NCBI GenBank assembly: GCA_001795385.1
Contig: MGOU01000008.1
Span: 1-56,045, forward strand
Source: Clostridiales bacterium GWD2_32_19
GTDB lineage: Bacteria; Bacillota; Clostridia; Lachnospirales; UBA12420
Reading direction: 5' to 3'
Length of the DNA: 56,045 nt
A model generated the notes under the pieces. The model did not search any database. It was not told the origin of the DNA and saw only the letters and a program-made list of their open reading frames with translations. The translations under genes were made by a program, and so were the position numbers. Positions 1-56,045 of this stretch are shown in pieces (positions within the stretch are counted from its first letter, which is position 1; the number at the start of each line of letters is the position of its first letter).

Positions 1-47
1 AAATACGACTTTGAAATTTCAAAATTGAAATTCAAGTCGTATTTTTT
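1..47. terminator. Hairpin terminator at window edge
   Basis: Near-perfect inverted repeat: AAATACGACTT at the left edge pairs with AAGTCGTATTT at 33-43, with inner GAAATTTC/GAAATTC arms, followed by a T-run. It can work as an intrinsic terminator on either strand. On the minus strand it lies downstream of mgtE; on the plus strand it would end a gene outside the window. Confidence 0.6.
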
Positions 48-155
48 GTTATTCTTACGAGAGGTTTTGAAAAAGTATAAGTTTTTCAGTGGCCTCCCAT
101 AGACTGCAACTTTTTTTGTGAAATTTTATAGTATAACACTTTTTGCTCTTTTCAT

Positions 156-190
156 GAGGACGGTTCCTGAAAATAAGGAACCGTACCCTT
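156..190. repeat. REP-like hairpin (GGACGGTTCC family), copy 1
   Basis: GGACGGTTCCTGAAAATAAGGAACCGTACC: a palindrome with GGTTCC/GGAACC arms matching the REP family beside the RAYT gene near 4.1-4.8 kb. It lies just downstream of mgtE, a usual REP location. Confidence 0.7.
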
Positions 191-206
191 CATTATATTA
201 TTTCTA

Positions 207-1544
207 CTATATTCCAAGTAACAGCTTTGCCAAATTTAGATAAATGAGTAAAACCAACACATCCGACATAGTACTTATAAGTGGTGCAGCCATTATTGCA
301 GGATCTAGTTTTAGCTTCTTCGCCACGATAGGGAGCACTCCACCTATCATTTTTGCAATAATAACGGTAAAAAACAGTGTCGCACAAACAACTGTGGCCA
401 CTTTTATTTCTACTTTTTCAAATAGAAGTATTCTCCCAAAATTTACAATTGCAAGCGTTATCCCTACTAAAAATCCTACTTGTATTTCTTTCCATAATAC
501 TTTGAGAATATCACCTATTTTTATATCTTCTAGTGCAAGTCCTCTTATTACAAGTGTAGACGCCTGAGAACCCGAGTTTCCTCCAGTGCCCATTAACATA
601 GGCAGAAACGCTACCAGCACAACCACTGACTGCAGTAAACTCTCATATTCCCTTATTATCATACCTGAAAAAGTTGCTGATACCATTAGCACAAGCAGCC
701 ATACAACTCTATTTTTAGCAAGATTTACAGCATTTGACTCAAGATAACCTTCATCAGATGGAGCTATACCGGCTAGCATCTGGATATCTTCTGTTGCTTC
801 TTGTTCTATAACGTCCACTATGTCATCTATGGTTATTATCCCTACTAATCTGTTTTCATTATCCACAATTGGTGCAGTAACTATGTCATATTTCTTAAAT
901 ATATTAGCACAATTCTCGCTCGTTTCATTTGTGTTTATTGCAACAGTTTCCTCTTCCATGATTTTCCCTATTTCTACATCATCATCGAGTAAAATCAGTT
1001 TATGTAAGGGAACAACTCCCATTAAAACTCTTGTTGCATCTGTGACATAGCAAATATTTATATTTTCATCATCTAAATCTAATTTTTTTATATTTTCTAT
1101 TGCCTTACCTACCGTCATATCCTCTTTTAAATCAATATACTCTATCGTCATGATACTTCCAGCCGAATCCTCTGGATAGTTCAAGAACTGATTTATAAGT
1201 GCTCTCTTATCTTTACCTGCACTCTTAATTATCTTAGTAGCAACCATCGCAGGCATTTCTTCTATCAAGTCTATCACATCATCAAAATATGACTCTTCTA
1301 TTAATTTTGTAAGCTCTTTTTCTGAAAATGTTTCTACAATACTTCTTTGTGTGTTTACACGAAGATATGAAAATACTTCGGCTGCTAAATCTTTAGGCAA
1401 CAACCTTATAATCTTAATTACAGTAGCCCCATCATCTATGTTTTCTAACACTTCTGCAACATCAGCTTCATTCATTTCCATTAACTCTTTTTTAACTTGA
1501 TAATATTTCTTTTCCTCAATTAAATCCAGAAGCTTTTTATACAT
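207..1544 (-). CDS. mgtE: Magnesium transporter MgtE
   Basis: A 445-residue inner-membrane Mg2+ channel. The N-terminal MgtE_N helical superhelix covers roughly residues 1-125. A CBS pair that senses cytosolic Mg2+ covers about 126-255. A five-helix pore domain runs from about 275 to the end. The pore carries the family motif GTGGNSGSQ near residue 320, and an Asp in the last helix (STMSDVLVLL) sits where Mg2+ is coordinated in characterised MgtE. I chose ATG 1544 because AAGGCGGTG lies about 6 nt upstream; the in-frame ATG at 1577 has no such site. Length is normal for the family. The gene stands alone with a REP hairpin after its stop. Known MgtE channels close when Mg2+ fills the CBS/N domains; I see no Mg riboswitch. 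Confidence 0.95.
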   Translation of the reverse strand: MYKKLLDLIEEKKYYQVKKELMEMNEADVAEVLENIDDGATVIKIIRLLPKDLAAEVFSYLRVNTQRSIVETFSEKELTKLIEESYFDDVIDLIEEMPAMVATKIIKSAGKDKRALINQFLNYPEDSAGSIMTIEYIDLKEDMTVGKAIENIKKLDLDDENINICYVTDATRVLMGVVPLHKLILLDDDVEIGKIMEEETVAINTNETSENCANIFKKYDIVTAPIVDNENRLVGIITIDDIVDVIEQEATEDIQMLAGIAPSDEGYLESNAVNLAKNRVVWLLVLMVSATFSGMIIREYESLLQSVVVLVAFLPMLMGTGGNSGSQASTLVIRGLALEDIKIGDILKVLWKEIQVGFLVGITLAIVNFGRILLFEKVEIKVATVVCATLFFTVIIAKMIGGVLPIVAKKLKLDPAIMAAPLISTMSDVLVLLIYLNLAKLLLGI

Positions 1545-1622
1545 GTAAATCACCGCCTTATTCCGTGCACAATGCACAGTTCTAACTATTTATCATCTTC
1601 TCTAATTATAGACCCTAAACAA

Positions 1623-1657
1623 AAAAATTACAACACTTTGTTGTAATTTTTAAAAAA
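1623..1657 (-). terminator. Terminator after small Cys-containing gene
   Basis: Inverted repeat AAAAATTACAACA / TGTTGTAATTTTT with a 3-nt loop and T-runs on both sides. It lies just after the stop of the small gene at 1688-1882 and upstream of mgtE. Confidence 0.75.
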
Positions 1658-1687
1658 CAAATCATTACTATTATTGTTCATCAATCT

Positions 1688-1882
1688 CTATAATTGTTCT
1701 AATATTATTGGACCATGTATCTGTTCTGCGAACATATACGGTGCATCACTGTAATAATCCATATCATTAACACAAACTTGATCTCCTACTATGCCCGATG
1801 TTTGACATTCTCTACAACCTGAATTTTCATTTACGATATTCGGTTTCTTTTCCCCGTTAACACTTGTCTTAATATGTAACAT
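1688..1882 (-). CDS. Small hypothetical protein with three Cys
   Basis: A 64-residue protein of unrecognised family. No signal peptide or membrane segment is apparent. It has a CREC pair near residue 23 and a third Cys about 14 residues later, followed by an acidic, aromatic stretch (DMDYYSDAPYMF) and a hydrophobic end. AGGGGGATGG lies about 5 nt before the ATG and a hairpin terminator follows the stop, so it is very probably expressed as its own unit. The CxxC could bind metal or be redox active; that is inference only. Short Cys-containing peptides can be substrates of peptide-modifying enzymes, but no radical-SAM maturase is encoded nearby. Confidence 0.65.
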   Translation of the reverse strand: MLHIKTSVNGEKKPNIVNENSGCRECQTSGIVGDQVCVNDMDYYSDAPYMFAEQIHGPIILEQL

Positions 1883-1958
1883 TTTCCATCCCCCTAGTAT
1901 AAAATTTATAAATATATTTTACACTACTGCCTACTACTTGTCAACATTTTCCACCTTC

Positions 1959-2702
1959 TCATTTTCGACTTATTTCTGCCCCCGCAAACGACACGGCATA
2001 CAGCTTACTTCTACCATCCATATTAAATGCAGGTATAGGCATTCCTTCCACAAATGCCACAAAGTTTATTCCTTTTATCTGTGAATTTATATCCTTATCT
2101 ACTATACCAAAGTCGACATAGTAATAGCCTTTGTTTTTTTCATACTCTCTCAGGTTTAATATATTATTTATATTATCCTTTATGCGTTTTGTCACAAGTT
2201 CAGTCCTAGTTTCATCATCTAACCCTATATCCTGTGCATTTTTCCATATACCAAGTTGTATGTCGTATAATTTATCTGACAAAGTAAATCTATATTTTTT
2301 TCCATTGTACTCTATTTCATAATTCATTTCTATCCATTTATCATCTTTACCTGCTATATACATCTTGTCATATCCTATTACAGATTTTAGTATTATATAC
2401 TTTTTCATTTCTGCCATCATATATTTATCATCTTCCATATTTATATTCCTAAAAAACACTCTGTAAAACCATTCTAAGGCTTCTTCTTTGTTTACCAATA
2501 TGTTCTCATTAAATCCATCTGCTATATTCTCCATATATTCCTCACTTGCGTAAGCTCTATACTTTGCTGCTGCATATGTGGCTGAATCGAGTGCTCTTTT
2601 ATATTTTATTTTGGCAGTGTCTAGGCTATTGATAGCCATATCTCCGTAAAGCAATGTATTCACCCCTAATATTAGCACTGATATCCATATAAAAAGCCTC
2701 AT
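1959..2702 (-). CDS. Single-span membrane protein at the end of a pilin-like cluster
   Basis: A 247-residue protein with one N-terminal hydrophobic segment (RLFIWISVLILGVNTLLYG) and a long extracytoplasmic region starting AKIKYKRALDSATYAAAKY. This layout matches TadE-like and pilin-like components, where the N-terminal helix continues into an amphipathic helix. I place the start at ATG 2702, with GAGGAG about 8 nt upstream; starting at 2771 would overlap the upstream gene and place 23 unrelated residues before the hydrophobic segment. It is the last gene of a run of four short membrane proteins with tight spacing. The family is not firmly recognised and the function is inferred from architecture. 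Confidence 0.75.
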   Translation of the reverse strand: MRLFIWISVLILGVNTLLYGDMAINSLDTAKIKYKRALDSATYAAAKYRAYASEEYMENIADGFNENILVNKEEALEWFYRVFFRNINMEDDKYMMAEMKKYIILKSVIGYDKMYIAGKDDKWIEMNYEIEYNGKKYRFTLSDKLYDIQLGIWKNAQDIGLDDETRTELVTKRIKDNINNILNLREYEKNKGYYYVDFGIVDKDINSQIKGINFVAFVEGMPIPAFNMDGRSKLYAVSFAGAEISRK

Positions 2703-2742
2703 AAATTCACACTCCTCAAAAGGTAAGCTTGCAGTTTCAATT

Positions 2743-3168
2743 TCAGAATACTGGTGCAGATGCACGCCCATTTAATTTATATATCACTCTATTGGTATTA
2801 TAAAATGTATTTAACATATGGTTACTTTTTGCAATTACAGTTATAGTTAGTATATCAAATCCCTCGTCTCTTAGATTTGCATCGACGATCGACTTCTCTC
2901 CTTCTATTTCTAATGGTGTATCTGAATCTTTAAAAAACTTTTCTGCTTTTATATTTATATTAAAAACACCTAACGCTCCTAATTTTTTAGACATTTCTTC
3001 GTACATGGATGTTGTTAGCATCCCTTTTTTACTTGCAACTTGAGTATATGTATACACGATATCTTCGACTTGTCTTTCTTTTATTTTATAATCTCTTTCT
3101 ACTACAATTCTGGCTAAAAGGCCAAATAGAACTATTAGTATTATTGTGCCCGCCACTAGGTCTTTCAT
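2743..3168 (-). CDS. Small TadE/DUF4320-like membrane protein
   Basis: 141 residues with a single N-terminal span (LVAGTIILIVLFGLLARIVV). The following segment (YTYTQVASKKGMLTTSMYEE) resembles the post-membrane helix of TadE-like or DUF4320-type pseudopilins, in which a small residue plus Gly is followed by an amphipathic region. AAGGAGGCG precedes the ATG. It is part of the four-gene minus-strand run with its neighbours. I see no prepilin-peptidase cleavage motif of the G-xxxx-E type, so processing as a pilin is uncertain. Confidence 0.75.
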   Translation of the reverse strand: MKDLVAGTIILIVLFGLLARIVVERDYKIKERQVEDIVYTYTQVASKKGMLTTSMYEEMSKKLGALGVFNINIKAEKFFKDSDTPLEIEGEKSIVDANLRDEGFDILTITVIAKSNHMLNTFYNTNRVIYKLNGRASAPVF

Positions 3169-3181
3169 TATCTTCGCCTCC

Positions 3182-3583
3182 TTATTTTAGTATAAACCAA
3201 ATAGCAGTGAGCTCATGTGTATTGTTATCTCTGACTACTTCCTTTTCATAGTTTTCACTATTATTAATGACTACACTCATTCCCGTATTAGAACCTTCAT
3301 CATATTTATTAGAACTATATGTCGCTTCATTTGCTCCTTTTTTTACAACTACTATTTTAGTCGTGTCTACACTATAATAGTCTATTGTCGATTTCACAAC
3401 GCTTCCAGATACAGTTTCATTGTTTCCATCTGACACATGCGTCACTGCAAACGATGAGCTTTCGCTGTTTTCTGCAATAACATTCATTGTTTGTTGCTGT
3501 GGTTCATATATTTTATTCAAGAAAAACACAGATGCTAGTATTGTCGTTGCAAACAAAATTATAGGTATAAATATATCTTTCAC
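3182..3583 (-). CDS. Small pilin-like membrane protein
   Basis: 133 residues beginning MKDIFIPIILFATTILASVF, one membrane span, then an extracytoplasmic domain. It is a paralogue of the next gene upstream (3647-4009): both start MKDxFxPI, both have a Tyr-x-Pro-Gln-x-Gln-Thr motif right after the membrane segment, and both contain a G-S/T-x-V-K motif followed by a Tyr/Asp-rich strand. The start is GTG 3583, with AGGAGGTG about 5 nt upstream. This architecture occurs in small proteins of clostridial Tad-like pilus loci; the assignment is inference. Confidence 0.75.
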   Translation of the reverse strand: MKDIFIPIILFATTILASVFFLNKIYEPQQQTMNVIAENSESSSFAVTHVSDGNNETVSGSVVKSTIDYYSVDTTKIVVVKKGANEATYSSNKYDEGSNTGMSVVINNSENYEKEVVRDNNTHELTAIWFILK

Positions 3584-3603
3584 GGAACACCTCCTATTAG
3601 TAA

Positions 3604-3640
3604 CCGAGATCTCTCCGCGTTAGCGGTAGGGATCTCGCTC
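3604..3640. other. Intergenic hairpin between pilin-like genes
   Basis: Imperfect inverted repeat CGAGATC...CCGC / GCGG...GATCTCG in the 63-bp gap between the two paralogous pilin-like genes, just upstream of the GTG-start gene. There is no T-run after it on the minus strand, so it is more likely an RNA-stability or partial-attenuation hairpin than a full terminator. Confidence 0.5.
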
Positions 3641-3646
3641 ACAAGC

Positions 3647-4009
3647 CTACTTTTTCACAAACTTAATATCTGTCATTTTCATGTCTTTTTCACTTCTTGT
3701 AACCGTTTTTGTATATATTTCATCAGCTTTGACATTATCTACATCAATCTCGGTTGAACCATTTGTATCGTATATATCCACATCCACATATGTACCATCG
3801 TACTTTTCGTACAATGCTTTTACCATTGTTCCTGTCGCCTCACTACCATCTTCATCTGCAAGTGCTACCACAGATGTTTGTGCTTGTTCACTACTTTCTG
3901 CCAATGCGTTTACAGTTTGTTTTTGTGGAGTGTATATTCTCATTATAAAGAATACTGCTACTATTATAACAATTACCGTTAGCACTATAGGCATAAATGC
4001 ATCTTTCAT
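3647..4009 (-). CDS. Small pilin-like membrane protein (first of four)
   Basis: 120 residues, MKDAFMPIVLTVIVIIVAVF as the membrane segment, then IYTPQKQTVNALAESS and a Thr/Asp-rich domain with GTMVKALYEKYDG. It shares a plan and local motifs with the 133-residue neighbour, so the pair probably arose by duplication. ATG 4009 is preceded by AAGGTGGTG at the right spacing; a GTG at 4021 lies inside that ribosome binding site. It is the promoter-proximal member of the run. About 160 bp upstream is the RAYT gene, which separates it from the giant secreted protein. Confidence 0.75.
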   Translation of the reverse strand: MKDAFMPIVLTVIVIIVAVFFIMRIYTPQKQTVNALAESSEQAQTSVVALADEDGSEATGTMVKALYEKYDGTYVDVDIYDTNGSTEIDVDNVKADEIYTKTVTRSEKDMKMTDIKFVKK

Positions 4010-4068
4010 TTTTTTCACCACCTTTCGTTGATTGTTAATATTTAAAGTTAAAATTTTATATCTTTTAT

Positions 4069-4101
4069 GGGGACAGTTCCTAAAAAGAAGGAACCGTCCC
4101 C
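4069..4101. repeat. REP hairpin, copy 2
   Basis: A 33-bp palindrome GGGGACAGTTCC / GGAACCGTCCCC, followed by a T-run on the plus strand. Identical to the copy at 4759-4791. Confidence 0.85.
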
Positions 4102-4129
4102 TTTTTCTCTACCTCACTCTATTCTTTTA

Positions 4130-4162
4130 GGGGTCGGTTCCTTCTTTTTAGGAACTGTCCCC
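4130..4162. repeat. REP hairpin, copy 3 (inverted)
   Basis: GGGGTCGGTTCC / GGAACTGTCCCC in the opposite orientation to copy 2, separated from it by 28 bp. The pair forms a BIME-like doublet at the 3' side of the RAYT gene. Confidence 0.85.
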
Positions 4163-4172
4163 ATATATTAAC

Positions 4173-4733
4173 CTAACAATCCATAACATTATCATTAGAC
4201 AAATTATGACTAAACCTTATAAACTCTTTTCTTGCACATATAACATTCGCATGTATGATTTTAAATATATCCCCTGATTGTATAAAACTACTATCACTTA
4301 GATATTCTGAAATGCTACTCCATTTATAATCGTCTGCTTTATTTACTATCCCTGCTTTGATTGGATTATTATGTAAGTATCTAATGACCATTAATAAATA
4401 TCCCTCATCTTCTATAACTTCACTCTTAAATCTATCTGCAAATAAATGTCCTACCCTCTTATATTTCTTATTAAAATATCCCACATAATTCACATTAATA
4501 CTTTTTATCAGTTCTGAGATACTAGTTGTATTTTCCTTTACTATCATATGTACATGATTATCCATTAAACAATATGCATATATAATACTATTGGTTTTTA
4601 ATATCTTTTCCCGTAATATTTTTATAAATTTGTACTTATCTATTTCATCAATAAATATATTTTTCTTTTCATTACCGCGTATCATTATATGATATATTCC
4701 TGTAGAACTTATTTCTCTTCTTTTCCTAGGCAT
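4173..4733 (-). CDS. REP-associated tyrosine transposase (RAYT, Y1_Tnp)
   Basis: A 186-residue single-domain HUH endonuclease of the IS200/RAYT (Y1_Tnp) superfamily. The HUH metal-binding motif is MDNHVHMIVKE around residues 57-67. The catalytic Tyr region is GYFNKKYKRVGHLFADRFKS, followed by the family signature YLHNNPIKAG and YKWSS. RAYTs nick and join REP hairpins as single-stranded DNA. AGGAGGG precedes the ATG. The gene is tightly flanked on both sides by REP hairpins of one family, which supports a cognate RAYT-REP pair. It lies between the giant secreted protein and the pilin-like genes and may separate genes that were once adjacent. The reading frame and motifs look intact. Confidence 0.93.
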   Translation of the reverse strand: MPRKRREISSTGIYHIMIRGNEKKNIFIDEIDKYKFIKILREKILKTNSIIYAYCLMDNHVHMIVKENTTSISELIKSINVNYVGYFNKKYKRVGHLFADRFKSEVIEDEGYLLMVIRYLHNNPIKAGIVNKADDYKWSSISEYLSDSSFIQSGDIFKIIHANVICARKEFIRFSHNLSNDNVMDC

Positions 4734-4758
4734 GTTTCCCTCCTGTATATTCTTTTAT

Positions 4759-4791
4759 GGGGACAGTTCCTAAAAAGAAGGAACCGTCCCC
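4759..4791. repeat. REP hairpin, copy 4
   Basis: A 33-bp palindrome identical to copy 2, immediately after the stop codon of the giant secreted protein and followed by the RAYT gene. It may double as that gene's terminator, although the T-run lies on the plus strand. Confidence 0.85.
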
Positions 4792-4798
4792 TTTTTCT

Positions 4799-7700
4799 CT
4801 ACCTCACTCTATATACGCCTACATCATCTAGTGCTCCATTGGTCGTGTAGTTATAGCGTATTACATCACCTATTTCATATGGTGTTTTCGGTGTTATTCT
4901 TTCTATTATCCAGTTGCCTGTATTATAGTTGTAAGTTTCTGTTGTTTCCTTTTCTGCTACTATTTCAAATGCTACTATAATATCTTTTTTTAGGTTACTG
5001 TCATTTATAGTTTTAGGTATGTAGCCTTTTGGTACTGCAAAGGCTGTTGCTGGGAGTAAATATTCACCCCTCCAAACCGCTTCTGTTTCATTTATAGTTA
5101 CTCTATTGTTGCTATCTAACATGAGTTTCGAGTACTTGCTATGTGCATTTTCTCCTGCTTTATATATCTGATGTTCTGAGTTTATCCAGTACACATCTCT
5201 TTCTAAATTATCCCTTACATCACCACTTATCGTATAAAAATGTGGCACTATTCGTATCTTATCATTTGTTTCATTTAAGTTATTACTATTTATCTTGAAT
5301 ACCAACTTATACCCTTTAGTTACTGGTATTCCTCCAAAATTTATTTTGTCTATAGCCATAAGATTTACTCCCATATCTATCTCTTTTGACTCATTATTTA
5401 CTGGATTTATATAATAATTTGCGAGTTTAGTATCTTTTAGCTCTGCTACTCTAAAGTTTGATAGAGTTGACTCGTTTTGTGGCATTTTATCTGCGAAAGA
5501 CGCATATTCTTTTTTGCAAATTAGCTGTCCTGTTCTCTTTGAATATACATTCACAGTATATTTGATTTCTCCTGTTTTTTCAGCTGGTATAGTAAAGTTT
5601 CTAGTGTATATGCCTCCACCTACATAGTTTAGCTGATTTTCTCCTAACCCCAGATCTATACTTTGTGTTTTCACAAGCATATCATCATGATTTACACCGT
5701 CTAAGCCCGTCAGAGTCACATTTATCGGTATGCTTCCTCCTGACAAAAAGCCTTGTGTTGTCTCAAATTGATATGATACATAATTGTTCGTATTATTTGT
5801 AGTATAAATTTCCTTTACATTCGTGCTTTTTCCTTTTGTACTTGTTATATCATATTTATTTGTTGCTGATAGTCTAACTGTTATATTTTTATCTTTCTCT
5901 AAATTTATGATTGGTTTAGTTAGAACCTGTAAGTTAAAATCTATTTCATTTGTCCTCTGTTCTTTGTCATTTGTTATTTGTACCGTTCTTATTCCACTTG
6001 AGCTATATAACAAAGAATTGTACGCATCATCATTCCATTTTATATCTGTATTTACTGACACACACTCACTACCTACATTTCCTTTGTACACATAGTTAGT
6101 CACATTTTCACCTACTACAAAATCAAAGTCCACGCTAGGCGAATCAAGCAATAAATAGTCTTTTGAAATGCTTGTCGAACATCCTTGCAAGTCCCAAACT
6201 GTAAGCTCATAGTCTGTTATATTCCTTCCTGCTTTTATAACCTCTATACTCTTTAGTTCTTCACCCTCACCTGCGTCAATCCATGTTTCCTGCCCACTAA
6301 CACTTCGAACTAGATATCTCCATTTATACTTAGCTATACCGTTATTGTGTGCATACTGCATGTCTATATCGTATGAACCATTATCATTTAGGGTCAAAAT
6401 CGTAGCTGTTTCTGTATTTGAAAACTTTGGAACAGGTGGCTTGTGTATATAGAATGATACTTCTGTTGTATCTTTTTTATCAAATAAAGGGTTACCCGTA
6501 TCATCATAAGCTTGTAGCTTCGCCTTCCACTTACCACGCATATCATCGTTGAGAGATCCCATCAAATATTTGTTTCCTAGTAAATCAGTTATGATTTGTT
6601 TTCCGTTTAGTCCGTCATATTTACTTGAAACCGCATTATAAACCCCATTATTTGCTGTTTTATATACAGTAACAGGATTATGCCATACACTTGGGTCATG
6701 TTCAAATGTAACTTTTAATGTACCTTCTTTTTCATTTTTTATAGATTCAAACAACATACCATTAATCTTTGTTATTTTGCCTTCCATAGTATAGGAATCG
6801 CTGAGCTTATAGTCTTTTTCCTCATCATAGAAAGTTTTTATACATTTAAGTTCATCACGGCTTATAGCAAAATATGCAGTATTAGTAATTGATTTTCTAA
6901 TGTCTATGTAATTAGTAACTTTGTTCGCTGACTCGCTAATATTTGCCGTATTTAAGTTATAATTATCTTCCGCAGTTAATCCAGCAAAATCAGAAACTAG
7001 GGATCTTATAATAGTATTATTAGTGTCACTTGCGTATATTCCCAACTGCCTTTCTGTAATAAGAGGTTTTATAACAGTTATAAGTGCTTGATTATCAGCA
7101 TTGTCGTCAATTTTTATATTATTATCTAAAAATATTACTCTTGTTCCATTATTTCCTGTAATAGGCATGCCTGAAATATTTTCTTTTAAATTTGCTAGTA
7201 TCTTTCTTATCGTTATATCTCCCACATCGGCTTTGTTGTATACTCCATTACTTGTAGTAGCTGTAACAATAATATTTTTATATATACCTTCAGTAAAATC
7301 TTTTGTGTTAAAGTTTAAATTAAAAGTCGCATTACTCGGGTTCGTAAATGTTTGTTTTACAAGTTTATTTCCTATTTGACATCTTACCCAAACAGTTCCT
7401 TGTCCTGTTACTGTACCCCTAACTGAAAAGTTAGTATTATCTCCATATTTATTATCTTGTGGAGTTAAGTTTATTACTGGTAAATCCCAAGCCGGCATTT
7501 TCTTTCCGCTGTACGCAATATAGCCTCCCATAGAATAAAGTGTTGTTCCAGATGAGACTCCGTCCTTATCAACTACAGTTTCCCCATCTCCACTTGAAGA
7601 AGCTCTATATAGCATCGTTTTACCTAAAGGGTTATTAAAAGTAGAATTTTTCACCCAAAATATATAGTCATTTAATAAATTATAATTTTGTATATGTCCT

Positions 7701-10700
7701 TCATCCCCATCTACCGAGTCATAATCCCTATCAGTTGCAGTTAAGGGTATTCTATATAGATGGTCTTGTCTACTTGTCTGACCGTAAAAGTACATATATC
7801 CTCTGTATCCTGTAAGATCACTACCGTTTCGATCAACCATATAGCTATTCTTTTCCTTCATTATATCATATTTATATGGCTGTTTATCTCTTGTATACAA
7901 CAGATATTTATCTTCAACATCTAGTGAAGCATAATCATATGATCCACCTGCAATAGATTTAATATGAGTATCCCAAAATCCACCTTCAGTAAAATTAAGA
8001 ACCGGTATATCAACATTTATTCTAGTTATATCATACCTTTTTGATGAACTGCTTCTTTCTTTGTACATTCTCCTAAAATAAAGATAATTGTCTTTAACTG
8101 CAAACCCATATAAACTATGCAAATAGTAACTAGTTGAAAGAGAAAGAATCTGTTGCGCCCCTGTACCATCTACTTTTATCTTCCATATAGATTTTTCTGA
8201 GTCAAAGTAAAACCATCCATTCACTAAAGATATTTGACCACTTGACGAAACTGGAAGACTACAAACTAATGTATCTTCGTCCCATGTCCCTATTCTAAAT
8301 TTTCTTATACTGCTCCCACTCGTATAATACATCCATCCGTCTTTCTGTGTATACATACCGCCCATTTGATAATTACCGCTTGTATTTCCTACTGTATACC
8401 CGTAGGGACTAGACGAATATTCTTCCCAAAGATTTGTATCTTTCGAAGTAATATTTGATAAAATCTTACCAGAATCAAATTCTTTTTTAGCTAATCTTGT
8501 TTTAAACACTCCAAGTAAGCTGGGTTCTATACTCGAATAATAGCTTATGTTTGTTTCATTTTGCAGATACAATTCTATTATACTATCTTTTTCTGTCTCT
8601 GCAGATAAGTTAGGTGTCAAATTATCTATGTATATATTTTTATTTAGGTTATCCATTGCTAAAATATTGGCTGATAAAATAGGTACTGCTGATAAGTTTC
8701 CTTCTATATAATTAGGGTATATAGGTTTTTCAACAGCTTCTAACTCAAAATGAAGCTTGCCAAATAAATTTCTGTTTGTATTACTTATCTCTATTATAAT
8801 TTCCGTAATGTTTTGTCCAACCGATTTACTAATAACTCTAAATACATCCTCTTCATTTACTTTTTGTAATTGATTTGTGTCTTTCGTTATTAGCATATTA
8901 GAGTATATGCTATCATTCGTTACATCTAAATCTCCATTATCATCATAGCTCATGTATAAGTTTATATCTCCTATTTCATCATCTAGACTCGCATAATTTA
9001 CTCTTATTTTAAATCTAGAGACGAGATCATCAGGATTTCTATATATACTCCACATATTGACTGTATTATTATAGTATTTACTCGTACTATAGTAATTTTC
9101 TACATTATCCTTTTCCATAGCTATTATATCAAAACTATTTATAACAGGAGCTTGGTCAGGCGCAACATATATAGTATTGTAACTAGACCAGACACTTGTT
9201 TTGTAATCGTTAGTGACTTTGTTTCTAATCCTGTAATAACCACTCGCATCAAACCTTGCATAATGAACTGCTGTTCTTGTAACATCTCCCCTAAGCGTTA
9301 TCTTGTCAGACTCTCTTATAACTTTTGACTCATCTGCAAACTTTATCGTTGGAAGTCTTGATACATCAAGTGCTCCCCCTGAAGTAACTGGCTGTATTTC
9401 TACAGCAGTAAGAGAACTGCTATAATTATTAGGAGCATAAGCTAAAACATCATCATCTGTAAGTATATCTGAATAGTTTGTATCTATTTTTATTTTCTTA
9501 TATTGTTTATATTCTTTACTTGTATATCTATTAGGCTCTTCTTTAAGCATACTTATTTTATTTCCTGCTACTGGTCTGATTTCTTTTGTATCTACATCTG
9601 CAATATCTTCTGCAGAAGCTCTCTCGCCACTATAATCCCATGTTCTTACACTTATTGTAACCTTTTTATTTACAGGGATTTTTAGATTTACTGTTTTACT
9701 ATCACTGTATCCTTCAAAATCTCCCGAATCTTCTCCCACTACATATTTCGCTCCATCTATAATCCTCCACCCATTAAGCTCATAATTAGAACTTGCACGA
9801 AAACTGAATGTAGCATCGGCTGTATTATATATTTCAAGAACGGATACTGGAGCATCTATATCTCCTGTTGCTTTCAAAGTGCTCTCTTCTTCAGGTTCCT
9901 CTCCTTTTACTATTTTAAAAGAAACTGCATCAGATATTTTCTTCCCACCTTCTAAGGTAATATCTATTTGATATTGATATGTTCCGATAGGTTTGTTTTT
10001 TAAATTATATTCATCATTTGAGTCTGTTCCTGTGAAAACTATTGCATTTGTTTTTAGGTCTTTTATTTTCAAATCTATTATGTCAAGATTATCATAATAA
10101 CTTTTATCAACCAACATTAAATTCATAGTGGTACCAAGAGTATAAAATTGATAACCATCTTCTTCATGTACTGTTGATTCCTCTGCATCCCTTACCCCTA
10201 AACTTGCTATTGGATTAGCAGGCTTTTTCACCTCGTAGAAGCTTGTTATATAGATGTTTGGATTATATGTACCAGTAGCTCCAAAATCAAAACCGACAAT
10301 AGATTTTGAAGTGATATTAATAAAACTTTCCTTTATACTATCTGTATAACTAGCTCTTAGGCTTTTAAATGTTCTTGTACTGCTTGTATAATCATCAGCA
10401 GTAAGCGTTTTATTTGTATTTATTCCTGCAACTATTACCTCATCCCTGGTGGCAAAAGGAATTGAATCATATATTGTCTGTCCTTCCATATACTGACTAT
10501 ATATATAATGTATATAATGAGGTACCATCTCAGGAGTAAAGACTTTTGAAATATTATAATAAGTTTTCAAATCCGTTATAGCAGTACCACTCCATGCTAC
10601 CGCTCCAGCAATAGATGAATAAGAAAAATGTAATCCCCCCGTTGTTCCAACAAGTTGCCCTTTGCTATCCATATTAAGAGCTCCGTTGTTAGTGTTTGCA

Positions 10701-11194
10701 TAAGCATAGTCATAAACTCCGTTACGCACAACCGTTTGAACTGCATCTATATAAACCGTTCCACCTCTAAACATATAATTAATTATCTTTTTATCCTCAT
10801 TGTCAGGATTGTTTATATCTCCACCACTACCAAATCCGCGACAAAGCGTTTCAAGAATCGCACTATATTCTCCCCTAAAAGGTATCTCTCTAATTATCGT
10901 TCCTGTTTGTCCGCCGTCGTTCATAGGGTAAATCATCTTGTAATCATCACTCGTTTTACCGTTCCCGTTTACATCAAATGAAATCTGCCACCCTAGTGTA
11001 CGATATTTAGTACCACCTGTTCCAGCAGTAGCTGTTGTTATAAACTTAAGATATTGAACACCATCCTTAACAGGAACCGATACACGCTCATCTACTCCTG
11101 CTTCTCCGAATACATTTTTGAATGGAATTAATATAACCAGATACATAAACAAAATAAAACAACTTATTATTATTTTTCGCCTCTTATTACTCAA
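4799..11194 (-). CDS. Giant secreted multi-domain surface protein
   Basis: About 2131 residues. The N-terminal signal peptide has Arg/Lys residues (NKRRKIIIS) then a hydrophobic core ending near FGEAG. An N-terminal domain (to about residue 330) is followed by several Ig/fibronectin-like beta segments. A repeated Trp/Tyr-rich stretch at about 945-1235 has units such as GWFYFDSEKSIWKIKVDGTG and resembles the beta-propeller of DUF5050-type proteins. More Ig-like segments follow to the end. I see no LPxTG, SLH or cell-wall-binding repeat, so it is either released or held by a partner; the SLH protein directly upstream is the obvious candidate. The start is most likely TTG 11194: GGAGGTG sits 6 nt upstream and overlaps the GTG at 11203. 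Adhesion or surface-appendage function is inference. Confidence 0.85.
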   Translation of the reverse strand: MSNKRRKIIISCFILFMYLVILIPFKNVFGEAGVDERVSVPVKDGVQYLKFITTATAGTGGTKYRTLGWQISFDVNGNGKTSDDYKMIYPMNDGGQTGTIIREIPFRGEYSAILETLCRGFGSGGDINNPDNEDKKIINYMFRGGTVYIDAVQTVVRNGVYDYAYANTNNGALNMDSKGQLVGTTGGLHFSYSSIAGAVAWSGTAITDLKTYYNISKVFTPEMVPHYIHYIYSQYMEGQTIYDSIPFATRDEVIVAGINTNKTLTADDYTSSTRTFKSLRASYTDSIKESFINITSKSIVGFDFGATGTYNPNIYITSFYEVKKPANPIASLGVRDAEESTVHEEDGYQFYTLGTTMNLMLVDKSYYDNLDIIDLKIKDLKTNAIVFTGTDSNDEYNLKNKPIGTYQYQIDITLEGGKKISDAVSFKIVKGEEPEEESTLKATGDIDAPVSVLEIYNTADATFSFRASSNYELNGWRIIDGAKYVVGEDSGDFEGYSDSKTVNLKIPVNKKVTISVRTWDYSGERASAEDIADVDTKEIRPVAGNKISMLKEEPNRYTSKEYKQYKKIKIDTNYSDILTDDDVLAYAPNNYSSSLTAVEIQPVTSGGALDVSRLPTIKFADESKVIRESDKITLRGDVTRTAVHYARFDASGYYRIRNKVTNDYKTSVWSSYNTIYVAPDQAPVINSFDIIAMEKDNVENYYSTSKYYNNTVNMWSIYRNPDDLVSRFKIRVNYASLDDEIGDINLYMSYDDNGDLDVTNDSIYSNMLITKDTNQLQKVNEEDVFRVISKSVGQNITEIIIEISNTNRNLFGKLHFELEAVEKPIYPNYIEGNLSAVPILSANILAMDNLNKNIYIDNLTPNLSAETEKDSIIELYLQNETNISYYSSIEPSLLGVFKTRLAKKEFDSGKILSNITSKDTNLWEEYSSSPYGYTVGNTSGNYQMGGMYTQKDGWMYYTSGSSIRKFRIGTWDEDTLVCSLPVSSSGQISLVNGWFYFDSEKSIWKIKVDGTGAQQILSLSTSYYLHSLYGFAVKDNYLYFRRMYKERSSSSKRYDITRINVDIPVLNFTEGGFWDTHIKSIAGGSYDYASLDVEDKYLLYTRDKQPYKYDIMKEKNSYMVDRNGSDLTGYRGYMYFYGQTSRQDHLYRIPLTATDRDYDSVDGDEGHIQNYNLLNDYIFWVKNSTFNNPLGKTMLYRASSSGDGETVVDKDGVSSGTTLYSMGGYIAYSGKKMPAWDLPVINLTPQDNKYGDNTNFSVRGTVTGQGTVWVRCQIGNKLVKQTFTNPSNATFNLNFNTKDFTEGIYKNIIVTATTSNGVYNKADVGDITIRKILANLKENISGMPITGNNGTRVIFLDNNIKIDDNADNQALITVIKPLITERQLGIYASDTNNTIIRSLVSDFAGLTAEDNYNLNTANISESANKVTNYIDIRKSITNTAYFAISRDELKCIKTFYDEEKDYKLSDSYTMEGKITKINGMLFESIKNEKEGTLKVTFEHDPSVWHNPVTVYKTANNGVYNAVSSKYDGLNGKQIITDLLGNKYLMGSLNDDMRGKWKAKLQAYDDTGNPLFDKKDTTEVSFYIHKPPVPKFSNTETATILTLNDNGSYDIDMQYAHNNGIAKYKWRYLVRSVSGQETWIDAGEGEELKSIEVIKAGRNITDYELTVWDLQGCSTSISKDYLLLDSPSVDFDFVVGENVTNYVYKGNVGSECVSVNTDIKWNDDAYNSLLYSSSGIRTVQITNDKEQRTNEIDFNLQVLTKPIINLEKDKNITVRLSATNKYDITSTKGKSTNVKEIYTTNNTNNYVSYQFETTQGFLSGGSIPINVTLTGLDGVNHDDMLVKTQSIDLGLGENQLNYVGGGIYTRNFTIPAEKTGEIKYTVNVYSKRTGQLICKKEYASFADKMPQNESTLSNFRVAELKDTKLANYYINPVNNESKEIDMGVNLMAIDKINFGGIPVTKGYKLVFKINSNNLNETNDKIRIVPHFYTISGDVRDNLERDVYWINSEHQIYKAGENAHSKYSKLMLDSNNRVTINETEAVWRGEYLLPATAFAVPKGYIPKTINDSNLKKDIIVAFEIVAEKETTETYNYNTGNWIIERITPKTPYEIGDVIRYNYTTNGALDDVGVYRVR

Positions 11195-11224
11195 AACAAA
11201 CACCTCCGTTCCAGCTATAAATAA

Positions 11225-12529
11225 TTACTTTATGCTATATTCTGCTCCTAATACAAATTCTGTTCTGGTCCATAAAGATTGTCCAAAGGCGTTTGAAAAT
11301 CTAAATTCAACATCTTGCTCGTACCATTTATTGAGTTCTATCGGTATATTATATAAGTCATTAGTAGTATTATCAAAAGTTACACACTTGCCCCCATTAT
11401 TAGATAAATACATAATTTTCAATTTTCCTCTTATTCTTACACCCCCTGTACTGTCTTGATATACAAGAGAGTCATCTGTTAAAAATTCATATTTACTTAT
11501 TACTTTATTATCTTTCATTGTTTTAACATAATCATCTACAAATTTTTCATTACCATAAACATCATTAAAATGGTATCTAATAGCATCACGAATAACTGTA
11601 CTATCCTTTGTATAGTCCATGTTATAAACTGCATCTAAATATTCCGTAGCGTACTTCTTTATTTTACCAAGCAACTGTCTTCCTGTTCCTCCATATGAAG
11701 AACTATAATTTAGGTCATTATATACCTCTTTATTAGTCATAAAGTAATCCATATCATACTTAGCCTTCTGGTTATAAGCATATTCATACAAATAAGTAGG
11801 TACCTCAGGGTTTATTCTATAAAAGTCAGCTGCGTTCTTAGGCAACGCTACACTTTCTTCATCTTCTACATCATCTATTGTTTTTGTAGGTTTGGTAACT
11901 TGTGCTCTCTCGCTTACATCAATTAAACGAAGTATAACTGTTGTTGCTTCGGCACGAGTAAGACCTTTGTACGGCTTAAAGTAGCCATCAGGATACCCCA
12001 TGAGGATACCTTTAGCATATACTTCTGCAATAGGAGATTTGCTTGTTTCGAGAATTAGTGAATATTCTTTAATAAGCGTTGCGTAAGCTTTCTGATCTTC
12101 TATATTGTTAATTACATTTGCTTCTGTACCTGTAAGAGCACGAGATATTATTATAGCCATTTCTTCACGAGTTATAGCCCTTGTATAGTTATAGTTACCG
12201 TGATAAATCATAAAATCTTCAAGCGTTAAAATATTTAATTCCTTTGCCTTACTAATATAATTACTTGCCCAGTACTCAGTACCGTTCTGTATATCTGTAT
12301 TGCCTAATCCTACAAGCACCATCTTAATAAACTGATCTGCTTGCACACTACTACTTGGTTTAAAAGTACCGTCAGGAAACCCAGCAACTATTCCTTTCTC
12401 AATTAGCCTACCAACTCCTCCATAATACCAGTCTCCTTCCTTCACATCTGCAAATCCACCGCTTGCAATCACGCTATTATTTATTATAATTCCCATCAGC
12501 AAAACCACAATCATCATTATCTTACGCAT
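11225..12529 (-). CDS. S-layer homology (SLH) domain protein
   Basis: A 434-residue exported protein. A signal peptide (residues 1-22) is followed by three SLH repeats at about 24-75 (FADV...YYGGVGRLIEKGIV), about 85-140 (degenerate) and about 145-205 (YAKGILMGYPDGYFKP, LTRAEATTVILRLI). SLH triplets bind pyruvylated secondary cell-wall polymers, so this protein should sit on the peptidoglycan surface. The C-terminal 220 residues (Tyr/Asn-rich, with two putative beta regions) match nothing I recognise. AGGAGAG precedes the ATG. It ends about 30 bp before the giant secreted protein, so the two are probably co-transcribed and may work as anchor and effector. Confidence 0.9.
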   Translation of the reverse strand: MRKIMMIVVLLMGIIINNSVIASGGFADVKEGDWYYGGVGRLIEKGIVAGFPDGTFKPSSSVQADQFIKMVLVGLGNTDIQNGTEYWASNYISKAKELNILTLEDFMIYHGNYNYTRAITREEMAIIISRALTGTEANVINNIEDQKAYATLIKEYSLILETSKSPIAEVYAKGILMGYPDGYFKPYKGLTRAEATTVILRLIDVSERAQVTKPTKTIDDVEDEESVALPKNAADFYRINPEVPTYLYEYAYNQKAKYDMDYFMTNKEVYNDLNYSSSYGGTGRQLLGKIKKYATEYLDAVYNMDYTKDSTVIRDAIRYHFNDVYGNEKFVDDYVKTMKDNKVISKYEFLTDDSLVYQDSTGGVRIRGKLKIMYLSNNGGKCVTFDNTTNDLYNIPIELNKWYEQDVEFRFSNAFGQSLWTRTEFVLGAEYSIK

Positions 12530-12557
12530 ATTTTTCTTCTCTCCTTTTTATCTCTTT

Positions 12558-13388
12558 TCAGCCTACTTTTGACTCTTCATTTTTCTTATTTAGAACCCTT
12601 GTTTCATTTATATGGTTCCTTACTATTAAATGTATTGATGCTCTACTTAAATTAAACACATATGCAATCTTTATTGCAGATACTTTTAAATTTATATATA
12701 GTTTTACAATTACTTTATTTCTTAGTATTTTATTTTTTTCTATTTGAGTCAAACTGATATTATTAATCTTTAAAAATCTTTTAATTTTTGTGTTTTCCTC
12801 TTTGTCAATTTCATCCTTCTCTTTCCTAATATCCATATCATAATTTCTTATTGCTTTTTTACTAAGCACAACAAACTCTTTTCGTGCCGTTTTTGTGTCT
12901 GGACTTATTATCTTTAATATTGTTTCAACATTTACCATCCCACTTTTATCATTTGTATATTCTGTAAAGCTACTCCATTTGTAGTCTTCAATCTTTTCGA
13001 CATTCCCTGCTTCTACAGGATTATTATGAATATACATTATACTAGTAAGTAAATATTCATCATCTTCAATCGGTTTACTTTTGAATCTGCCTTGAAATAA
13101 GTGCCCTACTCTTTTATATTTTTTGTTATAGTAACACACATAGCTTATACACATCCTTTTCATAACATCAGCTATACCTCTTTTTCCTTCCTTTATTATT
13201 AAATGTACATGGTTTTCCATCAAGCAATACCCATATAATTCAGAGTCTGTTTCCGCTATCTTCTCTTCTAGAATGGATACAAACTTATTCATGTCCTGAT
13301 CATCTAAAAATATATTTTTCTTATATTTACCACTTATAATTATATGGTATATACCTGTAAAACTTCGCTTTCTCTCGCCTCTTGCCAT
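12558..13388 (-). CDS. RAYT-like transposase with C-terminal HTH extension
   Basis: 276 residues. The first ~165 form a Y1_Tnp/RAYT domain with HUH motif CLMENHVHLIIKE, Tyr region YYNKKYKRVGHLFQGRFKS and IHNNPVEAG. The last ~100 residues are Lys-rich and end in a helix-turn-helix-like segment (VSAIKIAYVFNLSRASIHLI) absent from the RAYT at 4173-4733; DnaA-type C-terminal helices occur in some such proteins. ATG 13388 follows GAGGGGTG at good spacing. Over the shared part it resembles the first RAYT but is clearly diverged. Only a half-REP (AACTGTCCC near 13427) is nearby, so its cognate repeat is unclear. It ends about 28 bp upstream of the SLH gene. Confidence 0.9.
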   Translation of the reverse strand: MARGERKRSFTGIYHIIISGKYKKNIFLDDQDMNKFVSILEEKIAETDSELYGYCLMENHVHLIIKEGKRGIADVMKRMCISYVCYYNKKYKRVGHLFQGRFKSKPIEDDEYLLTSIMYIHNNPVEAGNVEKIEDYKWSSFTEYTNDKSGMVNVETILKIISPDTKTARKEFVVLSKKAIRNYDMDIRKEKDEIDKEENTKIKRFLKINNISLTQIEKNKILRNKVIVKLYINLKVSAIKIAYVFNLSRASIHLIVRNHINETRVLNKKNEESKVG

Positions 13389-13603
13389 ATTATCACCCCT
13401 CGTATACAACATAATAACTGTCCCTAATGTAATATTTTGTTATTAATATATTTTTCCACATTTTATCACCTTTTTTTATCTCTGTCTACAAAGCTTTAAT
13501 AAAGTGTATGCTTTTGAAAGTGAACGGTATGAGTTTTTCTCAATATTGCATTTAACTGTAGAAATAGTGCAGTTTATTAAAACTTTTCCTATTTAAATAT
13601 TTC

Positions 13604-13633
13604 TTTACAAAATAGCATCAAGTTTGCTATAAT
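13604..13633 (+). promoter_or_regulatory. Promoter of the DUF2207 gene
   Basis: TTTACA at 13604-13609 and TATAAT at 13628-13633 with an 18-nt spacer, about 30 bp before the ATG at 13665. The fit to a housekeeping sigma-A promoter is good. Confidence 0.65.
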
Positions 13634-13664
13634 TATACAAAACTACATTAAAGGGAGTGGGCTT

Positions 13665-15494
13665 ATGAAACCTCAATACTTGGATCAAGTTATTAAGACA
13701 TTACTTATTACTTTTCTTTTCATTGCTGTGTTGACTCCACTTGCTTTAACAGATGAGCATTACAATATTAAAAGTTATGATGTAACTATAACTGTATCAA
13801 AAAATAATGTCTACTTTGTAACTGAAAAAATATTAGTATATTTTGGTGAAGAAGCTATTGGAATTACAAAGCGAATTCCTATAAACCATTATAATTATGA
13901 ACATAAAGTTTCTGATATAAATGTCGTTAATGAAAAAAATAATTTTTATAATTATATTGTCGAAAAAGATGGGGATTTTCTTGATATAAACATAGGTTCT
14001 GCTAATGATTTAGTTCGTGGTCACAACTCTTATATTATTTCCTATACATATGACATGGGGGAAGATATATATGGATACATGGACGAGATGTATTGGAATA
14101 TACTCAATAATACTTGGGACGCTACTGTTTATAACTGTAGTTTTCGTATAGAGCTTCCGTCATCTTTCGACTATTCTAAAATAAAGCTTTATCTTAATGA
14201 TTTTAAAAACCATGATGATTCTGGTATCATTTGGGATGTAAGAGATAATGTTATTTCCGGTAATACAATAAGACCGCTTGATCCCCACGAGCAAATAATC
14301 ATTGATATACCTTTGCAAGAAAAATATTTTACTAACCCAACATTGAAATCAAAAAGCAATTTCACTCAAATATTGATTACTACTATTTGCTTATTATTTG
14401 CTATATCTTTCATGTCATTTGTTGAATTTAAAATAAACAGGCGTAGAATTACTCCAAAAACTGCCTCTACTCCTCCTTTACACCTAAACTGTGCTGAAAT
14501 AAAGTATTTTTATAACCATGTTTTAAATGTAAACGATATCAATTCCCTTATAATACAGTGGGCTAATAAGGGGTTTGTAAAAATAGATAGAAAGTTAAGT
14601 AAGTATCTTAGATGGATAACATATAATGATTTCTTTGTTACTAAGCTACGAGATATTGTAACTGAGGATGGATATGAAAAAACTCTCTTTGATGAAATTT
14701 TTAGTTTAGGGGAAACCGTATCTTTACACAAACATAGATTTAAAATTAAAAAATTATCTTACAAAGCTAGAAATTCTATCATAGATAAAATAGATAAATT
14801 ATATAAACCTTTTAATCGATTTTATTATATAAGAGTTAAGGTTCTAAAATACATTTCAGCTTTAGTATTAATTTTGGTTGTCTCTAATTTCTTTTATTTT
14901 GTTACCTATAGTATATACTTTTCAGTATTCTTAGGTGCTTTATTTTCACTAGTTATACACTGGATATATATCAATTTACTTGAGAACCAAAATAACCAGC
15001 AAAAGACCAAATCTGCCAAATACTTGATTAGTTATATATTAAAGTTTGGAAGTACACTTGTTTTATTACTTATTACTGTGATTAGTATTGTTTTAAACTT
15101 AGCATCTTCTCTTCCACTTTCCCTAATGATAAGTACTGATATGAATATACAAATCTTTATTGTCTATTTAATCATATATATCCTCATTATAAAGTTTACG
15201 GTGAACACTTTTAAGGTGAATATTGATGCCATCGATAACATCAATGAAGTTATTGGATTTGCAAACTTTATAGAACAGACTGATTATGAAAACTTGGTTG
15301 CAATTTTAAAAGAAAATCCCAACTTATTTATTGATTTATTGCCATACTCAATATTATTTAAAAATCATGACTATTGGATTTCCAAATTTTCAACAGACTC
15401 TACTTTTGTAAAACCTGAATGGTACACTTCAGATTCTTCAACATTAGATACAAATAAATTTGCATCACACCTAGCAGAAATAATACAAGAGTAA
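13665..15494 (+). CDS. DUF2207-family membrane protein
   Basis: 609 residues. A signal peptide or first span (LLITFLFIAVLTPLAL) is followed by the extracellular beta-rich DUF2207 domain (about 35-215: YDVTITVSKNNVYFVTEKIL, ITKRIPIN, ISYTYDMG). A membrane span lies near 230-250. A cytoplasmic region starts TPPLHLNCAEIKYFYNH, the position of the family's winged-helix-like module. Two to four further hydrophobic helices (about 395-425 and 470-520) precede a cytoplasmic tail. AGGGAGTGG lies before the ATG. It is the only plus-strand gene in the first 42 kb and is monocistronic with its own promoter and terminator. DUF2207 proteins have no settled biochemical function. Confidence 0.88.
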   Translation: MKPQYLDQVIKTLLITFLFIAVLTPLALTDEHYNIKSYDVTITVSKNNVYFVTEKILVYFGEEAIGITKRIPINHYNYEHKVSDINVVNEKNNFYNYIVEKDGDFLDINIGSANDLVRGHNSYIISYTYDMGEDIYGYMDEMYWNILNNTWDATVYNCSFRIELPSSFDYSKIKLYLNDFKNHDDSGIIWDVRDNVISGNTIRPLDPHEQIIIDIPLQEKYFTNPTLKSKSNFTQILITTICLLFAISFMSFVEFKINRRRITPKTASTPPLHLNCAEIKYFYNHVLNVNDINSLIIQWANKGFVKIDRKLSKYLRWITYNDFFVTKLRDIVTEDGYEKTLFDEIFSLGETVSLHKHRFKIKKLSYKARNSIIDKIDKLYKPFNRFYYIRVKVLKYISALVLILVVSNFFYFVTYSIYFSVFLGALFSLVIHWIYINLLENQNNQQKTKSAKYLISYILKFGSTLVLLLITVISIVLNLASSLPLSLMISTDMNIQIFIVYLIIYILIIKFTVNTFKVNIDAIDNINEVIGFANFIEQTDYENLVAILKENPNLFIDLLPYSILFKNHDYWISKFSTDSTFVKPEWYTSDSSTLDTNKFASHLAEIIQE

Positions 15495-15575
15495 AGAGTG
15501 AAGTCCCATTAATTAAATATAAAAATGTGCTATAGCAAGTTTGTCTTTATCGAAGCGAGTACCAATCCCTGAATG

Positions 15576-15679
15576 TCATCCTGAGCGTAACATAGTGAAG
15601 TCGAAGGATCTCTCGTCTTACTCTTATATATGTGTAAAACTTGAGATCCTTCGGCTATGTTTCACTTCGCTCAGGATGA
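15576..15679. repeat. Long inverted repeat (TCATCCTGAGCG type)
   Basis: Left arm 15576-15613 begins TCATCCTGAGCG and ends GAAGGATCTC. Right arm 15643-15679 begins GAGATCCTTCGG and ends CGCTCAGGATGA. Arms of about 37 bp pair imperfectly around a 30-nt loop. It is noticeably richer in GC than its surroundings. Repeats of this appearance occur in many unrelated bacterial genomes. Confidence 0.8.
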
Positions 15680-15710
15680 CGAAAACGGAGCACTTTCCTC
15701 CGAAAACATA

Positions 15711-15744
15711 AAAAAAGTATCATAATATTTTATGATACTTTTTT
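15711..15744 (+). terminator. Terminator downstream of the DUF2207 gene
   Basis: AAAAAAGTATCATAA / TTATGATACTTTTTT with a 4-nt loop and T-tail. It lies about 215 bp after the DUF2207 stop, beyond the inverted repeat at 15576-15679. It could act on both strands. Confidence 0.75.
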
Positions 15745-15786
15745 ATAAGCACATGACGATCTGACTTGCACAAGTATAGATACCTT

Positions 15787-16092
15787 ATTACCCATATATA
15801 ATCTTTCGACTATATATAAGCAGTTCACCACCCATACTCATGGTTTGTTCGACTATATATAATACCTGCATAGCTATATATAACCTCACGGCTATATATA
15901 ACCAAAAAATTTATAATGTTAAAAAATTAGTACAATAAAATCTTCGGCACTATATATAATCTTAGCTCGACCATATATGATAAGTTGGAGCCCTATTATA
16001 ATCAATTTCTCGACTATAATAAAACCTTTCCCCACCACATACAATCTTCCCTCCGGCTATATACCAGCCTTTCGACCAGCATATAACCTTCG
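15787..16092. repeat. Field of degenerate CGACTATATATAA repeats
   Basis: Roughly a dozen degenerate copies of a unit close to TTCGACTATATATAATCTT, at about 15791, 15807, 15850, 15871, 15888, 15945, 15966, 15991, 16010, 16053 and 16073. Spacing is irregular, about 15-55 bp. The core CG(A/G)CTATATATAA is best kept in the first half and decays to the right. There are no identical spacers, so it is not a CRISPR array. No convincing gene lies here. Confidence 0.7.
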
Positions 16093-16260
16093 GCCGACCC
16101 ATGCACACCTGCTTTCACAAGCATGCATGAATCTTGACTCAACCATCATATACCCACACTAATATTATAGCCAATCTCAAAATTAATATACAAACTTTTT
16201 TAAATTTTTTAAATTTTTATTTTTCTCAAACATATACCTCAAATCTTTTTCCTTTATGAA

Positions 16261-16293
16261 GGGGGCGGTTCCTTCTTTTCAGGAACCGTCTCC
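16261..16293. repeat. REP hairpin, copy 5
   Basis: GGGGGCGGTTCC TTCTTTTCA GGAACCGTCTCC: same family as the hairpins flanking the RAYT at 4.1-4.8 kb, 12 kb away. Confidence 0.85.
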
Positions 16294-16381
16294 ATGAAAC
16301 AAAAATAGTAGAAAACATCAATCTTAGCCAAGATATAAAGGAGTATAACACAAAAGTTTACTGATTCAAAGCTTAATTAAT

Positions 16382-16412
16382 GGGACAGTTCCTATAAAGA
16401 AGGAACCGTCCC
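16382..16412. repeat. REP hairpin, copy 6
   Basis: GGGACAGTTCC TATAAAGAA GGAACCGTCCC, in opposite orientation to copy 5 and 88 bp from it. It lies just downstream of the gerB-type gene and may serve as its terminator. Confidence 0.85.
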
Positions 16413-16448
16413 TAAAAGATATAAAAAGCTAGCACCAGTATTTTACTT

Positions 16449-17537
16449 TTAAACTTTCCCCCGCACCTTACCGACTCCCCAAACAATAACCGGCACTCCA
16501 AATGCTAATATACTATTAAAATATATCGCAAAATCCCCAGAAAAAGTTTGCAATTCAAATATATTTCTACCTAAATAAACACTAAAAACATATAGTAAAA
16601 CTAAGCTTATATTAATCAAATAAGAGGTCTTTTTCAAATTTAAAAAAGATTTAATCAAATCAAGTATTATATAAGTAAATACCGCTATAATCATAAAATC
16701 TGATAATACCCATGTAACTACTTGTATTGATTCAAGTCTATCAATTACTCCAAAATATGAAATTTCCTTTACTGCAGCCAAAAAAGATAATGATGTACGT
16801 TTTATAATAGTATGTCCAAGTGTGCCAATACTCGCAATTATAATAAGTATTGTTGCTACTACTAAAAACATACTAGCCTTTATACCTGCATTTTGAATGT
16901 TTTCTTTATCTTTTATTTTGTCCCCTATAAAAAATACAAAAAGCACATAGCCCCATAATCCATTAATACCAATACTTGCATTAAACATTGGTATAATATC
17001 TGTATAACTTATAGGTGTAAGTTTTGCCAAATCTATATTTGGTATCAATAAAACCATAAATATAATAAATACTATTAATAAGATTGGGAAAATGATTTCA
17101 TTCATTCTTGCTAATACTTTTATACCATGTGGGAGTATCAACAAAACTAGAATAAGCATAGTTATAATAAATACTTTATAATCTGTATTTTCATATGTTG
17201 AAATAGTTAATCTTTCTGCGTAGTATCTAACATATAATGAATTTAATATTCCTATCCATATTATATACACTAATATAATACACTTCCCAATAGGCTTACC
17301 TAAAATATCATATATAGCATCCATTAAAGACACATCTTTATATTTTATATATATGCTTTGTAGTATCATTATTAATATTAATAGCGGTATTAATGAAAAT
17401 ATCGGTGCTAGCCATCCTGCTTGCTTTGCCCTATCCGCTGTGAAACCTCCCATAAATCTTACTGTAGGGGAGTATACAATTGTAAGAAATAATAACATTG
17501 CTTGTCTGGTAGAAATTTTATCTTTTATGTCTGTCAC
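16449..17537 (-). CDS. Spore germination protein, GerB (GerAB/YndE) family
   Basis: A 362-residue integral membrane protein with about ten hydrophobic helices. It belongs to the GerAB family, APC-fold subunits of germinant receptors in the spore inner membrane that bind the small-molecule germinant. The typical N-terminus (KISTRQAMLLFLTIVYSPTV) is present, and length fits the family (about 360-370). The start is GTG 17537, with GGGTGGTG about 8 nt upstream. It is the last gene of the operon gerA-gerC-small protein-gerB; about 120 bp with a REP-like hairpin (17615-17643) separates it from the small protein gene. The specific germinant cannot be predicted from sequence. Confidence 0.93.
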   Translation of the reverse strand: MTDIKDKISTRQAMLLFLTIVYSPTVRFMGGFTADRAKQAGWLAPIFSLIPLLILIMILQSIYIKYKDVSLMDAIYDILGKPIGKCIILVYIIWIGILNSLYVRYYAERLTISTYENTDYKVFIITMLILVLLILPHGIKVLARMNEIIFPILLIVFIIFMVLLIPNIDLAKLTPISYTDIIPMFNASIGINGLWGYVLFVFFIGDKIKDKENIQNAGIKASMFLVVATILIIIASIGTLGHTIIKRTSLSFLAAVKEISYFGVIDRLESIQVVTWVLSDFMIIAVFTYIILDLIKSFLNLKKTSYLINISLVLLYVFSVYLGRNIFELQTFSGDFAIYFNSILAFGVPVIVWGVGKVRGKV

Positions 17538-17614
17538 TATAATTCACCACCCTTAAAATACAATTTATGGACTAGCTGTTTTGAATTCCATCCTTTTATG
17601 TCTTTTAGATTTCA

Positions 17615-17643
17615 GTGCGGTTCCTAGAAAAAGGAACCATCAC
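17615..17643. repeat. REP-like hairpin, copy 7 (degenerate)
   Basis: GTGCGGTTCCTAGAAAAAGGAACCATCAC: the GGTTCC/GGAACC core of the REP family is kept while the outer G/C arms have decayed to GTG/CAC. It lies inside the germination operon. Confidence 0.65.
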
Positions 17644-17657
17644 TAAAACCCCCTTCA

Positions 17658-17855
17658 TTACATCTTAATCCCAAGTGTATCCATTATCAGCTTCGCAATA
17701 CTATCCCTATATGGATCCGAAATGTATATAAACCCTAATAACCAAGTAAACACTGAGATACCAATAAGAACTACAACATCTTTTGTTGCTTTTTCTTCCA
17801 TATTCATTATTTCATATATAATAATTGCAATTATCACTATTGATAAAATAATCAT
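17658..17855 (-). CDS. Small two-span membrane protein in the germination operon
   Basis: 65 residues with two hydrophobic segments (MIILSIVIIAIIIYEI and VVVLIGISVFTWLLGFIYI) joined by a short charged loop with NMEEKATKD. The ATG overlaps the stop of the gerC-type gene by 4 bp (17852-17855), so the two are translationally coupled. Small two-helix proteins encoded in ger operons are known as GerD-independent accessory subunits in some spore formers; whether this one assembles with the receptor is inference. I do not recognise a named family. Confidence 0.75.
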   Translation of the reverse strand: MIILSIVIIAIIIYEIMNMEEKATKDVVVLIGISVFTWLLGFIYISDPYRDSIAKLIMDTLGIKM

Positions 17856-19048
17856 TTCTTATTACCTTCCTTCATTCCTGTTGGCTGTGTTATATTGTGA
17901 GTTCTATTAATTTTTGTCATTACATCTACACTAATAGGTAGATTTTTAAATGTTTTTGGCCATTTTTTCTTATATATTTCCCACTCTATAGGATATTTAT
18001 GGTATACTGCATCTCCTATACCTAAGAAATCTACTTCTTTTTCCTTTGCATATTTTATTGCACTCTTCACTTCATTTTTTATTATATCTTCTTGTTGCTT
18101 TTCAATATCCTTTAATGCCTTTTCCTTAAATATATCTTCCCTACCCTCATACTCTGTTACATCACTTGTCATGTTAATTTCAATTTTGACTTTAATCTTA
18201 TCATCTTTTATTTCAGGTATTGTTTTTGATTTTATATTTATTATTTCTAAGCATATATCTTTTCCTTTACTATCTTTTACAATTGTAGTTCCTGTGTCAC
18301 CTTTGTTGTTTACCCAATTAGCACCTCTTGATGTTCCTCCATTTATATATCCTATTAATTTTGCATCTTTAAAAATTGCATATCCTTCAAGACTTGGTTC
18401 GAGAACCTCTTTACCATCCTCTTCTTCTTTTATTTTATTAACAAGTTCTATATATGGTATATATACACATGAATATTCAGAATCTAACATTTGAACTATT
18501 TCTCCTAATTCTAATTTACTAGAAACTGAGACATCCCCCGCGTTATCTATCAGACTAGATAATGTTTCTGTTACAGTAATATCTTTAGTTCGTATTTTAT
18601 TTATTGCTTCCTCTCCTGTTGCACCTTTTACAATCATGACATTTAATGTATATCTTATGTCTTGATTACGAGTAGCAAAATCAAGATACTTTATTATATC
18701 GTCTTTTGCAGCATCTTCACCTATAAGAATAAAAACCATGTGTCCCCAAAAAATATTTTTACTGACAAATGTACGAACTTTCCTGTTTGCATCAAATATT
18801 GTTTTTCCTTCTTCTGATATTATGCTAAACCCACTACTCCCAGATTCTTTAGCATTTCCTCCTCCACTTTTCCCCTTTAGTGCAAATGTTAGTTTCATAT
18901 TATCATCATTTTCTTTTGATTTATCAAATGCTACAGTTCTAATAAAACCTGTTTTATCTATTTCTATTCGTCCTTTTACTATATTCTCACAACCTGAAAA
19001 CATAAGTGATGTATAAAATATAATAATAAGTATACAAACTTTTTTCAC
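17852..19048 (-). CDS. Spore germination lipoprotein, Ger(x)C family
   Basis: A 398-residue lipoprotein subunit of a GerA-type germinant receptor, on the outer face of the spore inner membrane. The signal peptide ends in lipobox FSGC with the lipidated Cys at residue 20. The Ger(x)C features follow: IEIDKTGFIRTVAFDKS, then FWGHMVFILIGEDAA near residue 100, and the C-terminal WEIYKKKWPKTFKNLPISV. It starts 33 bp after gerA and overlaps the downstream small membrane gene by 4 bp. Length is normal. Confidence 0.95.
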   Translation of the reverse strand: MKKVCILIIIFYTSLMFSGCENIVKGRIEIDKTGFIRTVAFDKSKENDDNMKLTFALKGKSGGGNAKESGSSGFSIISEEGKTIFDANRKVRTFVSKNIFWGHMVFILIGEDAAKDDIIKYLDFATRNQDIRYTLNVMIVKGATGEEAINKIRTKDITVTETLSSLIDNAGDVSVSSKLELGEIVQMLDSEYSCVYIPYIELVNKIKEEEDGKEVLEPSLEGYAIFKDAKLIGYINGGTSRGANWVNNKGDTGTTIVKDSKGKDICLEIINIKSKTIPEIKDDKIKVKIEINMTSDVTEYEGREDIFKEKALKDIEKQQEDIIKNEVKSAIKYAKEKEVDFLGIGDAVYHKYPIEWEIYKKKWPKTFKNLPISVDVMTKINRTHNITQPTGMKEGNKK

Positions 19049-19081
19049 ATGTGCACCTCCAAGTGCGCTTCACGCATGGTA

Positions 19082-20647
19082 TTAACCTAACCTTTTTTTA
19101 TTACTAGTTTTTAAAAAGTTAGGTCTATATTTTAAAAATTTAAAAGGTAACCTTATAATCGAATCGCCTATCTGCATACTCTTATTTTCTACAAATGGCT
19201 CTAGATACGCTACCCCCAAAGTCTCCATCTTAGCTAAGTCAAATATTATTAAAATAACTCCTATAATTAAACCAAAAAGTCCAATTATACTACATAAAAT
19301 AACAAATATAAATCTCCATAATCGTATTGCATTACTCAAATCTTGATTTGGTACTGCATAACTTGCTATTGCAGCTATAGCTATAATTATTACTACCCCA
19401 GGAGATATTAGCTTTGCAGTTACTGCTGCATCACCAACAACCAGTGCTCCTACAATAGAGACTGCTTGAGCGATAGTTCTTGGCAGTCTTAGCCCAGCCT
19501 CTACAAGAATTTCAAAAGCCACTAACATTAATATAACTTCAAAAAATATAGGTAGGGGTACTCCCTCTTTTGACTCAGCAATAGCCATTGCAAGCTCTGT
19601 TGGTATCATCTCCGGATGAAATGTAGTCACTGCTACATAAAACCCAGGTAATAGTATAGTGAACATAAGAAGGAAATATCTTAATAATCGTATTAAAGAT
19701 GCAATAATTGGATCTTCTGAATAATCTTCAGGTGCTTGGAGAAGTTTAGCAAACTCAGCAGGCACTATGACTCCCATAGGGAGTCCATCAACTATTATTC
19801 CTACTCTTCCCTCAATAATATCAGTACAAAACTTATCTGGCCTTTCAGTATGATCTATTTGAGGAAAAACCGAGTATTTTTTTTCATTTATATGCTCATC
19901 TAGCTTCCCTATAGATAATACTTCATCTATATCTAATTCATCTATTCTTTTCTTAATGCTATTTACAATATCCATGTTAGTTATGCCATCAATATAAATT
20001 ATATTTAATTGTGTCAGACTTTGTTTTCCGACTACTTTTTCTTCGATTATTAAATCTGGAGTCTTTATTCTTCTCCTAATAGTTGCAGTGTTAACACGCA
20101 AAGTCTCAACAAAAGAATCTTTTCCACCTTTCTTTACATTTTCGGCAGTTGGTTCTGAAATACTCCTACGTTCAAATCCTTTCAAGTCAAATGTAAATGC
20201 TATACCTTCTTGTCCAAAAACAAGAGCAACAGATCCCTCTATTACATCCTTTATAACATCCTCATCTTTTTCCCTTTTTGTCTGGGATGAGTAATACAAG
20301 GCTCCCTGCTCTATTAACTCTATAACCTCTTGTGGTGTTTGAGCACTTTTTAATGTCTCACTTTCTGCAAGTGGTTGTAATATAAATTCACTTGTTTTTA
20401 GACTATCAATAAGGCCATTAATATATACAATAGCCACAGGCAAATCTTTATTTGAGTTTACATAAAATTCTTTGCACGCAAAATCTACACTTTTCCCAAG
20501 TTTCTCCTTTATTTTCTCAATAGAAACTTTACCTCCTGAATTCTTACTCTCTTCCTTCTTCAAATCAACTTCTTTTGACTCAACTTCTTCCTTCTTTTTC
20601 AAATCATCTTCCTTCAACTCATCTTTACCTTTCTTCTCAAAAAACAT
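19082..20647 (-). CDS. Spore germination protein, GerA family
   Basis: A 521-residue GerAA-type subunit of a germinant receptor. A hydrophilic N-terminus rich in Lys/Glu (first ~40 residues) is followed by the cytoplasmic GerA N-domains (about 45-300), with signatures ALVFGQEGIAFTFDLKGFERR, SLTQLNIIYIDGIT and EGRVGIIVDGLPMGVIVPAEF. Five or six membrane helices follow (about 310-480), including LRLPRTIAQAVSIVGALVVG. The start is ATG 20647, with GGGTGAT about 5 nt upstream; the GTG at 20656 is too close to that site. First gene of the operon, followed after 33 bp by gerC. Recent work on the family describes GerA subunits as oligomeric channels; this protein has the conserved parts. Confidence 0.95.
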   Translation of the reverse strand: MFFEKKGKDELKEDDLKKKEEVESKEVDLKKEESKNSGGKVSIEKIKEKLGKSVDFACKEFYVNSNKDLPVAIVYINGLIDSLKTSEFILQPLAESETLKSAQTPQEVIELIEQGALYYSSQTKREKDEDVIKDVIEGSVALVFGQEGIAFTFDLKGFERRSISEPTAENVKKGGKDSFVETLRVNTATIRRRIKTPDLIIEEKVVGKQSLTQLNIIYIDGITNMDIVNSIKKRIDELDIDEVLSIGKLDEHINEKKYSVFPQIDHTERPDKFCTDIIEGRVGIIVDGLPMGVIVPAEFAKLLQAPEDYSEDPIIASLIRLLRYFLLMFTILLPGFYVAVTTFHPEMIPTELAMAIAESKEGVPLPIFFEVILMLVAFEILVEAGLRLPRTIAQAVSIVGALVVGDAAVTAKLISPGVVIIIAIAAIASYAVPNQDLSNAIRLWRFIFVILCSIIGLFGLIIGVILIIFDLAKMETLGVAYLEPFVENKSMQIGDSIIRLPFKFLKYRPNFLKTSNKKRLG

Positions 20648-20824
20648 ATATATCACCCATATTATTATTGGTAATAATATGTAAATTATACAAAAATATT
20701 TATTATCTATCGTAGAATACTGGCCTGATTGTGCCTTCTTTTCTTCATTTATGGAAATTTTCCCACCAACCTCTCCATCCTTATAATCTTTTATCTTTGA
20801 TCTTTGATCTTGTAAATAAATTTG

Positions 20825-20925
20825 CGAAGCTCCTTTCTCGCAATCGTGCGTGTGACGCGATAGCGGAGTAGCTAAGTTTGCGTGAAAAGTCCCTAGCGGG
20901 ATTTAGGGTGAAAAGACTTTTTGTT
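20825..20925 (+). other. GC-rich block ending in a terminator-like hairpin
   Basis: In an AT-rich gap of about 400 bp (20657-21052), the stretch 20825-20912 is GC-rich (GCGTGTGACGCGATAGCGG). It ends in a hairpin AAAAGTCCCTA ... TAGGG ... GACTTTTT followed by T-rich sequence on the plus strand. That is what the end of a small plus-strand RNA would look like. No start promoter is obvious and I recognise no RNA family. It could equally be a repeat remnant. Confidence 0.4.
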
Positions 20926-20935
20926 TCTTTTTGGT

Positions 20936-21008
20936 CTTTCAAAAAGAAAGAGAAGTTTCAATCCTTCAAAAAGAAAGAGAAAATTTAACCTTTCAAAAGA
21001 AAGATTAA
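20936..21008. repeat. Three imperfect CTTTCAAAAAGAAAGAGAA repeats
   Basis: Three copies of about 19 bp at about 27-bp intervals near 20936, 20963 and 20990. Each is internally palindromic (CTTTC ... GAAAG). They lie between the GC-rich block and the aldo/keto reductase terminator. Confidence 0.6.
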
Positions 21009-21027
21009 ACACGCATTAAACAAAAAA

Positions 21028-21046
21028 CTCCCCTATTAAGGGAGTA
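21028..21046 (-). terminator. Terminator of the aldo/keto reductase gene
   Basis: ACTCCC / GGGAGT stem with a 7-nt loop, followed on the minus strand by TTTTTTGT. It lies 7 bp after the stop codon at 21053. Confidence 0.85.
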
Positions 21047-21052
21047 TATAAC

Positions 21053-22246
21053 TCAAATCTTCTTAAACTTCTTCATCACCCAAATTCCAAAATTCATCAG
21101 TGGTGAATTAAATTCCTTAGATACTTTTTTCAACTCTTGTCTAATCAAAATCCCTTGTGGACACATCTTCTCACACCTACCACATTCAGTACACTGATTC
21201 GCATGCGATGATTTTCCTCCACCTATTCCTGCTGTAAATGATGCATATTGATACTTTGCATTCTTATTATTAAAGAAGTACTTACTGTTATATGTATTGA
21301 ACGCATATGGTATATCTACTCCGTAAGGACAAGGCATACAGTATCCACACCCTGTACACGGGACTTTCATAAGCTCCTTATATGTTTGTTTCACTTTATC
21401 CATCAATACCAAATCCTCAACTGTAAGTGAATTTGGTAAACTACTCGAGGCAATTCTTATATTCTCAGCTATATGTTCGTCATCATTCATTCCCGATAAT
21501 ACAGTCCCAACTTCTTTATGATTCCATACCCACCTTAATGCCCATTCAGCTGCTGTTCTTTTAATATCTGACTTGTCGATAATCTCTTTCACCTTATCTG
21601 GAACCCTACCCGCTAGTTTTCCACCTCTAAGTGGTTCCATGATTACTACACCTAACCCCTTACCACTCGCATACTTTAGTCCTTCTGTGCCTGCCTGATT
21701 ATATTCGTCTAGATAATTATATTGTATCTGACAAAAGTCCCATTCATAATCATCTACTATCTTTTTAAAGTCCGATACATTACCATGATAAGAAAAACCA
21801 ATATACTTTATTTTTCCTTCTTTTTTATTCCTCTCAATAAATTCCACAATACCCATTTTTTTCAATCTTTCCCATGTCTGAAAATTTGAAACTGCATGCA
21901 TTAAATAATAATCTATATATGTTGTTTTTAGTCTTTCAAGTTGTGTCCCAAATATTTTTTCTATTTCACCTATTGTCTTTACTAAAAACGGAGGCATTTT
22001 GTCAGCTATTTTCACCTTTTCTCGACAGTTATTTTTCTCAAGAACATTACCGAGTATAGTTTCACTCTTCCCACCATGGTAAAAATATGCCGTATCAAAA
22101 TAATTAACACCATTTTTAATCGCACTCATTATTTGCTTCTCAGTAAGCTCCTCATCTACCTTACCATTCTTCTGAGGATACCTCATGCACCCATATCCAA
22201 GAATCGATATACTCTCACCTGTCCTACCCATTTCTCTGTATAACAT
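21053..22246 (-). CDS. Aldo/keto reductase with 4Fe-4S ferredoxin tail
   Basis: 397 residues. The N-terminal AKR barrel (about 1-285) keeps the tetrad: Asp and Tyr in YFDTAYFYHGG, Lys in KIADKMP and His in YLMHAVSN. The C-terminal part holds cluster-binding Cys motifs CTGCGYCMPCP (around residue 300) and CTECGRCEKMCPQG (around 350). This is the standard clostridial AKR-ferredoxin fusion; it probably reduces an aldehyde or ketone with electrons from NAD(P)H or ferredoxin. The substrate cannot be told. AAGGAGG precedes the ATG. It is monocistronic with its own terminator. Confidence 0.92.
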   Translation of the reverse strand: MLYREMGRTGESISILGYGCMRYPQKNGKVDEELTEKQIMSAIKNGVNYFDTAYFYHGGKSETILGNVLEKNNCREKVKIADKMPPFLVKTIGEIEKIFGTQLERLKTTYIDYYLMHAVSNFQTWERLKKMGIVEFIERNKKEGKIKYIGFSYHGNVSDFKKIVDDYEWDFCQIQYNYLDEYNQAGTEGLKYASGKGLGVVIMEPLRGGKLAGRVPDKVKEIIDKSDIKRTAAEWALRWVWNHKEVGTVLSGMNDDEHIAENIRIASSSLPNSLTVEDLVLMDKVKQTYKELMKVPCTGCGYCMPCPYGVDIPYAFNTYNSKYFFNNKNAKYQYASFTAGIGGGKSSHANQCTECGRCEKMCPQGILIRQELKKVSKEFNSPLMNFGIWVMKKFKKI

Positions 22247-22262
22247 ATTTTCATCCTCCTTG

Positions 22263-22281
22263 TAAAACTTTTGACACTATC
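22263..22281. repeat. Solo right end of the TAGTGTCAAA miniature element
   Basis: TAAAACTTTTGACACTATC, identical over 19 bp to the right ends at 36668-36686 and 45800-45818. It lies 17 bp upstream of the aldo/keto reductase start and includes a TTGACA-like hexamer only on the plus strand. Confidence 0.7.
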
Positions 22282-22372
22282 TAAATATACGCCCTTACAT
22301 TTACTCATTATCTATATTAAATTTTATCACAAATAAATAATAATAACAATCTCATATTAATCAAATTTAATA

Positions 22373-22398
22373 AAAGCAACGAACATTCCCGTTGCTTT
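22373..22398 (-). terminator. Terminator of the M14 peptidase gene
   Basis: AAAGCAACG / CGTTGCTTT stem with an 8-nt loop. On the minus strand it ends in a TTTTATT tail, 22 bp after the stop codon. Confidence 0.8.
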
Positions 22399-22419
22399 CA
22401 AAATCGCAGATATTATTCC

Positions 22420-23691
22420 TTACACTATCGCTGCAAGCAGCAATAACTCTTCATTCTCATCATATATCTTAGGCAATTGGCTTATTGGTAATGGATTTAC
22501 CCCTCTACCTACCTCTATAGTATATCCTGGTCGCCTATAATCTTTAATAAACCAGTCTTTATACCCTGTATATGAGGCTGTTCCTGAAGTAGTTTCTAGT
22601 GAATATCCACTTACCCTAGCAAGCATATCTCCTATTCTTCTTGCTTCTTCTGTCTCCATGTTCATAAAATTCCAGTATATAACTTCTCCCTGCGAGTGAT
22701 ATGCTATAACCAATCTAGGATTTATTCTCCTTGTAAAATCGGCAGTCGTTTTACTTTCTGGTTCCGATTCTGGAAATGGTCCACTATATTTGCTAGGAGC
22801 AGGTCCGGTTATTCCGAGTTCCCTCTGAACTTGCTGATATTCTTCCCATGCTGCATTATAATTATGATTTAAGTCAACTCCTCTATTATTTGCCTCCCAT
22901 GTCCTTGAAAAGTTAGTGCTTCCATTATTCCATCTTATTAGTTCCTGATAATTTGGGTTGGTCGTTTTAAGTCCATTAATCACTAGCTCTACCCCATCTG
23001 GATTCACCATCGGCATTATATATATAGTAGATTTCTCGTATATTTCTCTTATGTTATATCCTTTGACAATTGAGTTCATAACATATCCCTCTGCAAAATT
23101 CTCTAGCCATTTCATAAGCAGTGGAGATGTAATCCATTCAAGTGCGTGGTGAGACGCATTATAAAATACTTTATTCGGTCCGTTTCCTATCTTTAAAACA
23201 TATAAATTGCGACCTAACACACTTTTACCTGGTATCTCCACACCTATAAATGGGTATCTCGCTCTTAGCCCTCTTATATTATAGTCTAGCACCTCATATG
23301 TATACCCAACATTGTCAAGTATCACATCTATTCCATATGGCACTATTATTCTCTGTCCTATTTGAAGCCTCGTCGGAACCAAATTAGGATTTGCAGCTTC
23401 AATAAATGGAATCGTTGTGTGAAACTTTTTTGCTACACTACTAAATGTATCTCCTGCTTTTATGACATACTGTGTATACCCTAGTAAGTATCTTTCTAAT
23501 GCTTTCCATGTCTCTACTCCTACAATCCCATCTGGAATCAAACCATAATCCCTTTGAAACCTTTTTACAGCCGTTAATGTATTATCAGAAAAAACACCAT
23601 CTACTACGAGTGCTCCATATCCTATTTTATTTAATACTGACTGTAGTATTTTAACATCATTATTACGATTTCCATATCTTATTGTTTGCAA
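22420..23691 (-). CDS. LysM-containing M14 zinc carboxypeptidase
   Basis: About 423 residues, with no classical signal peptide. Residues 1-70 are a PG_binding_1 domain (VLNKIGYGALVVDGVFSDNT, VKRFQRDYGLIPDGIVG). Residues about 75-120 are a LysM domain (YVIKAGDTFSSVAKKFHTTI). The rest is an M14 metallopeptidase with Zn ligands in NASHHALEW, a later His in IAYHSQGE and catalytic Glu in YTIEVGRG. The architecture equals gamma-D-glutamyl-L-diamino acid endopeptidase I of Bacillus, which cuts spore or vegetative peptidoglycan stems. I place the start at TTG 23691, 6 nt after GAGGTG; the GTG at 23700 overlaps that site. The ribosome binding site lies inside a perfect 24-bp hairpin. Confidence 0.92.
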   Translation of the reverse strand: MQTIRYGNRNNDVKILQSVLNKIGYGALVVDGVFSDNTLTAVKRFQRDYGLIPDGIVGVETWKALERYLLGYTQYVIKAGDTFSSVAKKFHTTIPFIEAANPNLVPTRLQIGQRIIVPYGIDVILDNVGYTYEVLDYNIRGLRARYPFIGVEIPGKSVLGRNLYVLKIGNGPNKVFYNASHHALEWITSPLLMKWLENFAEGYVMNSIVKGYNIREIYEKSTIYIMPMVNPDGVELVINGLKTTNPNYQELIRWNNGSTNFSRTWEANNRGVDLNHNYNAAWEEYQQVQRELGITGPAPSKYSGPFPESEPESKTTADFTRRINPRLVIAYHSQGEVIYWNFMNMETEEARRIGDMLARVSGYSLETTSGTASYTGYKDWFIKDYRRPGYTIEVGRGVNPLPISQLPKIYDENEELLLLAAIV

Positions 23692-23692
23692 C

Positions 23693-23751
23693 AAAATCAC
23701 CTCATATAATTAATCAATTACAATGCATGATTAATTATATGAGGTGATTTT
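23693..23751 (-). promoter_or_regulatory. Perfect 24-bp hairpin covering the M14 peptidase RBS
   Basis: Arms 23693-23716 and 23728-23751 are exact inverse complements over 24 bp with an 11-nt loop. On the minus strand the 3' arm holds GAGGTG, the ribosome binding site of the peptidase gene, and the upstream gene ends 24 bp before the hairpin. Read-through transcripts would have this site sequestered. Only four T follow the stem, so terminator activity is uncertain. Confidence 0.7.
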
Positions 23752-23774
23752 ATTTTTATTCTACTCTTATTCTT

Positions 23775-24317
23775 CTACCTGGTCATTTCTTCATTTATAC
23801 CTTCTTGACTTGAATCTACTTCTACATCGAACTCGCTCTCTGGATTCATATATTCTATTAGCTTTACCTTTTCTTCTGTTTCAAACAAAATATTTTCTGA
23901 TGTTATTTGATTAGATTTTTTTAAAGTATCGATAGGTGGTGACATTAATTCAGACATAACTACATGAAACCCAATTTGTTCGGTTATCAATACTCTTGCT
24001 ACATTTTCCTGCACTATATCTAATTTAGAATCACTCACATATGAATTTACTATTAAATCTCTTTCCTTTTTATACTCTTCCCTTAATTCGCACATTATAT
24101 AATTTTTGTATATCATTCTTACCTTTGCTATCCCTCTTCCCAAAATATTAGTACCATACTCTTTTAACTCAATTTTATCTATTGTCTTTTGAGTTTCCTC
24201 TTGCACTTTAATTATTCCAAAAAGTCTATCCAGTTCTTTACCATATACTTTTTTAAATGTATAGTACAGATCATATATTTCTGTAAATCTTTTGTTTTCA
24301 ACAAGCTGTTTACTCAT
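23775..24317 (-). CDS. Hypothetical soluble protein
   Basis: 180 residues, with no signal peptide, no membrane span and no recognised family. It is mostly charged and helical: an N-terminal half rich in Lys/Glu/Tyr (FTEIYDLYYTFKKVYGKELD), a middle segment with Leu/Val repeats, and an acidic tail (EFDVEVDSSQEGINEEM). GAAGGTG lies before the ATG. It is upstream of the LysM-M14 peptidase gene on the same strand, separated by the long hairpin. Cytoplasmic location is likely; function unknown. Confidence 0.7.
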   Translation of the reverse strand: MSKQLVENKRFTEIYDLYYTFKKVYGKELDRLFGIIKVQEETQKTIDKIELKEYGTNILGRGIAKVRMIYKNYIMCELREEYKKERDLIVNSYVSDSKLDIVQENVARVLITEQIGFHVVMSELMSPPIDTLKKSNQITSENILFETEEKVKLIEYMNPESEFDVEVDSSQEGINEEMTR

Positions 24318-24446
24318 ACTACACCTTCTCAGTCGTTACTAATATTAAAATTATATCTCTTTATTATATTTTACACATTGTACCATATTTCTTACTATTT
24401 GTCAATTTATTACATTTTTATATTTATTCTTCTTTCTCACAAATAA

Positions 24447-24491
24447 AAAAGTAGTAGTATCAATCAATGACTGAATGAAACTACTACTTTT
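24447..24491 (-). terminator. Terminator of adhE
   Basis: AAAAGTAGTAGT / ACTACTACTTTT stem with a 21-nt loop and T-run on the minus strand, about 12 bp after the adhE stop. Confidence 0.8.
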
Positions 24492-24502
24492 ATCTGTTTA
24501 TA

Positions 24503-27088
24503 TTAATTTCCGTAATATGCTTTTTTATATATTTCAATTAACTCCACTATGAGTGGTAATCTTGGATTGGCTGTTGTACATTGATCTTCAAACGCTCTTT
24601 CAGCTAAATATTCTATTTTACTCATGTATGCTTCTTCATTAATTCCACACTCTCTTATGTTCATTGGCATATCTACTTCTTTCATAAGTTCTTTTATATT
24701 GCTTATGAGTGATGATACACCCTCTTCATCTGTATACGCTGGCCATCCGAATCGCCTCGATATATCCGCATATTTCTTAGGTGCTATATACTTTTCATAT
24801 TTAGGAAATGATACAAATTTAGTTGGTGTGCTTTCACCATTATATGCTATAACATGCTGCAATATTATTGCATTTGCTCTGCCATGTGAAACACCAAACT
24901 CTCCTCCTAGCTTATGTGCTAAAGAGTGATTCACTCCTAAAAAGGCATTTGTAAACGCCATTCCTGCTATTGTTGAGGCATTGTGCATTTTTTCTCTTGC
25001 TTCCCTATCGCTTCCATCTTTGTAGGCACGTGGTAAGAATTCAAATATGAGTTCTATAGCTTTCATCGCTAGTCCATCCGTAAAATCAGATGCAAGAACT
25101 GAAACATACGCTTCAATAGCATGTGTTAGTGCATCAAGCCCTGTATCTGCTGTTACTGCTTTGGGTAGACTCATAACCAAATCAGGATCTATTATTGCCA
25201 CATCAGGTGTTAGTTCATAATCGGCAAGAGGATATTTTATATGATTATCCTTATCTGTAATTACTGCAAATGAAGTAACTTCTGAGCCTGTCCCTGATGT
25301 AGTTGGTATAGCAACAAACTTACACTTTATACCTAGTCTAGGGAATTTATATACCCTCTTTCTAATATCCATAAATTTTTGCTTCATTCCTGCAGGATCT
25401 GCATCCGGATATTCATAAAATAACCACATTCCCTTAGCTGCATCTATCGGTGACCCACCACCAAGCGATATAATACAATCAGGATCAAATTTTTTCATTC
25501 TTTCAACGCCTCTATAAACTGTATCAAATGATGGGTTTGGCTCTACATCTTGAAATATCTCATACTTTATTTGCTTTTCCCTATTATTTAAATGATAAAT
25601 TATCTTATCAACATACCCTAAATCTACCATACCTTTGTCTGTTACAATAAATACTTTATTTATATCATCCATTTGCTCTAAATACTGAATTGAACCACTC
25701 TCAAAGTATATTCTAGACGGAATTTTAAACCATTGCATATTCACTCTTCTTTTCGCCACCCTTTTTATATTCAGTAAATTTTTAACGCTTACATTGTCTG
25801 TAGTCGAATTTTTACCATACGAACCACAGCCTAATGTAAGAGATGGTACGCTCGTATTATATATGTCTCCTATTGCACCTTGTGACGATGGACAGTTCAC
25901 TATTATCCTACCTGTTTTCATTCTATCTGCAAATGCATTTATTACCTTATCATCATTTGAGTGAATTACTGAGGAGTGACCTAGTCCTCCTAGCTCAACC
26001 ATCTTTTCTGCTAAATTTATACCATCTTCTGTGTCTTTCGCTCTAAATACAGCGAGTACTGGTGATAATTTTTCACGTGATAGTGGATAATCAGCACCGA
26101 CATCAGGTAGCTCACAGCACAACATTTTTGTATCTTTTGGTACTGCTATACCCACTTTACTCGCAATCTCCCACGCTGGTTTACCTACTATGTCGCCGTT
26201 CACTGCGCACTTATCTTTATTAATAACCAATGATGATAGCAATTCTGTTTCTTCTTTTGAGGTAAAGTAGCATTTATTTAGTTTCATATATTCAGTCGTT
26301 TCATCATATATACTATCATCGATTACCACACCTTGCTCTGATGCGCAAATCATACCGTTATCAAATGTTTTTGATACAATCAAATCCGTAACCGATTGTT
26401 TTATATTTGCAGTTCTCTCTATATAGCATGGTACATTACCTGCACCTACACCTATAGCCGGATTTCCACTCGTGTATGCTGCTTTTACCATTCCTGGGCC
26501 ACCTGTTGCAAGGATAAGGCTTATACCTTGGTGTGTCATAAGCGCTCTGCTTGCTTCGATAGACGGTGACTCTATCCATTGAATACAATGCTCTGGTGCA
26601 CCGTGCTTTATGGCAGCTTCCTTTACAACTCTGGCTGCCTCACTAGAACAATTTTGTGCAGACGGATGAAAAGCAAATATAATTGGATTTCTAGTCTTTG
26701 CCGCTATAATTGATTTAAAAAGTGTTGTAGATGTCGGATTTGTCAGAGGTGTAATACCCGCAACGACCCCTATCGGCTCAGCTACTTTCATGTAATTTTC
26801 TTCTTTATTATCTTCAATTATACCTACAGACTTTATGTTCTTTATATCATGATATATATATTCTGTTGCAAATAAATTCTTTATTACTTTATCTTCATAT
26901 ACTCCACGTCCCGTTTCATCTACTGCAAGTTTCGCTAGTGTCATATGATTTTCAAGTCCCGCAAGCGCCATCTCTCTTACTATATCATCAACCTTTTTCT
27001 GATCAAAACTCATATATTCCTCTAGTGCCACTTTCGCGTTAGCTACCAATTCCTCTACTACATCTTCCACCGTTTTATTTTCCCCCAC
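24503..27088 (-). CDS. adhE: Bifunctional aldehyde/alcohol dehydrogenase AdhE
   Basis: An 861-residue cytoplasmic enzyme that reduces acetyl-CoA to acetaldehyde and then ethanol, using two NADH, in fermentation. The N-terminal CoA-acylating aldehyde dehydrogenase (about 1-440) has its catalytic Cys in FDNGMICASEQ near residue 248. The C-terminal iron alcohol dehydrogenase (about 450-861) has GGGSPIDAAKGMW and the metal-binding HSLAHKLGGEFGVSHGRANA near 730. Family members form filaments (spirosomes). The start is GTG 27088 with AGGGGG upstream. It is monocistronic with a clear promoter and terminator. AdhE is often controlled by Rex; I see no convincing Rex palindrome upstream. Length matches the family (about 860-890). 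Confidence 0.97.
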   Translation of the reverse strand: MGENKTVEDVVEELVANAKVALEEYMSFDQKKVDDIVREMALAGLENHMTLAKLAVDETGRGVYEDKVIKNLFATEYIYHDIKNIKSVGIIEDNKEENYMKVAEPIGVVAGITPLTNPTSTTLFKSIIAAKTRNPIIFAFHPSAQNCSSEAARVVKEAAIKHGAPEHCIQWIESPSIEASRALMTHQGISLILATGGPGMVKAAYTSGNPAIGVGAGNVPCYIERTANIKQSVTDLIVSKTFDNGMICASEQGVVIDDSIYDETTEYMKLNKCYFTSKEETELLSSLVINKDKCAVNGDIVGKPAWEIASKVGIAVPKDTKMLCCELPDVGADYPLSREKLSPVLAVFRAKDTEDGINLAEKMVELGGLGHSSVIHSNDDKVINAFADRMKTGRIIVNCPSSQGAIGDIYNTSVPSLTLGCGSYGKNSTTDNVSVKNLLNIKRVAKRRVNMQWFKIPSRIYFESGSIQYLEQMDDINKVFIVTDKGMVDLGYVDKIIYHLNNREKQIKYEIFQDVEPNPSFDTVYRGVERMKKFDPDCIISLGGGSPIDAAKGMWLFYEYPDADPAGMKQKFMDIRKRVYKFPRLGIKCKFVAIPTTSGTGSEVTSFAVITDKDNHIKYPLADYELTPDVAIIDPDLVMSLPKAVTADTGLDALTHAIEAYVSVLASDFTDGLAMKAIELIFEFLPRAYKDGSDREAREKMHNASTIAGMAFTNAFLGVNHSLAHKLGGEFGVSHGRANAIILQHVIAYNGESTPTKFVSFPKYEKYIAPKKYADISRRFGWPAYTDEEGVSSLISNIKELMKEVDMPMNIRECGINEEAYMSKIEYLAERAFEDQCTTANPRLPLIVELIEIYKKAYYGN

Positions 27089-27188
27089 AACTTTAACCCC
27101 CTAGAATCAATTGACAATTTGAAAACTCATACTTCGGTTTAAACTATTTTAGTAACCAAAAATATCCTTAACTGTTTTCTATTTATTT

Positions 27189-27216
27189 ATTATAACATTT
27201 ATTCTTTTATTTTCAA
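27189..27216 (-). promoter_or_regulatory. Promoter of adhE
   Basis: On the minus strand: TTGAAA (27216-27211), a 16-nt spacer, TATAAT (27194-27189). This is about 100 bp upstream of the start codon, leaving an untranslated leader of about 95 nt. Confidence 0.7.
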
Positions 27217-27240
27217 CAGAATGCTTGTAAAATATTTATA

Positions 27241-27277
27241 AAAAACAAAAAGAACATTTCTGTTCTTTTTGTTTTTT
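27241..27277 (-). terminator. Terminator overlapping the stop of the transglycosylase-like gene
   Basis: AAAAACAAAAAGAACA / TGTTCTTTTTGTTTTT, a 4-nt loop. The stem overlaps the stop codon at 27276-27278. Confidence 0.85.
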
Positions 27278-28967
27278 ATACTATGATATTAACTTGTTCC
27301 ACATTTGATTGATCTGTTTCCGTAGATTGTTCTCTTTCTTGTTCTTTTGACTGATTCACGCATACGGTGTAAACATCTTGATTTTCTACATCATTATTCA
27401 AAATTTCACTTGCTTCATTTATAATTGCCTTAACTTCAGCTATTGGAACTATCATTTCACCAAATATTTTGTCACTTAACACAACATCTACCGTTTTATC
27501 ATTATTACCATTAAACTCTACACATTCTTTTTTACTAGGCAAATCTGCTGTCTTAACTATCCCTTTTTTTAAGTTGTTAATGGTAATCTCATTATTACCT
27601 TTATCACTATGCAATATCTCATTTCCGTTTAAATCATAAACAGTAAATTTTTCTCCAACCCATTCCATCATATATTCTTTTTCTTGTGCCTTTAGTATTT
27701 GTATGTAAACTTTAGCTACAGTCGGTCTATACTTTCTGTTTTGACCAGTATTAGGATCTCCATTATATGCTGACATAGTTATATATGTAACTATAAAATT
27801 AGGATTGTTTTTACATTCTTCTGGATATCTCTCTTTTGCTTCTTTTATTAGCGAATTATACATTCCAGAATCAATATTTCCTCTAATTCTATCCATTTGC
27901 AGATCTGATTTTAGTGTTTGTATTAAAAATGCTGTTTCCTCGTTTTTTGCAAATTCATTATAACTATCATTATCCGGGAAATTTATTTTACCACCGAATT
28001 TCTCTTTTAAAATTCCAATTACATATTCCCATTGCTGTTCTACTTGTTTGTTATTTAGTCCTTTACCACCAAGCTTTTCATATAAGTCAGGTACTGTGAA
28101 TTCTTTTATCGATTGCATGGGTCCAATAGCATTAGCTTCATTAGCAAGTTCTGTGTCTGCAGCTCCCCCGGTTGACTCTGCTCCGTATATAGCCATAGTC
28201 ATACTATTTATCCCTTTTTCTCCGCCTTTATTATTTATAAGTCCAGATTCATAAAGTATCTTATTCACTTTTTCTATTTTGTCTGCATTCTTTAAAGCAT
28301 TCTTTAAAGCTCCAAAACTATTATCTCCTATTTTCTCTCTCATCTCATCATTCAATGATATTTCTGATAATTTTACTGGTATTTTTACCATTTCTCTTTT
28401 AACTTCTTTAACCTGAGCTTTTTCTGCAATTGGGGTGTTAACATTTTTATTATTGTTATTTTTATCAATTGTTTCATTAGTCGCACCTGATATTAGTGGT
28501 GTTTGACTCATTGCTGCAGCAAAAACTGCTATCATAGCTGTTTTTGCAATTCTATTTGGAATGTAACTCATACCTTTATCTATTTTTTTAAAAGCTTTAC
28601 CCAGAATTTTCTTTTCATTTTTTCCCAAGTCACTAACTATACTATTGTATTCAGATTTCATACAAGCATATAGTTCTTCAGCGCTTATAATATCTTTTTC
28701 TTTACCATCTATAACTGATACCAACTTACTTCTATCATACTTGTTCTTTTTCAATCTAATATCTATGTATTTATCTTCATTTATTCTTTGTATTACTTCT
28801 TCTTGCTCAATCTCTCTCATATAATTTGCATATGATTTTAATAATGATATTTTATTACTACTTCTCCTAAACATAAAACTGAATATATTATTCTTTTTCT
28901 TCGCTGAAATAGAATTAGCTATTAATTTATACTTTTCAATTATCTCAATTGTCTCGTTTTCACTCAT
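27276..28967 (-). CDS. Membrane-anchored lytic-transglycosylase-like protein
   Basis: 563 residues. A long cytoplasmic N-terminus (about 1-140, Lys-rich) and one membrane segment (AKTAMIAVFAAAMSQTPLIS, about 143-163) are followed by an Asn/Lys linker. A lysozyme-fold domain then covers about 225-420, with a likely catalytic Glu in MAIYGAESTGG near residue 259 and the partner motif NAIGPMQS. That order matches the ES-GG ... A-GLMQ pattern of GH23-type transglycosylases. The C-terminal ~140 residues are acidic and unassigned. ATG 28967 follows AGGTG; a GTG at 28976 lies inside that site. Peptidoglycan cleavage is inferred from the motif. The large cytoplasmic domain is unusual for a hydrolase. 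Confidence 0.75.
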   Translation of the reverse strand: MSENETIEIIEKYKLIANSISAKKKNNIFSFMFRRSSNKISLLKSYANYMREIEQEEVIQRINEDKYIDIRLKKNKYDRSKLVSVIDGKEKDIISAEELYACMKSEYNSIVSDLGKNEKKILGKAFKKIDKGMSYIPNRIAKTAMIAVFAAAMSQTPLISGATNETIDKNNNNKNVNTPIAEKAQVKEVKREMVKIPVKLSEISLNDEMREKIGDNSFGALKNALKNADKIEKVNKILYESGLINNKGGEKGINSMTMAIYGAESTGGAADTELANEANAIGPMQSIKEFTVPDLYEKLGGKGLNNKQVEQQWEYVIGILKEKFGGKINFPDNDSYNEFAKNEETAFLIQTLKSDLQMDRIRGNIDSGMYNSLIKEAKERYPEECKNNPNFIVTYITMSAYNGDPNTGQNRKYRPTVAKVYIQILKAQEKEYMMEWVGEKFTVYDLNGNEILHSDKGNNEITINNLKKGIVKTADLPSKKECVEFNGNNDKTVDVVLSDKIFGEMIVPIAEVKAIINEASEILNNDVENQDVYTVCVNQSKEQEREQSTETDQSNVEQVNIIV

Positions 28968-29073
28968 AGATATCACCTACTTTCGTCTCAATCCATGTTA
29001 TAATTATACTACTTTTTACATATTTTGTCAATAACTGTCAAATAAAAAAGGCCCTCTCGGGGTGTCTTAAATA

Positions 29074-29147
29074 TGCACGCGGCGGGATTCGAACCCACGG
29101 CCTCTCCCTTAGGAGGGGAGCGCTCTATCCTACTGAGCTACGTGTGC
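29074..29147 (-). tRNA. tRNA-Arg (CCT)
   Basis: On the minus strand the cloverleaf folds with D-arm GCTCAGTAGGATAGAGC, a five-pair anticodon stem CTCCC/GGGAG around CTCCTAA (anticodon CCT), and T-arm GTGGG TTCGAAT CCCGC. The acceptor GCACACG pairs with CGCGTGC with one A-C mismatch. The 3' CCA is not encoded. It begins 57 bp downstream of the DUF3881 stop and is followed by a weak hairpin with a T-run near 29045-29065. Confidence 0.95.
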
Positions 29148-29203
29148 AAATACAACAAATTATGTATAGCCAAAAGGCCAGCTATTACTAGCCTCTCGAC
29201 TCT

Positions 29204-30043
29204 CTAGAATATTATTTTACCTTGTAACCAACAAGTCCCTGTAAATCTCATTCCTACTGTTGGTATTCCTAATAAATCCTTTTTATTTATGCACACTTCT
29301 ATATCCATACCCATAACTTTTAGTGAAAGTATATAAATTTGTTCGTTAGAACTACTATTTTTAACTACCTTTTTATCTACTATCTTACCTAGAACATTAT
29401 ACACCGTCTCTACCTCAGTCTGCATTATATATGTGTCCATTACTGTGAACAAATCACTTTCTAATATGCTTTCAAGAATATATTCTCTCTGTTCTTCTAG
29501 TTCATATTCATCTTGAGCATATTTTGAGCTTCCAATTATATAATCCTCGTAATCTAAAAAACTGTCTGTATTTAGCACACTAGGAAATATTATTTTTCCA
29601 GTTGTAACAAGTCCTGCTACTTGCACACCTTTGAAAATCAAATTTTTTTGTTTTCTGTTTTTCATGTATTCAACGATATTTTGAAGAGAAAAAGATAATT
29701 CTAGATTTGTTCTAGGATCTATAAAATTAACTTGATATTCCTTTTCTTTATCCTTCATAATTAATTCTTCTACTTCGATTTCTTCTATTTTATATGTCTT
29801 TGTAGCATCTACATATGGTACAAAATCCTTAACTATAAATTTATTTTTATTATCTAGCTCTCCCCTAACAATAATGCCCATGTTTTTCTTGTAGCTTCTC
29901 TCTTTTTCAACATAGATATTGCTGTTTTTATTTCTTATTTCTCTCGAATCAGAAGGATCGTTTACTATTTCATTAACCAATTTGTATTTTTGATCAAATG
30001 TATCATATCCACTTAGTCCAATACAGTTAAAATTAATTTTCAT
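29204..30043 (-). CDS. DUF3881-family protein
   Basis: A 279-residue cytoplasmic protein. It resembles the clostridial DUF3881 family over its length: N-terminal IGLSGYDTFDQ, central KDFVPYVDATKTYKIEEIEV, the SFSLQNIVEYMKNR segment, and a C-terminal third FTVMDTYIMQTEVETVYNVLG ... MDIEVCINKKDLLG ... GTCWLQGKI. Function is not known for the family. AAGGAGGG precedes the ATG. It is directly upstream of tRNA-Arg on the same strand; co-transcription is possible. Confidence 0.8.
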   Translation of the reverse strand: MKINFNCIGLSGYDTFDQKYKLVNEIVNDPSDSREIRNKNSNIYVEKERSYKKNMGIIVRGELDNKNKFIVKDFVPYVDATKTYKIEEIEVEELIMKDKEKEYQVNFIDPRTNLELSFSLQNIVEYMKNRKQKNLIFKGVQVAGLVTTGKIIFPSVLNTDSFLDYEDYIIGSSKYAQDEYELEEQREYILESILESDLFTVMDTYIMQTEVETVYNVLGKIVDKKVVKNSSSNEQIYILSLKVMGMDIEVCINKKDLLGIPTVGMRFTGTCWLQGKIIF

Positions 30044-30186
30044 ATTAATCCCTCCTTATAAATAATTAACATTGCACAATTAAAGATATGCGATTAGTTC
30101 ATTATAAATACTTTTATATTTTAACACATTTTTGCCAATTTTAAAAGTATTTTTTGAAATTAATTTTTTATTTTTTCCCTTTCTCT

Positions 30187-30242
30187 TTAAGAATAAAATA
30201 TACTACAAACAATTAATTGTTTGTAGTATATTTTATTCTTAA
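30187..30242. repeat. 56-bp perfect palindrome at a gene end
   Basis: Positions 30187-30214 and 30215-30242 are exact inverse complements (28-bp arms, no loop), centred on CAATTAATTG. It includes the last codon and stop of the coiled-coil protein gene at 30239. It could form a terminator hairpin, but no clear T-run follows on the minus strand. Confidence 0.8.
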
Positions 30243-30685
30243 TTCATTTGAAACTTTACTTTTAGTTTTTCATCAAACATTTTATCTATCTTAGCTTTTT
30301 TATCTTGTTTTGATTCCTCTATATCTTGTGCTATTTCCTCTTTTGCAATTGCCAATTGGCTTGCCACTTCCACATCCACCTCTGTTTCTTTAGCTTTTAC
30401 ATAATTATTCATCTCTGTATCAACACCTGCTACTTGTTGATTTACATAATTAGTTAAATCCGTTTTAACTTCAGTTGCTTTTTTGTCTGCATATATGTCA
30501 ATTATACCTTCATACTTTACATCTAATTCATCCATCTTAGTATTTGTTATATTCAGATAAAATGCCTTTATACTAGCTATTCCATCTGTTATTACTTGCA
30601 TCAAAGGCGAAATGGGTTCCGCTATAACATTCGCAGTGAAAATTATCGAAAATAAAATTACTATTAGTACAATTCTCCTTTTCAT
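30239..30685 (-). CDS. Exported coiled-coil protein, unknown function
   Basis: 148 residues. The signal peptide is MKRRIVLIVILFSIIFTANV, cleaved around AEP. The mature part is almost all helical with heptad-like charge patterning (DLTNYVNQQVAGVDTEMNNY, EIAQDIEESKQDKKAKIDKM), so a coiled coil is likely. ATG 30685 follows AGGGGGAAGGG; the ATG at 30745 would add 20 residues before the signal peptide. No family recognised. It ends inside a perfect palindrome. Confidence 0.75.
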   Translation of the reverse strand: MKRRIVLIVILFSIIFTANVIAEPISPLMQVITDGIASIKAFYLNITNTKMDELDVKYEGIIDIYADKKATEVKTDLTNYVNQQVAGVDTEMNNYVKAKETEVDVEVASQLAIAKEEIAQDIEESKQDKKAKIDKMFDEKLKVKFQMN

Positions 30686-30808
30686 GTCCCTTCCCCCTAA
30701 AAATATATATTGAGTAGTTATATACCACCTTATATCATACTGCAATTATACTCCTTCTAAGACATTTAGTCACTGGTAATTATATCCTACTATCTCTGCA
30801 ACCTACTT

Positions 30809-31576
30809 TTAAATTATACTATCTTCTTTGTTCTTTGTAATTGTTCTTTGTAATTGTTCTTTTAGTCCTTTTATTATAATTTCCTTTACTGTATTATGTA
30901 TCTCATTCACATCTTCCCTGTTCATATCTTTAGTTTGTATGACCTTGTGGTATTTTATTTTTATCTTTCCTGATTTTACTTTTCCATTATTTGCTTCCAT
31001 CACTTTATATGAACCTGATATTGATACTGGTACTATATTAGCACCCGCTTTTGTAGCTATTTTGAAGCTTCCTGACTTAAATTCGCCAACAATATCACTC
31101 TTACTTCTAGTTCCTTCTGGAAATATCATAATTGCATTTCCAGCGTTTATATAATCGATCGCCTCAACTACTATTTGGGCAGATTGTCTTATATTACCTC
31201 TGTCTATAAATAAACTACCCATATTCTCAACCCATGACCCCAAAAAAGGCATATCTCTTAATTCTTTTTTTACAATAAACCCCACTCTTCTGTTTATTGA
31301 AGCTACAAGTGCTATCACATCAAAATTACCCTGATGATTAGATATAAGAACTAAAGGACCATCTACCGGCACATTTTCTATGCCTTCTACTTCTAAAACA
31401 ACACCCGATACATTCAATATTCTTCTTATCGCTTTATGATATATTTTATTAACAAAGAACTTATCTAGTTCTTCTTTATTGCCTTCATTCTTCCATTTGG
31501 TTGCCTTTTTCATATTAAATATTGTGTTAGTTACCAATTCCCATATACTAAATAAATAAAATAATATTGTTCTCAT
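30809..31576 (-). CDS. plsC: 1-acyl-sn-glycerol-3-phosphate acyltransferase
   Basis: A 255-residue membrane-associated acyltransferase that converts lysophosphatidic acid to phosphatidic acid in phospholipid synthesis. The catalytic H(x)4D box is SNHQGNFDVIAL, the substrate box is IMIFPEGTRSK, with GFIVKKELRDMPFLG between. A hydrophobic N-terminus anchors it. Length is typical (240-260). GGAGGG lies before the ATG. The 3' end of the gene contains a short tandem repeat (TTCTTTGTAATTG twice, near 30830-30860) that encodes the Gln/Leu/Arg tail. It starts 43 bp after trmR, so it is probably co-transcribed. Confidence 0.93.
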   Translation of the reverse strand: MRTILFYLFSIWELVTNTIFNMKKATKWKNEGNKEELDKFFVNKIYHKAIRRILNVSGVVLEVEGIENVPVDGPLVLISNHQGNFDVIALVASINRRVGFIVKKELRDMPFLGSWVENMGSLFIDRGNIRQSAQIVVEAIDYINAGNAIMIFPEGTRSKSDIVGEFKSGSFKIATKAGANIVPVSISGSYKVMEANNGKVKSGKIKIKYHKVIQTKDMNREDVNEIHNTVKEIIIKGLKEQLQRTITKNKEDSII

Positions 31577-31618
31577 ATAAAATACACCCTCCTTTATTTA
31601 GAATAACACTAACTCTCC

Positions 31619-32278
31619 CTAACCTATTTTCTTACTTATAATAATCCCATCTCCCACTGGTATTAGTGTGCTTTCAAATTCAGGGTTATTCATAATCATA
31701 TCAATAAAACTTCTCATTCTTTTATGTATTGTTTTATGTCTCCTTACAATTTCGTCTTTTTCACATGCTACTAACCCCTTATATAGCACATTATCAGCTA
31801 TAATCATCCCTTCTTCTGCAAGTAAGAGTAGACTGTCATTGTAGAAGGTATCATAGTGTCCTTTAGCTGCATCTATAAATATTACATCGAATTTTCCAGA
31901 AATTTTGGTCATCTCTTCTATCGCATCACCAAAGATTACTTTTATTTTATTTTCTGTTTTTAACTTTTTTATGTTTTCTAAGGCTTTTTTGTACATATCA
32001 GCATTTCTTTCTATCGTAATTATTTCTCCATCACTCACTAAATATTTACACATCAGATTAGCCGAGAATCCAACAGCCGTTCCTATCTCGAGTATTCTTT
32101 TTGGCTTTTTTATTGCAAGCAATGTATGTATCAGGCTTGCCACTTCTGGTTTAATTATTGGTACATGACTCTCTTCTGCCTGAGCTCGTACTGCCTCTAA
32201 CTCTATGTCTAACTTTGGCTGAACTTTCCTTATATACTCCTCGATATATTCATATACTACTTTATTTTCTATCTTCAT
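31619..32278 (-). CDS. trmR: tRNA 5-hydroxyuridine methyltransferase (TrmR/YrrM-like)
   Basis: A 219-residue class I SAM-dependent O-methyltransferase. The SAM motif is RILEIGTAVGFSANLM. A metal/substrate segment VIFIDAAKGHYDTF and IIADNVLYKG follow, as in the caffeoyl-CoA OMT-like family. B. subtilis TrmR (YrrM) methylates 5-hydroxyuridine-34 of tRNA to 5-methoxyuridine and lies next to yrrL, the mltG orthologue. The same neighbour (mltG, 41 bp upstream) supports this assignment. The alternative is a generic O-methyltransferase. Confidence 0.85.
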   Translation of the reverse strand: MKIENKVVYEYIEEYIRKVQPKLDIELEAVRAQAEESHVPIIKPEVASLIHTLLAIKKPKRILEIGTAVGFSANLMCKYLVSDGEIITIERNADMYKKALENIKKLKTENKIKVIFGDAIEEMTKISGKFDVIFIDAAKGHYDTFYNDSLLLLAEEGMIIADNVLYKGLVACEKDEIVRRHKTIHKRMRSFIDMIMNNPEFESTLIPVGDGIIISKKIG

Positions 32279-32319
32279 GATTTATCACTCTTTTCATATT
32301 TTTTCTGACATCATTATAT

Positions 32320-33354
32320 CTATTTTTCATACATATTCTTGGCTTTTACATGTTCTTGAAATGTTTTTGAAAAGTAGTGTTCTCCTGTGTTTTCATCCTT
32401 TAATACAAAGTAGTAATAATTACTTTGCTCTGGATAAAATGCGGCAAGTATTGACTCCTTACCTGGGTTACTTATAGGTCCTAATGGCAATCCTTGATTT
32501 CTATATGTGTTATAAGGTGAATCAATTTGCAGGTCTTTGTCATATAATTTTTCTTTTGTTTTACCCTGTGCATATTGTACTGTGGAGCACATTTCCAATC
32601 TCATATTTTTCTTCATCCTATTATAAATAACTCCCGCCACAGCTTTTCTCTCTTCTGGCTTTTTCACTTCTCTCTCAATGATAGATGCAATCGTTATTAT
32701 TTGATCTACCGTATACCCAAGCTCTGCAGCCCTATTATAGTACTCGTCGTTGAAATTATTTCCAAAACTATCTAGCATTTTTGTAATTACATCTTTTACA
32801 TTTGCTTTTTCACTCAAATCATATGTATTTGGAAACAAATATCCTTCTAATTTGTTGTTTCTCATCGGTAAATTATTTAAAAATTTATAGTTCTTTGTAT
32901 CTATCTTATTTACTTCATCTATAAATTCTTGCTTTGAACAAACACCTTTTTCCTCAAGTTTCTTACCTATTTGCGCTATCGTATATCCTTCTGGCACAGT
33001 TATTCTGTTCTTTAGAGTTTCCCTTCCTTCTTCAGTTGTAAGAAACTTCATTACTTGCTCATTTGTCATATTCATACTCACTTCAAACATTCCAGAATTA
33101 TATTTACCATCATAGTCATACAGTTTACTTTTTATGCGATAAACATTTTCATCTATTATCATGTTTTTCTCTTTCAATATTTTTGCAATATCCCTTGTTG
33201 TTGCACCTTTTGGAATTATTAAATCTATAATTGTATTATTCATTTTATTATCATCTGGCATGTTTTTATATAAATATATCCCGTATTTGCATCCCACAGT
33301 GACTATTGTAACTATTGCTATTAATGCTATTATTGGTTTTATGATTTTTTTCAT
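32320..33354 (-). CDS. mltG: Endolytic murein transglycosylase MltG
   Basis: A 344-residue single-pass membrane protein that cuts nascent glycan strands and sets strand length. N-terminal span IIKPIIALIAIVTIVTVG; a LysM-like segment (LIIPKGATTRDIAKILKEKN); then the YceG catalytic domain with LEGYLFPNTYDL, the catalytic Glu in IITIASIIEREV near residue 225, VIYNRM, and the ending SPYNTYRNQGLPLGPISNPG. ATGGAGGT precedes the ATG. It lies between uvrC and trmR in one tight minus-strand run. Length and motifs are normal. Confidence 0.96.
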   Translation of the reverse strand: MKKIIKPIIALIAIVTIVTVGCKYGIYLYKNMPDDNKMNNTIIDLIIPKGATTRDIAKILKEKNMIIDENVYRIKSKLYDYDGKYNSGMFEVSMNMTNEQVMKFLTTEEGRETLKNRITVPEGYTIAQIGKKLEEKGVCSKQEFIDEVNKIDTKNYKFLNNLPMRNNKLEGYLFPNTYDLSEKANVKDVITKMLDSFGNNFNDEYYNRAAELGYTVDQIITIASIIEREVKKPEERKAVAGVIYNRMKKNMRLEMCSTVQYAQGKTKEKLYDKDLQIDSPYNTYRNQGLPLGPISNPGKESILAAFYPEQSNYYYFVLKDENTGEHYFSKTFQEHVKAKNMYEK

Positions 33355-33369
33355 TGTTTACCTCCATAT

Positions 33370-35217
33370 TTATTTTCTATTGAAATATTTTCGTACACTT
33401 GCGGCAACTTTTTTGTTCATACCATCTACTTTTTCAAGTTCTTCACATGAAGCTTGTTTTATTTTATCTAGTGTTCCAAAATGTTTTATTAATCTTATTC
33501 TTCTTATTCTGCCTATTCCTTCTACCTTATCTAGTTCTGAAGTAAGTTCTGTCTTTGTATATGCTTGTCTAAAGTATTCGATTGTAAACCTATGTACCTC
33601 GTCTTGTATTCTCACAAGCAATTTAAATGGTTCACTATCTTTATCCATAATTACTTCTATATTTTTATAATACAACCCTCTCGTATTGTGATTATCATCC
33701 TTTACTACTCCACAAGCTGGGATGTTAAGTTCAAAATCTTTCAGCACTCGCTCTGCTATATTAAGTTGGCCTTTACCTCCATCAACAAGTATTAATTTTG
33801 GTAATTTATTAAATTTAAATTGCTTTTTATCATCTTTAATTTCCTTAAAATAGTTAGCAAATCGCCTTTGTATCACTTCTCTCATACATGCATAGTCATC
33901 AGGACCAATAACTGACTTAATTTTAAATTTTCTATAATCGCTTGGCTTCTTTAGCCCATTCTCATATACTACCATTGATGCTACATTATATACACCTTGT
34001 ATGTTTGATATATCATAGGCTTCTATTCTATCTAACTTATCATCTATATTCAAAAGTTCACTTAGCTCTTTTAACGCTATTTCACTTTTTTCTTTCTCTT
34101 TTTTAAATTTTTCTCCGAACTGCTCTAATGTTATCTGTGCATTTTTCTTTGCTAGTTGTAGTAATTTATACTTTCTTCCTTTCTGTGGAATTATTATATT
34201 CACCTTATACCCTGCTTTTTGTGTTAAAAATTCTTCCAGTTCAATCTTATCCTCTATTTCTTCCTCTATAATTATTTCATTTGGTATCAAATTTGTTTCT
34301 ACATAATATTGTTTTAAAAATGAATTTTCTATCTCACTTTCTTCGTCTAATTCTGTATTCTTTATAAAATAGTGCTCACGTCCAACTAATTTACCTTCAC
34401 GCATGTAAAATACTTGTGATATCCATTCATCACCTACATTGAAAAACGCAATAATGTCTTGATTATTACCACCCTCATCTTGCATTTTTTGTTTAGATGT
34501 TATGTTTTTAATTTCACTTATGTAATCCCTATATTTAGTAGCGTCTTCAAACTCGAAATTTTTAGAAGCTTCTATCATTCTTAATTGAAGTATCTCAAGC
34601 ACATCTTTCGTTTTACCGTCCAAAAAACTAATTGCTTCCTTTATTATTTTATTATAGTCTTCTTCCGATGTTTTCCCTGCACAAGGAGCATCACAAATTC
34701 CTATGTGATAGTTAAGACATGGTCTATTTTTTTTTGATGTGTCATCAAGTTTAAGCTTACAAGTTCTTACTTTCCATATTTTATATATCACTTCTAACAG
34801 TTTTTTCATGTAATCAACATCTGTATATGGACCGAAGTACTTAGACTTATCTTTTTTATAGCTTCTCGTATAATACACCCTTGGAAATTTTTCATTAAGG
34901 GTGATTTTAATATATGGATAACTTTTATCATCCTTAAGTAGTATATTATACTTTGGTTTGTTCGTTTTTATAAGATTACATTCCAAAATAAGTGCCTCTG
35001 ACTCTGAGTCGGTAACAATGTATTCAAACTCAGAAACATTCGGCACCATTTTTCTTGTTTTTATCGTTTTGCTTTCTATATTTGTAAAATATTGACTTAC
35101 TCTTTTTTTTAAATCTTTTGCTTTTCCTACATAAATTATCTCGTCATTTGAATTTTTCATTATATATACGCCTGGTTTATGTGGCAAAGCTCCTACCTCT
35201 TTTTTTATATCAAACAC
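33370..35217 (-). CDS. uvrC: Excinuclease ABC subunit C
   Basis: About 615 residues; makes both incisions in UvrABC nucleotide-excision repair. The GIY-YIG nuclease is N-terminal (GVYIMKNSNDEIIYVGKAKD), with a Cys-containing segment CLNYHIGICDAPCAGK, the UvrB-binding UVR motif around 200-240, the RNase H-like 5' nuclease (AYDISNIQG, ILVDGGKGQLN, DEVHRF) and C-terminal helix-hairpin-helix pair (VEGIGRIRRIRLIKHFG, VDGMNKKVAASV). The start is either GTG 35226 or GTG 35217; I prefer 35217 because AGGA lies only 1 nt from the former and about 10 from the latter. It starts 16 bp after the zinc-ribbon gene and precedes mltG. Confidence 0.96.
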   Translation of the reverse strand: MFDIKKEVGALPHKPGVYIMKNSNDEIIYVGKAKDLKKRVSQYFTNIESKTIKTRKMVPNVSEFEYIVTDSESEALILECNLIKTNKPKYNILLKDDKSYPYIKITLNEKFPRVYYTRSYKKDKSKYFGPYTDVDYMKKLLEVIYKIWKVRTCKLKLDDTSKKNRPCLNYHIGICDAPCAGKTSEEDYNKIIKEAISFLDGKTKDVLEILQLRMIEASKNFEFEDATKYRDYISEIKNITSKQKMQDEGGNNQDIIAFFNVGDEWISQVFYMREGKLVGREHYFIKNTELDEESEIENSFLKQYYVETNLIPNEIIIEEEIEDKIELEEFLTQKAGYKVNIIIPQKGRKYKLLQLAKKNAQITLEQFGEKFKKEKEKSEIALKELSELLNIDDKLDRIEAYDISNIQGVYNVASMVVYENGLKKPSDYRKFKIKSVIGPDDYACMREVIQRRFANYFKEIKDDKKQFKFNKLPKLILVDGGKGQLNIAERVLKDFELNIPACGVVKDDNHNTRGLYYKNIEVIMDKDSEPFKLLVRIQDEVHRFTIEYFRQAYTKTELTSELDKVEGIGRIRRIRLIKHFGTLDKIKQASCEELEKVDGMNKKVAASVRKYFNRK

Positions 35218-35232
35218 AAGCCCCACATCCTA

Positions 35233-35670
35233 TTATTTACTATCTTTATTGTCACGTTTACCTTCATTTATATATATCCTTGATTTCTTTGCTGAATTTC
35301 CTATTTCTTCTACTCGCGCAACATTCTCACTTGAAGTATTTAACATCTTTTTAGTTTTATTACTTATATCTGTTAGACATTTTGGACAATATCTACCACT
35401 CTTTATCGACTGACCACACTTTTCGCATACCAAAAGACTCGAAAGTCCTTCTACCGATTCAAGTCTATCTTGTTTTAAAAAGTTTACAATATTTCTTACA
35501 GCTACACCCGTTATTTCTGATACTTCATATACAGAACATTTTGGATGGTCATATATATAATCTTTTACCATCTTAAACTCTTCTTCTTCTTTTTCAACAC
35601 ATTCGGGACAATGTATATTACCAGTATAACTAAATACCTTCCCACATTTTCTACAATTTTTTATATCCAT
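35233..35670 (-). CDS. YvyF/TIGR03826-like zinc-ribbon HTH protein
   Basis: 145 residues. N-terminal zinc ribbon (CRKCGKVF ... CPECVEKEEE), then a winged-helix-like module (DYIYDHPKCSVYEVSEITGV), a second CxxC pair (CEKCGQSI ... YCPKCLTD) and a basic, disordered tail. This is the layout of YvyF, the flagellar-operon protein of Bacillus. No flagellar gene is in the window; instead it sits upstream of uvrC and near the type IV pilus genes. CGGAGG precedes the ATG. DNA or RNA binding is likely but not shown. Confidence 0.75.
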   Translation of the reverse strand: MDIKNCRKCGKVFSYTGNIHCPECVEKEEEEFKMVKDYIYDHPKCSVYEVSEITGVAVRNIVNFLKQDRLESVEGLSSLLVCEKCGQSIKSGRYCPKCLTDISNKTKKMLNTSSENVARVEEIGNSAKKSRIYINEGKRDNKDSK

Positions 35671-35762
35671 GTATAAAACCTCCGTTTTTTAAGTTCAAAG
35701 CACAGTATACAAAGTTCATGAGTCATTTGTTATTTATACTTTGTTATTTGTTTTTTTGTCAC

Positions 35763-36503
35763 TTACAGCCCTACCATTATCATAATATATACACCCATTG
35801 CTAAGAATGTACCAAATGGTATGGGAGTCTTTCTGTTTGCTTTTTTAGCTATAATAAGTATTATTGCATAAATGCTTGCAGCAACACTGCTTACTAGCAC
35901 TACATAAGCTATTTGTTGAATACCAAACATCAAACCAACTGGAAAAATAAGTTTTACATCTCCTCCTCCCATTCCTCCACCGCTAAGTGTCATGAGAAGG
36001 AAAAAAACCAAGAATGCTCCAAATGCAGCTATAATACCATCAAATAAAAAACCATAATCATTACCTAATATCGTGAACCAATTTATCCTATATACAATTG
36101 CTATTACTAAAAATATTGCTATTAACCTATTAGGTATTATCTGATGTTCGTAATCTATAACTCCTATCACTATAAATATAGATGTTGTTATCGCAAATAT
36201 ATAAAAATCATTTGATAAGGTATATTTATAAAACAAGCCAATGTATAATAATGCATTTAACATCTCTACTATTGGGTATCTTATACTAACCCTTTCACCA
36301 CATTTTCTGCACTTACCTTTTAACAAAACATAGCTTACAACAGGTATCATGTCATACCATCTAATCTTTTCATTACAGCTTGTACAATGTGAAGAGCCTA
36401 AAATAATCGATTCTTTTCTTGGTATTCTATATATACAAACATTTAAAAAACTTCCTATAGCAAGACCAACTAATATCAATGTTATCATAATTACTGTTGT
36501 CAT
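35763..36503 (-). CDS. Type IV prepilin peptidase (A24)
   Basis: A 246-residue polytopic aspartic peptidase that cleaves and N-methylates type IV prepilins. The N-terminal DiS_P_DiS region has the four zinc-binding Cys (CTSCNEKIRWYD and CRKCGERVSIRYP). The two catalytic Asp lie in GVIDYEHQIIPN and in the GxGD box (GMGGGDVK). About seven membrane helices follow. ATG 36503, after AGGAGG, is preferred over ATG 36539. pilT follows on the same strand upstream; the substrates could include pilin-like proteins elsewhere. Length is normal. Confidence 0.93.
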   Translation of the reverse strand: MTTVIMITLILVGLAIGSFLNVCIYRIPRKESIILGSSHCTSCNEKIRWYDMIPVVSYVLLKGKCRKCGERVSIRYPIVEMLNALLYIGLFYKYTLSNDFYIFAITTSIFIVIGVIDYEHQIIPNRLIAIFLVIAIVYRINWFTILGNDYGFLFDGIIAAFGAFLVFFLLMTLSGGGMGGGDVKLIFPVGLMFGIQQIAYVVLVSSVAASIYAIILIIAKKANRKTPIPFGTFLAMGVYIMIMVGL

Positions 36504-36521
36504 TTTAATTCCTCCTATGTT

Positions 36522-36686
36522 TATTCCCTTTATATTCAATATATTTTATCAGTATTATCTTCCCTCTCCCTGTCATTGCGAGGAACGAAGCAATCTCTAT
36601 TTTGTCTTTTAAAGAACGGGATTGCTTCGTTCCTCGCAATGGCAAATTTGAGGTTTTCATTTTTTCATAAAACTTTTGACACTATC
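36522..36686. mobile_element. Truncated miniature element (copy A)
   Basis: It begins with the internal left segment TTTATATTCAATATATTTT ... and ends with TAAAACTTTTGACACTATC (36668-36686), as in the complete copy at 45618-45818. The first ~36 bp of the left end (with GGTAGTGTCAAA) are missing. Inside it sits a separate inverted repeat of the CATTGCGAGG type (36574-36641). It fills the gap between pilT and the prepilin peptidase gene. Confidence 0.7.
36574..36641. repeat. 22-bp inverted repeat (CATTGCGAGGAACGAAGCAATC)
   Basis: Left arm 36574-36595 and right arm 36620-36641 are exact inverse complements around a 24-nt loop. It is GC-richer than its surroundings. Repeats of this form are widespread in bacterial genomes. 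It could form a terminator-like hairpin in the pilT-prepilin peptidase gap. Confidence 0.8.
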
Positions 36687-36701
36687 GTTTATTGTAATTT
36701 A

Positions 36702-37763
36702 TTAAATTCCTAATCTGTTTTTTACATAGCTTGTATCTTGAGAATATTTCAATACATCTTCTTTTCCTATTAAACCTTTTCCGTATAAATCCATCAACGA
36801 ATCGTCCATAGTTTGCATTCCTTCTTGTGACCTTGTTTGAATTATGCTCTTTATCTGATGTGTGTTACCTTCCCTTATTAAATTATTTGTTGCAGTGTTT
36901 GACACTAGTATCTCTGAAGCTAGTACCCTTCCCTTTTTGTCTTTTCTTTCAATTAATTGTTGTGAGATTATTCCATTGAGTATCATCGATAGTTGAAATC
37001 TAACTTGAGCCTGTTGGTTTGGTGGAAACACGTCCACTATACGTTCAATGGTTTGTGGTGCACTCATGGTATGTAATGTTGAAAGTACCAAATGTCCTGT
37101 TTCCGCTGCTGTTATCGCCGTAGCTATTGTTTCTAAATCTCTCATTTCTCCCACCATTACTACATCGGGATCTTCACGCAATGATGATTTTAGTCCACTT
37201 GCAAAGCTGTCAGTGTCTTTTTCAACTTCTCTCTGATTTATTATACTTTTATTGAATTTGTGTACATATTCTATAGGATCTTCCAGTGTAATTATATGTG
37301 ATTTTCTGTTTTTACTTATATAATCAATCATAGATGCAAGAGTTGTAGACTTCCCTGAACCTGTTGGTCCTGTTACTAAAACAAGTCCTTTTGTCTTTTC
37401 TACAAACTGAAGCACAGAAGCTGGTAGCCCAAGTTCAACTATATTTGGTATTGTTTCTGGTATAAGTCTCATTGCTGCTGCCATTGTACCTCTCTGCTTA
37501 TACACATTTACTCTATATCTGCTTTTTTCTACGGTGTATGCCATATCTACTTCACCATTTTGTTGAAACTTCTCCCTATTAACAATATTCGATTTCAAAA
37601 CAGGCATAATCAATTCTTCCGCTTCTTCCGCTGAAAGTACCTCTGATGATTGATAAACTAAGTCACCATTAATTCTAAAAGCCAATGGATACCCCGTTGC
37701 TATATGCACATCAGATGCTCCTCTATGTTTTGCATCCATTAATATCTCATCTATATCATTCAT
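36702..37763 (-). CDS. pilT: Type IV pilus retraction ATPase PilT
   Basis: A 353-residue hexameric secretion-superfamily ATPase that powers pilus retraction and twitching. The N-terminal PAS-like region (HRGASDVHIATGYPLAFRIN) is followed by Walker A GPTGSGKST near residue 134, Asp box ITLEDPIEYVH, Walker B PDVVMVGEMRD and the His box ETGHLVLSTLHT. The PilT-type C-terminus AIIQTRSQEGMQTMDDSL is present in form (SIIQTRSQEGMQTMDDSL). Length is normal. AAAGGA precedes the ATG. It lies 50 bp downstream of holA. No pilin, PilB or PilQ-like genes are adjacent. Confidence 0.96.
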   Translation of the reverse strand: MNDIDEILMDAKHRGASDVHIATGYPLAFRINGDLVYQSSEVLSAEEAEELIMPVLKSNIVNREKFQQNGEVDMAYTVEKSRYRVNVYKQRGTMAAAMRLIPETIPNIVELGLPASVLQFVEKTKGLVLVTGPTGSGKSTTLASMIDYISKNRKSHIITLEDPIEYVHKFNKSIINQREVEKDTDSFASGLKSSLREDPDVVMVGEMRDLETIATAITAAETGHLVLSTLHTMSAPQTIERIVDVFPPNQQAQVRFQLSMILNGIISQQLIERKDKKGRVLASEILVSNTATNNLIREGNTHQIKSIIQTRSQEGMQTMDDSLMDLYGKGLIGKEDVLKYSQDTSYVKNRLGI

Positions 37764-37814
37764 AAACTCAATCCTTTCTTTTTCAATTGTCAGTGTTATA
37801 ATCTATTGTGATTT

Positions 37815-38819
37815 TTACTTTCTCGCGGTTTCAAGTATAAGAATCTCCACAGCAAGTTTAGCGTCTACAAGTCCCTTTTTAATTGATAAATCTATTTCCA
37901 AGCACCTATTTAGTATGCCTTTTAAATCTTTATTAGTAAACATCTCTGCTTGTTTCTTACATTCTACTATAACAAACTTAGGACTTGTTGTCAACCTGCT
38001 GATTTCATCAGTACTTATATCACTTTCTACCAGCATCTTCGTATCTGATATAAGCATGAATTGCTTTGCAATCATATATAAAATCCTCTGAACTGGTTCC
38101 TGCATATGTATAAGATTTGTATATATTTCCATTGCCTTTGCTATATTTTTGAGTCCAATATACTCAAGTAAATCAAATATTTTTGAGTCTATCGACTCTA
38201 TACACACTTCATCTATATCCTTCATTTTTATATTATCTTCACTTATCTTAAAACTACTAAGTTTTTCTATTTCACTCATTATGTTGTTCATATCAGTACC
38301 AACTTTTCTAAGCATATATGTCGCCGTCTTTATATCAATACTTTTTCCCTTTTCAGTAAATTTCTTCTGTATCCATTTTACTAATATATTCTCCTTCTGA
38401 GTCTCACAATTGACAACCCTGCATAAATTTAAATCTTTAAAGCAATCATTAAAATCACGTTGCCCCTTTTCAAAAGTTTCTTCTTCTATTATTAGGCATG
38501 TCGTGTTCGGGATTTTTTTCATCATTTCCGTTAACTTTCCTGTAAGTGTTTTCATTTTTTTTTCAAACAACCCAACATTTTTAAGATATACAACACGTTT
38601 CTCAGCAAATACTGGTAATGTTTCCATGCTTTCCGATATACGCTCTATATTAGCTGTTTTATCATCAAACACATCATAATTCAAGTCCTTTGTTGCCTTA
38701 TCTAACATAGCTTCAAAAAGCCTCGTAATATAAAAGTTTGCTAAAAATTTTTCTTTTCCATGAAAAAAGTATATGCTTTTTATACTATTACTTTTTATAT
38801 CGTCTAAAACTTCATTCAT
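37815..38819 (-). CDS. holA: DNA polymerase III delta subunit
   Basis: A 334-residue clamp-loader delta subunit that opens the beta clamp. N-terminal IKSIYFFHGKEKFLANFYIT, RVVYLKNVGLFEK, KGQRDFNDCFKDL and the C-terminal collar domain with ILYMIAKQFMLI and LEIDLSIKKGLVDAKLAVEILI. AGGAGG is before the ATG. It follows rplI across a gap filled by a miniature-element copy and precedes pilT. Length is normal. Confidence 0.93.
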   Translation of the reverse strand: MNEVLDDIKSNSIKSIYFFHGKEKFLANFYITRLFEAMLDKATKDLNYDVFDDKTANIERISESMETLPVFAEKRVVYLKNVGLFEKKMKTLTGKLTEMMKKIPNTTCLIIEEETFEKGQRDFNDCFKDLNLCRVVNCETQKENILVKWIQKKFTEKGKSIDIKTATYMLRKVGTDMNNIMSEIEKLSSFKISEDNIKMKDIDEVCIESIDSKIFDLLEYIGLKNIAKAMEIYTNLIHMQEPVQRILYMIAKQFMLISDTKMLVESDISTDEISRLTTSPKFVIVECKKQAEMFTNKDLKGILNRCLEIDLSIKKGLVDAKLAVEILILETARK

Positions 38820-38842
38820 AGGAAAACCTCCTGCTTCAGTGC

Positions 38843-38928
38843 GGTAGTGTCAAATATTCATAGTACTAAATACTACACTATCCCTTTATATTCAATATAT
38901 TTTATCAGTATTATCTTTCCCTGTCATT
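38843..38928. mobile_element. Partial miniature element (copy B, left part)
   Basis: GGTAGTGTCAAATATTCATAG ... TACTACACTATCCC followed by TTTATATTCAATATATTTT: matches the left ~86 bp of the complete copy at 45618-45818. It runs to CCCTGTCATTG and overlaps the last codon and stop of rplI. The right end is absent. Confidence 0.7.
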
Positions 38929-39370
38929 GTCCGTTGACTTCCACCTTCACACTCACCATAACATCAGGGCGTAGTTTTACACTTACAGTATATATTCCTA
39001 TACTTTTTATATGATCTGCTAACTCTATCTTTCTTTTATCAACATCTATACCCGTTTGTTCTTTTATAACTTCTGCTATTTCTTTGGTCGTTACTGATCC
39101 AAATACTCTACCATTTTCCCCTGTTTTAACTATTATCTTAAAAATTTTACTTTTTAAAATTTCCGCTTTATTCTTTGCCTTATCTAATTCTTCTTTTTCT
39201 TTTTTCCTGTCTGCACCTTTCTTTTGCTCTAGTTCACACATATTTGCCTTAGTTGCTTCACTCGCAAGCCCTTGTGGTAGAAGGTAGTTTCTTGCATATC
39301 CATCGCTTGCCTCAATTACATCTCCTAATTTACCTAACTTGTTTACATCTTTTTTAAGTATCAATTTCAT
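38924..39370 (-). CDS. rplI: Ribosomal protein L9
   Basis: 148 residues. N-terminal 23S rRNA-binding motif MKLILKKDVNKLGKLGDVIE and YARNYLLPQGLA, a long central helix, then the C-terminal domain with GRVFGSVTTKEIAE. ATG 39370 follows AAGGAGG at normal spacing; the TTG at 39377 is too close. It starts 5 bp after the gdpP stop, the conserved gdpP-rplI order. The dnaB helicase gene that usually follows rplI is not here. The stop codon lies inside the end of a miniature-element copy. Confidence 0.96.
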   Translation of the reverse strand: MKLILKKDVNKLGKLGDVIEASDGYARNYLLPQGLASEATKANMCELEQKKGADRKKEKEELDKAKNKAEILKSKIFKIIVKTGENGRVFGSVTTKEIAEVIKEQTGIDVDKRKIELADHIKSIGIYTVSVKLRPDVMVSVKVEVNGQ

Positions 39371-39375
39371 TTTTT

Positions 39376-41388
39376 TCAATCCTCCTTATAATATTCATCT
39401 ATATTTTTCTTTAGCTTCTTTCGCGTTTCTTCTACTGTAGCACCTTTTATTTGTGCTCCAGCCGCAGTGAAGTGACCACCTCCACCGAATTTCTCTGCAA
39501 TCAATTCTACATTCATTTCTCCAAATGATCTAGAACTTAGTAGTATTTTATTGCCTTCATGACACAGCACAAACGATGCTTTTACTCCCGTTATATTTAG
39601 AAGTTCATCTGCTAGCTGAGATATAATTAAATAATCATTACCGTCTCTTGCTTCAAGTACAGCTATGGCAAACCGTTCTTTATATATTTCTGTTGTTGCA
39701 ATTGCTTCAGCTCTAGCTTTATAAGAATTAAAATCATTTTGAAATAAGACTTTTACTCTTGTGCTGTCTGCTCCATTTCTTCTTAAAAATGCCGCTGCCT
39801 CAAAGGTTTTTACTCCTGTCTTAAATGTAAAGTTTTTAGTATCCACTATTATCCCTGCAATTAGTGCATCTACCTCAACTTCCTTTAACTCAACTTTATC
39901 AGAAACATATTGAATAAGTTGCGTCACAAGTTCACATGCTGATGATGCATATGCTTCCTGATATGCCAGTGTTGGATTTTCTATAGTAACTCCACTCTTT
40001 ATATGATGGTCTATAACAACAATCTTTTTAGCTACTTCTAGCAACTTAGGAGCATCAACATAAAGAGGATGGTTAACATCTACAACGACCAACAATGTAT
40101 CATCATCAAACTTCTGCAATGCCTCTGATGTTTTTATAAATGTATCCCTTTCATACTCTCCGCAAGTTTCTATTCGCTCAAACAAGGATTCTATAGCCGC
40201 TGTAACTTCATTTAAAACAATATGAGCTTTCTTTCCCAGTAATTCCACAGCCCTGTACATCCCGAGTGCTGCACCTAGTGAGTCCAAATCAGGATTTTTA
40301 TGACCCATAATGATAACCCTGTCAACTGTATTAACAAGTTCCTTAAACGCATATGCCTTTATTCTGGCTCTTGCCTTACCTCCTGTAGCACTTTCAACTT
40401 CTTTTTTGTTTTTTCCTCCAAAAAATTCATACTTTTCATTTTCTTTTATTATTGCCTGATCTCCTCCTCGTCCAATAGCTAAATCCAATGCTTCCTTAGC
40501 GTAGTCCGATGTTCCTATGAGGTTACTTGCACCTACACCTATGCCTATGCTTAGCGTAACTGGCAGCTCATTTCCTATGCTTACTTTTCTTATATCATCG
40601 AGAATATCAAACTTATTTTCCAGCAAATATTCTAATTTAACTTTATGAAAAATAATCATAAATTTATCTCTCTCTATCTTTTTTATTATAGCATCCATAT
40701 TTTGCCCTAATCTTCCTATTTTCCTTTCTATAATACCAATAAGCATAGGACTTTTTACATCTTCTATACTATCTATTATCTCCTGAAAGTTATCTATAAA
40801 CAAATATCCCACAATTATTTTATCGCTTTCATACATGTTATTAATTCTATTATACTCTGTAATATCTAAGAGGTATAAGGCTATGAGATTTTCAACCTCA
40901 TCTCCATCTTCCTCTACCTTAAGTATCTGTTTTTCAAGTCTATACCTTTTATTATTTAGTAAAACTTCCTTAACTATCTCTTGGTTTTCTATGATATCCT
41001 CTACATTAATATCCGGAAATATTGTAGATATATTCTCTTCATGCATCTTTTTATTGTTTAATATACTTCTACATTTATTGTTTACCCATTTTACATCACC
41101 ATGTATATCTATAACCATGTAGGGTATCGGGGCATTTAAATTTGCATCTTTTTTATACTCCGTGATTTCATCTTCATATTTTGACATCAATTTATATATA
41201 TTCTTCTTGAACTTTTCAACAACATACAAATAATAACTATAAAACACTCCTATTATACATATGGAACTAATAGCTATTTGCGGTTGATATAATAACCAAA
41301 TCATATTAATTAGAATTAGTAATAGAAAGAATATATATATTGCTCTCATATACTTATTTACAAACGCTTCAACATTTTTATAATTCAT
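39376..41388 (-). CDS. gdpP: Cyclic-di-AMP phosphodiesterase GdpP
   Basis: A 670-residue membrane-bound enzyme that hydrolyses c-di-AMP to pApA, so it lowers the messenger that shuts potassium uptake. Two N-terminal helices (about 15-55), a PAS domain (about 85-150: YMVIDIHGDVKWVNNKCRSI), a degenerate GGDEF domain (about 180-310) and the DHH domain from about 355 (IMGHKNPDLDSLGAALG, VVVDVNHP, IVVIDHHIKSG) with DHHA1 (FGGGGHFTAAGAQI). The catalytic Asp/His set looks complete. It lies between the DUF2232-like gene and rplI, the usual Firmicute order. The windows' KimA and KtrAB are likely physiological targets. Confidence 0.95.
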   Translation of the reverse strand: MNYKNVEAFVNKYMRAIYIFFLLLILINMIWLLYQPQIAISSICIIGVFYSYYLYVVEKFKKNIYKLMSKYEDEITEYKKDANLNAPIPYMVIDIHGDVKWVNNKCRSILNNKKMHEENISTIFPDINVEDIIENQEIVKEVLLNNKRYRLEKQILKVEEDGDEVENLIALYLLDITEYNRINNMYESDKIIVGYLFIDNFQEIIDSIEDVKSPMLIGIIERKIGRLGQNMDAIIKKIERDKFMIIFHKVKLEYLLENKFDILDDIRKVSIGNELPVTLSIGIGVGASNLIGTSDYAKEALDLAIGRGGDQAIIKENEKYEFFGGKNKKEVESATGGKARARIKAYAFKELVNTVDRVIIMGHKNPDLDSLGAALGMYRAVELLGKKAHIVLNEVTAAIESLFERIETCGEYERDTFIKTSEALQKFDDDTLLVVVDVNHPLYVDAPKLLEVAKKIVVIDHHIKSGVTIENPTLAYQEAYASSACELVTQLIQYVSDKVELKEVEVDALIAGIIVDTKNFTFKTGVKTFEAAAFLRRNGADSTRVKVLFQNDFNSYKARAEAIATTEIYKERFAIAVLEARDGNDYLIISQLADELLNITGVKASFVLCHEGNKILLSSRSFGEMNVELIAEKFGGGGHFTAAGAQIKGATVEETRKKLKKNIDEYYKED

Positions 41389-41389
41389 A

Positions 41390-42100
41390 TTAACTTTTCC
41401 CTACCTTTTTTATGATTTTGACATTAAACAAACTTCCCCATATACCTATCATCCAAAAAATTTGAGGAAATACAAGTATAAAAATTATATTTAATATATT
41501 TAGTATGTTCTTAATCTTTCCTTCAAGGGTCCTTATTATATTACTTGATACTACAAATCCAAAGATAATTAGTACGAATTCCATTATAAGGTTAATATTA
41601 CTTATTGCTTTCATTACAAAGTTATTTTCCCCATCATTCAAAATAAGTCCTATAAATACAACAACTAACGCCACAATTGGGAATACTTTACTCAGTCTTG
41701 TAACCTTTAAAGTGATTTTCCTTTTCTTATTCATATATATATTTATAATTCCTACATGAATAAACGCCAATATTAATATTAAAATAATAAACAAAGCTGG
41801 AAAAAAGTATATCAAAATATATTGGTTTTGATCCAAATATTCTTTTACAGTATAATATCTTTCAGTGATTTCATCCTTTGTGATTTTAAGTTCATCCAAG
41901 TTATTTAAGTTATCCTTGTACTCTAAGTTTAACTCACTGTTTATCACATGAAAGTTACTTTCTACAAAATTTACATAATAATTAAATAAATTAAAATCTT
42001 TAAATACATTTAAAGATAGAAATATTCCATATAATATAAATACATATATCAAAAAAAACTTTCTTACTTCATATTCAACATCAATTAATTTCCTACTCAT
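41390..42100 (-). CDS. DUF2232/YybS-like membrane protein
   Basis: 236 residues with about five hydrophobic helices. One is N-terminal (FFLIYVFILYGIFLSL). An extracytoplasmic loop rich in Asn/Leu/Glu follows, then four helices. The C-terminal half (IIFGFVVSSNIIRTLEGK ... FPQIFWMIGIWGSLFNVK) resembles DUF2232 (YybS). In Bacillus yybS precedes gdpP (yybT) and rplI, the same order as here. It is shorter than typical DUF2232 proteins (about 300). ATG 42100 follows GAGGG. Its stop abuts the gdpP start. Function unknown. Confidence 0.75.
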   Translation of the reverse strand: MSRKLIDVEYEVRKFFLIYVFILYGIFLSLNVFKDFNLFNYYVNFVESNFHVINSELNLEYKDNLNNLDELKITKDEITERYYTVKEYLDQNQYILIYFFPALFIILILILAFIHVGIINIYMNKKRKITLKVTRLSKVFPIVALVVVFIGLILNDGENNFVMKAISNINLIMEFVLIIFGFVVSSNIIRTLEGKIKNILNILNIIFILVFPQIFWMIGIWGSLFNVKIIKKVGKS

Positions 42101-42325
42101 ATTTTCCCTCACATTTCAAAACAAAGTGAATACTTATATCATCTATTTTAACATACTTTTGTTATTTTTTCCATAATAATTATATTTTTTTATTATAACT
42201 ATTTATATTTTTCATAATTTATGTTAAAATAATATAGTAATTAGTGCATAATTATTAGCAATTACATGAAAATAATCCATACATACTAATTAACAATTCC
42301 AATAATTCACATAGGGGGTTTTTAT

Positions 42326-42658
42326 ATGAATTTTAATTTCAATTATAATTTTGATAATAACACAAAAATATGGGATGTTTCCATTTCAGGCGAAATAGAT
42401 ATTTATAATTCAAATGAACTCAGAGAGCACTTAATTAGTCTTGTTGAAAAATCAAAAAATAATATTTATATGAATTTTAAAAATCTTGAATATATAGATA
42501 GTACCGGTTTAGGCGCACTTGTTTCTGTACAAAAAAAAGTGAAGGAATACAATGGATGTATAACCCTCAAAAACTTAAATCCCAATGTCTTTAAAGTATT
42601 TAAGATGACAAGCCTTGACAAAATATTTGTAATTGAAGAAGGTGCATCAAATGAATAA
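42326..42658 (+). CDS. STAS-domain anti-sigma factor antagonist
   Basis: 110 residues forming a single STAS domain. The phosphoacceptor Ser lies in YIDSTGLGALVSVQKKVKEY, the SpoIIAA/RsbV signature. When dephosphorylated such proteins bind a kinase and release its partner sigma factor or target. AGGGGG precedes the ATG. It is the first gene of a four-gene plus-strand cassette and overlaps the next gene by 8 bp, which suggests translational coupling. Confidence 0.93.
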   Translation: MNFNFNYNFDNNTKIWDVSISGEIDIYNSNELREHLISLVEKSKNNIYMNFKNLEYIDSTGLGALVSVQKKVKEYNGCITLKNLNPNVFKVFKMTSLDKIFVIEEGASNE

Positions 42659-43034
42659 TAACACAATTAAATTATCTTTGCCTCTGAATCCGGCATATGT
42701 TTCAACTATTCGTTTAACTTCTTCTTCAATATCAGAACGTATGAATTTTAATATATCAGAAGTTGAAGATATAAAAACAGCCATTTCAGAAACTGCAACC
42801 TATATAATCAATTCATGTGATCCTCAACATTGCAGTAGCTTTGATGTTACTTTTAAGATGGAAAACGAGAAGCTATTTGTGGACATACTTATTCCTACAT
42901 CTTGTTCTGATTTCTTAGAATCCAAAGATAACATGTCCCTTATTATGATAAAAGGCTGCATGAATGAGTTTAAAGTGGACAAGGATACTTCAAATAATGT
43001 TACAAATATACATTTAATGAAATTAAAAGGTTAA
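42651..43034 (+). CDS. Degenerate RsbW-like HATPase protein
   Basis: About 127 residues. The fold and order match RsbW/SpoIIAB anti-sigma kinases: LPLNPAYVSTIRLTSSSISE, then the N-box helix DIKTAISETATYII. The Mg-coordinating Asn of the N-box is replaced by Tyr (ETATY in place of EAxTN), and the DxGxG ATP-lid glycines are absent. It is likely inactive as a kinase, perhaps a scaffold or binding partner. ATG 42651, after GAAGGTG, is better placed than the upstream ATG. It overlaps the STAS gene. Confidence 0.75.
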   Translation: MNNNTIKLSLPLNPAYVSTIRLTSSSISERMNFNISEVEDIKTAISETATYIINSCDPQHCSSFDVTFKMENEKLFVDILIPTSCSDFLESKDNMSLIMIKGCMNEFKVDKDTSNNVTNIHLMKLKG

Positions 43035-43046
43035 TACACCATGCAT

Positions 43047-43078
43047 TGTACTTTGTTCTTTGTACTTTGTACTTTGAT
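43047..43078. repeat. Short CTTTGTA tandem repeat
   Basis: TTGTACTTTGTTCTTTGTAC...: three to four imperfect copies of CTTTGTA/CTTTGTT between the two HATPase genes, just upstream of the second one's ribosome binding site. Confidence 0.6.
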
Positions 43079-43092
43079 AGGGGGCGGTTTTA

Positions 43093-43521
43093 GTGAATGA
43101 TATTGTTTTCTGTGGTACAATTAATAGTGAAATTAAAAATATCGACCCTGTTGTTAAAGAAAATTTATCATTACTACCTATGTTTATTCCTACTATATCA
43201 AAAGAAGACATACATGACCTAAGACTCATCCTGTCTGAAGCAATATCTAATGCAATGATTCATGGGAATAACAAAGATATATGTAAATCCGTTTTTATTA
43301 AAACTGAAGTTGTTAATAAAAACACTATTTTGTTTAAGGTAGAAAATGAGGGTTTTGGTTTTAACTATAAAAACATCCTGCAAGATGTTAAATTTCTAGA
43401 TTTATATAAAGAAGGTGGACGCGGCTTCCTTCTTATTAATTCACTAAGTGATAATGTAGAATTTTTGCAAAACGGTAAGGAAATAAATATTTATAAAACC
43501 GTGGGGCATCAAAATGTATAA
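43093..43521 (+). CDS. RsbW/SpoIIAB-like anti-sigma kinase
   Basis: 142 residues. Intact HATPase boxes: N-box LRLILSEAISNAMIHGNN, G1 box VENEGFGF (Asp replaced by Glu/Asn mix but glycines kept), G2 box EGGRGFLLINSLSDNV. It therefore can probably bind ATP and phosphorylate the STAS protein. The start is GTG 43093, after AGGGGGCGG. It overlaps the next gene (43514) by 8 bp. No sigma factor gene is in the cassette, so its sigma or other target is encoded elsewhere. Confidence 0.9.
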   Translation: MNDIVFCGTINSEIKNIDPVVKENLSLLPMFIPTISKEDIHDLRLILSEAISNAMIHGNNKDICKSVFIKTEVVNKNTILFKVENEGFGFNYKNILQDVKFLDLYKEGGRGFLLINSLSDNVEFLQNGKEINIYKTVGHQNV

Positions 43522-44665
43522 GATACTTATTATCGATAATTTTAGCGAATCAATAGTATTAGTAAGTAAATACTTAACAAGTGCAGGATACACAACCTTC
43601 TTTGCAAACAATATAACCACCGCAGTACAAAAAGCAAAAGTATTAAATCCAGATTTGATAATACTAGATATAATAATGCCAAATATCAGCGGATATGATA
43701 TTTGTAAGATTTTAAAAGAAGATAATTTTACAAAATATATACCTATTCTAATTGTTACTGCACTTGATGCAGAAGATATAAAAATAAGAGCTCTCGAAGT
43801 CGGAGCTGATGATTTTATATCAAGAACTTTTGATAAAAATACACTTCTCTCAAAAGTTAAATCTCTAGTGAGAGTTAAGAAGCTGAGTGATGAACTAAAA
43901 AACAAATATTCAGAAATAGAAGAAAAAAATGTGCTTATAAACTATCAATTAAAAATGGCACAAAAAATTCAGCAAGCGTTAGTAAAAGAATTTAACTTTG
44001 AATTCAATAATATGAAACTATGTAGTAAATACATGCCTGCACTATATATAGGTGGAGATGTATATGATGTAACAATTCTTGACGAAAATTGTCTTGGTGT
44101 GTTTATAGCCGATGTTTCTGGTCATGGGATATCTGCTGCATTACTTACTTCCATGCTAAAGCTACTATTTAAAAATCATGTTGTGCGAAATAGACTACCA
44201 AATGAGATATTATCTCGAATGAATCATGAATTTCTAAGCATTTTTAATAACAGTATTCCGAATATCTATGCGACAGCCTTCTATGGAATAATAGATACAA
44301 AAAACAATATTATCACATACTCAAATGCTGGTCATTGTCCTCCTATGCTTATTAAAGGTGATAATGCCGAAGAGCTCGCCATTGATAGCTTTCCACTCGG
44401 AATTATACCTACTCCAAATTATTCATATAAGATAATTGATTATTCTCAAGGAGATTTGTTATTGCTCTATACAGACGGATTATCTGATACCATCTATAAA
44501 GAGAATAATCAAGAATTTATAAATATACTTAAAGATATATTACTAGATATTAAACCCGAATCACTAAGTAGAATTACAAATATATTGCTAAATCAATTCT
44601 GCAATGCAACAGAAAACAAAAAACAAGAATCCGATGATGTCAGTTTAATATTACTCAGAATGTAA
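43514..44665 (+). CDS. Response regulator-PP2C (SpoIIE-type) phosphatase
   Basis: 383 residues. The receiver domain (1-120) keeps the phosphoacceptor Asp (LIILDIIMPN) but is degenerate: the N-terminal acidic pair is IDN, and the conserved Lys-Pro is Arg-Thr (DDFISRTFDK). A helical linker (about 125-160, KNVLINYQLKMAQKIQQALV) leads to a PP2C/SpoIIE phosphatase domain (about 175-383) with metal-binding Asp in YIGGDVYDV, IADVSGHGISAAL, YTDGLSDT and ESDDVSLILL. It should dephosphorylate the STAS protein and activate it. It ends the cassette. Confidence 0.93.
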   Translation: MYKILIIDNFSESIVLVSKYLTSAGYTTFFANNITTAVQKAKVLNPDLIILDIIMPNISGYDICKILKEDNFTKYIPILIVTALDAEDIKIRALEVGADDFISRTFDKNTLLSKVKSLVRVKKLSDELKNKYSEIEEKNVLINYQLKMAQKIQQALVKEFNFEFNNMKLCSKYMPALYIGGDVYDVTILDENCLGVFIADVSGHGISAALLTSMLKLLFKNHVVRNRLPNEILSRMNHEFLSIFNNSIPNIYATAFYGIIDTKNNIITYSNAGHCPPMLIKGDNAEELAIDSFPLGIIPTPNYSYKIIDYSQGDLLLLYTDGLSDTIYKENNQEFINILKDILLDIKPESLSRITNILLNQFCNATENKKQESDDVSLILLRM

Positions 44666-44696
44666 AATCCAGGCATAAACGCTTGGATTTTTATTT
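44665..44696. terminator. Terminator between the PP2C and PHP genes
   Basis: AAATCCAGGC / GCTTGGATTT stem with a 6-nt loop and T-rich tail. It lies between the two convergent genes (43514-44665 plus, 44712-45593 minus) and may serve both. Confidence 0.75.
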
Positions 44697-44711
44697 ATTT
44701 TCCTTTTCTCT

Positions 44712-45593
44712 TTATACCTCATTTATCCAACTTTTAATTATATTTTTCTCAATTACTAGACTAAATCTTAAGTCACCTACTAGCGAGTGCTTTAATGGAT
44801 GATCAATTCTATGGTAATCTGACCCTCCAGACATATATAAATTATTTTGCTCGGCATACTTAATTAATCCCTTTCTTCTTTCGATGTTAGCAGATAAATG
44901 AAATATTTCTATACCATCTATCCCCATTTTTTTGATTTTATCTAGTATATCATAAATGTTTTGAACCGAATATTCTAATGGATGAGCTACAAAAGCAAGC
45001 CCACCTGCCTTATGTATTTCATCTATTACCTCTTTAGTACTAGGATAATCTAAAGAGTTATCTATAAACCACTCTGAACTTGGATTAGATAGATAATTTC
45101 TAATAAATATAGTATTGTTTTCCCAAGCATCTTGCATATATATCGATTTATTTTCAGGATGTTTTGCTATTTCCCAATTGAATAATCTCGTTAAAATATC
45201 ACTTGATTTCAGAGTTTCATAAGCCACTTTATCGCATTTTAGACCTTTCTCATCAGCCTTCCTATATAAAAACTCTAACCCCTTTTTTAGAATCTCCAGC
45301 TTTCTTTCATCACTAAAATACTGTTTTAGAAATTTATCAAATCTCACTACATCAATTTTATATCCAAGAATCTCAATAATATCCTTTTCTAGAATCGTAC
45401 TCACTTCACAACCAGTAATAACTCTTCCTGTAAAATACTTCTTGTAATCCAATATTTCATATTTATATGCCTCTATCGTATTGTGATCTGTTATAGCTAT
45501 TACTTCTAGCTTATTTTTCTCAGCATGTTTTAGCAAAGTCTCTACATTATCACATCCATCTGAATATGTGCTATGTACATGTAAATCTATCAT
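44712..45593 (-). CDS. PHP-domain phosphoesterase
   Basis: 293 residues. The PHP metal-binding motifs are present: LHVHSTYSDG (I), AITDHNTIEA (II), ITGCEVST (III), FVAHPLEYS and GGSDYHRIDHP near the end. An insert of about 90 residues (about 95-185, including KYFTGRV..., helical) separates the halves, as in YciV/RNase AM or nucleoside-3',5'-bisphosphate phosphatases. AAAGGGG lies upstream of the ATG. It is alone, between the convergent terminator and a miniature element. The exact substrate (small oligonucleotide or nucleotide) is not determined. Confidence 0.85.
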   Translation of the reverse strand: MIDLHVHSTYSDGCDNVETLLKHAEKNKLEVIAITDHNTIEAYKYEILDYKKYFTGRVITGCEVSTILEKDIIEILGYKIDVVRFDKFLKQYFSDERKLEILKKGLEFLYRKADEKGLKCDKVAYETLKSSDILTRLFNWEIAKHPENKSIYMQDAWENNTIFIRNYLSNPSSEWFIDNSLDYPSTKEVIDEIHKAGGLAFVAHPLEYSVQNIYDILDKIKKMGIDGIEIFHLSANIERRKGLIKYAEQNNLYMSGGSDYHRIDHPLKHSLVGDLRFSLVIEKNIIKSWINEV

Positions 45594-45617
45594 TATATAA
45601 TCCCCTTTTTATTTTAT

Positions 45618-45818
45618 GGTAGTGTAAAATATTTATAGTACTAAATACTACACTATCCCTTTATATTCAATATATTTTATCAATATTATCTTCCCCTCCC
45701 TGTCTATCAAATTGTTTTTATATTTTCAAAAAACTTACATAACACCATATTAAAAATTATAACATAATTTTAAAACTTTACAATTATTTTTATTTTTTTA
45801 TAAAACTTTTGACACTAT
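45618..45818. mobile_element. Complete miniature element (copy C)
   Basis: 201 bp with inverted ends GGTAGTGTAAAA ... / ... TTTTGACACTATC. The left 90 bp match copy B (38843-38928) almost exactly and the right end matches copies A and D. No coding capacity. This looks like a MITE mobilised by a transposase not encoded here. It lies downstream of rplL. Confidence 0.7.
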
Positions 45819-45880
45819 CTAACACATGTTCTAGCTTGGCTAAAACTCACAACTAGAATTGTCGAGCCTGCACTGAAACA

Positions 45881-45918
45881 CAAAAAGAACGCACAAAACT
45901 TTTTGAAATTTCATGCGC
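45881..45918 (-). terminator. Terminator of the rplJL operon
   Basis: On the minus strand GCGCATGAAA / TTTTGTGCGT stem, with one mismatch, followed by TTCTTTTTG. About 40 bp after the rplL stop. Confidence 0.65.
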
Positions 45919-45954
45919 CCACTATTTACAAATAAAATTTATTTACACTCTCAA

Positions 45955-46320
45955 TTACTTAAGTGTTACTACTGCTCCGACTGCTTCTAAATCAGCTTTC
46001 ATTTTATCTGCTTCTTCTTTAGTTGCTCCTACTTTTAATATTGTAGGTGCTCCCTCTACTGCATCTTTAGCTTCTTTTAATCCTAAACCTGTTAATTCTC
46101 TAACAACCTTGATTGCTTTGATTTTTTCTGATCCTGCTGCTGTTAATTCAACATCAAATTCAGTTTTTTCTTCTGCTGCTGCTGCAGCTGGTCCTGCAAC
46201 CATAACTCCTGCTGCTGCTGATACACCAAATTCTTCCTCACATGCTGTTACTAAATCGTTTAATTCAAGAACTGTAAGTCCTTTTATTTCTTCTAATATT
46301 TTTACTAATTTTTCTGACAT
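45955..46320 (-). CDS. rplL: Ribosomal protein L7/L12
   Basis: 121 residues; forms the flexible stalk dimer that recruits translation factors. N-terminal dimerisation helix ([20 protein letters not shown]), Ala-rich hinge ([17 protein letters not shown]), C-terminal domain with [26 protein letters not shown] is before the ATG. In most Firmicutes rpoB follows; here a terminator and miniature element follow and no rpoB is in the window. Confidence 0.98.
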
Positions 46321-46370
46321 TTTAATATCCCCTTTCAGATTTTATTTTCTATGTTTTTGTTTCGCATATT

Positions 46371-46859
46371 CTATGCATTTTTTTCTGCTACTTGTTTTAT
46401 TACTCTAGCAAAGTTTGTAATTGGCGACTTCATACTGCCAAGTAATCTTGATAACAGTATCTCTCTGCTTGGTATCTGTGCTATCATTTTGATTTTTTCT
46501 GCATCATAGTACATATTTTCTACAATACCTGCTTTAAACTCTAAAGATTCATATTTTTTAGAAATATCATTAACTTTTCTTGCAGCTACAGTTGGATCAC
46601 TGTATGAAAAAGCTATAGCTGTTGGTCCTTTTAATATATTTTTAATTTCGTTGTATTTTTCATCTTTCATAGCTAGTTTTAGTAAAGAATTTTTGTATAT
46701 CTTATACTCTACTCCACCTTCTCTAAGATGTCTTCTTAGTTCTGTATCTTGTTCAGCGTTTAATCCTCTATAATCAACGATAACTACAGATGCTGATTTT
46801 TCTAATTTTTCTTCGATTTCTGATACAACAACTTTCTTGTTTTCCATGTTTTTACCCAT
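46371..46859 (-). CDS. rplJ: Ribosomal protein L10
   Basis: About 162 residues; stalk base protein P0 equivalent that carries L7/L12. Signature KLEKSASVVIVDYRGLNAEQ, RRHLREGGVEYKIYKN and GPTAIAFS. The start is one of two adjacent ATGs at 46862 and 46859; I take 46859 because TAAGGAGGTG is only 2 nt from the first. It is preceded by the L10 leader and an attenuator-like hairpin, so its expression is probably autoregulated by L10(L12)4. Confidence 0.97.
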   Translation of the reverse strand: MGKNMENKKVVVSEIEEKLEKSASVVIVDYRGLNAEQDTELRRHLREGGVEYKIYKNSLLKLAMKDEKYNEIKNILKGPTAIAFSYSDPTVAARKVNDISKKYESLEFKAGIVENMYYDAEKIKMIAQIPSREILLSRLLGSMKSPITNFARVIKQVAEKNA

Positions 46860-46956
46860 CATTACACCTCCTTAAATCGGTTCACAGTGATGAAAATAAT
46901 ATTTGTGTCTTCAATTATCGCGGGCATGCCTGCGACCTATTAAAAATTAAAACAAA

Positions 46957-46991
46957 AAGGTTTACACCTACATATGCGAAGTGTAAACCTT
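46957..46991 (-). terminator. Attenuator hairpin in the rplJ leader
   Basis: AAGGTTTACAC / GTGTAAACCTT, 11-bp stem, 13-nt loop, followed on the minus strand by TTTTTGTTTT. It lies after the L10 leader and about 100 bp before rplJ, so it can cut transcription between rplA and rplJ. Confidence 0.85.
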
Positions 46992-47011
46992 ATAATAATC
47001 TAAATTATTAT

Positions 47012-47067
47012 GATTCATCACCTCGGTAGGTATAATTTAAGCTTTCGCGCCTACTTTCTACGGTTTA
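47012..47067 (-). ncRNA. Ribosomal protein L10 leader
   Basis: On the minus strand the sequence contains the L10-leader elements ACCGTAGAAAGTAGGCGCG, then AGCTTAAATT and ACCTACCGAGGTGATGA. CCTAC pairs with GTAGG to form the kink-turn-like L10 site. It is the known Firmicute leader (Rfam L10_leader class) and sits between rplA and rplJ, directly before the attenuator hairpin. Confidence 0.85.
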
Positions 47068-47093
47068 TTTAATATAAACTACAGTCGTTGTTT

Positions 47094-47786
47094 TTAATTT
47101 ATCTTTGTTGCATTTATCTTAATTCCAGGCCCCATTGTAGAAGTTATAGAAACACTCTTCAAGTATTGCCCTTTTGCAGCTGATGGTTTAGCTTTTATTA
47201 TTGCGCTCATTAATGTGTCAAAATTTTCAACTAGTTTTTCAACATCAAATGATACTTTTCCTATTGGTAAGTGAATTATATTTGTTTTATCTAGTCTATA
47301 CTCAACTTTACCAGCTTTAATCTCTTTTATTGCTTTTGCTACATCAGGAGTAACTGTTCCTGCTTTTGGATTTGGCATTAGTCCTTTAGGTCCTAGTACA
47401 CGTCCTATTTTACCAATAGCTGCCATCATATCTGGAGTTGCTACCATAACATCAAAACCAAACCAGTTTTCAGATTGTATTTTGTTTATCATATCTTCTC
47501 CACCAGCAAAATCTGCTCCTGCTTGTTGTGCTTCTTTTATCTTTTCTTCTTTACATATAACAAGTACTCTTACTGTTTTACCAGTACCGTGTGGTAGCAC
47601 TACTGCTCCTCTTACTTGTTGGTCTGCATGCCTACTATCTACTCCAAGTTTTACATGTAATTCTACTGTTGCATCAAATTTAGTTGTTGATGTTTGTTTA
47701 ACCAAACCTAATCCTTCTGTTTGATCATACAATTTTGTAGCATCAACTAATTTTGCTGCTTCTTGATATTTCTTTCCTCTTTTCAT
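47094..47786 (-). CDS. rplA: Ribosomal protein L1
   Basis: 230 residues; 23S rRNA L1-stalk protein. [57 protein letters not shown] and [14 protein letters not shown] are typical. AGGAGGT precedes the ATG. It follows rplK by 58 bp. Confidence 0.98.
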
Positions 47787-47844
47787 ATTTGTTACCTCCT
47801 AGTGGTATTATCGGAAGAATTCCTCCCACAATTATCTTTGTTAT

Positions 47845-48270
47845 TTATTCTTCTACTGTTATACCCATACTTCTTGCTGTTCCTGCTATCATGCTTATCC
47901 CAGCCTCTACGCTTGCAGCGTTTAAGTCAGGCATTTTTAGTTCTGCTATTTCTTTTAATTGAGCTTTAGTAACTTTTCCAACTTTATCTTTGTTTGGAAC
48001 TTTTGATCCACTATTTATTTTGCATGCTTTTTTAAGTAACACAGCAGCTGGTGGAGTTTTTAATACGAAATCAAAAGATCTGTCTGCATATACAGTTATT
48101 ACAACTGGTATAATAAGTCCCATTTGATCTTTAGTTCTCTCATTAAATTGTTTACAAAATTCCATTATATTTACTCCACGTTGTCCAAGCGCTGGACCAA
48201 CCGGAGGTGCTGGATTAGCTTTACCTGCTTCTATTTGTAACTTTACAAATCCTGTTATTTTCTTAGCCAT
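47845..48270 (-). CDS. rplK: Ribosomal protein L11
   Basis: 141 residues; GTPase-centre protein. [40 protein letters not shown] and the C-terminal RNA-binding GTARSMGI are intact. AAAGGAG precedes the ATG. The 190-bp gap to nusG holds only AT-rich sequence and a small imperfect hairpin near 48380-48410. Confidence 0.98.
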
Positions 48271-48460
48271 TTTTATTCACTCCTTTTATTCAATACACCA
48301 TTCACAATGTGAAATGCCTATTTTCTATTTTTCGTTATTAGCTATTATTCCTAATTGCTACAACTATCATTAACTTTATTATTTTAGTAGCCTTTGAAGC
48401 AAAACTACTATATATATTTTTATTGCGTAATAGCCTTATTTTGTACAATACATCAGTACC

Positions 48461-48982
48461 TTACATTTTTGTTACTTGAGTTATGTCCAGTTCTACCGGA
48501 GTATCTCTTCCAAAAATAGATAACATAACTGTTACCATCTTCTTTGCTTTATTAACCTCACGTACAACTCCCGTTGAATCTTTGAATGGTCCTGATGTAA
48601 CTTTAATAAGCTCATTTGCGCTTATTCCTATATCTATTAATTCTAGGTTTTCGATTCCCATATTTTTTATTTCTTCTTCTGTTAAAGCTACCGGCTTTGA
48701 ACCAGGCCCAACAAATCCTGTCACGCCTCTAATGTTTCTAACTATATACCAAGTATCATCATTCATTAACATCTTCACAAGAACATATCCTGGGAAAACT
48801 TTTCTCGGAACGACTTTTTTTATACCGTTTTTAATCTCAGTAACATCTTGCATTGGAACTTTAACTTCGGGTATAAGATCCTGTATATTTCGGTTTTCTA
48901 TGATGTTTTCTAAATTAGCTTTAACTTTATTTTCATATCCTGAGTACGTATGAACAACATACCATCTTGCTTCTATTGACAT
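48461..48982 (-). CDS. nusG: Transcription elongation factor NusG
   Basis: 173 residues. NGN domain (WYVVHTYSGYENKVKANLEN, VFPGYVLVKMLM, TGFVGPGSKPVAL) and C-terminal KOW domain (VTSGPFKDSTGVVREVNKAK). AAAGGTG before the ATG. It starts 5 bp after secE, the conserved order. Confidence 0.98.
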   Translation of the reverse strand: MSIEARWYVVHTYSGYENKVKANLENIIENRNIQDLIPEVKVPMQDVTEIKNGIKKVVPRKVFPGYVLVKMLMNDDTWYIVRNIRGVTGFVGPGSKPVALTEEEIKNMGIENLELIDIGISANELIKVTSGPFKDSTGVVREVNKAKKMVTVMLSIFGRDTPVELDITQVTKM

Positions 48983-48986
48983 CTAA

Positions 48987-49193
48987 TCACCTTTTATAGT
49001 TTATTTGTGTTTGCACAAAAGTATATATAGTATCAAGTCCAAACACTAATATTGTTAAAATTAGTGCTATTATTAAAACAACTATTGTTTTTTTAATAAC
49101 CTGGTCTCTCGATGGCCATACTATTTTTTTGAATTCTGTTTGCATGTTTTTTATAAAGTTTCCTTTTTTTCCAATTTTATTAACTTGTGCCAC
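48987..49193 (-). CDS. secE: Preprotein translocase SecE
   Basis: About 68 residues, one membrane span. The cytoplasmic amphipathic part has EFKKIVWPSRDQVIKKTIVV, the family signature, and the span is LIIALILTILVFGLDTIY. Start GTG 49193 fits AAAGGA spacing better than GTG 49202, which lies 1 nt from the site. Between rpmG and nusG. Confidence 0.95.
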   Translation of the reverse strand: MAQVNKIGKKGNFIKNMQTEFKKIVWPSRDQVIKKTIVVLIIALILTILVFGLDTIYTFVQTQINYKR

Positions 49194-49234
49194 AGCACCC
49201 ACATCCTTTTATTTTCAATCTGAAAATGCTTGTC

Positions 49235-49384
49235 TTATTTAGTTTCCTTATGAGAAGTATGAACTTTGCAAAATTTGCAATATTTTTTAGTTTCTATTCT
49301 TTCTTGATGTTTCTTTTTGTTTTTTGATGTTGTATAATTTCTGTTTTTGCAATCTGTACATTCAAGTGTAATTTGTTCTCTCAT
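49235..49384 (-). CDS. rpmG: Ribosomal protein L33
   Basis: 49 residues with zinc-binding Cys pairs [15 protein letters not shown] and [11 protein letters not shown] 49384 gives the normal length; an upstream ATG at 49417 would add 11 unrelated residues. GGGAGCG precedes it. First gene of the rpmG-secE-nusG-rplK-rplA-rplJ-rplL run. Confidence 0.95.
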
Positions 49385-49496
49385 TTTTGACGCTCCCTTC
49401 ATAAATACGATACACAATTCATAATGTACATATACAATTCGAATTGTTTGTTTTAAATTTATTTTTTCTGTGTTGTTTTTCTCGCACCAAAACTAA

Positions 49497-49530
49497 GCAA
49501 GAAAAAAAGAGCTTTTAAAGCACTTTTATT
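49497..49530 (-). terminator. Terminator of the KimA-like gene
   Basis: On the minus strand AAAAGTGCTTT / AAAGCTCTTTT imperfect stem followed by seven T. It lies about 100 bp after the stop at 49628. Confidence 0.55.
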
Positions 49531-49627
49531 ATTTTTACATATCATACCATATTTTTTTATATTAGTCAATATATATTGGTAATATTTTTCTAAAAGGTTT
49601 ATCAGCTTATCTTTTAGAAATGCAGAT

Positions 49628-51532
49628 TTATAACTCTGCCTTTTTTTCTTTTTCTTCTCTTCTATATTCTTTTTCTTTTTCATGTTCTAAAATTTCATCA
49701 TCACTTTTTAATTGTAAAGGCATCGTAGCTACTACTACATGTTTTAGCTTTAGTAATTCTCTTTCTATAAACAGTCTTGTTTGGTTATGAAGTAACCACT
49801 GCCACCATGATTTCACTACAAATTGTGGAAGTACAACCGTTACTGTCTCACATTTTACATAATCACAATCTTGTTCCCTTATGAATTTCAACAAAGGTTC
49901 TACTACTTTCCTGTATGGAGAATAACTTATTTCTAGCTTTACATCTATATCTGATTCTTTCCACAATTCCTCCATTCTAGCCTTACCTTCTTCATCAGTA
50001 GCTACATGGAATGCGATTACATGTTTAGATATAGTCTTTGCATACCTTAAAGCATGGATGCTAGCCTTATTTATGCTTTGAACTGGTACTATAACTATGT
50101 TGTCATAGCTTTTACGTACAGCATTTACCTTCACTAACTCTCTGTGTGAGCATTTTAGTTGCAAAGCTATTGCCTTATAATGGTTTTTTATTCTTACCAT
50201 TATAGCAACAAATATAGGTATAAGAAATACTACAAGCCATGCACCTTCACCAAACTTAGAAATAGCTATAACAACAACAGAAACACCTGTTACAGTAGCA
50301 CCTAAACCATTTATGAATGCTTTATGACGCCAGCCCTTTTCTTTATTTCTAATCCACATTAAAAACATCCCTGATTGTGAAAGTGTAAATGATATAAAAA
50401 CACCAATTGCATATAATCCAATAAGAGATGTAACCCTCGCATTAAATGCAATTATAAGTAGGGTTGCAACCACTGATAATATTACTATACCATTTGAATA
50501 ATTAAGCCTATCCCCTCTTATATCAAACTGTCTTGGTAAATATCCATCCCGTGCCATAATAGATACTAATAGTGGAAAACCTGAGTATGCCGTGTTAGCT
50601 GCTAATACAAGTATCGCAAATATTGTTGCTGTTACATAATAAAACATAAAATCTCTTCCAAAAACTTGCTCAGCAAGTTGTATAATAATCGCCTTTTCAC
50701 CTGGAACTAATTGATATAAATTTGCAAGTATTGATGTACCACCAAAAAGAATAAAAATTGTAATTGCCAAAAGAAGCATTACCGTCTTTGCTCTCTTTCT
50801 TGATGGCTCTTTGAAATTTGGAACAGCATTACTTACTGCTTCTATACCCGTAACTGCTGCACATCCATTTGAAAATGCTCGAAGTATAAGTATAATAGTT
50901 ATTGGTTCAACTATAGCTTTAGTAGTTACTTCGACCGGTACATACCCATTTACATACTTTATAAATCCTGCTATTATAAGCCATACCATCCCTATAATAA
51001 ATGCATACGTAGGTATGCCAAATAATCTTGCTGATTCTCTAAGTCCTCTAAGATTACCTATTGCAATCAACATCACTAGTAAAATACACATTATTATTGT
51101 CATACTTTTCATGTGCGGGAAAGCCGATGTAATCTGCTCAACCCCTGATGAAATACTAACTGCAACTGTTAGTACATAATCTATAGCAAGGGCTGCTCCA
51201 GCTATTATCCCTGCAAACATTCCTATATTTTCTTTTGCAACTATGTAGGCGCCTCCACCGTTCGGATACTTCTCTATAGTCTGACTATATGATAAAGCAA
51301 GTATTATGAGCAGTCCTATAATTGCTGCAGAGATATACGTCATTTGTGCAAATGCTAAAATTCCTATTACCGGATATAGTACAAGTAATATTTCCTGGCT
51401 TGCATAAGCAACAGATGATATAGCATCACTAGCGAGTATTGGTAATCCCCATAACACAGTATATTTTTCATTTTTACCTGCTTCATTTCTTAAAGGTTTC
51501 CCTATCAAGATTCTCTTTAGTTTCTTAAGCAT
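49628..51532 (-). CDS. KimA-like potassium importer (APC superfamily)
   Basis: 634 residues. Twelve hydrophobic helices of an APC fold (about 25-440) start with LWGLPILASDAISSVAYASQ, the signature of KimA (YdaO). The C-terminal ~190 residues form a cytoplasmic UspA-like domain (YDNIVIVPVQSINKASIHAL). KimA is a high-affinity K+/H+ symporter inhibited by c-di-AMP binding to that domain. Neighbours support potassium: ktrA and ktrB are directly upstream, and gdpP is in the window. AAAGGGG precedes the ATG. I see no c-di-AMP riboswitch in the 140-bp leader. An alternative is an amino-acid permease of the same superfamily. Confidence 0.85.
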   Translation of the reverse strand: MLKKLKRILIGKPLRNEAGKNEKYTVLWGLPILASDAISSVAYASQEILLVLYPVIGILAFAQMTYISAAIIGLLIILALSYSQTIEKYPNGGGAYIVAKENIGMFAGIIAGAALAIDYVLTVAVSISSGVEQITSAFPHMKSMTIIMCILLVMLIAIGNLRGLRESARLFGIPTYAFIIGMVWLIIAGFIKYVNGYVPVEVTTKAIVEPITIILILRAFSNGCAAVTGIEAVSNAVPNFKEPSRKRAKTVMLLLAITIFILFGGTSILANLYQLVPGEKAIIIQLAEQVFGRDFMFYYVTATIFAILVLAANTAYSGFPLLVSIMARDGYLPRQFDIRGDRLNYSNGIVILSVVATLLIIAFNARVTSLIGLYAIGVFISFTLSQSGMFLMWIRNKEKGWRHKAFINGLGATVTGVSVVVIAISKFGEGAWLVVFLIPIFVAIMVRIKNHYKAIALQLKCSHRELVKVNAVRKSYDNIVIVPVQSINKASIHALRYAKTISKHVIAFHVATDEEGKARMEELWKESDIDVKLEISYSPYRKVVEPLLKFIREQDCDYVKCETVTVVLPQFVVKSWWQWLLHNQTRLFIERELLKLKHVVVATMPLQLKSDDEILEHEKEKEYRREEKEKKAEL

Positions 51533-51583
51533 CTCATCTTTCCCCTTTATGTAATATTATTCAGATATTATTTTTATTAATAG

Positions 51584-51612
51584 ACTCCATTACATTAGCT
51601 TTTCACTGTCAA
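51584..51612 (-). promoter_or_regulatory. Promoter-like element upstream of kimA
   Basis: On the minus strand TTGACA at 51612-51607, then the block GTGAAAAGCTAATGT, then TGGAGT 17 nt after the -35. It shares 26 of 33 bp with the element upstream of ktrB (53844-53876), including the spacer, which is unusual for two promoters by chance. Confidence 0.55.
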
Positions 51613-51671
51613 GGCACCTTTATCCAACAAAATAAAAAAATCATTCTAACTTCTTAATTTAATAACAAAAT

Positions 51672-52328
51672 CTAAAATACCTCTTCACCAATATGATTAT
51701 TTACTATTGCAACTAATATATCATCTTCCCTCATTATATATTCAGCGCTGGGTGATATTGTCATTTTATCTAAACTATTTTTTATGGCTATAACATTCAT
51801 ATCATGTTTTTTCCTTAAATCAAGTACTTTCATATCTTTTCCTACCCATTCTTTTTTTACAGAAACTTCTACTATTTTATAGTCTTCCGAAAATGCCATA
51901 ATATCTATGATGTTTTTATTAATTAAATTTGTTGCTATTCTTACTCCCATTTCCTGTTCAGGAAACACAACTTTATCAGCACCGATTTTTTCTAATATCT
52001 TTTTATGGATTTCGTTATGAGCTTTGGCAACAACATACTCTACACCCAGCTCTTTCAACAAAACCGTCGCTAATATACTAGACTCTATATTGTCCCCTAC
52101 GGCTACTATTCCTACATCAAAATTGTTTACACCTAGTTCTTTCAATGCCTCTTTGTTAGTAATATCTGCTTGCACTGCATAAGTTGCGTTTTCTGAGAAA
52201 TATCTTACAATCTCTTCATTTTTATCAATAGCCAGTACTTCATGTCCACCACTTACTAGTGTTCTAGCTACACTTGTCCCAAATTTTCCTAATCCCAATA
52301 CAACAAATTGCTTTGAGTTTTTAGCCAT
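51672..52328 (-). CDS. ktrA: Potassium uptake regulatory subunit KtrA
   Basis: 218 residues, cytoplasmic RCK protein that gates KtrB. N-terminal Rossmann motif VLGLGKFGTSVARTLVSGGHE with the acidic nucleotide-binding end AIDKNEE, then TrkA_C (about 135-218). Ktr systems bind ATP/ADP and c-di-AMP through RCK domains. GGGAG lies before the ATG. It follows ktrB by 17 bp. Confidence 0.93.
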   Translation of the reverse strand: MAKNSKQFVVLGLGKFGTSVARTLVSGGHEVLAIDKNEEIVRYFSENATYAVQADITNKEALKELGVNNFDVGIVAVGDNIESSILATVLLKELGVEYVVAKAHNEIHKKILEKIGADKVVFPEQEMGVRIATNLINKNIIDIMAFSEDYKIVEVSVKKEWVGKDMKVLDLRKKHDMNVIAIKNSLDKMTISPSAEYIMREDDILVAIVNNHIGEEVF

Positions 52329-52345
52329 ATTTTCACTCTCCCTTT

Positions 52346-53770
52346 TTAACCTACTATTATTTTTTCTTCTGGATAATTAATTGCATTGTTTTTTTGGTTT
52401 TTATTTCGGAGTAAAAGTGCAATCGCTATTGTCATAGGACCTAGCCTTCCTATAAACATTTCTGTTATCAATATTATTTTTCCTATAGCTGTTATTCCAA
52501 ATGTAATACCTAATGTAAGTCCTACATTTGCAAAAGCAGATACTGACTCAAATAATACCTCTATAAAACTAAATTTTTCTGTTATTGTAAGCATCAGTGT
52601 AGATGCCATCACTATGGTAAGACCTATTACAACAACAGTAAGTGCTCTTTTTATTGCTCCATTAGATATGGTTTTATTGAACACTTCTACTTTTTCTTTT
52701 CCTTTTATTTCTGATACTACTGCTAGAATTAATATTACTAGTGTAACTGTTTTTATACCACCTGCTGTTCCTGCTGGTGACCCCCCTATAAACATAAGAA
52801 TAATCATTATAATTTGTGTAGCTGTATTCATTGTATCTAAAGGTATAGTATTAAAACCTGCTGTCCTCGTAGTAATTGACTGAAAAATCGCACTAATTAT
52901 TTTATCTTGCTGAGTTAAATTCGCGATGGTCTGAACATTATCGTATTCGTACATATATATAAACAATGTTCCAAATACAATTAAAACCCCTGTCATTATT
53001 AAAACTAGTTTTGTATGTAAAGTTAACTTTTTTAGCATTATTTTAAAAGAGTATTTCCCTGCTAGTTTTGACTTTATGCTAGTTATTAAATCAGTCCATA
53101 CTGTAAATCCTAATCCACCTAGTACTACTAAAATACTTATTGTGATATTTACAATTATGTTGCTAACATAAGGTATAAGGCTACCTTTACCTATAATATC
53201 GAATCCTGCATTGCAAAATGCTGATATTGAATGAAAAACAGCTTTATACATACCATTTATTAGTCCATATTCTGGAACCATTACAAAACTTAAAACTAAA
53301 GCTCCTATCAATTCTACTATGAAAGTTAGTTTTACTATGTTTTTTATCAAACTAGCAATTCCCTTCATATCGTTTTGATTTAATGCTTCTTTCATAACCA
53401 GCCTTTCCTTAAGCGTAGTTTTTCTTCCTATCAAAATAAATATTAATGCTAAAAAAGTCATAAACCCTAATGCACCAATTTGTATCAACACCAATATAAC
53501 TAACTGTCCAAACACGCTCCAGTGATCTAGTGTATTTACAACAACAAGACCAGTAATGCATACTGCAGAAGTTGAAGTAAATAAAGCATCCAAAAAACTA
53601 GTTACCACTTCATTATTAGTAGAAATCGGTAAGCTTAAGAGTGATGCTCCTAAAAAAATAATAGCTAAAAAACCCAAAACCAAAGTTTGAGTTGGTGAAT
53701 ATTTTATTATGTTTCTAAGCTTAAAATGTTTTCTTTCTTCTTTATCATTCATATCTATTATATTATTCAT
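52346..53770 (-). CDS. ktrB: Potassium channel subunit KtrB (TrkH family)
   Basis: 474 residues, four M1-P-M2 repeats. The selectivity loops are visible: TSTSAVCITGL, SISAFCNAGFD, SITTRTAGFN and ESVSAFANVGLT, and the gating region GSPAGTAGGIK follows loop three. K+/Na+ channel of the SKT superfamily. GAGAGG is about 8 nt before the ATG at 53770. It is transcribed before ktrA, and the promoter sits at 53844-53872. Confidence 0.94.
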   Translation of the reverse strand: MNNIIDMNDKEERKHFKLRNIIKYSPTQTLVLGFLAIIFLGASLLSLPISTNNEVVTSFLDALFTSTSAVCITGLVVVNTLDHWSVFGQLVILVLIQIGALGFMTFLALIFILIGRKTTLKERLVMKEALNQNDMKGIASLIKNIVKLTFIVELIGALVLSFVMVPEYGLINGMYKAVFHSISAFCNAGFDIIGKGSLIPYVSNIIVNITISILVVLGGLGFTVWTDLITSIKSKLAGKYSFKIMLKKLTLHTKLVLIMTGVLIVFGTLFIYMYEYDNVQTIANLTQQDKIISAIFQSITTRTAGFNTIPLDTMNTATQIIMIILMFIGGSPAGTAGGIKTVTLVILILAVVSEIKGKEKVEVFNKTISNGAIKRALTVVVIGLTIVMASTLMLTITEKFSFIEVLFESVSAFANVGLTLGITFGITAIGKIILITEMFIGRLGPMTIAIALLLRNKNQKNNAINYPEEKIIVG

Positions 53771-53843
53771 TTTTCATAACCTCTCAAAACAGGACATTGA
53801 AGTTAAATATAGTGTATTCTAGATTTTTATTTTATCTTAATAA

Positions 53844-53872
53844 ACTTTACCACATTAACTTTTCACTGTCAA
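53844..53872 (-). promoter_or_regulatory. Promoter of the ktrBA operon
   Basis: On the minus strand TTGACA (53872-53867), 17-nt spacer GTGAAAAGTTAATGTGG, TAAAGT (53849-53844). About 75 bp upstream of the ktrB start. The spacer is nearly identical to the element before kimA. Confidence 0.65.
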
Positions 53873-53907
53873 GCCAATTTCTTGGACAAAATAATATATT
53901 CTATAGC

Positions 53908-55128
53908 CTATTCGAAATTTCTCATTAGATCGTTGAAAGTATCACGCCTACGTATCAATCTGTACTCTCCATTTGAGCATAATAAGACTTCGGCTGGCTT
54001 TAACCTACAATTATAATTTGATGACATTGAGAAGCCATAAGCACCTGCATTCATAACTGCAATAATATCTCCTTCATTAATTTTGGGTAATAGTCTGTGC
54101 TTTGCTATAATATCTCCACTTTCGCATATATTCCCAACAATCGTTACTTCTTCTTTTTCTCCATATATTCCGTCTCTCTTTATTACTTTTACCTCATGAT
54201 GTGAGTCATACATGGTGGGTCTGACAAGAACATTAAACCCCAAGTCCGTTCCTACATATTTGACCCCATAATTATCCTTGACAGAGTAAACTGTTCCTAG
54301 TAATATACCAGATTCTGCAACTAAATACCTCCCTGGCTCCACTTTAAATATTAATTCTTTGTTATCATAATTATGTAAAAACTCAGTCAATACCCTGTCT
54401 AATTTTTCAGACAGTTTTGATAAATCCAGCCTATTTTCGCCTTCTTTATAAGGAACTCCAAAACCTCCACCCATATCAATAAATTTCAGCCCCGTAAATT
54501 CACTTGCTATCTCTAAAAAGTTCTTTACTCCATCGATATACAGACCTTCTTCTAAGATTAGTGAGCCTATATGCTGGTTTATTCCTATTAGTTTCAAATC
54601 ATATTTCTTAATTATTTCCTTAACTATATTTATATATTCTCTTTGTACACCAAACTTTGTCTTTTTTCCTCCGGTTACAACCTTTTCATGATGACCTGCT
54701 CCGACACCAGTATTAAACCTAACTGCAACCTGTCCACCTCGGTTAGTTTCCCCAAAAAGCTCTAGTTGAGATAAGGAATCAACGCTAACTATTATGCCTC
54801 TCTTTACTGCGTACATCATTTCATCAGCTGAAACATTGTTTCCTACATAGAATATCCTATTACTTGAAAATCCTGCTGACTCTTCTATAAAAATTTCCCC
54901 TGATGACATAGCATCTACATCAACATCCTCACTCAAAGCAATTTTAAGTAACTCTAAATTACAATTTGCCTTTGCCGAATAATTAACCCTAAAATTTTTG
55001 TTTGGCAAAAGATTTCTCATTTCTTTACAACGCGACCTTAACATGTTTTCATCATATACATATAAAGGACTACCATATTGTTCTATTAATCTAATCAATT
55101 GTTCATTACTAGTAAATAGATCACTCAT
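53908..55128 (-). CDS. lysA: Diaminopimelate decarboxylase
   Basis: 406 residues; PLP enzyme converting meso-diaminopimelate to lysine. The PLP-binding Lys is K53 in VNYSAKANCN. HIGS in INQHIGSLI, GGGFGVPY for phosphate binding, EPGRYLVAESG, and the catalytic Cys/Glu in GNICESGD near residue 333. It is soluble and cytosolic. GGGGG lies before the ATG. It is monocistronic downstream of a structured-looking block and the tRNA operon. No L-box lysine riboswitch is recognisable upstream. Confidence 0.95.
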   Translation of the reverse strand: MSDLFTSNEQLIRLIEQYGSPLYVYDENMLRSRCKEMRNLLPNKNFRVNYSAKANCNLELLKIALSEDVDVDAMSSGEIFIEESAGFSSNRIFYVGNNVSADEMMYAVKRGIIVSVDSLSQLELFGETNRGGQVAVRFNTGVGAGHHEKVVTGGKKTKFGVQREYINIVKEIIKKYDLKLIGINQHIGSLILEEGLYIDGVKNFLEIASEFTGLKFIDMGGGFGVPYKEGENRLDLSKLSEKLDRVLTEFLHNYDNKELIFKVEPGRYLVAESGILLGTVYSVKDNYGVKYVGTDLGFNVLVRPTMYDSHHEVKVIKRDGIYGEKEEVTIVGNICESGDIIAKHRLLPKINEGDIIAVMNAGAYGFSMSSNYNCRLKPAEVLLCSNGEYRLIRRRDTFNDLMRNFE

Positions 55129-55164
55129 ACTTATACCCCCATGTGTAATATTTTATACAATTTG

Positions 55165-55345
55165 TGTTTAAATTATTTGTTTTGTCTTTAAAAGCTGAAG
55201 GCTTAAAACATAGATACGCTACCAGTCTGCCCTTTCCGCTCAAAAACACTGTGCGCCAGGACATACCTCCGAGTAGATATAACTGATTCAGTATTTTAAA
55301 CATTAATTAGTAATGAATCTCCCTGCGGCAAGCCGACGGAAAATT
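55165..55345 (-). ncRNA. Candidate structured RNA upstream of lysA
   Basis: A GC-rich island in AT-rich DNA between the tRNA operon terminator and lysA. On the minus strand an outer helix ATATCTAC / GTAGCGTAT encloses an inner helix GTCCTGGCGC ... GCGGAAAGGGCAGAC (pairing GTC/GAC, TG/CA, CGC/GCG around a purine-rich internal loop). A second GC-rich segment (CCGTCGGCTTGCCGCAGGG) lies just before it. It ends about 40 bp before the lysA start. It is not an L box, T box or tmRNA by signature. Either an independent ncRNA or a lysA leader; the raiA-motif class is one possibility I cannot confirm. Confidence 0.5.
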
Positions 55346-55370
55346 AAACCCAAAGAGATTAAAATTAATA

Positions 55371-55401
55371 AAAAGGATTGCATATATTATGCAATCCTTT
55401 T
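55371..55401 (-). terminator. Terminator of the tRNA operon
   Basis: AAAAGGATTGCATA / TATGCAATCCTTTT with a 3-nt loop, 14 bp after the tRNA-Met 3' end on the minus strand. Confidence 0.85.
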
Positions 55402-55414
55402 CTGACAAATTTAG

Positions 55415-55488
55415 TAGCGGAAGAGGGATTTGAACCCCCGACCCTGCGGGTATGAACCGCATGCTCTAGCCAACTGAGCCATTCCGCC
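55415..55488 (-). tRNA. tRNA-Met (CAT)
   Basis: Cloverleaf on the minus strand: acceptor GGCGGAA/TTCCGCT (one G-U), D-arm GCTCAGTTGGCTAGAGC, anticodon stem TGCGG/CCGCA around TTCATAC, T-arm GGGGG TTCAAAT CCCTC. The 3' CCA is not encoded. Elongator versus initiator was not settled; the unpaired-looking first pair is a G-U wobble, not the C-A of initiators. Confidence 0.93.
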
Positions 55489-55540
55489 TAGTTAATGCAC
55501 AAGTTACCATGCATAATTTTTCAGACATAAATATCTGATA

Positions 55541-55613
55541 TGGGCACAACAGGGATCGAACCTGTGACCCCCTGCTTGTAAGGCAGGTGCTCTCCCAGCT
55601 GAGCTATGCGCCC
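55541..55613 (-). tRNA. tRNA-Val (TAC)
   Basis: Acceptor GGGCGCA/TGTGCCC, D-arm GCTCAGCTGGGAGAGC, anticodon stem CCTGC/GCAGG around CTTACAA (anticodon TAC), T-arm ACAGG TTCGATC CCTGT. CCA not encoded. Second gene of the minus-strand tRNA operon. Confidence 0.95.
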
Positions 55614-55618
55614 TGGGA

Positions 55619-55691
55619 CAGGGGTAGAAGGACTTGAACCCTCGACATCAGGTTTTGGAGACCTGCGTTCTACCAACTGAACTATACCCCT
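55619..55691 (-). tRNA. tRNA-Trp (CCA)
   Basis: Acceptor AGGGGTA/TACCCCT, D-arm GTTCAGTTGGTAGAAC, anticodon stem CAGGT/ACCTG around CTCCAAA (anticodon CCA), T-arm GAGGG TTCAAGT CCTTC. First intact tRNA of the operon. In many Clostridia tRNA-Trp lies between rpmG and secE; here it is elsewhere. Confidence 0.95.
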
Positions 55692-55795
55692 TTAAAATTT
55701 ATATCATTCTTCACTTTCAAATTAGTGACTATTAATATTTGCCTAACTAAGCGATTCACTCAAATTTAAATATACCAAATTTGGTTCTCTGCTTA

Positions 55796-55821
55796 TACCA
55801 ACTGAACTATACCCCTTTAAA
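55796..55821 (-). pseudogene. tRNA-Trp 5' fragment
   Basis: 26 bp identical to 55671-55696: the 5' acceptor strand and D-arm start of tRNA-Trp (AGGGGTATAGTTCAGTTGGTA) plus TTTAAA before it. The rest of the tRNA is not recognisable; a short palindrome (ACCAAATTTGGT, 55774-55785) follows instead. It lies between the operon promoter and the intact tRNA-Trp, so it is transcribed. Confidence 0.7.
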
Positions 55822-55849
55822 TACATATTAAATAAAAAAACATAAAGAT

Positions 55850-55878
55850 ATAATACTATAATTTGTTGAATTAGTCAA
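55850..55878 (-). promoter_or_regulatory. Promoter of the tRNA operon
   Basis: On the minus strand TTGACT (55878-55873), a 17-nt spacer and TATTAT (55855-55850). It is upstream of the tRNA-Trp fragment and the three tRNAs. The remaining 55879-56045 is AT-rich with no feature I can support. Confidence 0.75.
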
Positions 55879-56045
55879 GTGTTATAACGAATTTGTAATA
55901 TAAATTTATAATGATTTATACTATAAATTATATGTCTTTGCATAAAAATAGAAACTTGACTAGCAAATTTCTGTAGAAATTAATGATTGTTATAAGAATC
56001 AATCAACTAAATAATGTAAGAGAGATGTTTGTATATATATTGGTC

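Follow-up and report, generated by a model that had tools for sequence, protein, structure and literature searches.

TIRYT/TIRtron elements encode a RAYT-related Y1 transposase and carry terminal inverted repeats of the form GGGGWSAS (Di Nocera et al. 2013, PMC3733652). They probably correspond to subclass 2.1 of PMC6006769, for which REP-like structures were not found. As known so far, TIRYT elements comprise transposase genes and terminal repeats with no assigned structure. REPtrons, the RAYT/TnpA-REP systems, are said to lack movement as a unit (PMC6006769), and REPINs are dispersed inverted pairs of hairpins (Bertels and Rainey 2011, PMC3116915). In P. fluorescens SBW25, tandem REPINs are duplicated together with flanking sequence, so that duplication with flank is known in principle (PMC3116915). 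The locus described here bears on how REPs spread and on whether RAYT units move or are domesticated. In three related genomes, one site is seen empty, occupied, and occupied with an extra copy of one end.

The window, the whole stretch of DNA analyzed, is a complete contig of 56,045 bp from a 1.97-Mb draft genome of 47 contigs (G000). Two further genomes of the same genus, G001 and G002, were compared with it. Near the start of the window, two stretches of 62 bp lying 690 bp apart in direct orientation match at 62 of 62 positions (Table 1). Each contains the 33-bp hairpin GGGGACAGTTCCTAAAAAGAAGGAACCGTCCCC, at 4069-4101 in the left-hand copy (A) and at 4759-4791 in the right-hand copy (C), together with the 14 bases CTACCTCACTCTAT, which at 4799-4812 form the last 14 bases of a giant surface-type gene, stop included. 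An inverse hairpin (B, 4130-4162) lies between the copies, with arms 4066-4102 (at A) and 4129-4165 (at B) being 97% complementary to each other, and is followed by an intact RAYT gene with HUH and Tyr motifs (4173-4733). The original prediction, made from the letters of the window, had described this arrangement correctly, including the placement of the true gene end in the right-hand copy; the giant gene, put there at 2131 residues, computes to 2134 from its GTG start. Copy A also terminates in TAAAAGA (4061-4067).

Table 1. Coordinates of the RAYT locus and of a REPIN within the window
Feature	Position	Strand	Remarks
Mobile unit (inferred): left-end hairpin C, RAYT/TIRYT gene, right-end hairpin B	4130..4791	-	Same site in G001, absent in G002; ends match the two REPIN ends
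RAYT/TIRYT gene (HUH-Tyr Y1 transposase), 186 aa, without C-terminal extension	4173..4733	-	Pfam Y1_Tnp, E=6e-16
Hairpin C, left end of the unit	4759..4791	-	About 25 bp upstream of the RAYT start; inner flank CATAAAAGAATATA
Hairpin B, right end of the unit, inverse of C	4130..4162	+	10 bp downstream of the RAYT stop; minus-strand outer flank TAAAAGA
Copy A, 62-bp duplicate: hairpin C, 14 bases of the giant-gene end, 9 bases of inner flank	4061..4122	-	G000 only; found in neither G001 nor G002
Source of copy A: hairpin C and the true end of the giant gene	4751..4812	-	G001 has the gene end only at the equivalent position
TAAAAGA (TCTTTTA on +), outer flank of B	4123..4129	-	Copy A inserted at its end
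Giant surface-type gene, 2134 aa from GTG; last 14 bases duplicated in A	4799..11203	-	No Pfam match
Non-autonomous REPIN, two inverse hairpins (16261-16293, 16381-16413) with ~87 bp between	16261..16413	+	Absent at the homologous place in G001

The hairpin recurs along the contig. Allowing up to two mismatches, GGGGACAGTTCCT matches 12 times in the window against 0.16 matches expected, which excludes chance, and a degenerate member of the same family lies at 156-188 near the contig start, adjoining an MgtE-type transporter gene. The original prediction had overlooked this degenerate copy, the REPIN at 16261-16413, and a second RAYT-like gene. The two strands of hairpin C, folded singly, gave -12.8 and -10.7 kcal/mol, and no shuffled sequence was equally stable. 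B and C each keep the same 33-bp core in G000 and G001. A search of G000 for further instances of the 62 bp together with its flank found none that extend beyond the hairpin region. A role for hairpin C as terminator of the giant gene was rejected on reading the minus strand, where a T-run is absent after the hairpin.

The transposase retains its catalytic residues. The HUH motif (H60-V-H62), Y119, and P124 are invariant across 10 relatives, N123 is nearly so, and the YxxxNP motif is present. Against the NCBIfam model REP_Tyr_transpos (NF047646) the protein scores 70.2 bits, under the cut-off of 80, and against the IS200 model (NF033573) 18.9 bits, far under the cut-off of 55. The G000 and G001 proteins are 87% identical, with 0.33 of synonymous sites differing; the dN/dS of 0.16 indicates that the gene is under purifying selection. 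Most relatives span 247-274 aa, some with weak helix-turn-helix matches, compared with 186 aa in the window. A second RAYT-like gene (12558-13412, minus strand) encodes 284 aa and is 54% identical over the shared part. It lies upstream of an SLH-domain gene and the giant gene, and in both G000 and G001 these two genes are bracketed by the two RAYT-like genes. Terminal repeats were not found for this second gene in G000, and it was rejected as a partner with repeats on that ground; its G001 copy retains one GGGGACGGTTCT upstream.

Comparison of the three genomes gives the order of events. Over the last 400 residues compared, the giant gene is 69% identical in G001 and 62% in G002. In G002, its stop lies 24 nt from the next gene, with hairpin and RAYT both absent. 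In G001, the RAYT occupies the same gap and is flanked by hairpins B and C only; copy A and the duplicated tail are absent, leaving A in G000 alone among the three same-genus genomes. Because C holds the true gene end, as in G001, A is the copy, and because G001 has the RAYT with B and C but without A, the duplication postdates the RAYT and was not what brought it there. The mobile unit thus consists of B-RAYT-C, whereas A arose afterwards as a local copy of C, 62 bp long and including host flank. The unit itself is present in two of the three genomes (G000 and G001), a sample in which gain versus loss is a matter of parsimony. Two other readings of the repeats were rejected: A and C are not the ends of the mobile unit, which exists in G001 without A, and A is not a target-site duplication, since it is a hairpin-bearing copy of C and C is common to G001. 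As none of the 62 sites differs, nor any of the 29 that lie outside the core, the copy would be young, at less than about one-tenth to one-quarter of the age of the G000-G001 split, provided that the flanks evolve at the synonymous rate and that gene conversion has not intervened.

These comparisons bear on what the original prediction had made of the locus, namely a recent or still-mobile unit in which the flank was copied along with the hairpin. The copying of flank with hairpin holds, and the copy is young and confined to G000; the 62-bp repeats are not the ends of the unit, given the G001 unit without A. The empty site that it had suggested looking for in relatives is present in G002, and the duplication is not common to all relatives, as A is absent from G001 and G002. 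When an IS200/IS605-style target tetranucleotide and cleavage sites were sought, the empty sites in G002 and G001 proved to have diverged too far for base-exact ends, and a clear target duplication was not seen.

Beyond this locus, the hairpins track the transposase gene, a covariation on which the proposal of recent mobility had been made to depend. With at most one mismatch, G000 has 20 occurrences of the hairpin core and G001 has 21, and the 54 other genomes, G002 included, have none; the RAYT orthologue is found in just the two genomes with hairpins. Many copies in G000 and G001 form inverted pairs (REPINs), mostly 116-124 bp apart, whose two ends are not alike: an inner flank like CATAAAAAACAAA characterizes the left end, and a conserved outer flank, AAAAGAYATAAAA, the right. 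The flank of C is of the left-end kind and that of B of the right-end kind, so the RAYT unit can be read as a gene-containing REPIN. Sites in G000 and G001 were compared by searches and sequence stretches in draft assemblies. Among ten G000 sites outside the RAYT locus, nine are without the repeat in G001, and one REPIN (C23:31577) is shared. Both flanks align at five of the nine repeat-free sites (C8:16259, C13, C19, C21:133577, and C45); in the weaker cases (C30, C15, C5, and C23:55079), one flank only is traceable or synteny is broken. At the REPIN in the window (Table 1), some 30-35 bp beyond each hairpin are likewise missing in G001, and either the flank travelled along or the place has changed since. 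The family thus occupies largely different sites in the two sister species, which makes its dispersal recent enough to study. A second intergenic repeat (TTGTCATTGCGAG, GAAGCAATCTC, GGGGAATT...ACCC) adjoins several of the G000 hairpins (L013, L017, L019, L020, and L003).

We also sampled 80 loci of relatives, mostly from Clostridia. A GGGAC-type motif is present on both sides of the gene at 62 of the 80, and its density falls from 4.1 per kb near the gene to 0.28 per kb past 1 kb, a difference of about 14-fold. Using a simple script that tolerates a mismatch, stems of at least seven pairs around GGGGAC were found upstream in 34 of 56 cases and downstream in 34 of 54; the shuffle control, applied to the upstream side only, returned 6%. 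Two of these GGGGAC-enclosing hairpins were folded separately, and one was stable relative to shuffles and one was not. The stem sequence varies among relatives, and hairpins enclosing GGGGACGGTTCT commonly end their units. Taken at the level of sequence, the relatives suggest that a TIRYT end is a hairpin enclosing a conserved motif. The hairpin in the window differs in that its stem is built from the motif, GGGGACGGTTCC pairing with its inverse, an arrangement that could have arisen if an inverted pair of ends collapsed, like the pairs beside the C33 paralogue and in L155 or L184. Syntrophomonas wolfei subsp. methylbutyratica carries two hairpin-bounded units of 902 bp that are 99.8% identical and have different flanks, besides many single hairpins, which indicates that such units can move whole. 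The relatives argue that TIRtrons differ from REPtrons and bear signs of movement as a unit.

G000 also encodes a RAYT of 233 aa at L077 (G000:C33:9955-10755) that is 61% identical and has GGGGACGGTTCT-type hairpin ends of its own. A few paired copies of this type occur at C19 and C25, and the motif is all but missing in G001 and does not occur in G002. The homologous gap holds two small genes resembling, by eye, a HicB/HicA pair in G001 and a different RAYT in G002.

Duplication of an end is not confined to copy A. On contig C23 of G000, a gene tail, left end, and inner flank stand in tandem as a 161-bp unit whose joint shows a 3-nt microhomology (TAT). In relatives, ends recur next to the unit together with the last bases of the transposase gene at L126 and L149, and without a gene tail at L120, L127, and L144. 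The direct repeats in the 80 relatives thus include end duplications, none of them quite like copy A. In these relatives, right ends are also trailed by additional copies of the same end that shorten step by step (L126, 3752-3880; L149, 3744-3890; L127, 3242-3310), with TCCCCTGTTCCG repeated in L149.

We consider it likely that 4130-4791 is a compact, hairpin-ended mobile unit near the TIRYT/TIRtron type, with the ~155-bp REPINs as its non-autonomous relatives and copy A as a by-product. Reading the minus strand outward from B gives CCCCTAAAAGA, ATAGAGTGAGGTAGAGAAAAA, the hairpin, CATAAAAGA, and TATAAAATTTT, in that order, and the inserted segment is what lies between the ends of the two TAAAAGA 7-mers, so that each breakpoint of A is marked by TAAAAGA. 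Before the split of G000 and G001, the B-RAYT-C unit would have inserted between the giant gene and the pilin-like genes, as the occupied and empty sites indicate, or G002 may have lost it. By analogy with E. coli TnpA-REP, the transposase would presumably nick and rejoin single-stranded hairpins, and this activity may have spread the REPINs, many of them after the species split, as the compared sites attest. Later, and in the G000 lineage alone, 62 bases, running from 14 inside the giant gene through C to TAAAAGA, were copied outside B and landed directly past B's own TAAAAGA. Pairing of B and C into a 37-nt stem would place the outer edge of B beside the outer flank of C, and during replication the new strand could slip back to the gene tail, re-copy C, and return via the shared TAAAAGA. 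Because of the 37-nt B/C pairing and the return breakpoint, which shares 7 bp, this double template switch appears the likeliest mechanism, with about an even chance of being correct; the outgoing breakpoint, with essentially zero microhomology, counts against it.

Template switch, strand transfer, and tandem duplication with deletion are all compatible with the present data. A product of the transposase itself, in which cuts within the gene tail and past TAAAAGA released a single-stranded 62-nt piece carrying C that was then joined behind B's TAAAAGA, would accord with the intact catalytic residues, with the dispersal of hairpins since the species split, and with a donor 3' end and target both cut after TAAAAGA. 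However, the donor 5' cut (GTAT/ATAG) would mismatch the target (AAGA/), unlike IS608-type chemistry, the copied piece has one end hairpin only, and dispersed left ends begin at GGGG without a common outer flank, so we regard this route as somewhat unlikely. Direct repeats of 7 bp bounding a hairpin-flanked segment are a usual substrate for deletion, and a 690-bp tandem duplication from gene tail to right end, followed by loss of the RAYT and right end between the TAAAAGA repeats, would arrive at the identical final sequence. That course is unlikely: it requires two events and a lost intermediate, and the tandem form is absent in the three same-genus genomes. Misassembly from the exact 62-bp repeat comes to mind in a 47-contig draft, where such a repeat near hairpins is hard to assemble, yet copy A has unique sequence on the pilin side and a specific junction into B, which makes an artifact extremely improbable. 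A different challenge concerns the unit rather than the copy. The RAYT could be a domesticated, vertically inherited host gene that was lost in G002, with the REPs as static host elements; its shared position and purifying selection in G000 and G001 would fit, and TnpA-REP has been called domesticated in the literature. The repeat-free state of nine of ten compared sites in G001, the lack of any such REP in G002, and the relative with two near-identical whole units make domestication highly unlikely.

Returning to the mobile unit itself, we tentatively propose that TIRYT elements may be truly mobile, hairpin-ended insertion sequences with a conserved GGGGACGGTTCT in the loop. The window's element would then be a derived form that doubled the motif to make it palindromic, lost the C-terminal domain, and gave rise to a REPIN family. 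If true, the locus would capture a step in the passage from an insertion sequence to a REP-RAYT system, and local duplication of an end with host flank would be a regular by-product.

Set against known systems, the unit shares with IS200/IS605 elements a Y1 HUH-Tyr transposase between end hairpins but is single in G000 and in G001, and the IS200 model score is far under its cut-off. As in REPINs, inverted hairpin pairs form the dispersed unit; they differ from REPINs in sequence class, in their length of ~155 bp, and in having unlike left and right ends, and, in contrast to SBW25, one end only was copied in the window, to the far side of the transposase gene. In REPtrons too, inverse hairpins enclose an HUH-Tyr protein belonging to the same superfamily, and dispersed copies covary with the gene. 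However, the GTAG / GT[AG]G tag is absent at A, B, and C and is not conserved among the hairpins listed, and the REP_Tyr_transpos score falls under its cut-off (70.2 against 80 bits). The name REP used in the original prediction is therefore not strictly apt, as the GTAG tag is missing and the hairpins resemble TIRYT/TIRtron terminal repeats. With TIRYT/TIRtron elements, the unit has in common a RAYT-like Y1 transposase with HUH and Tyr motifs, inverted terminal repeats that resemble the GGGG type, and copies dispersed singly and in pairs. Read inward, C gives GGGGACGG and B gives GGGGTCGG, each differing from the motif GGGGWSAS by one base; both hairpins carry GGGGACAG, which fits GGGGWSAS, on their inner arm, and most relatives read GGGGACGG. 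The unit departs from the described TIRYT/TIRtron elements in that its ends are 33-bp palindromes and that both occupied and empty sites are seen. It departs from subclass 2.1 in that its 186-aa protein is without the C-terminal helix-turn-helix extension, and, contrary to the report on that subclass (PMC6006769), hairpins around the motif are common in the relatives sampled here. Because the C-terminal extension is missing, we assign no subclass and do not claim membership in subclass 2.1; judged by its sequence, the element appears to be a variant close to the TIRYT/TIRtron kind.
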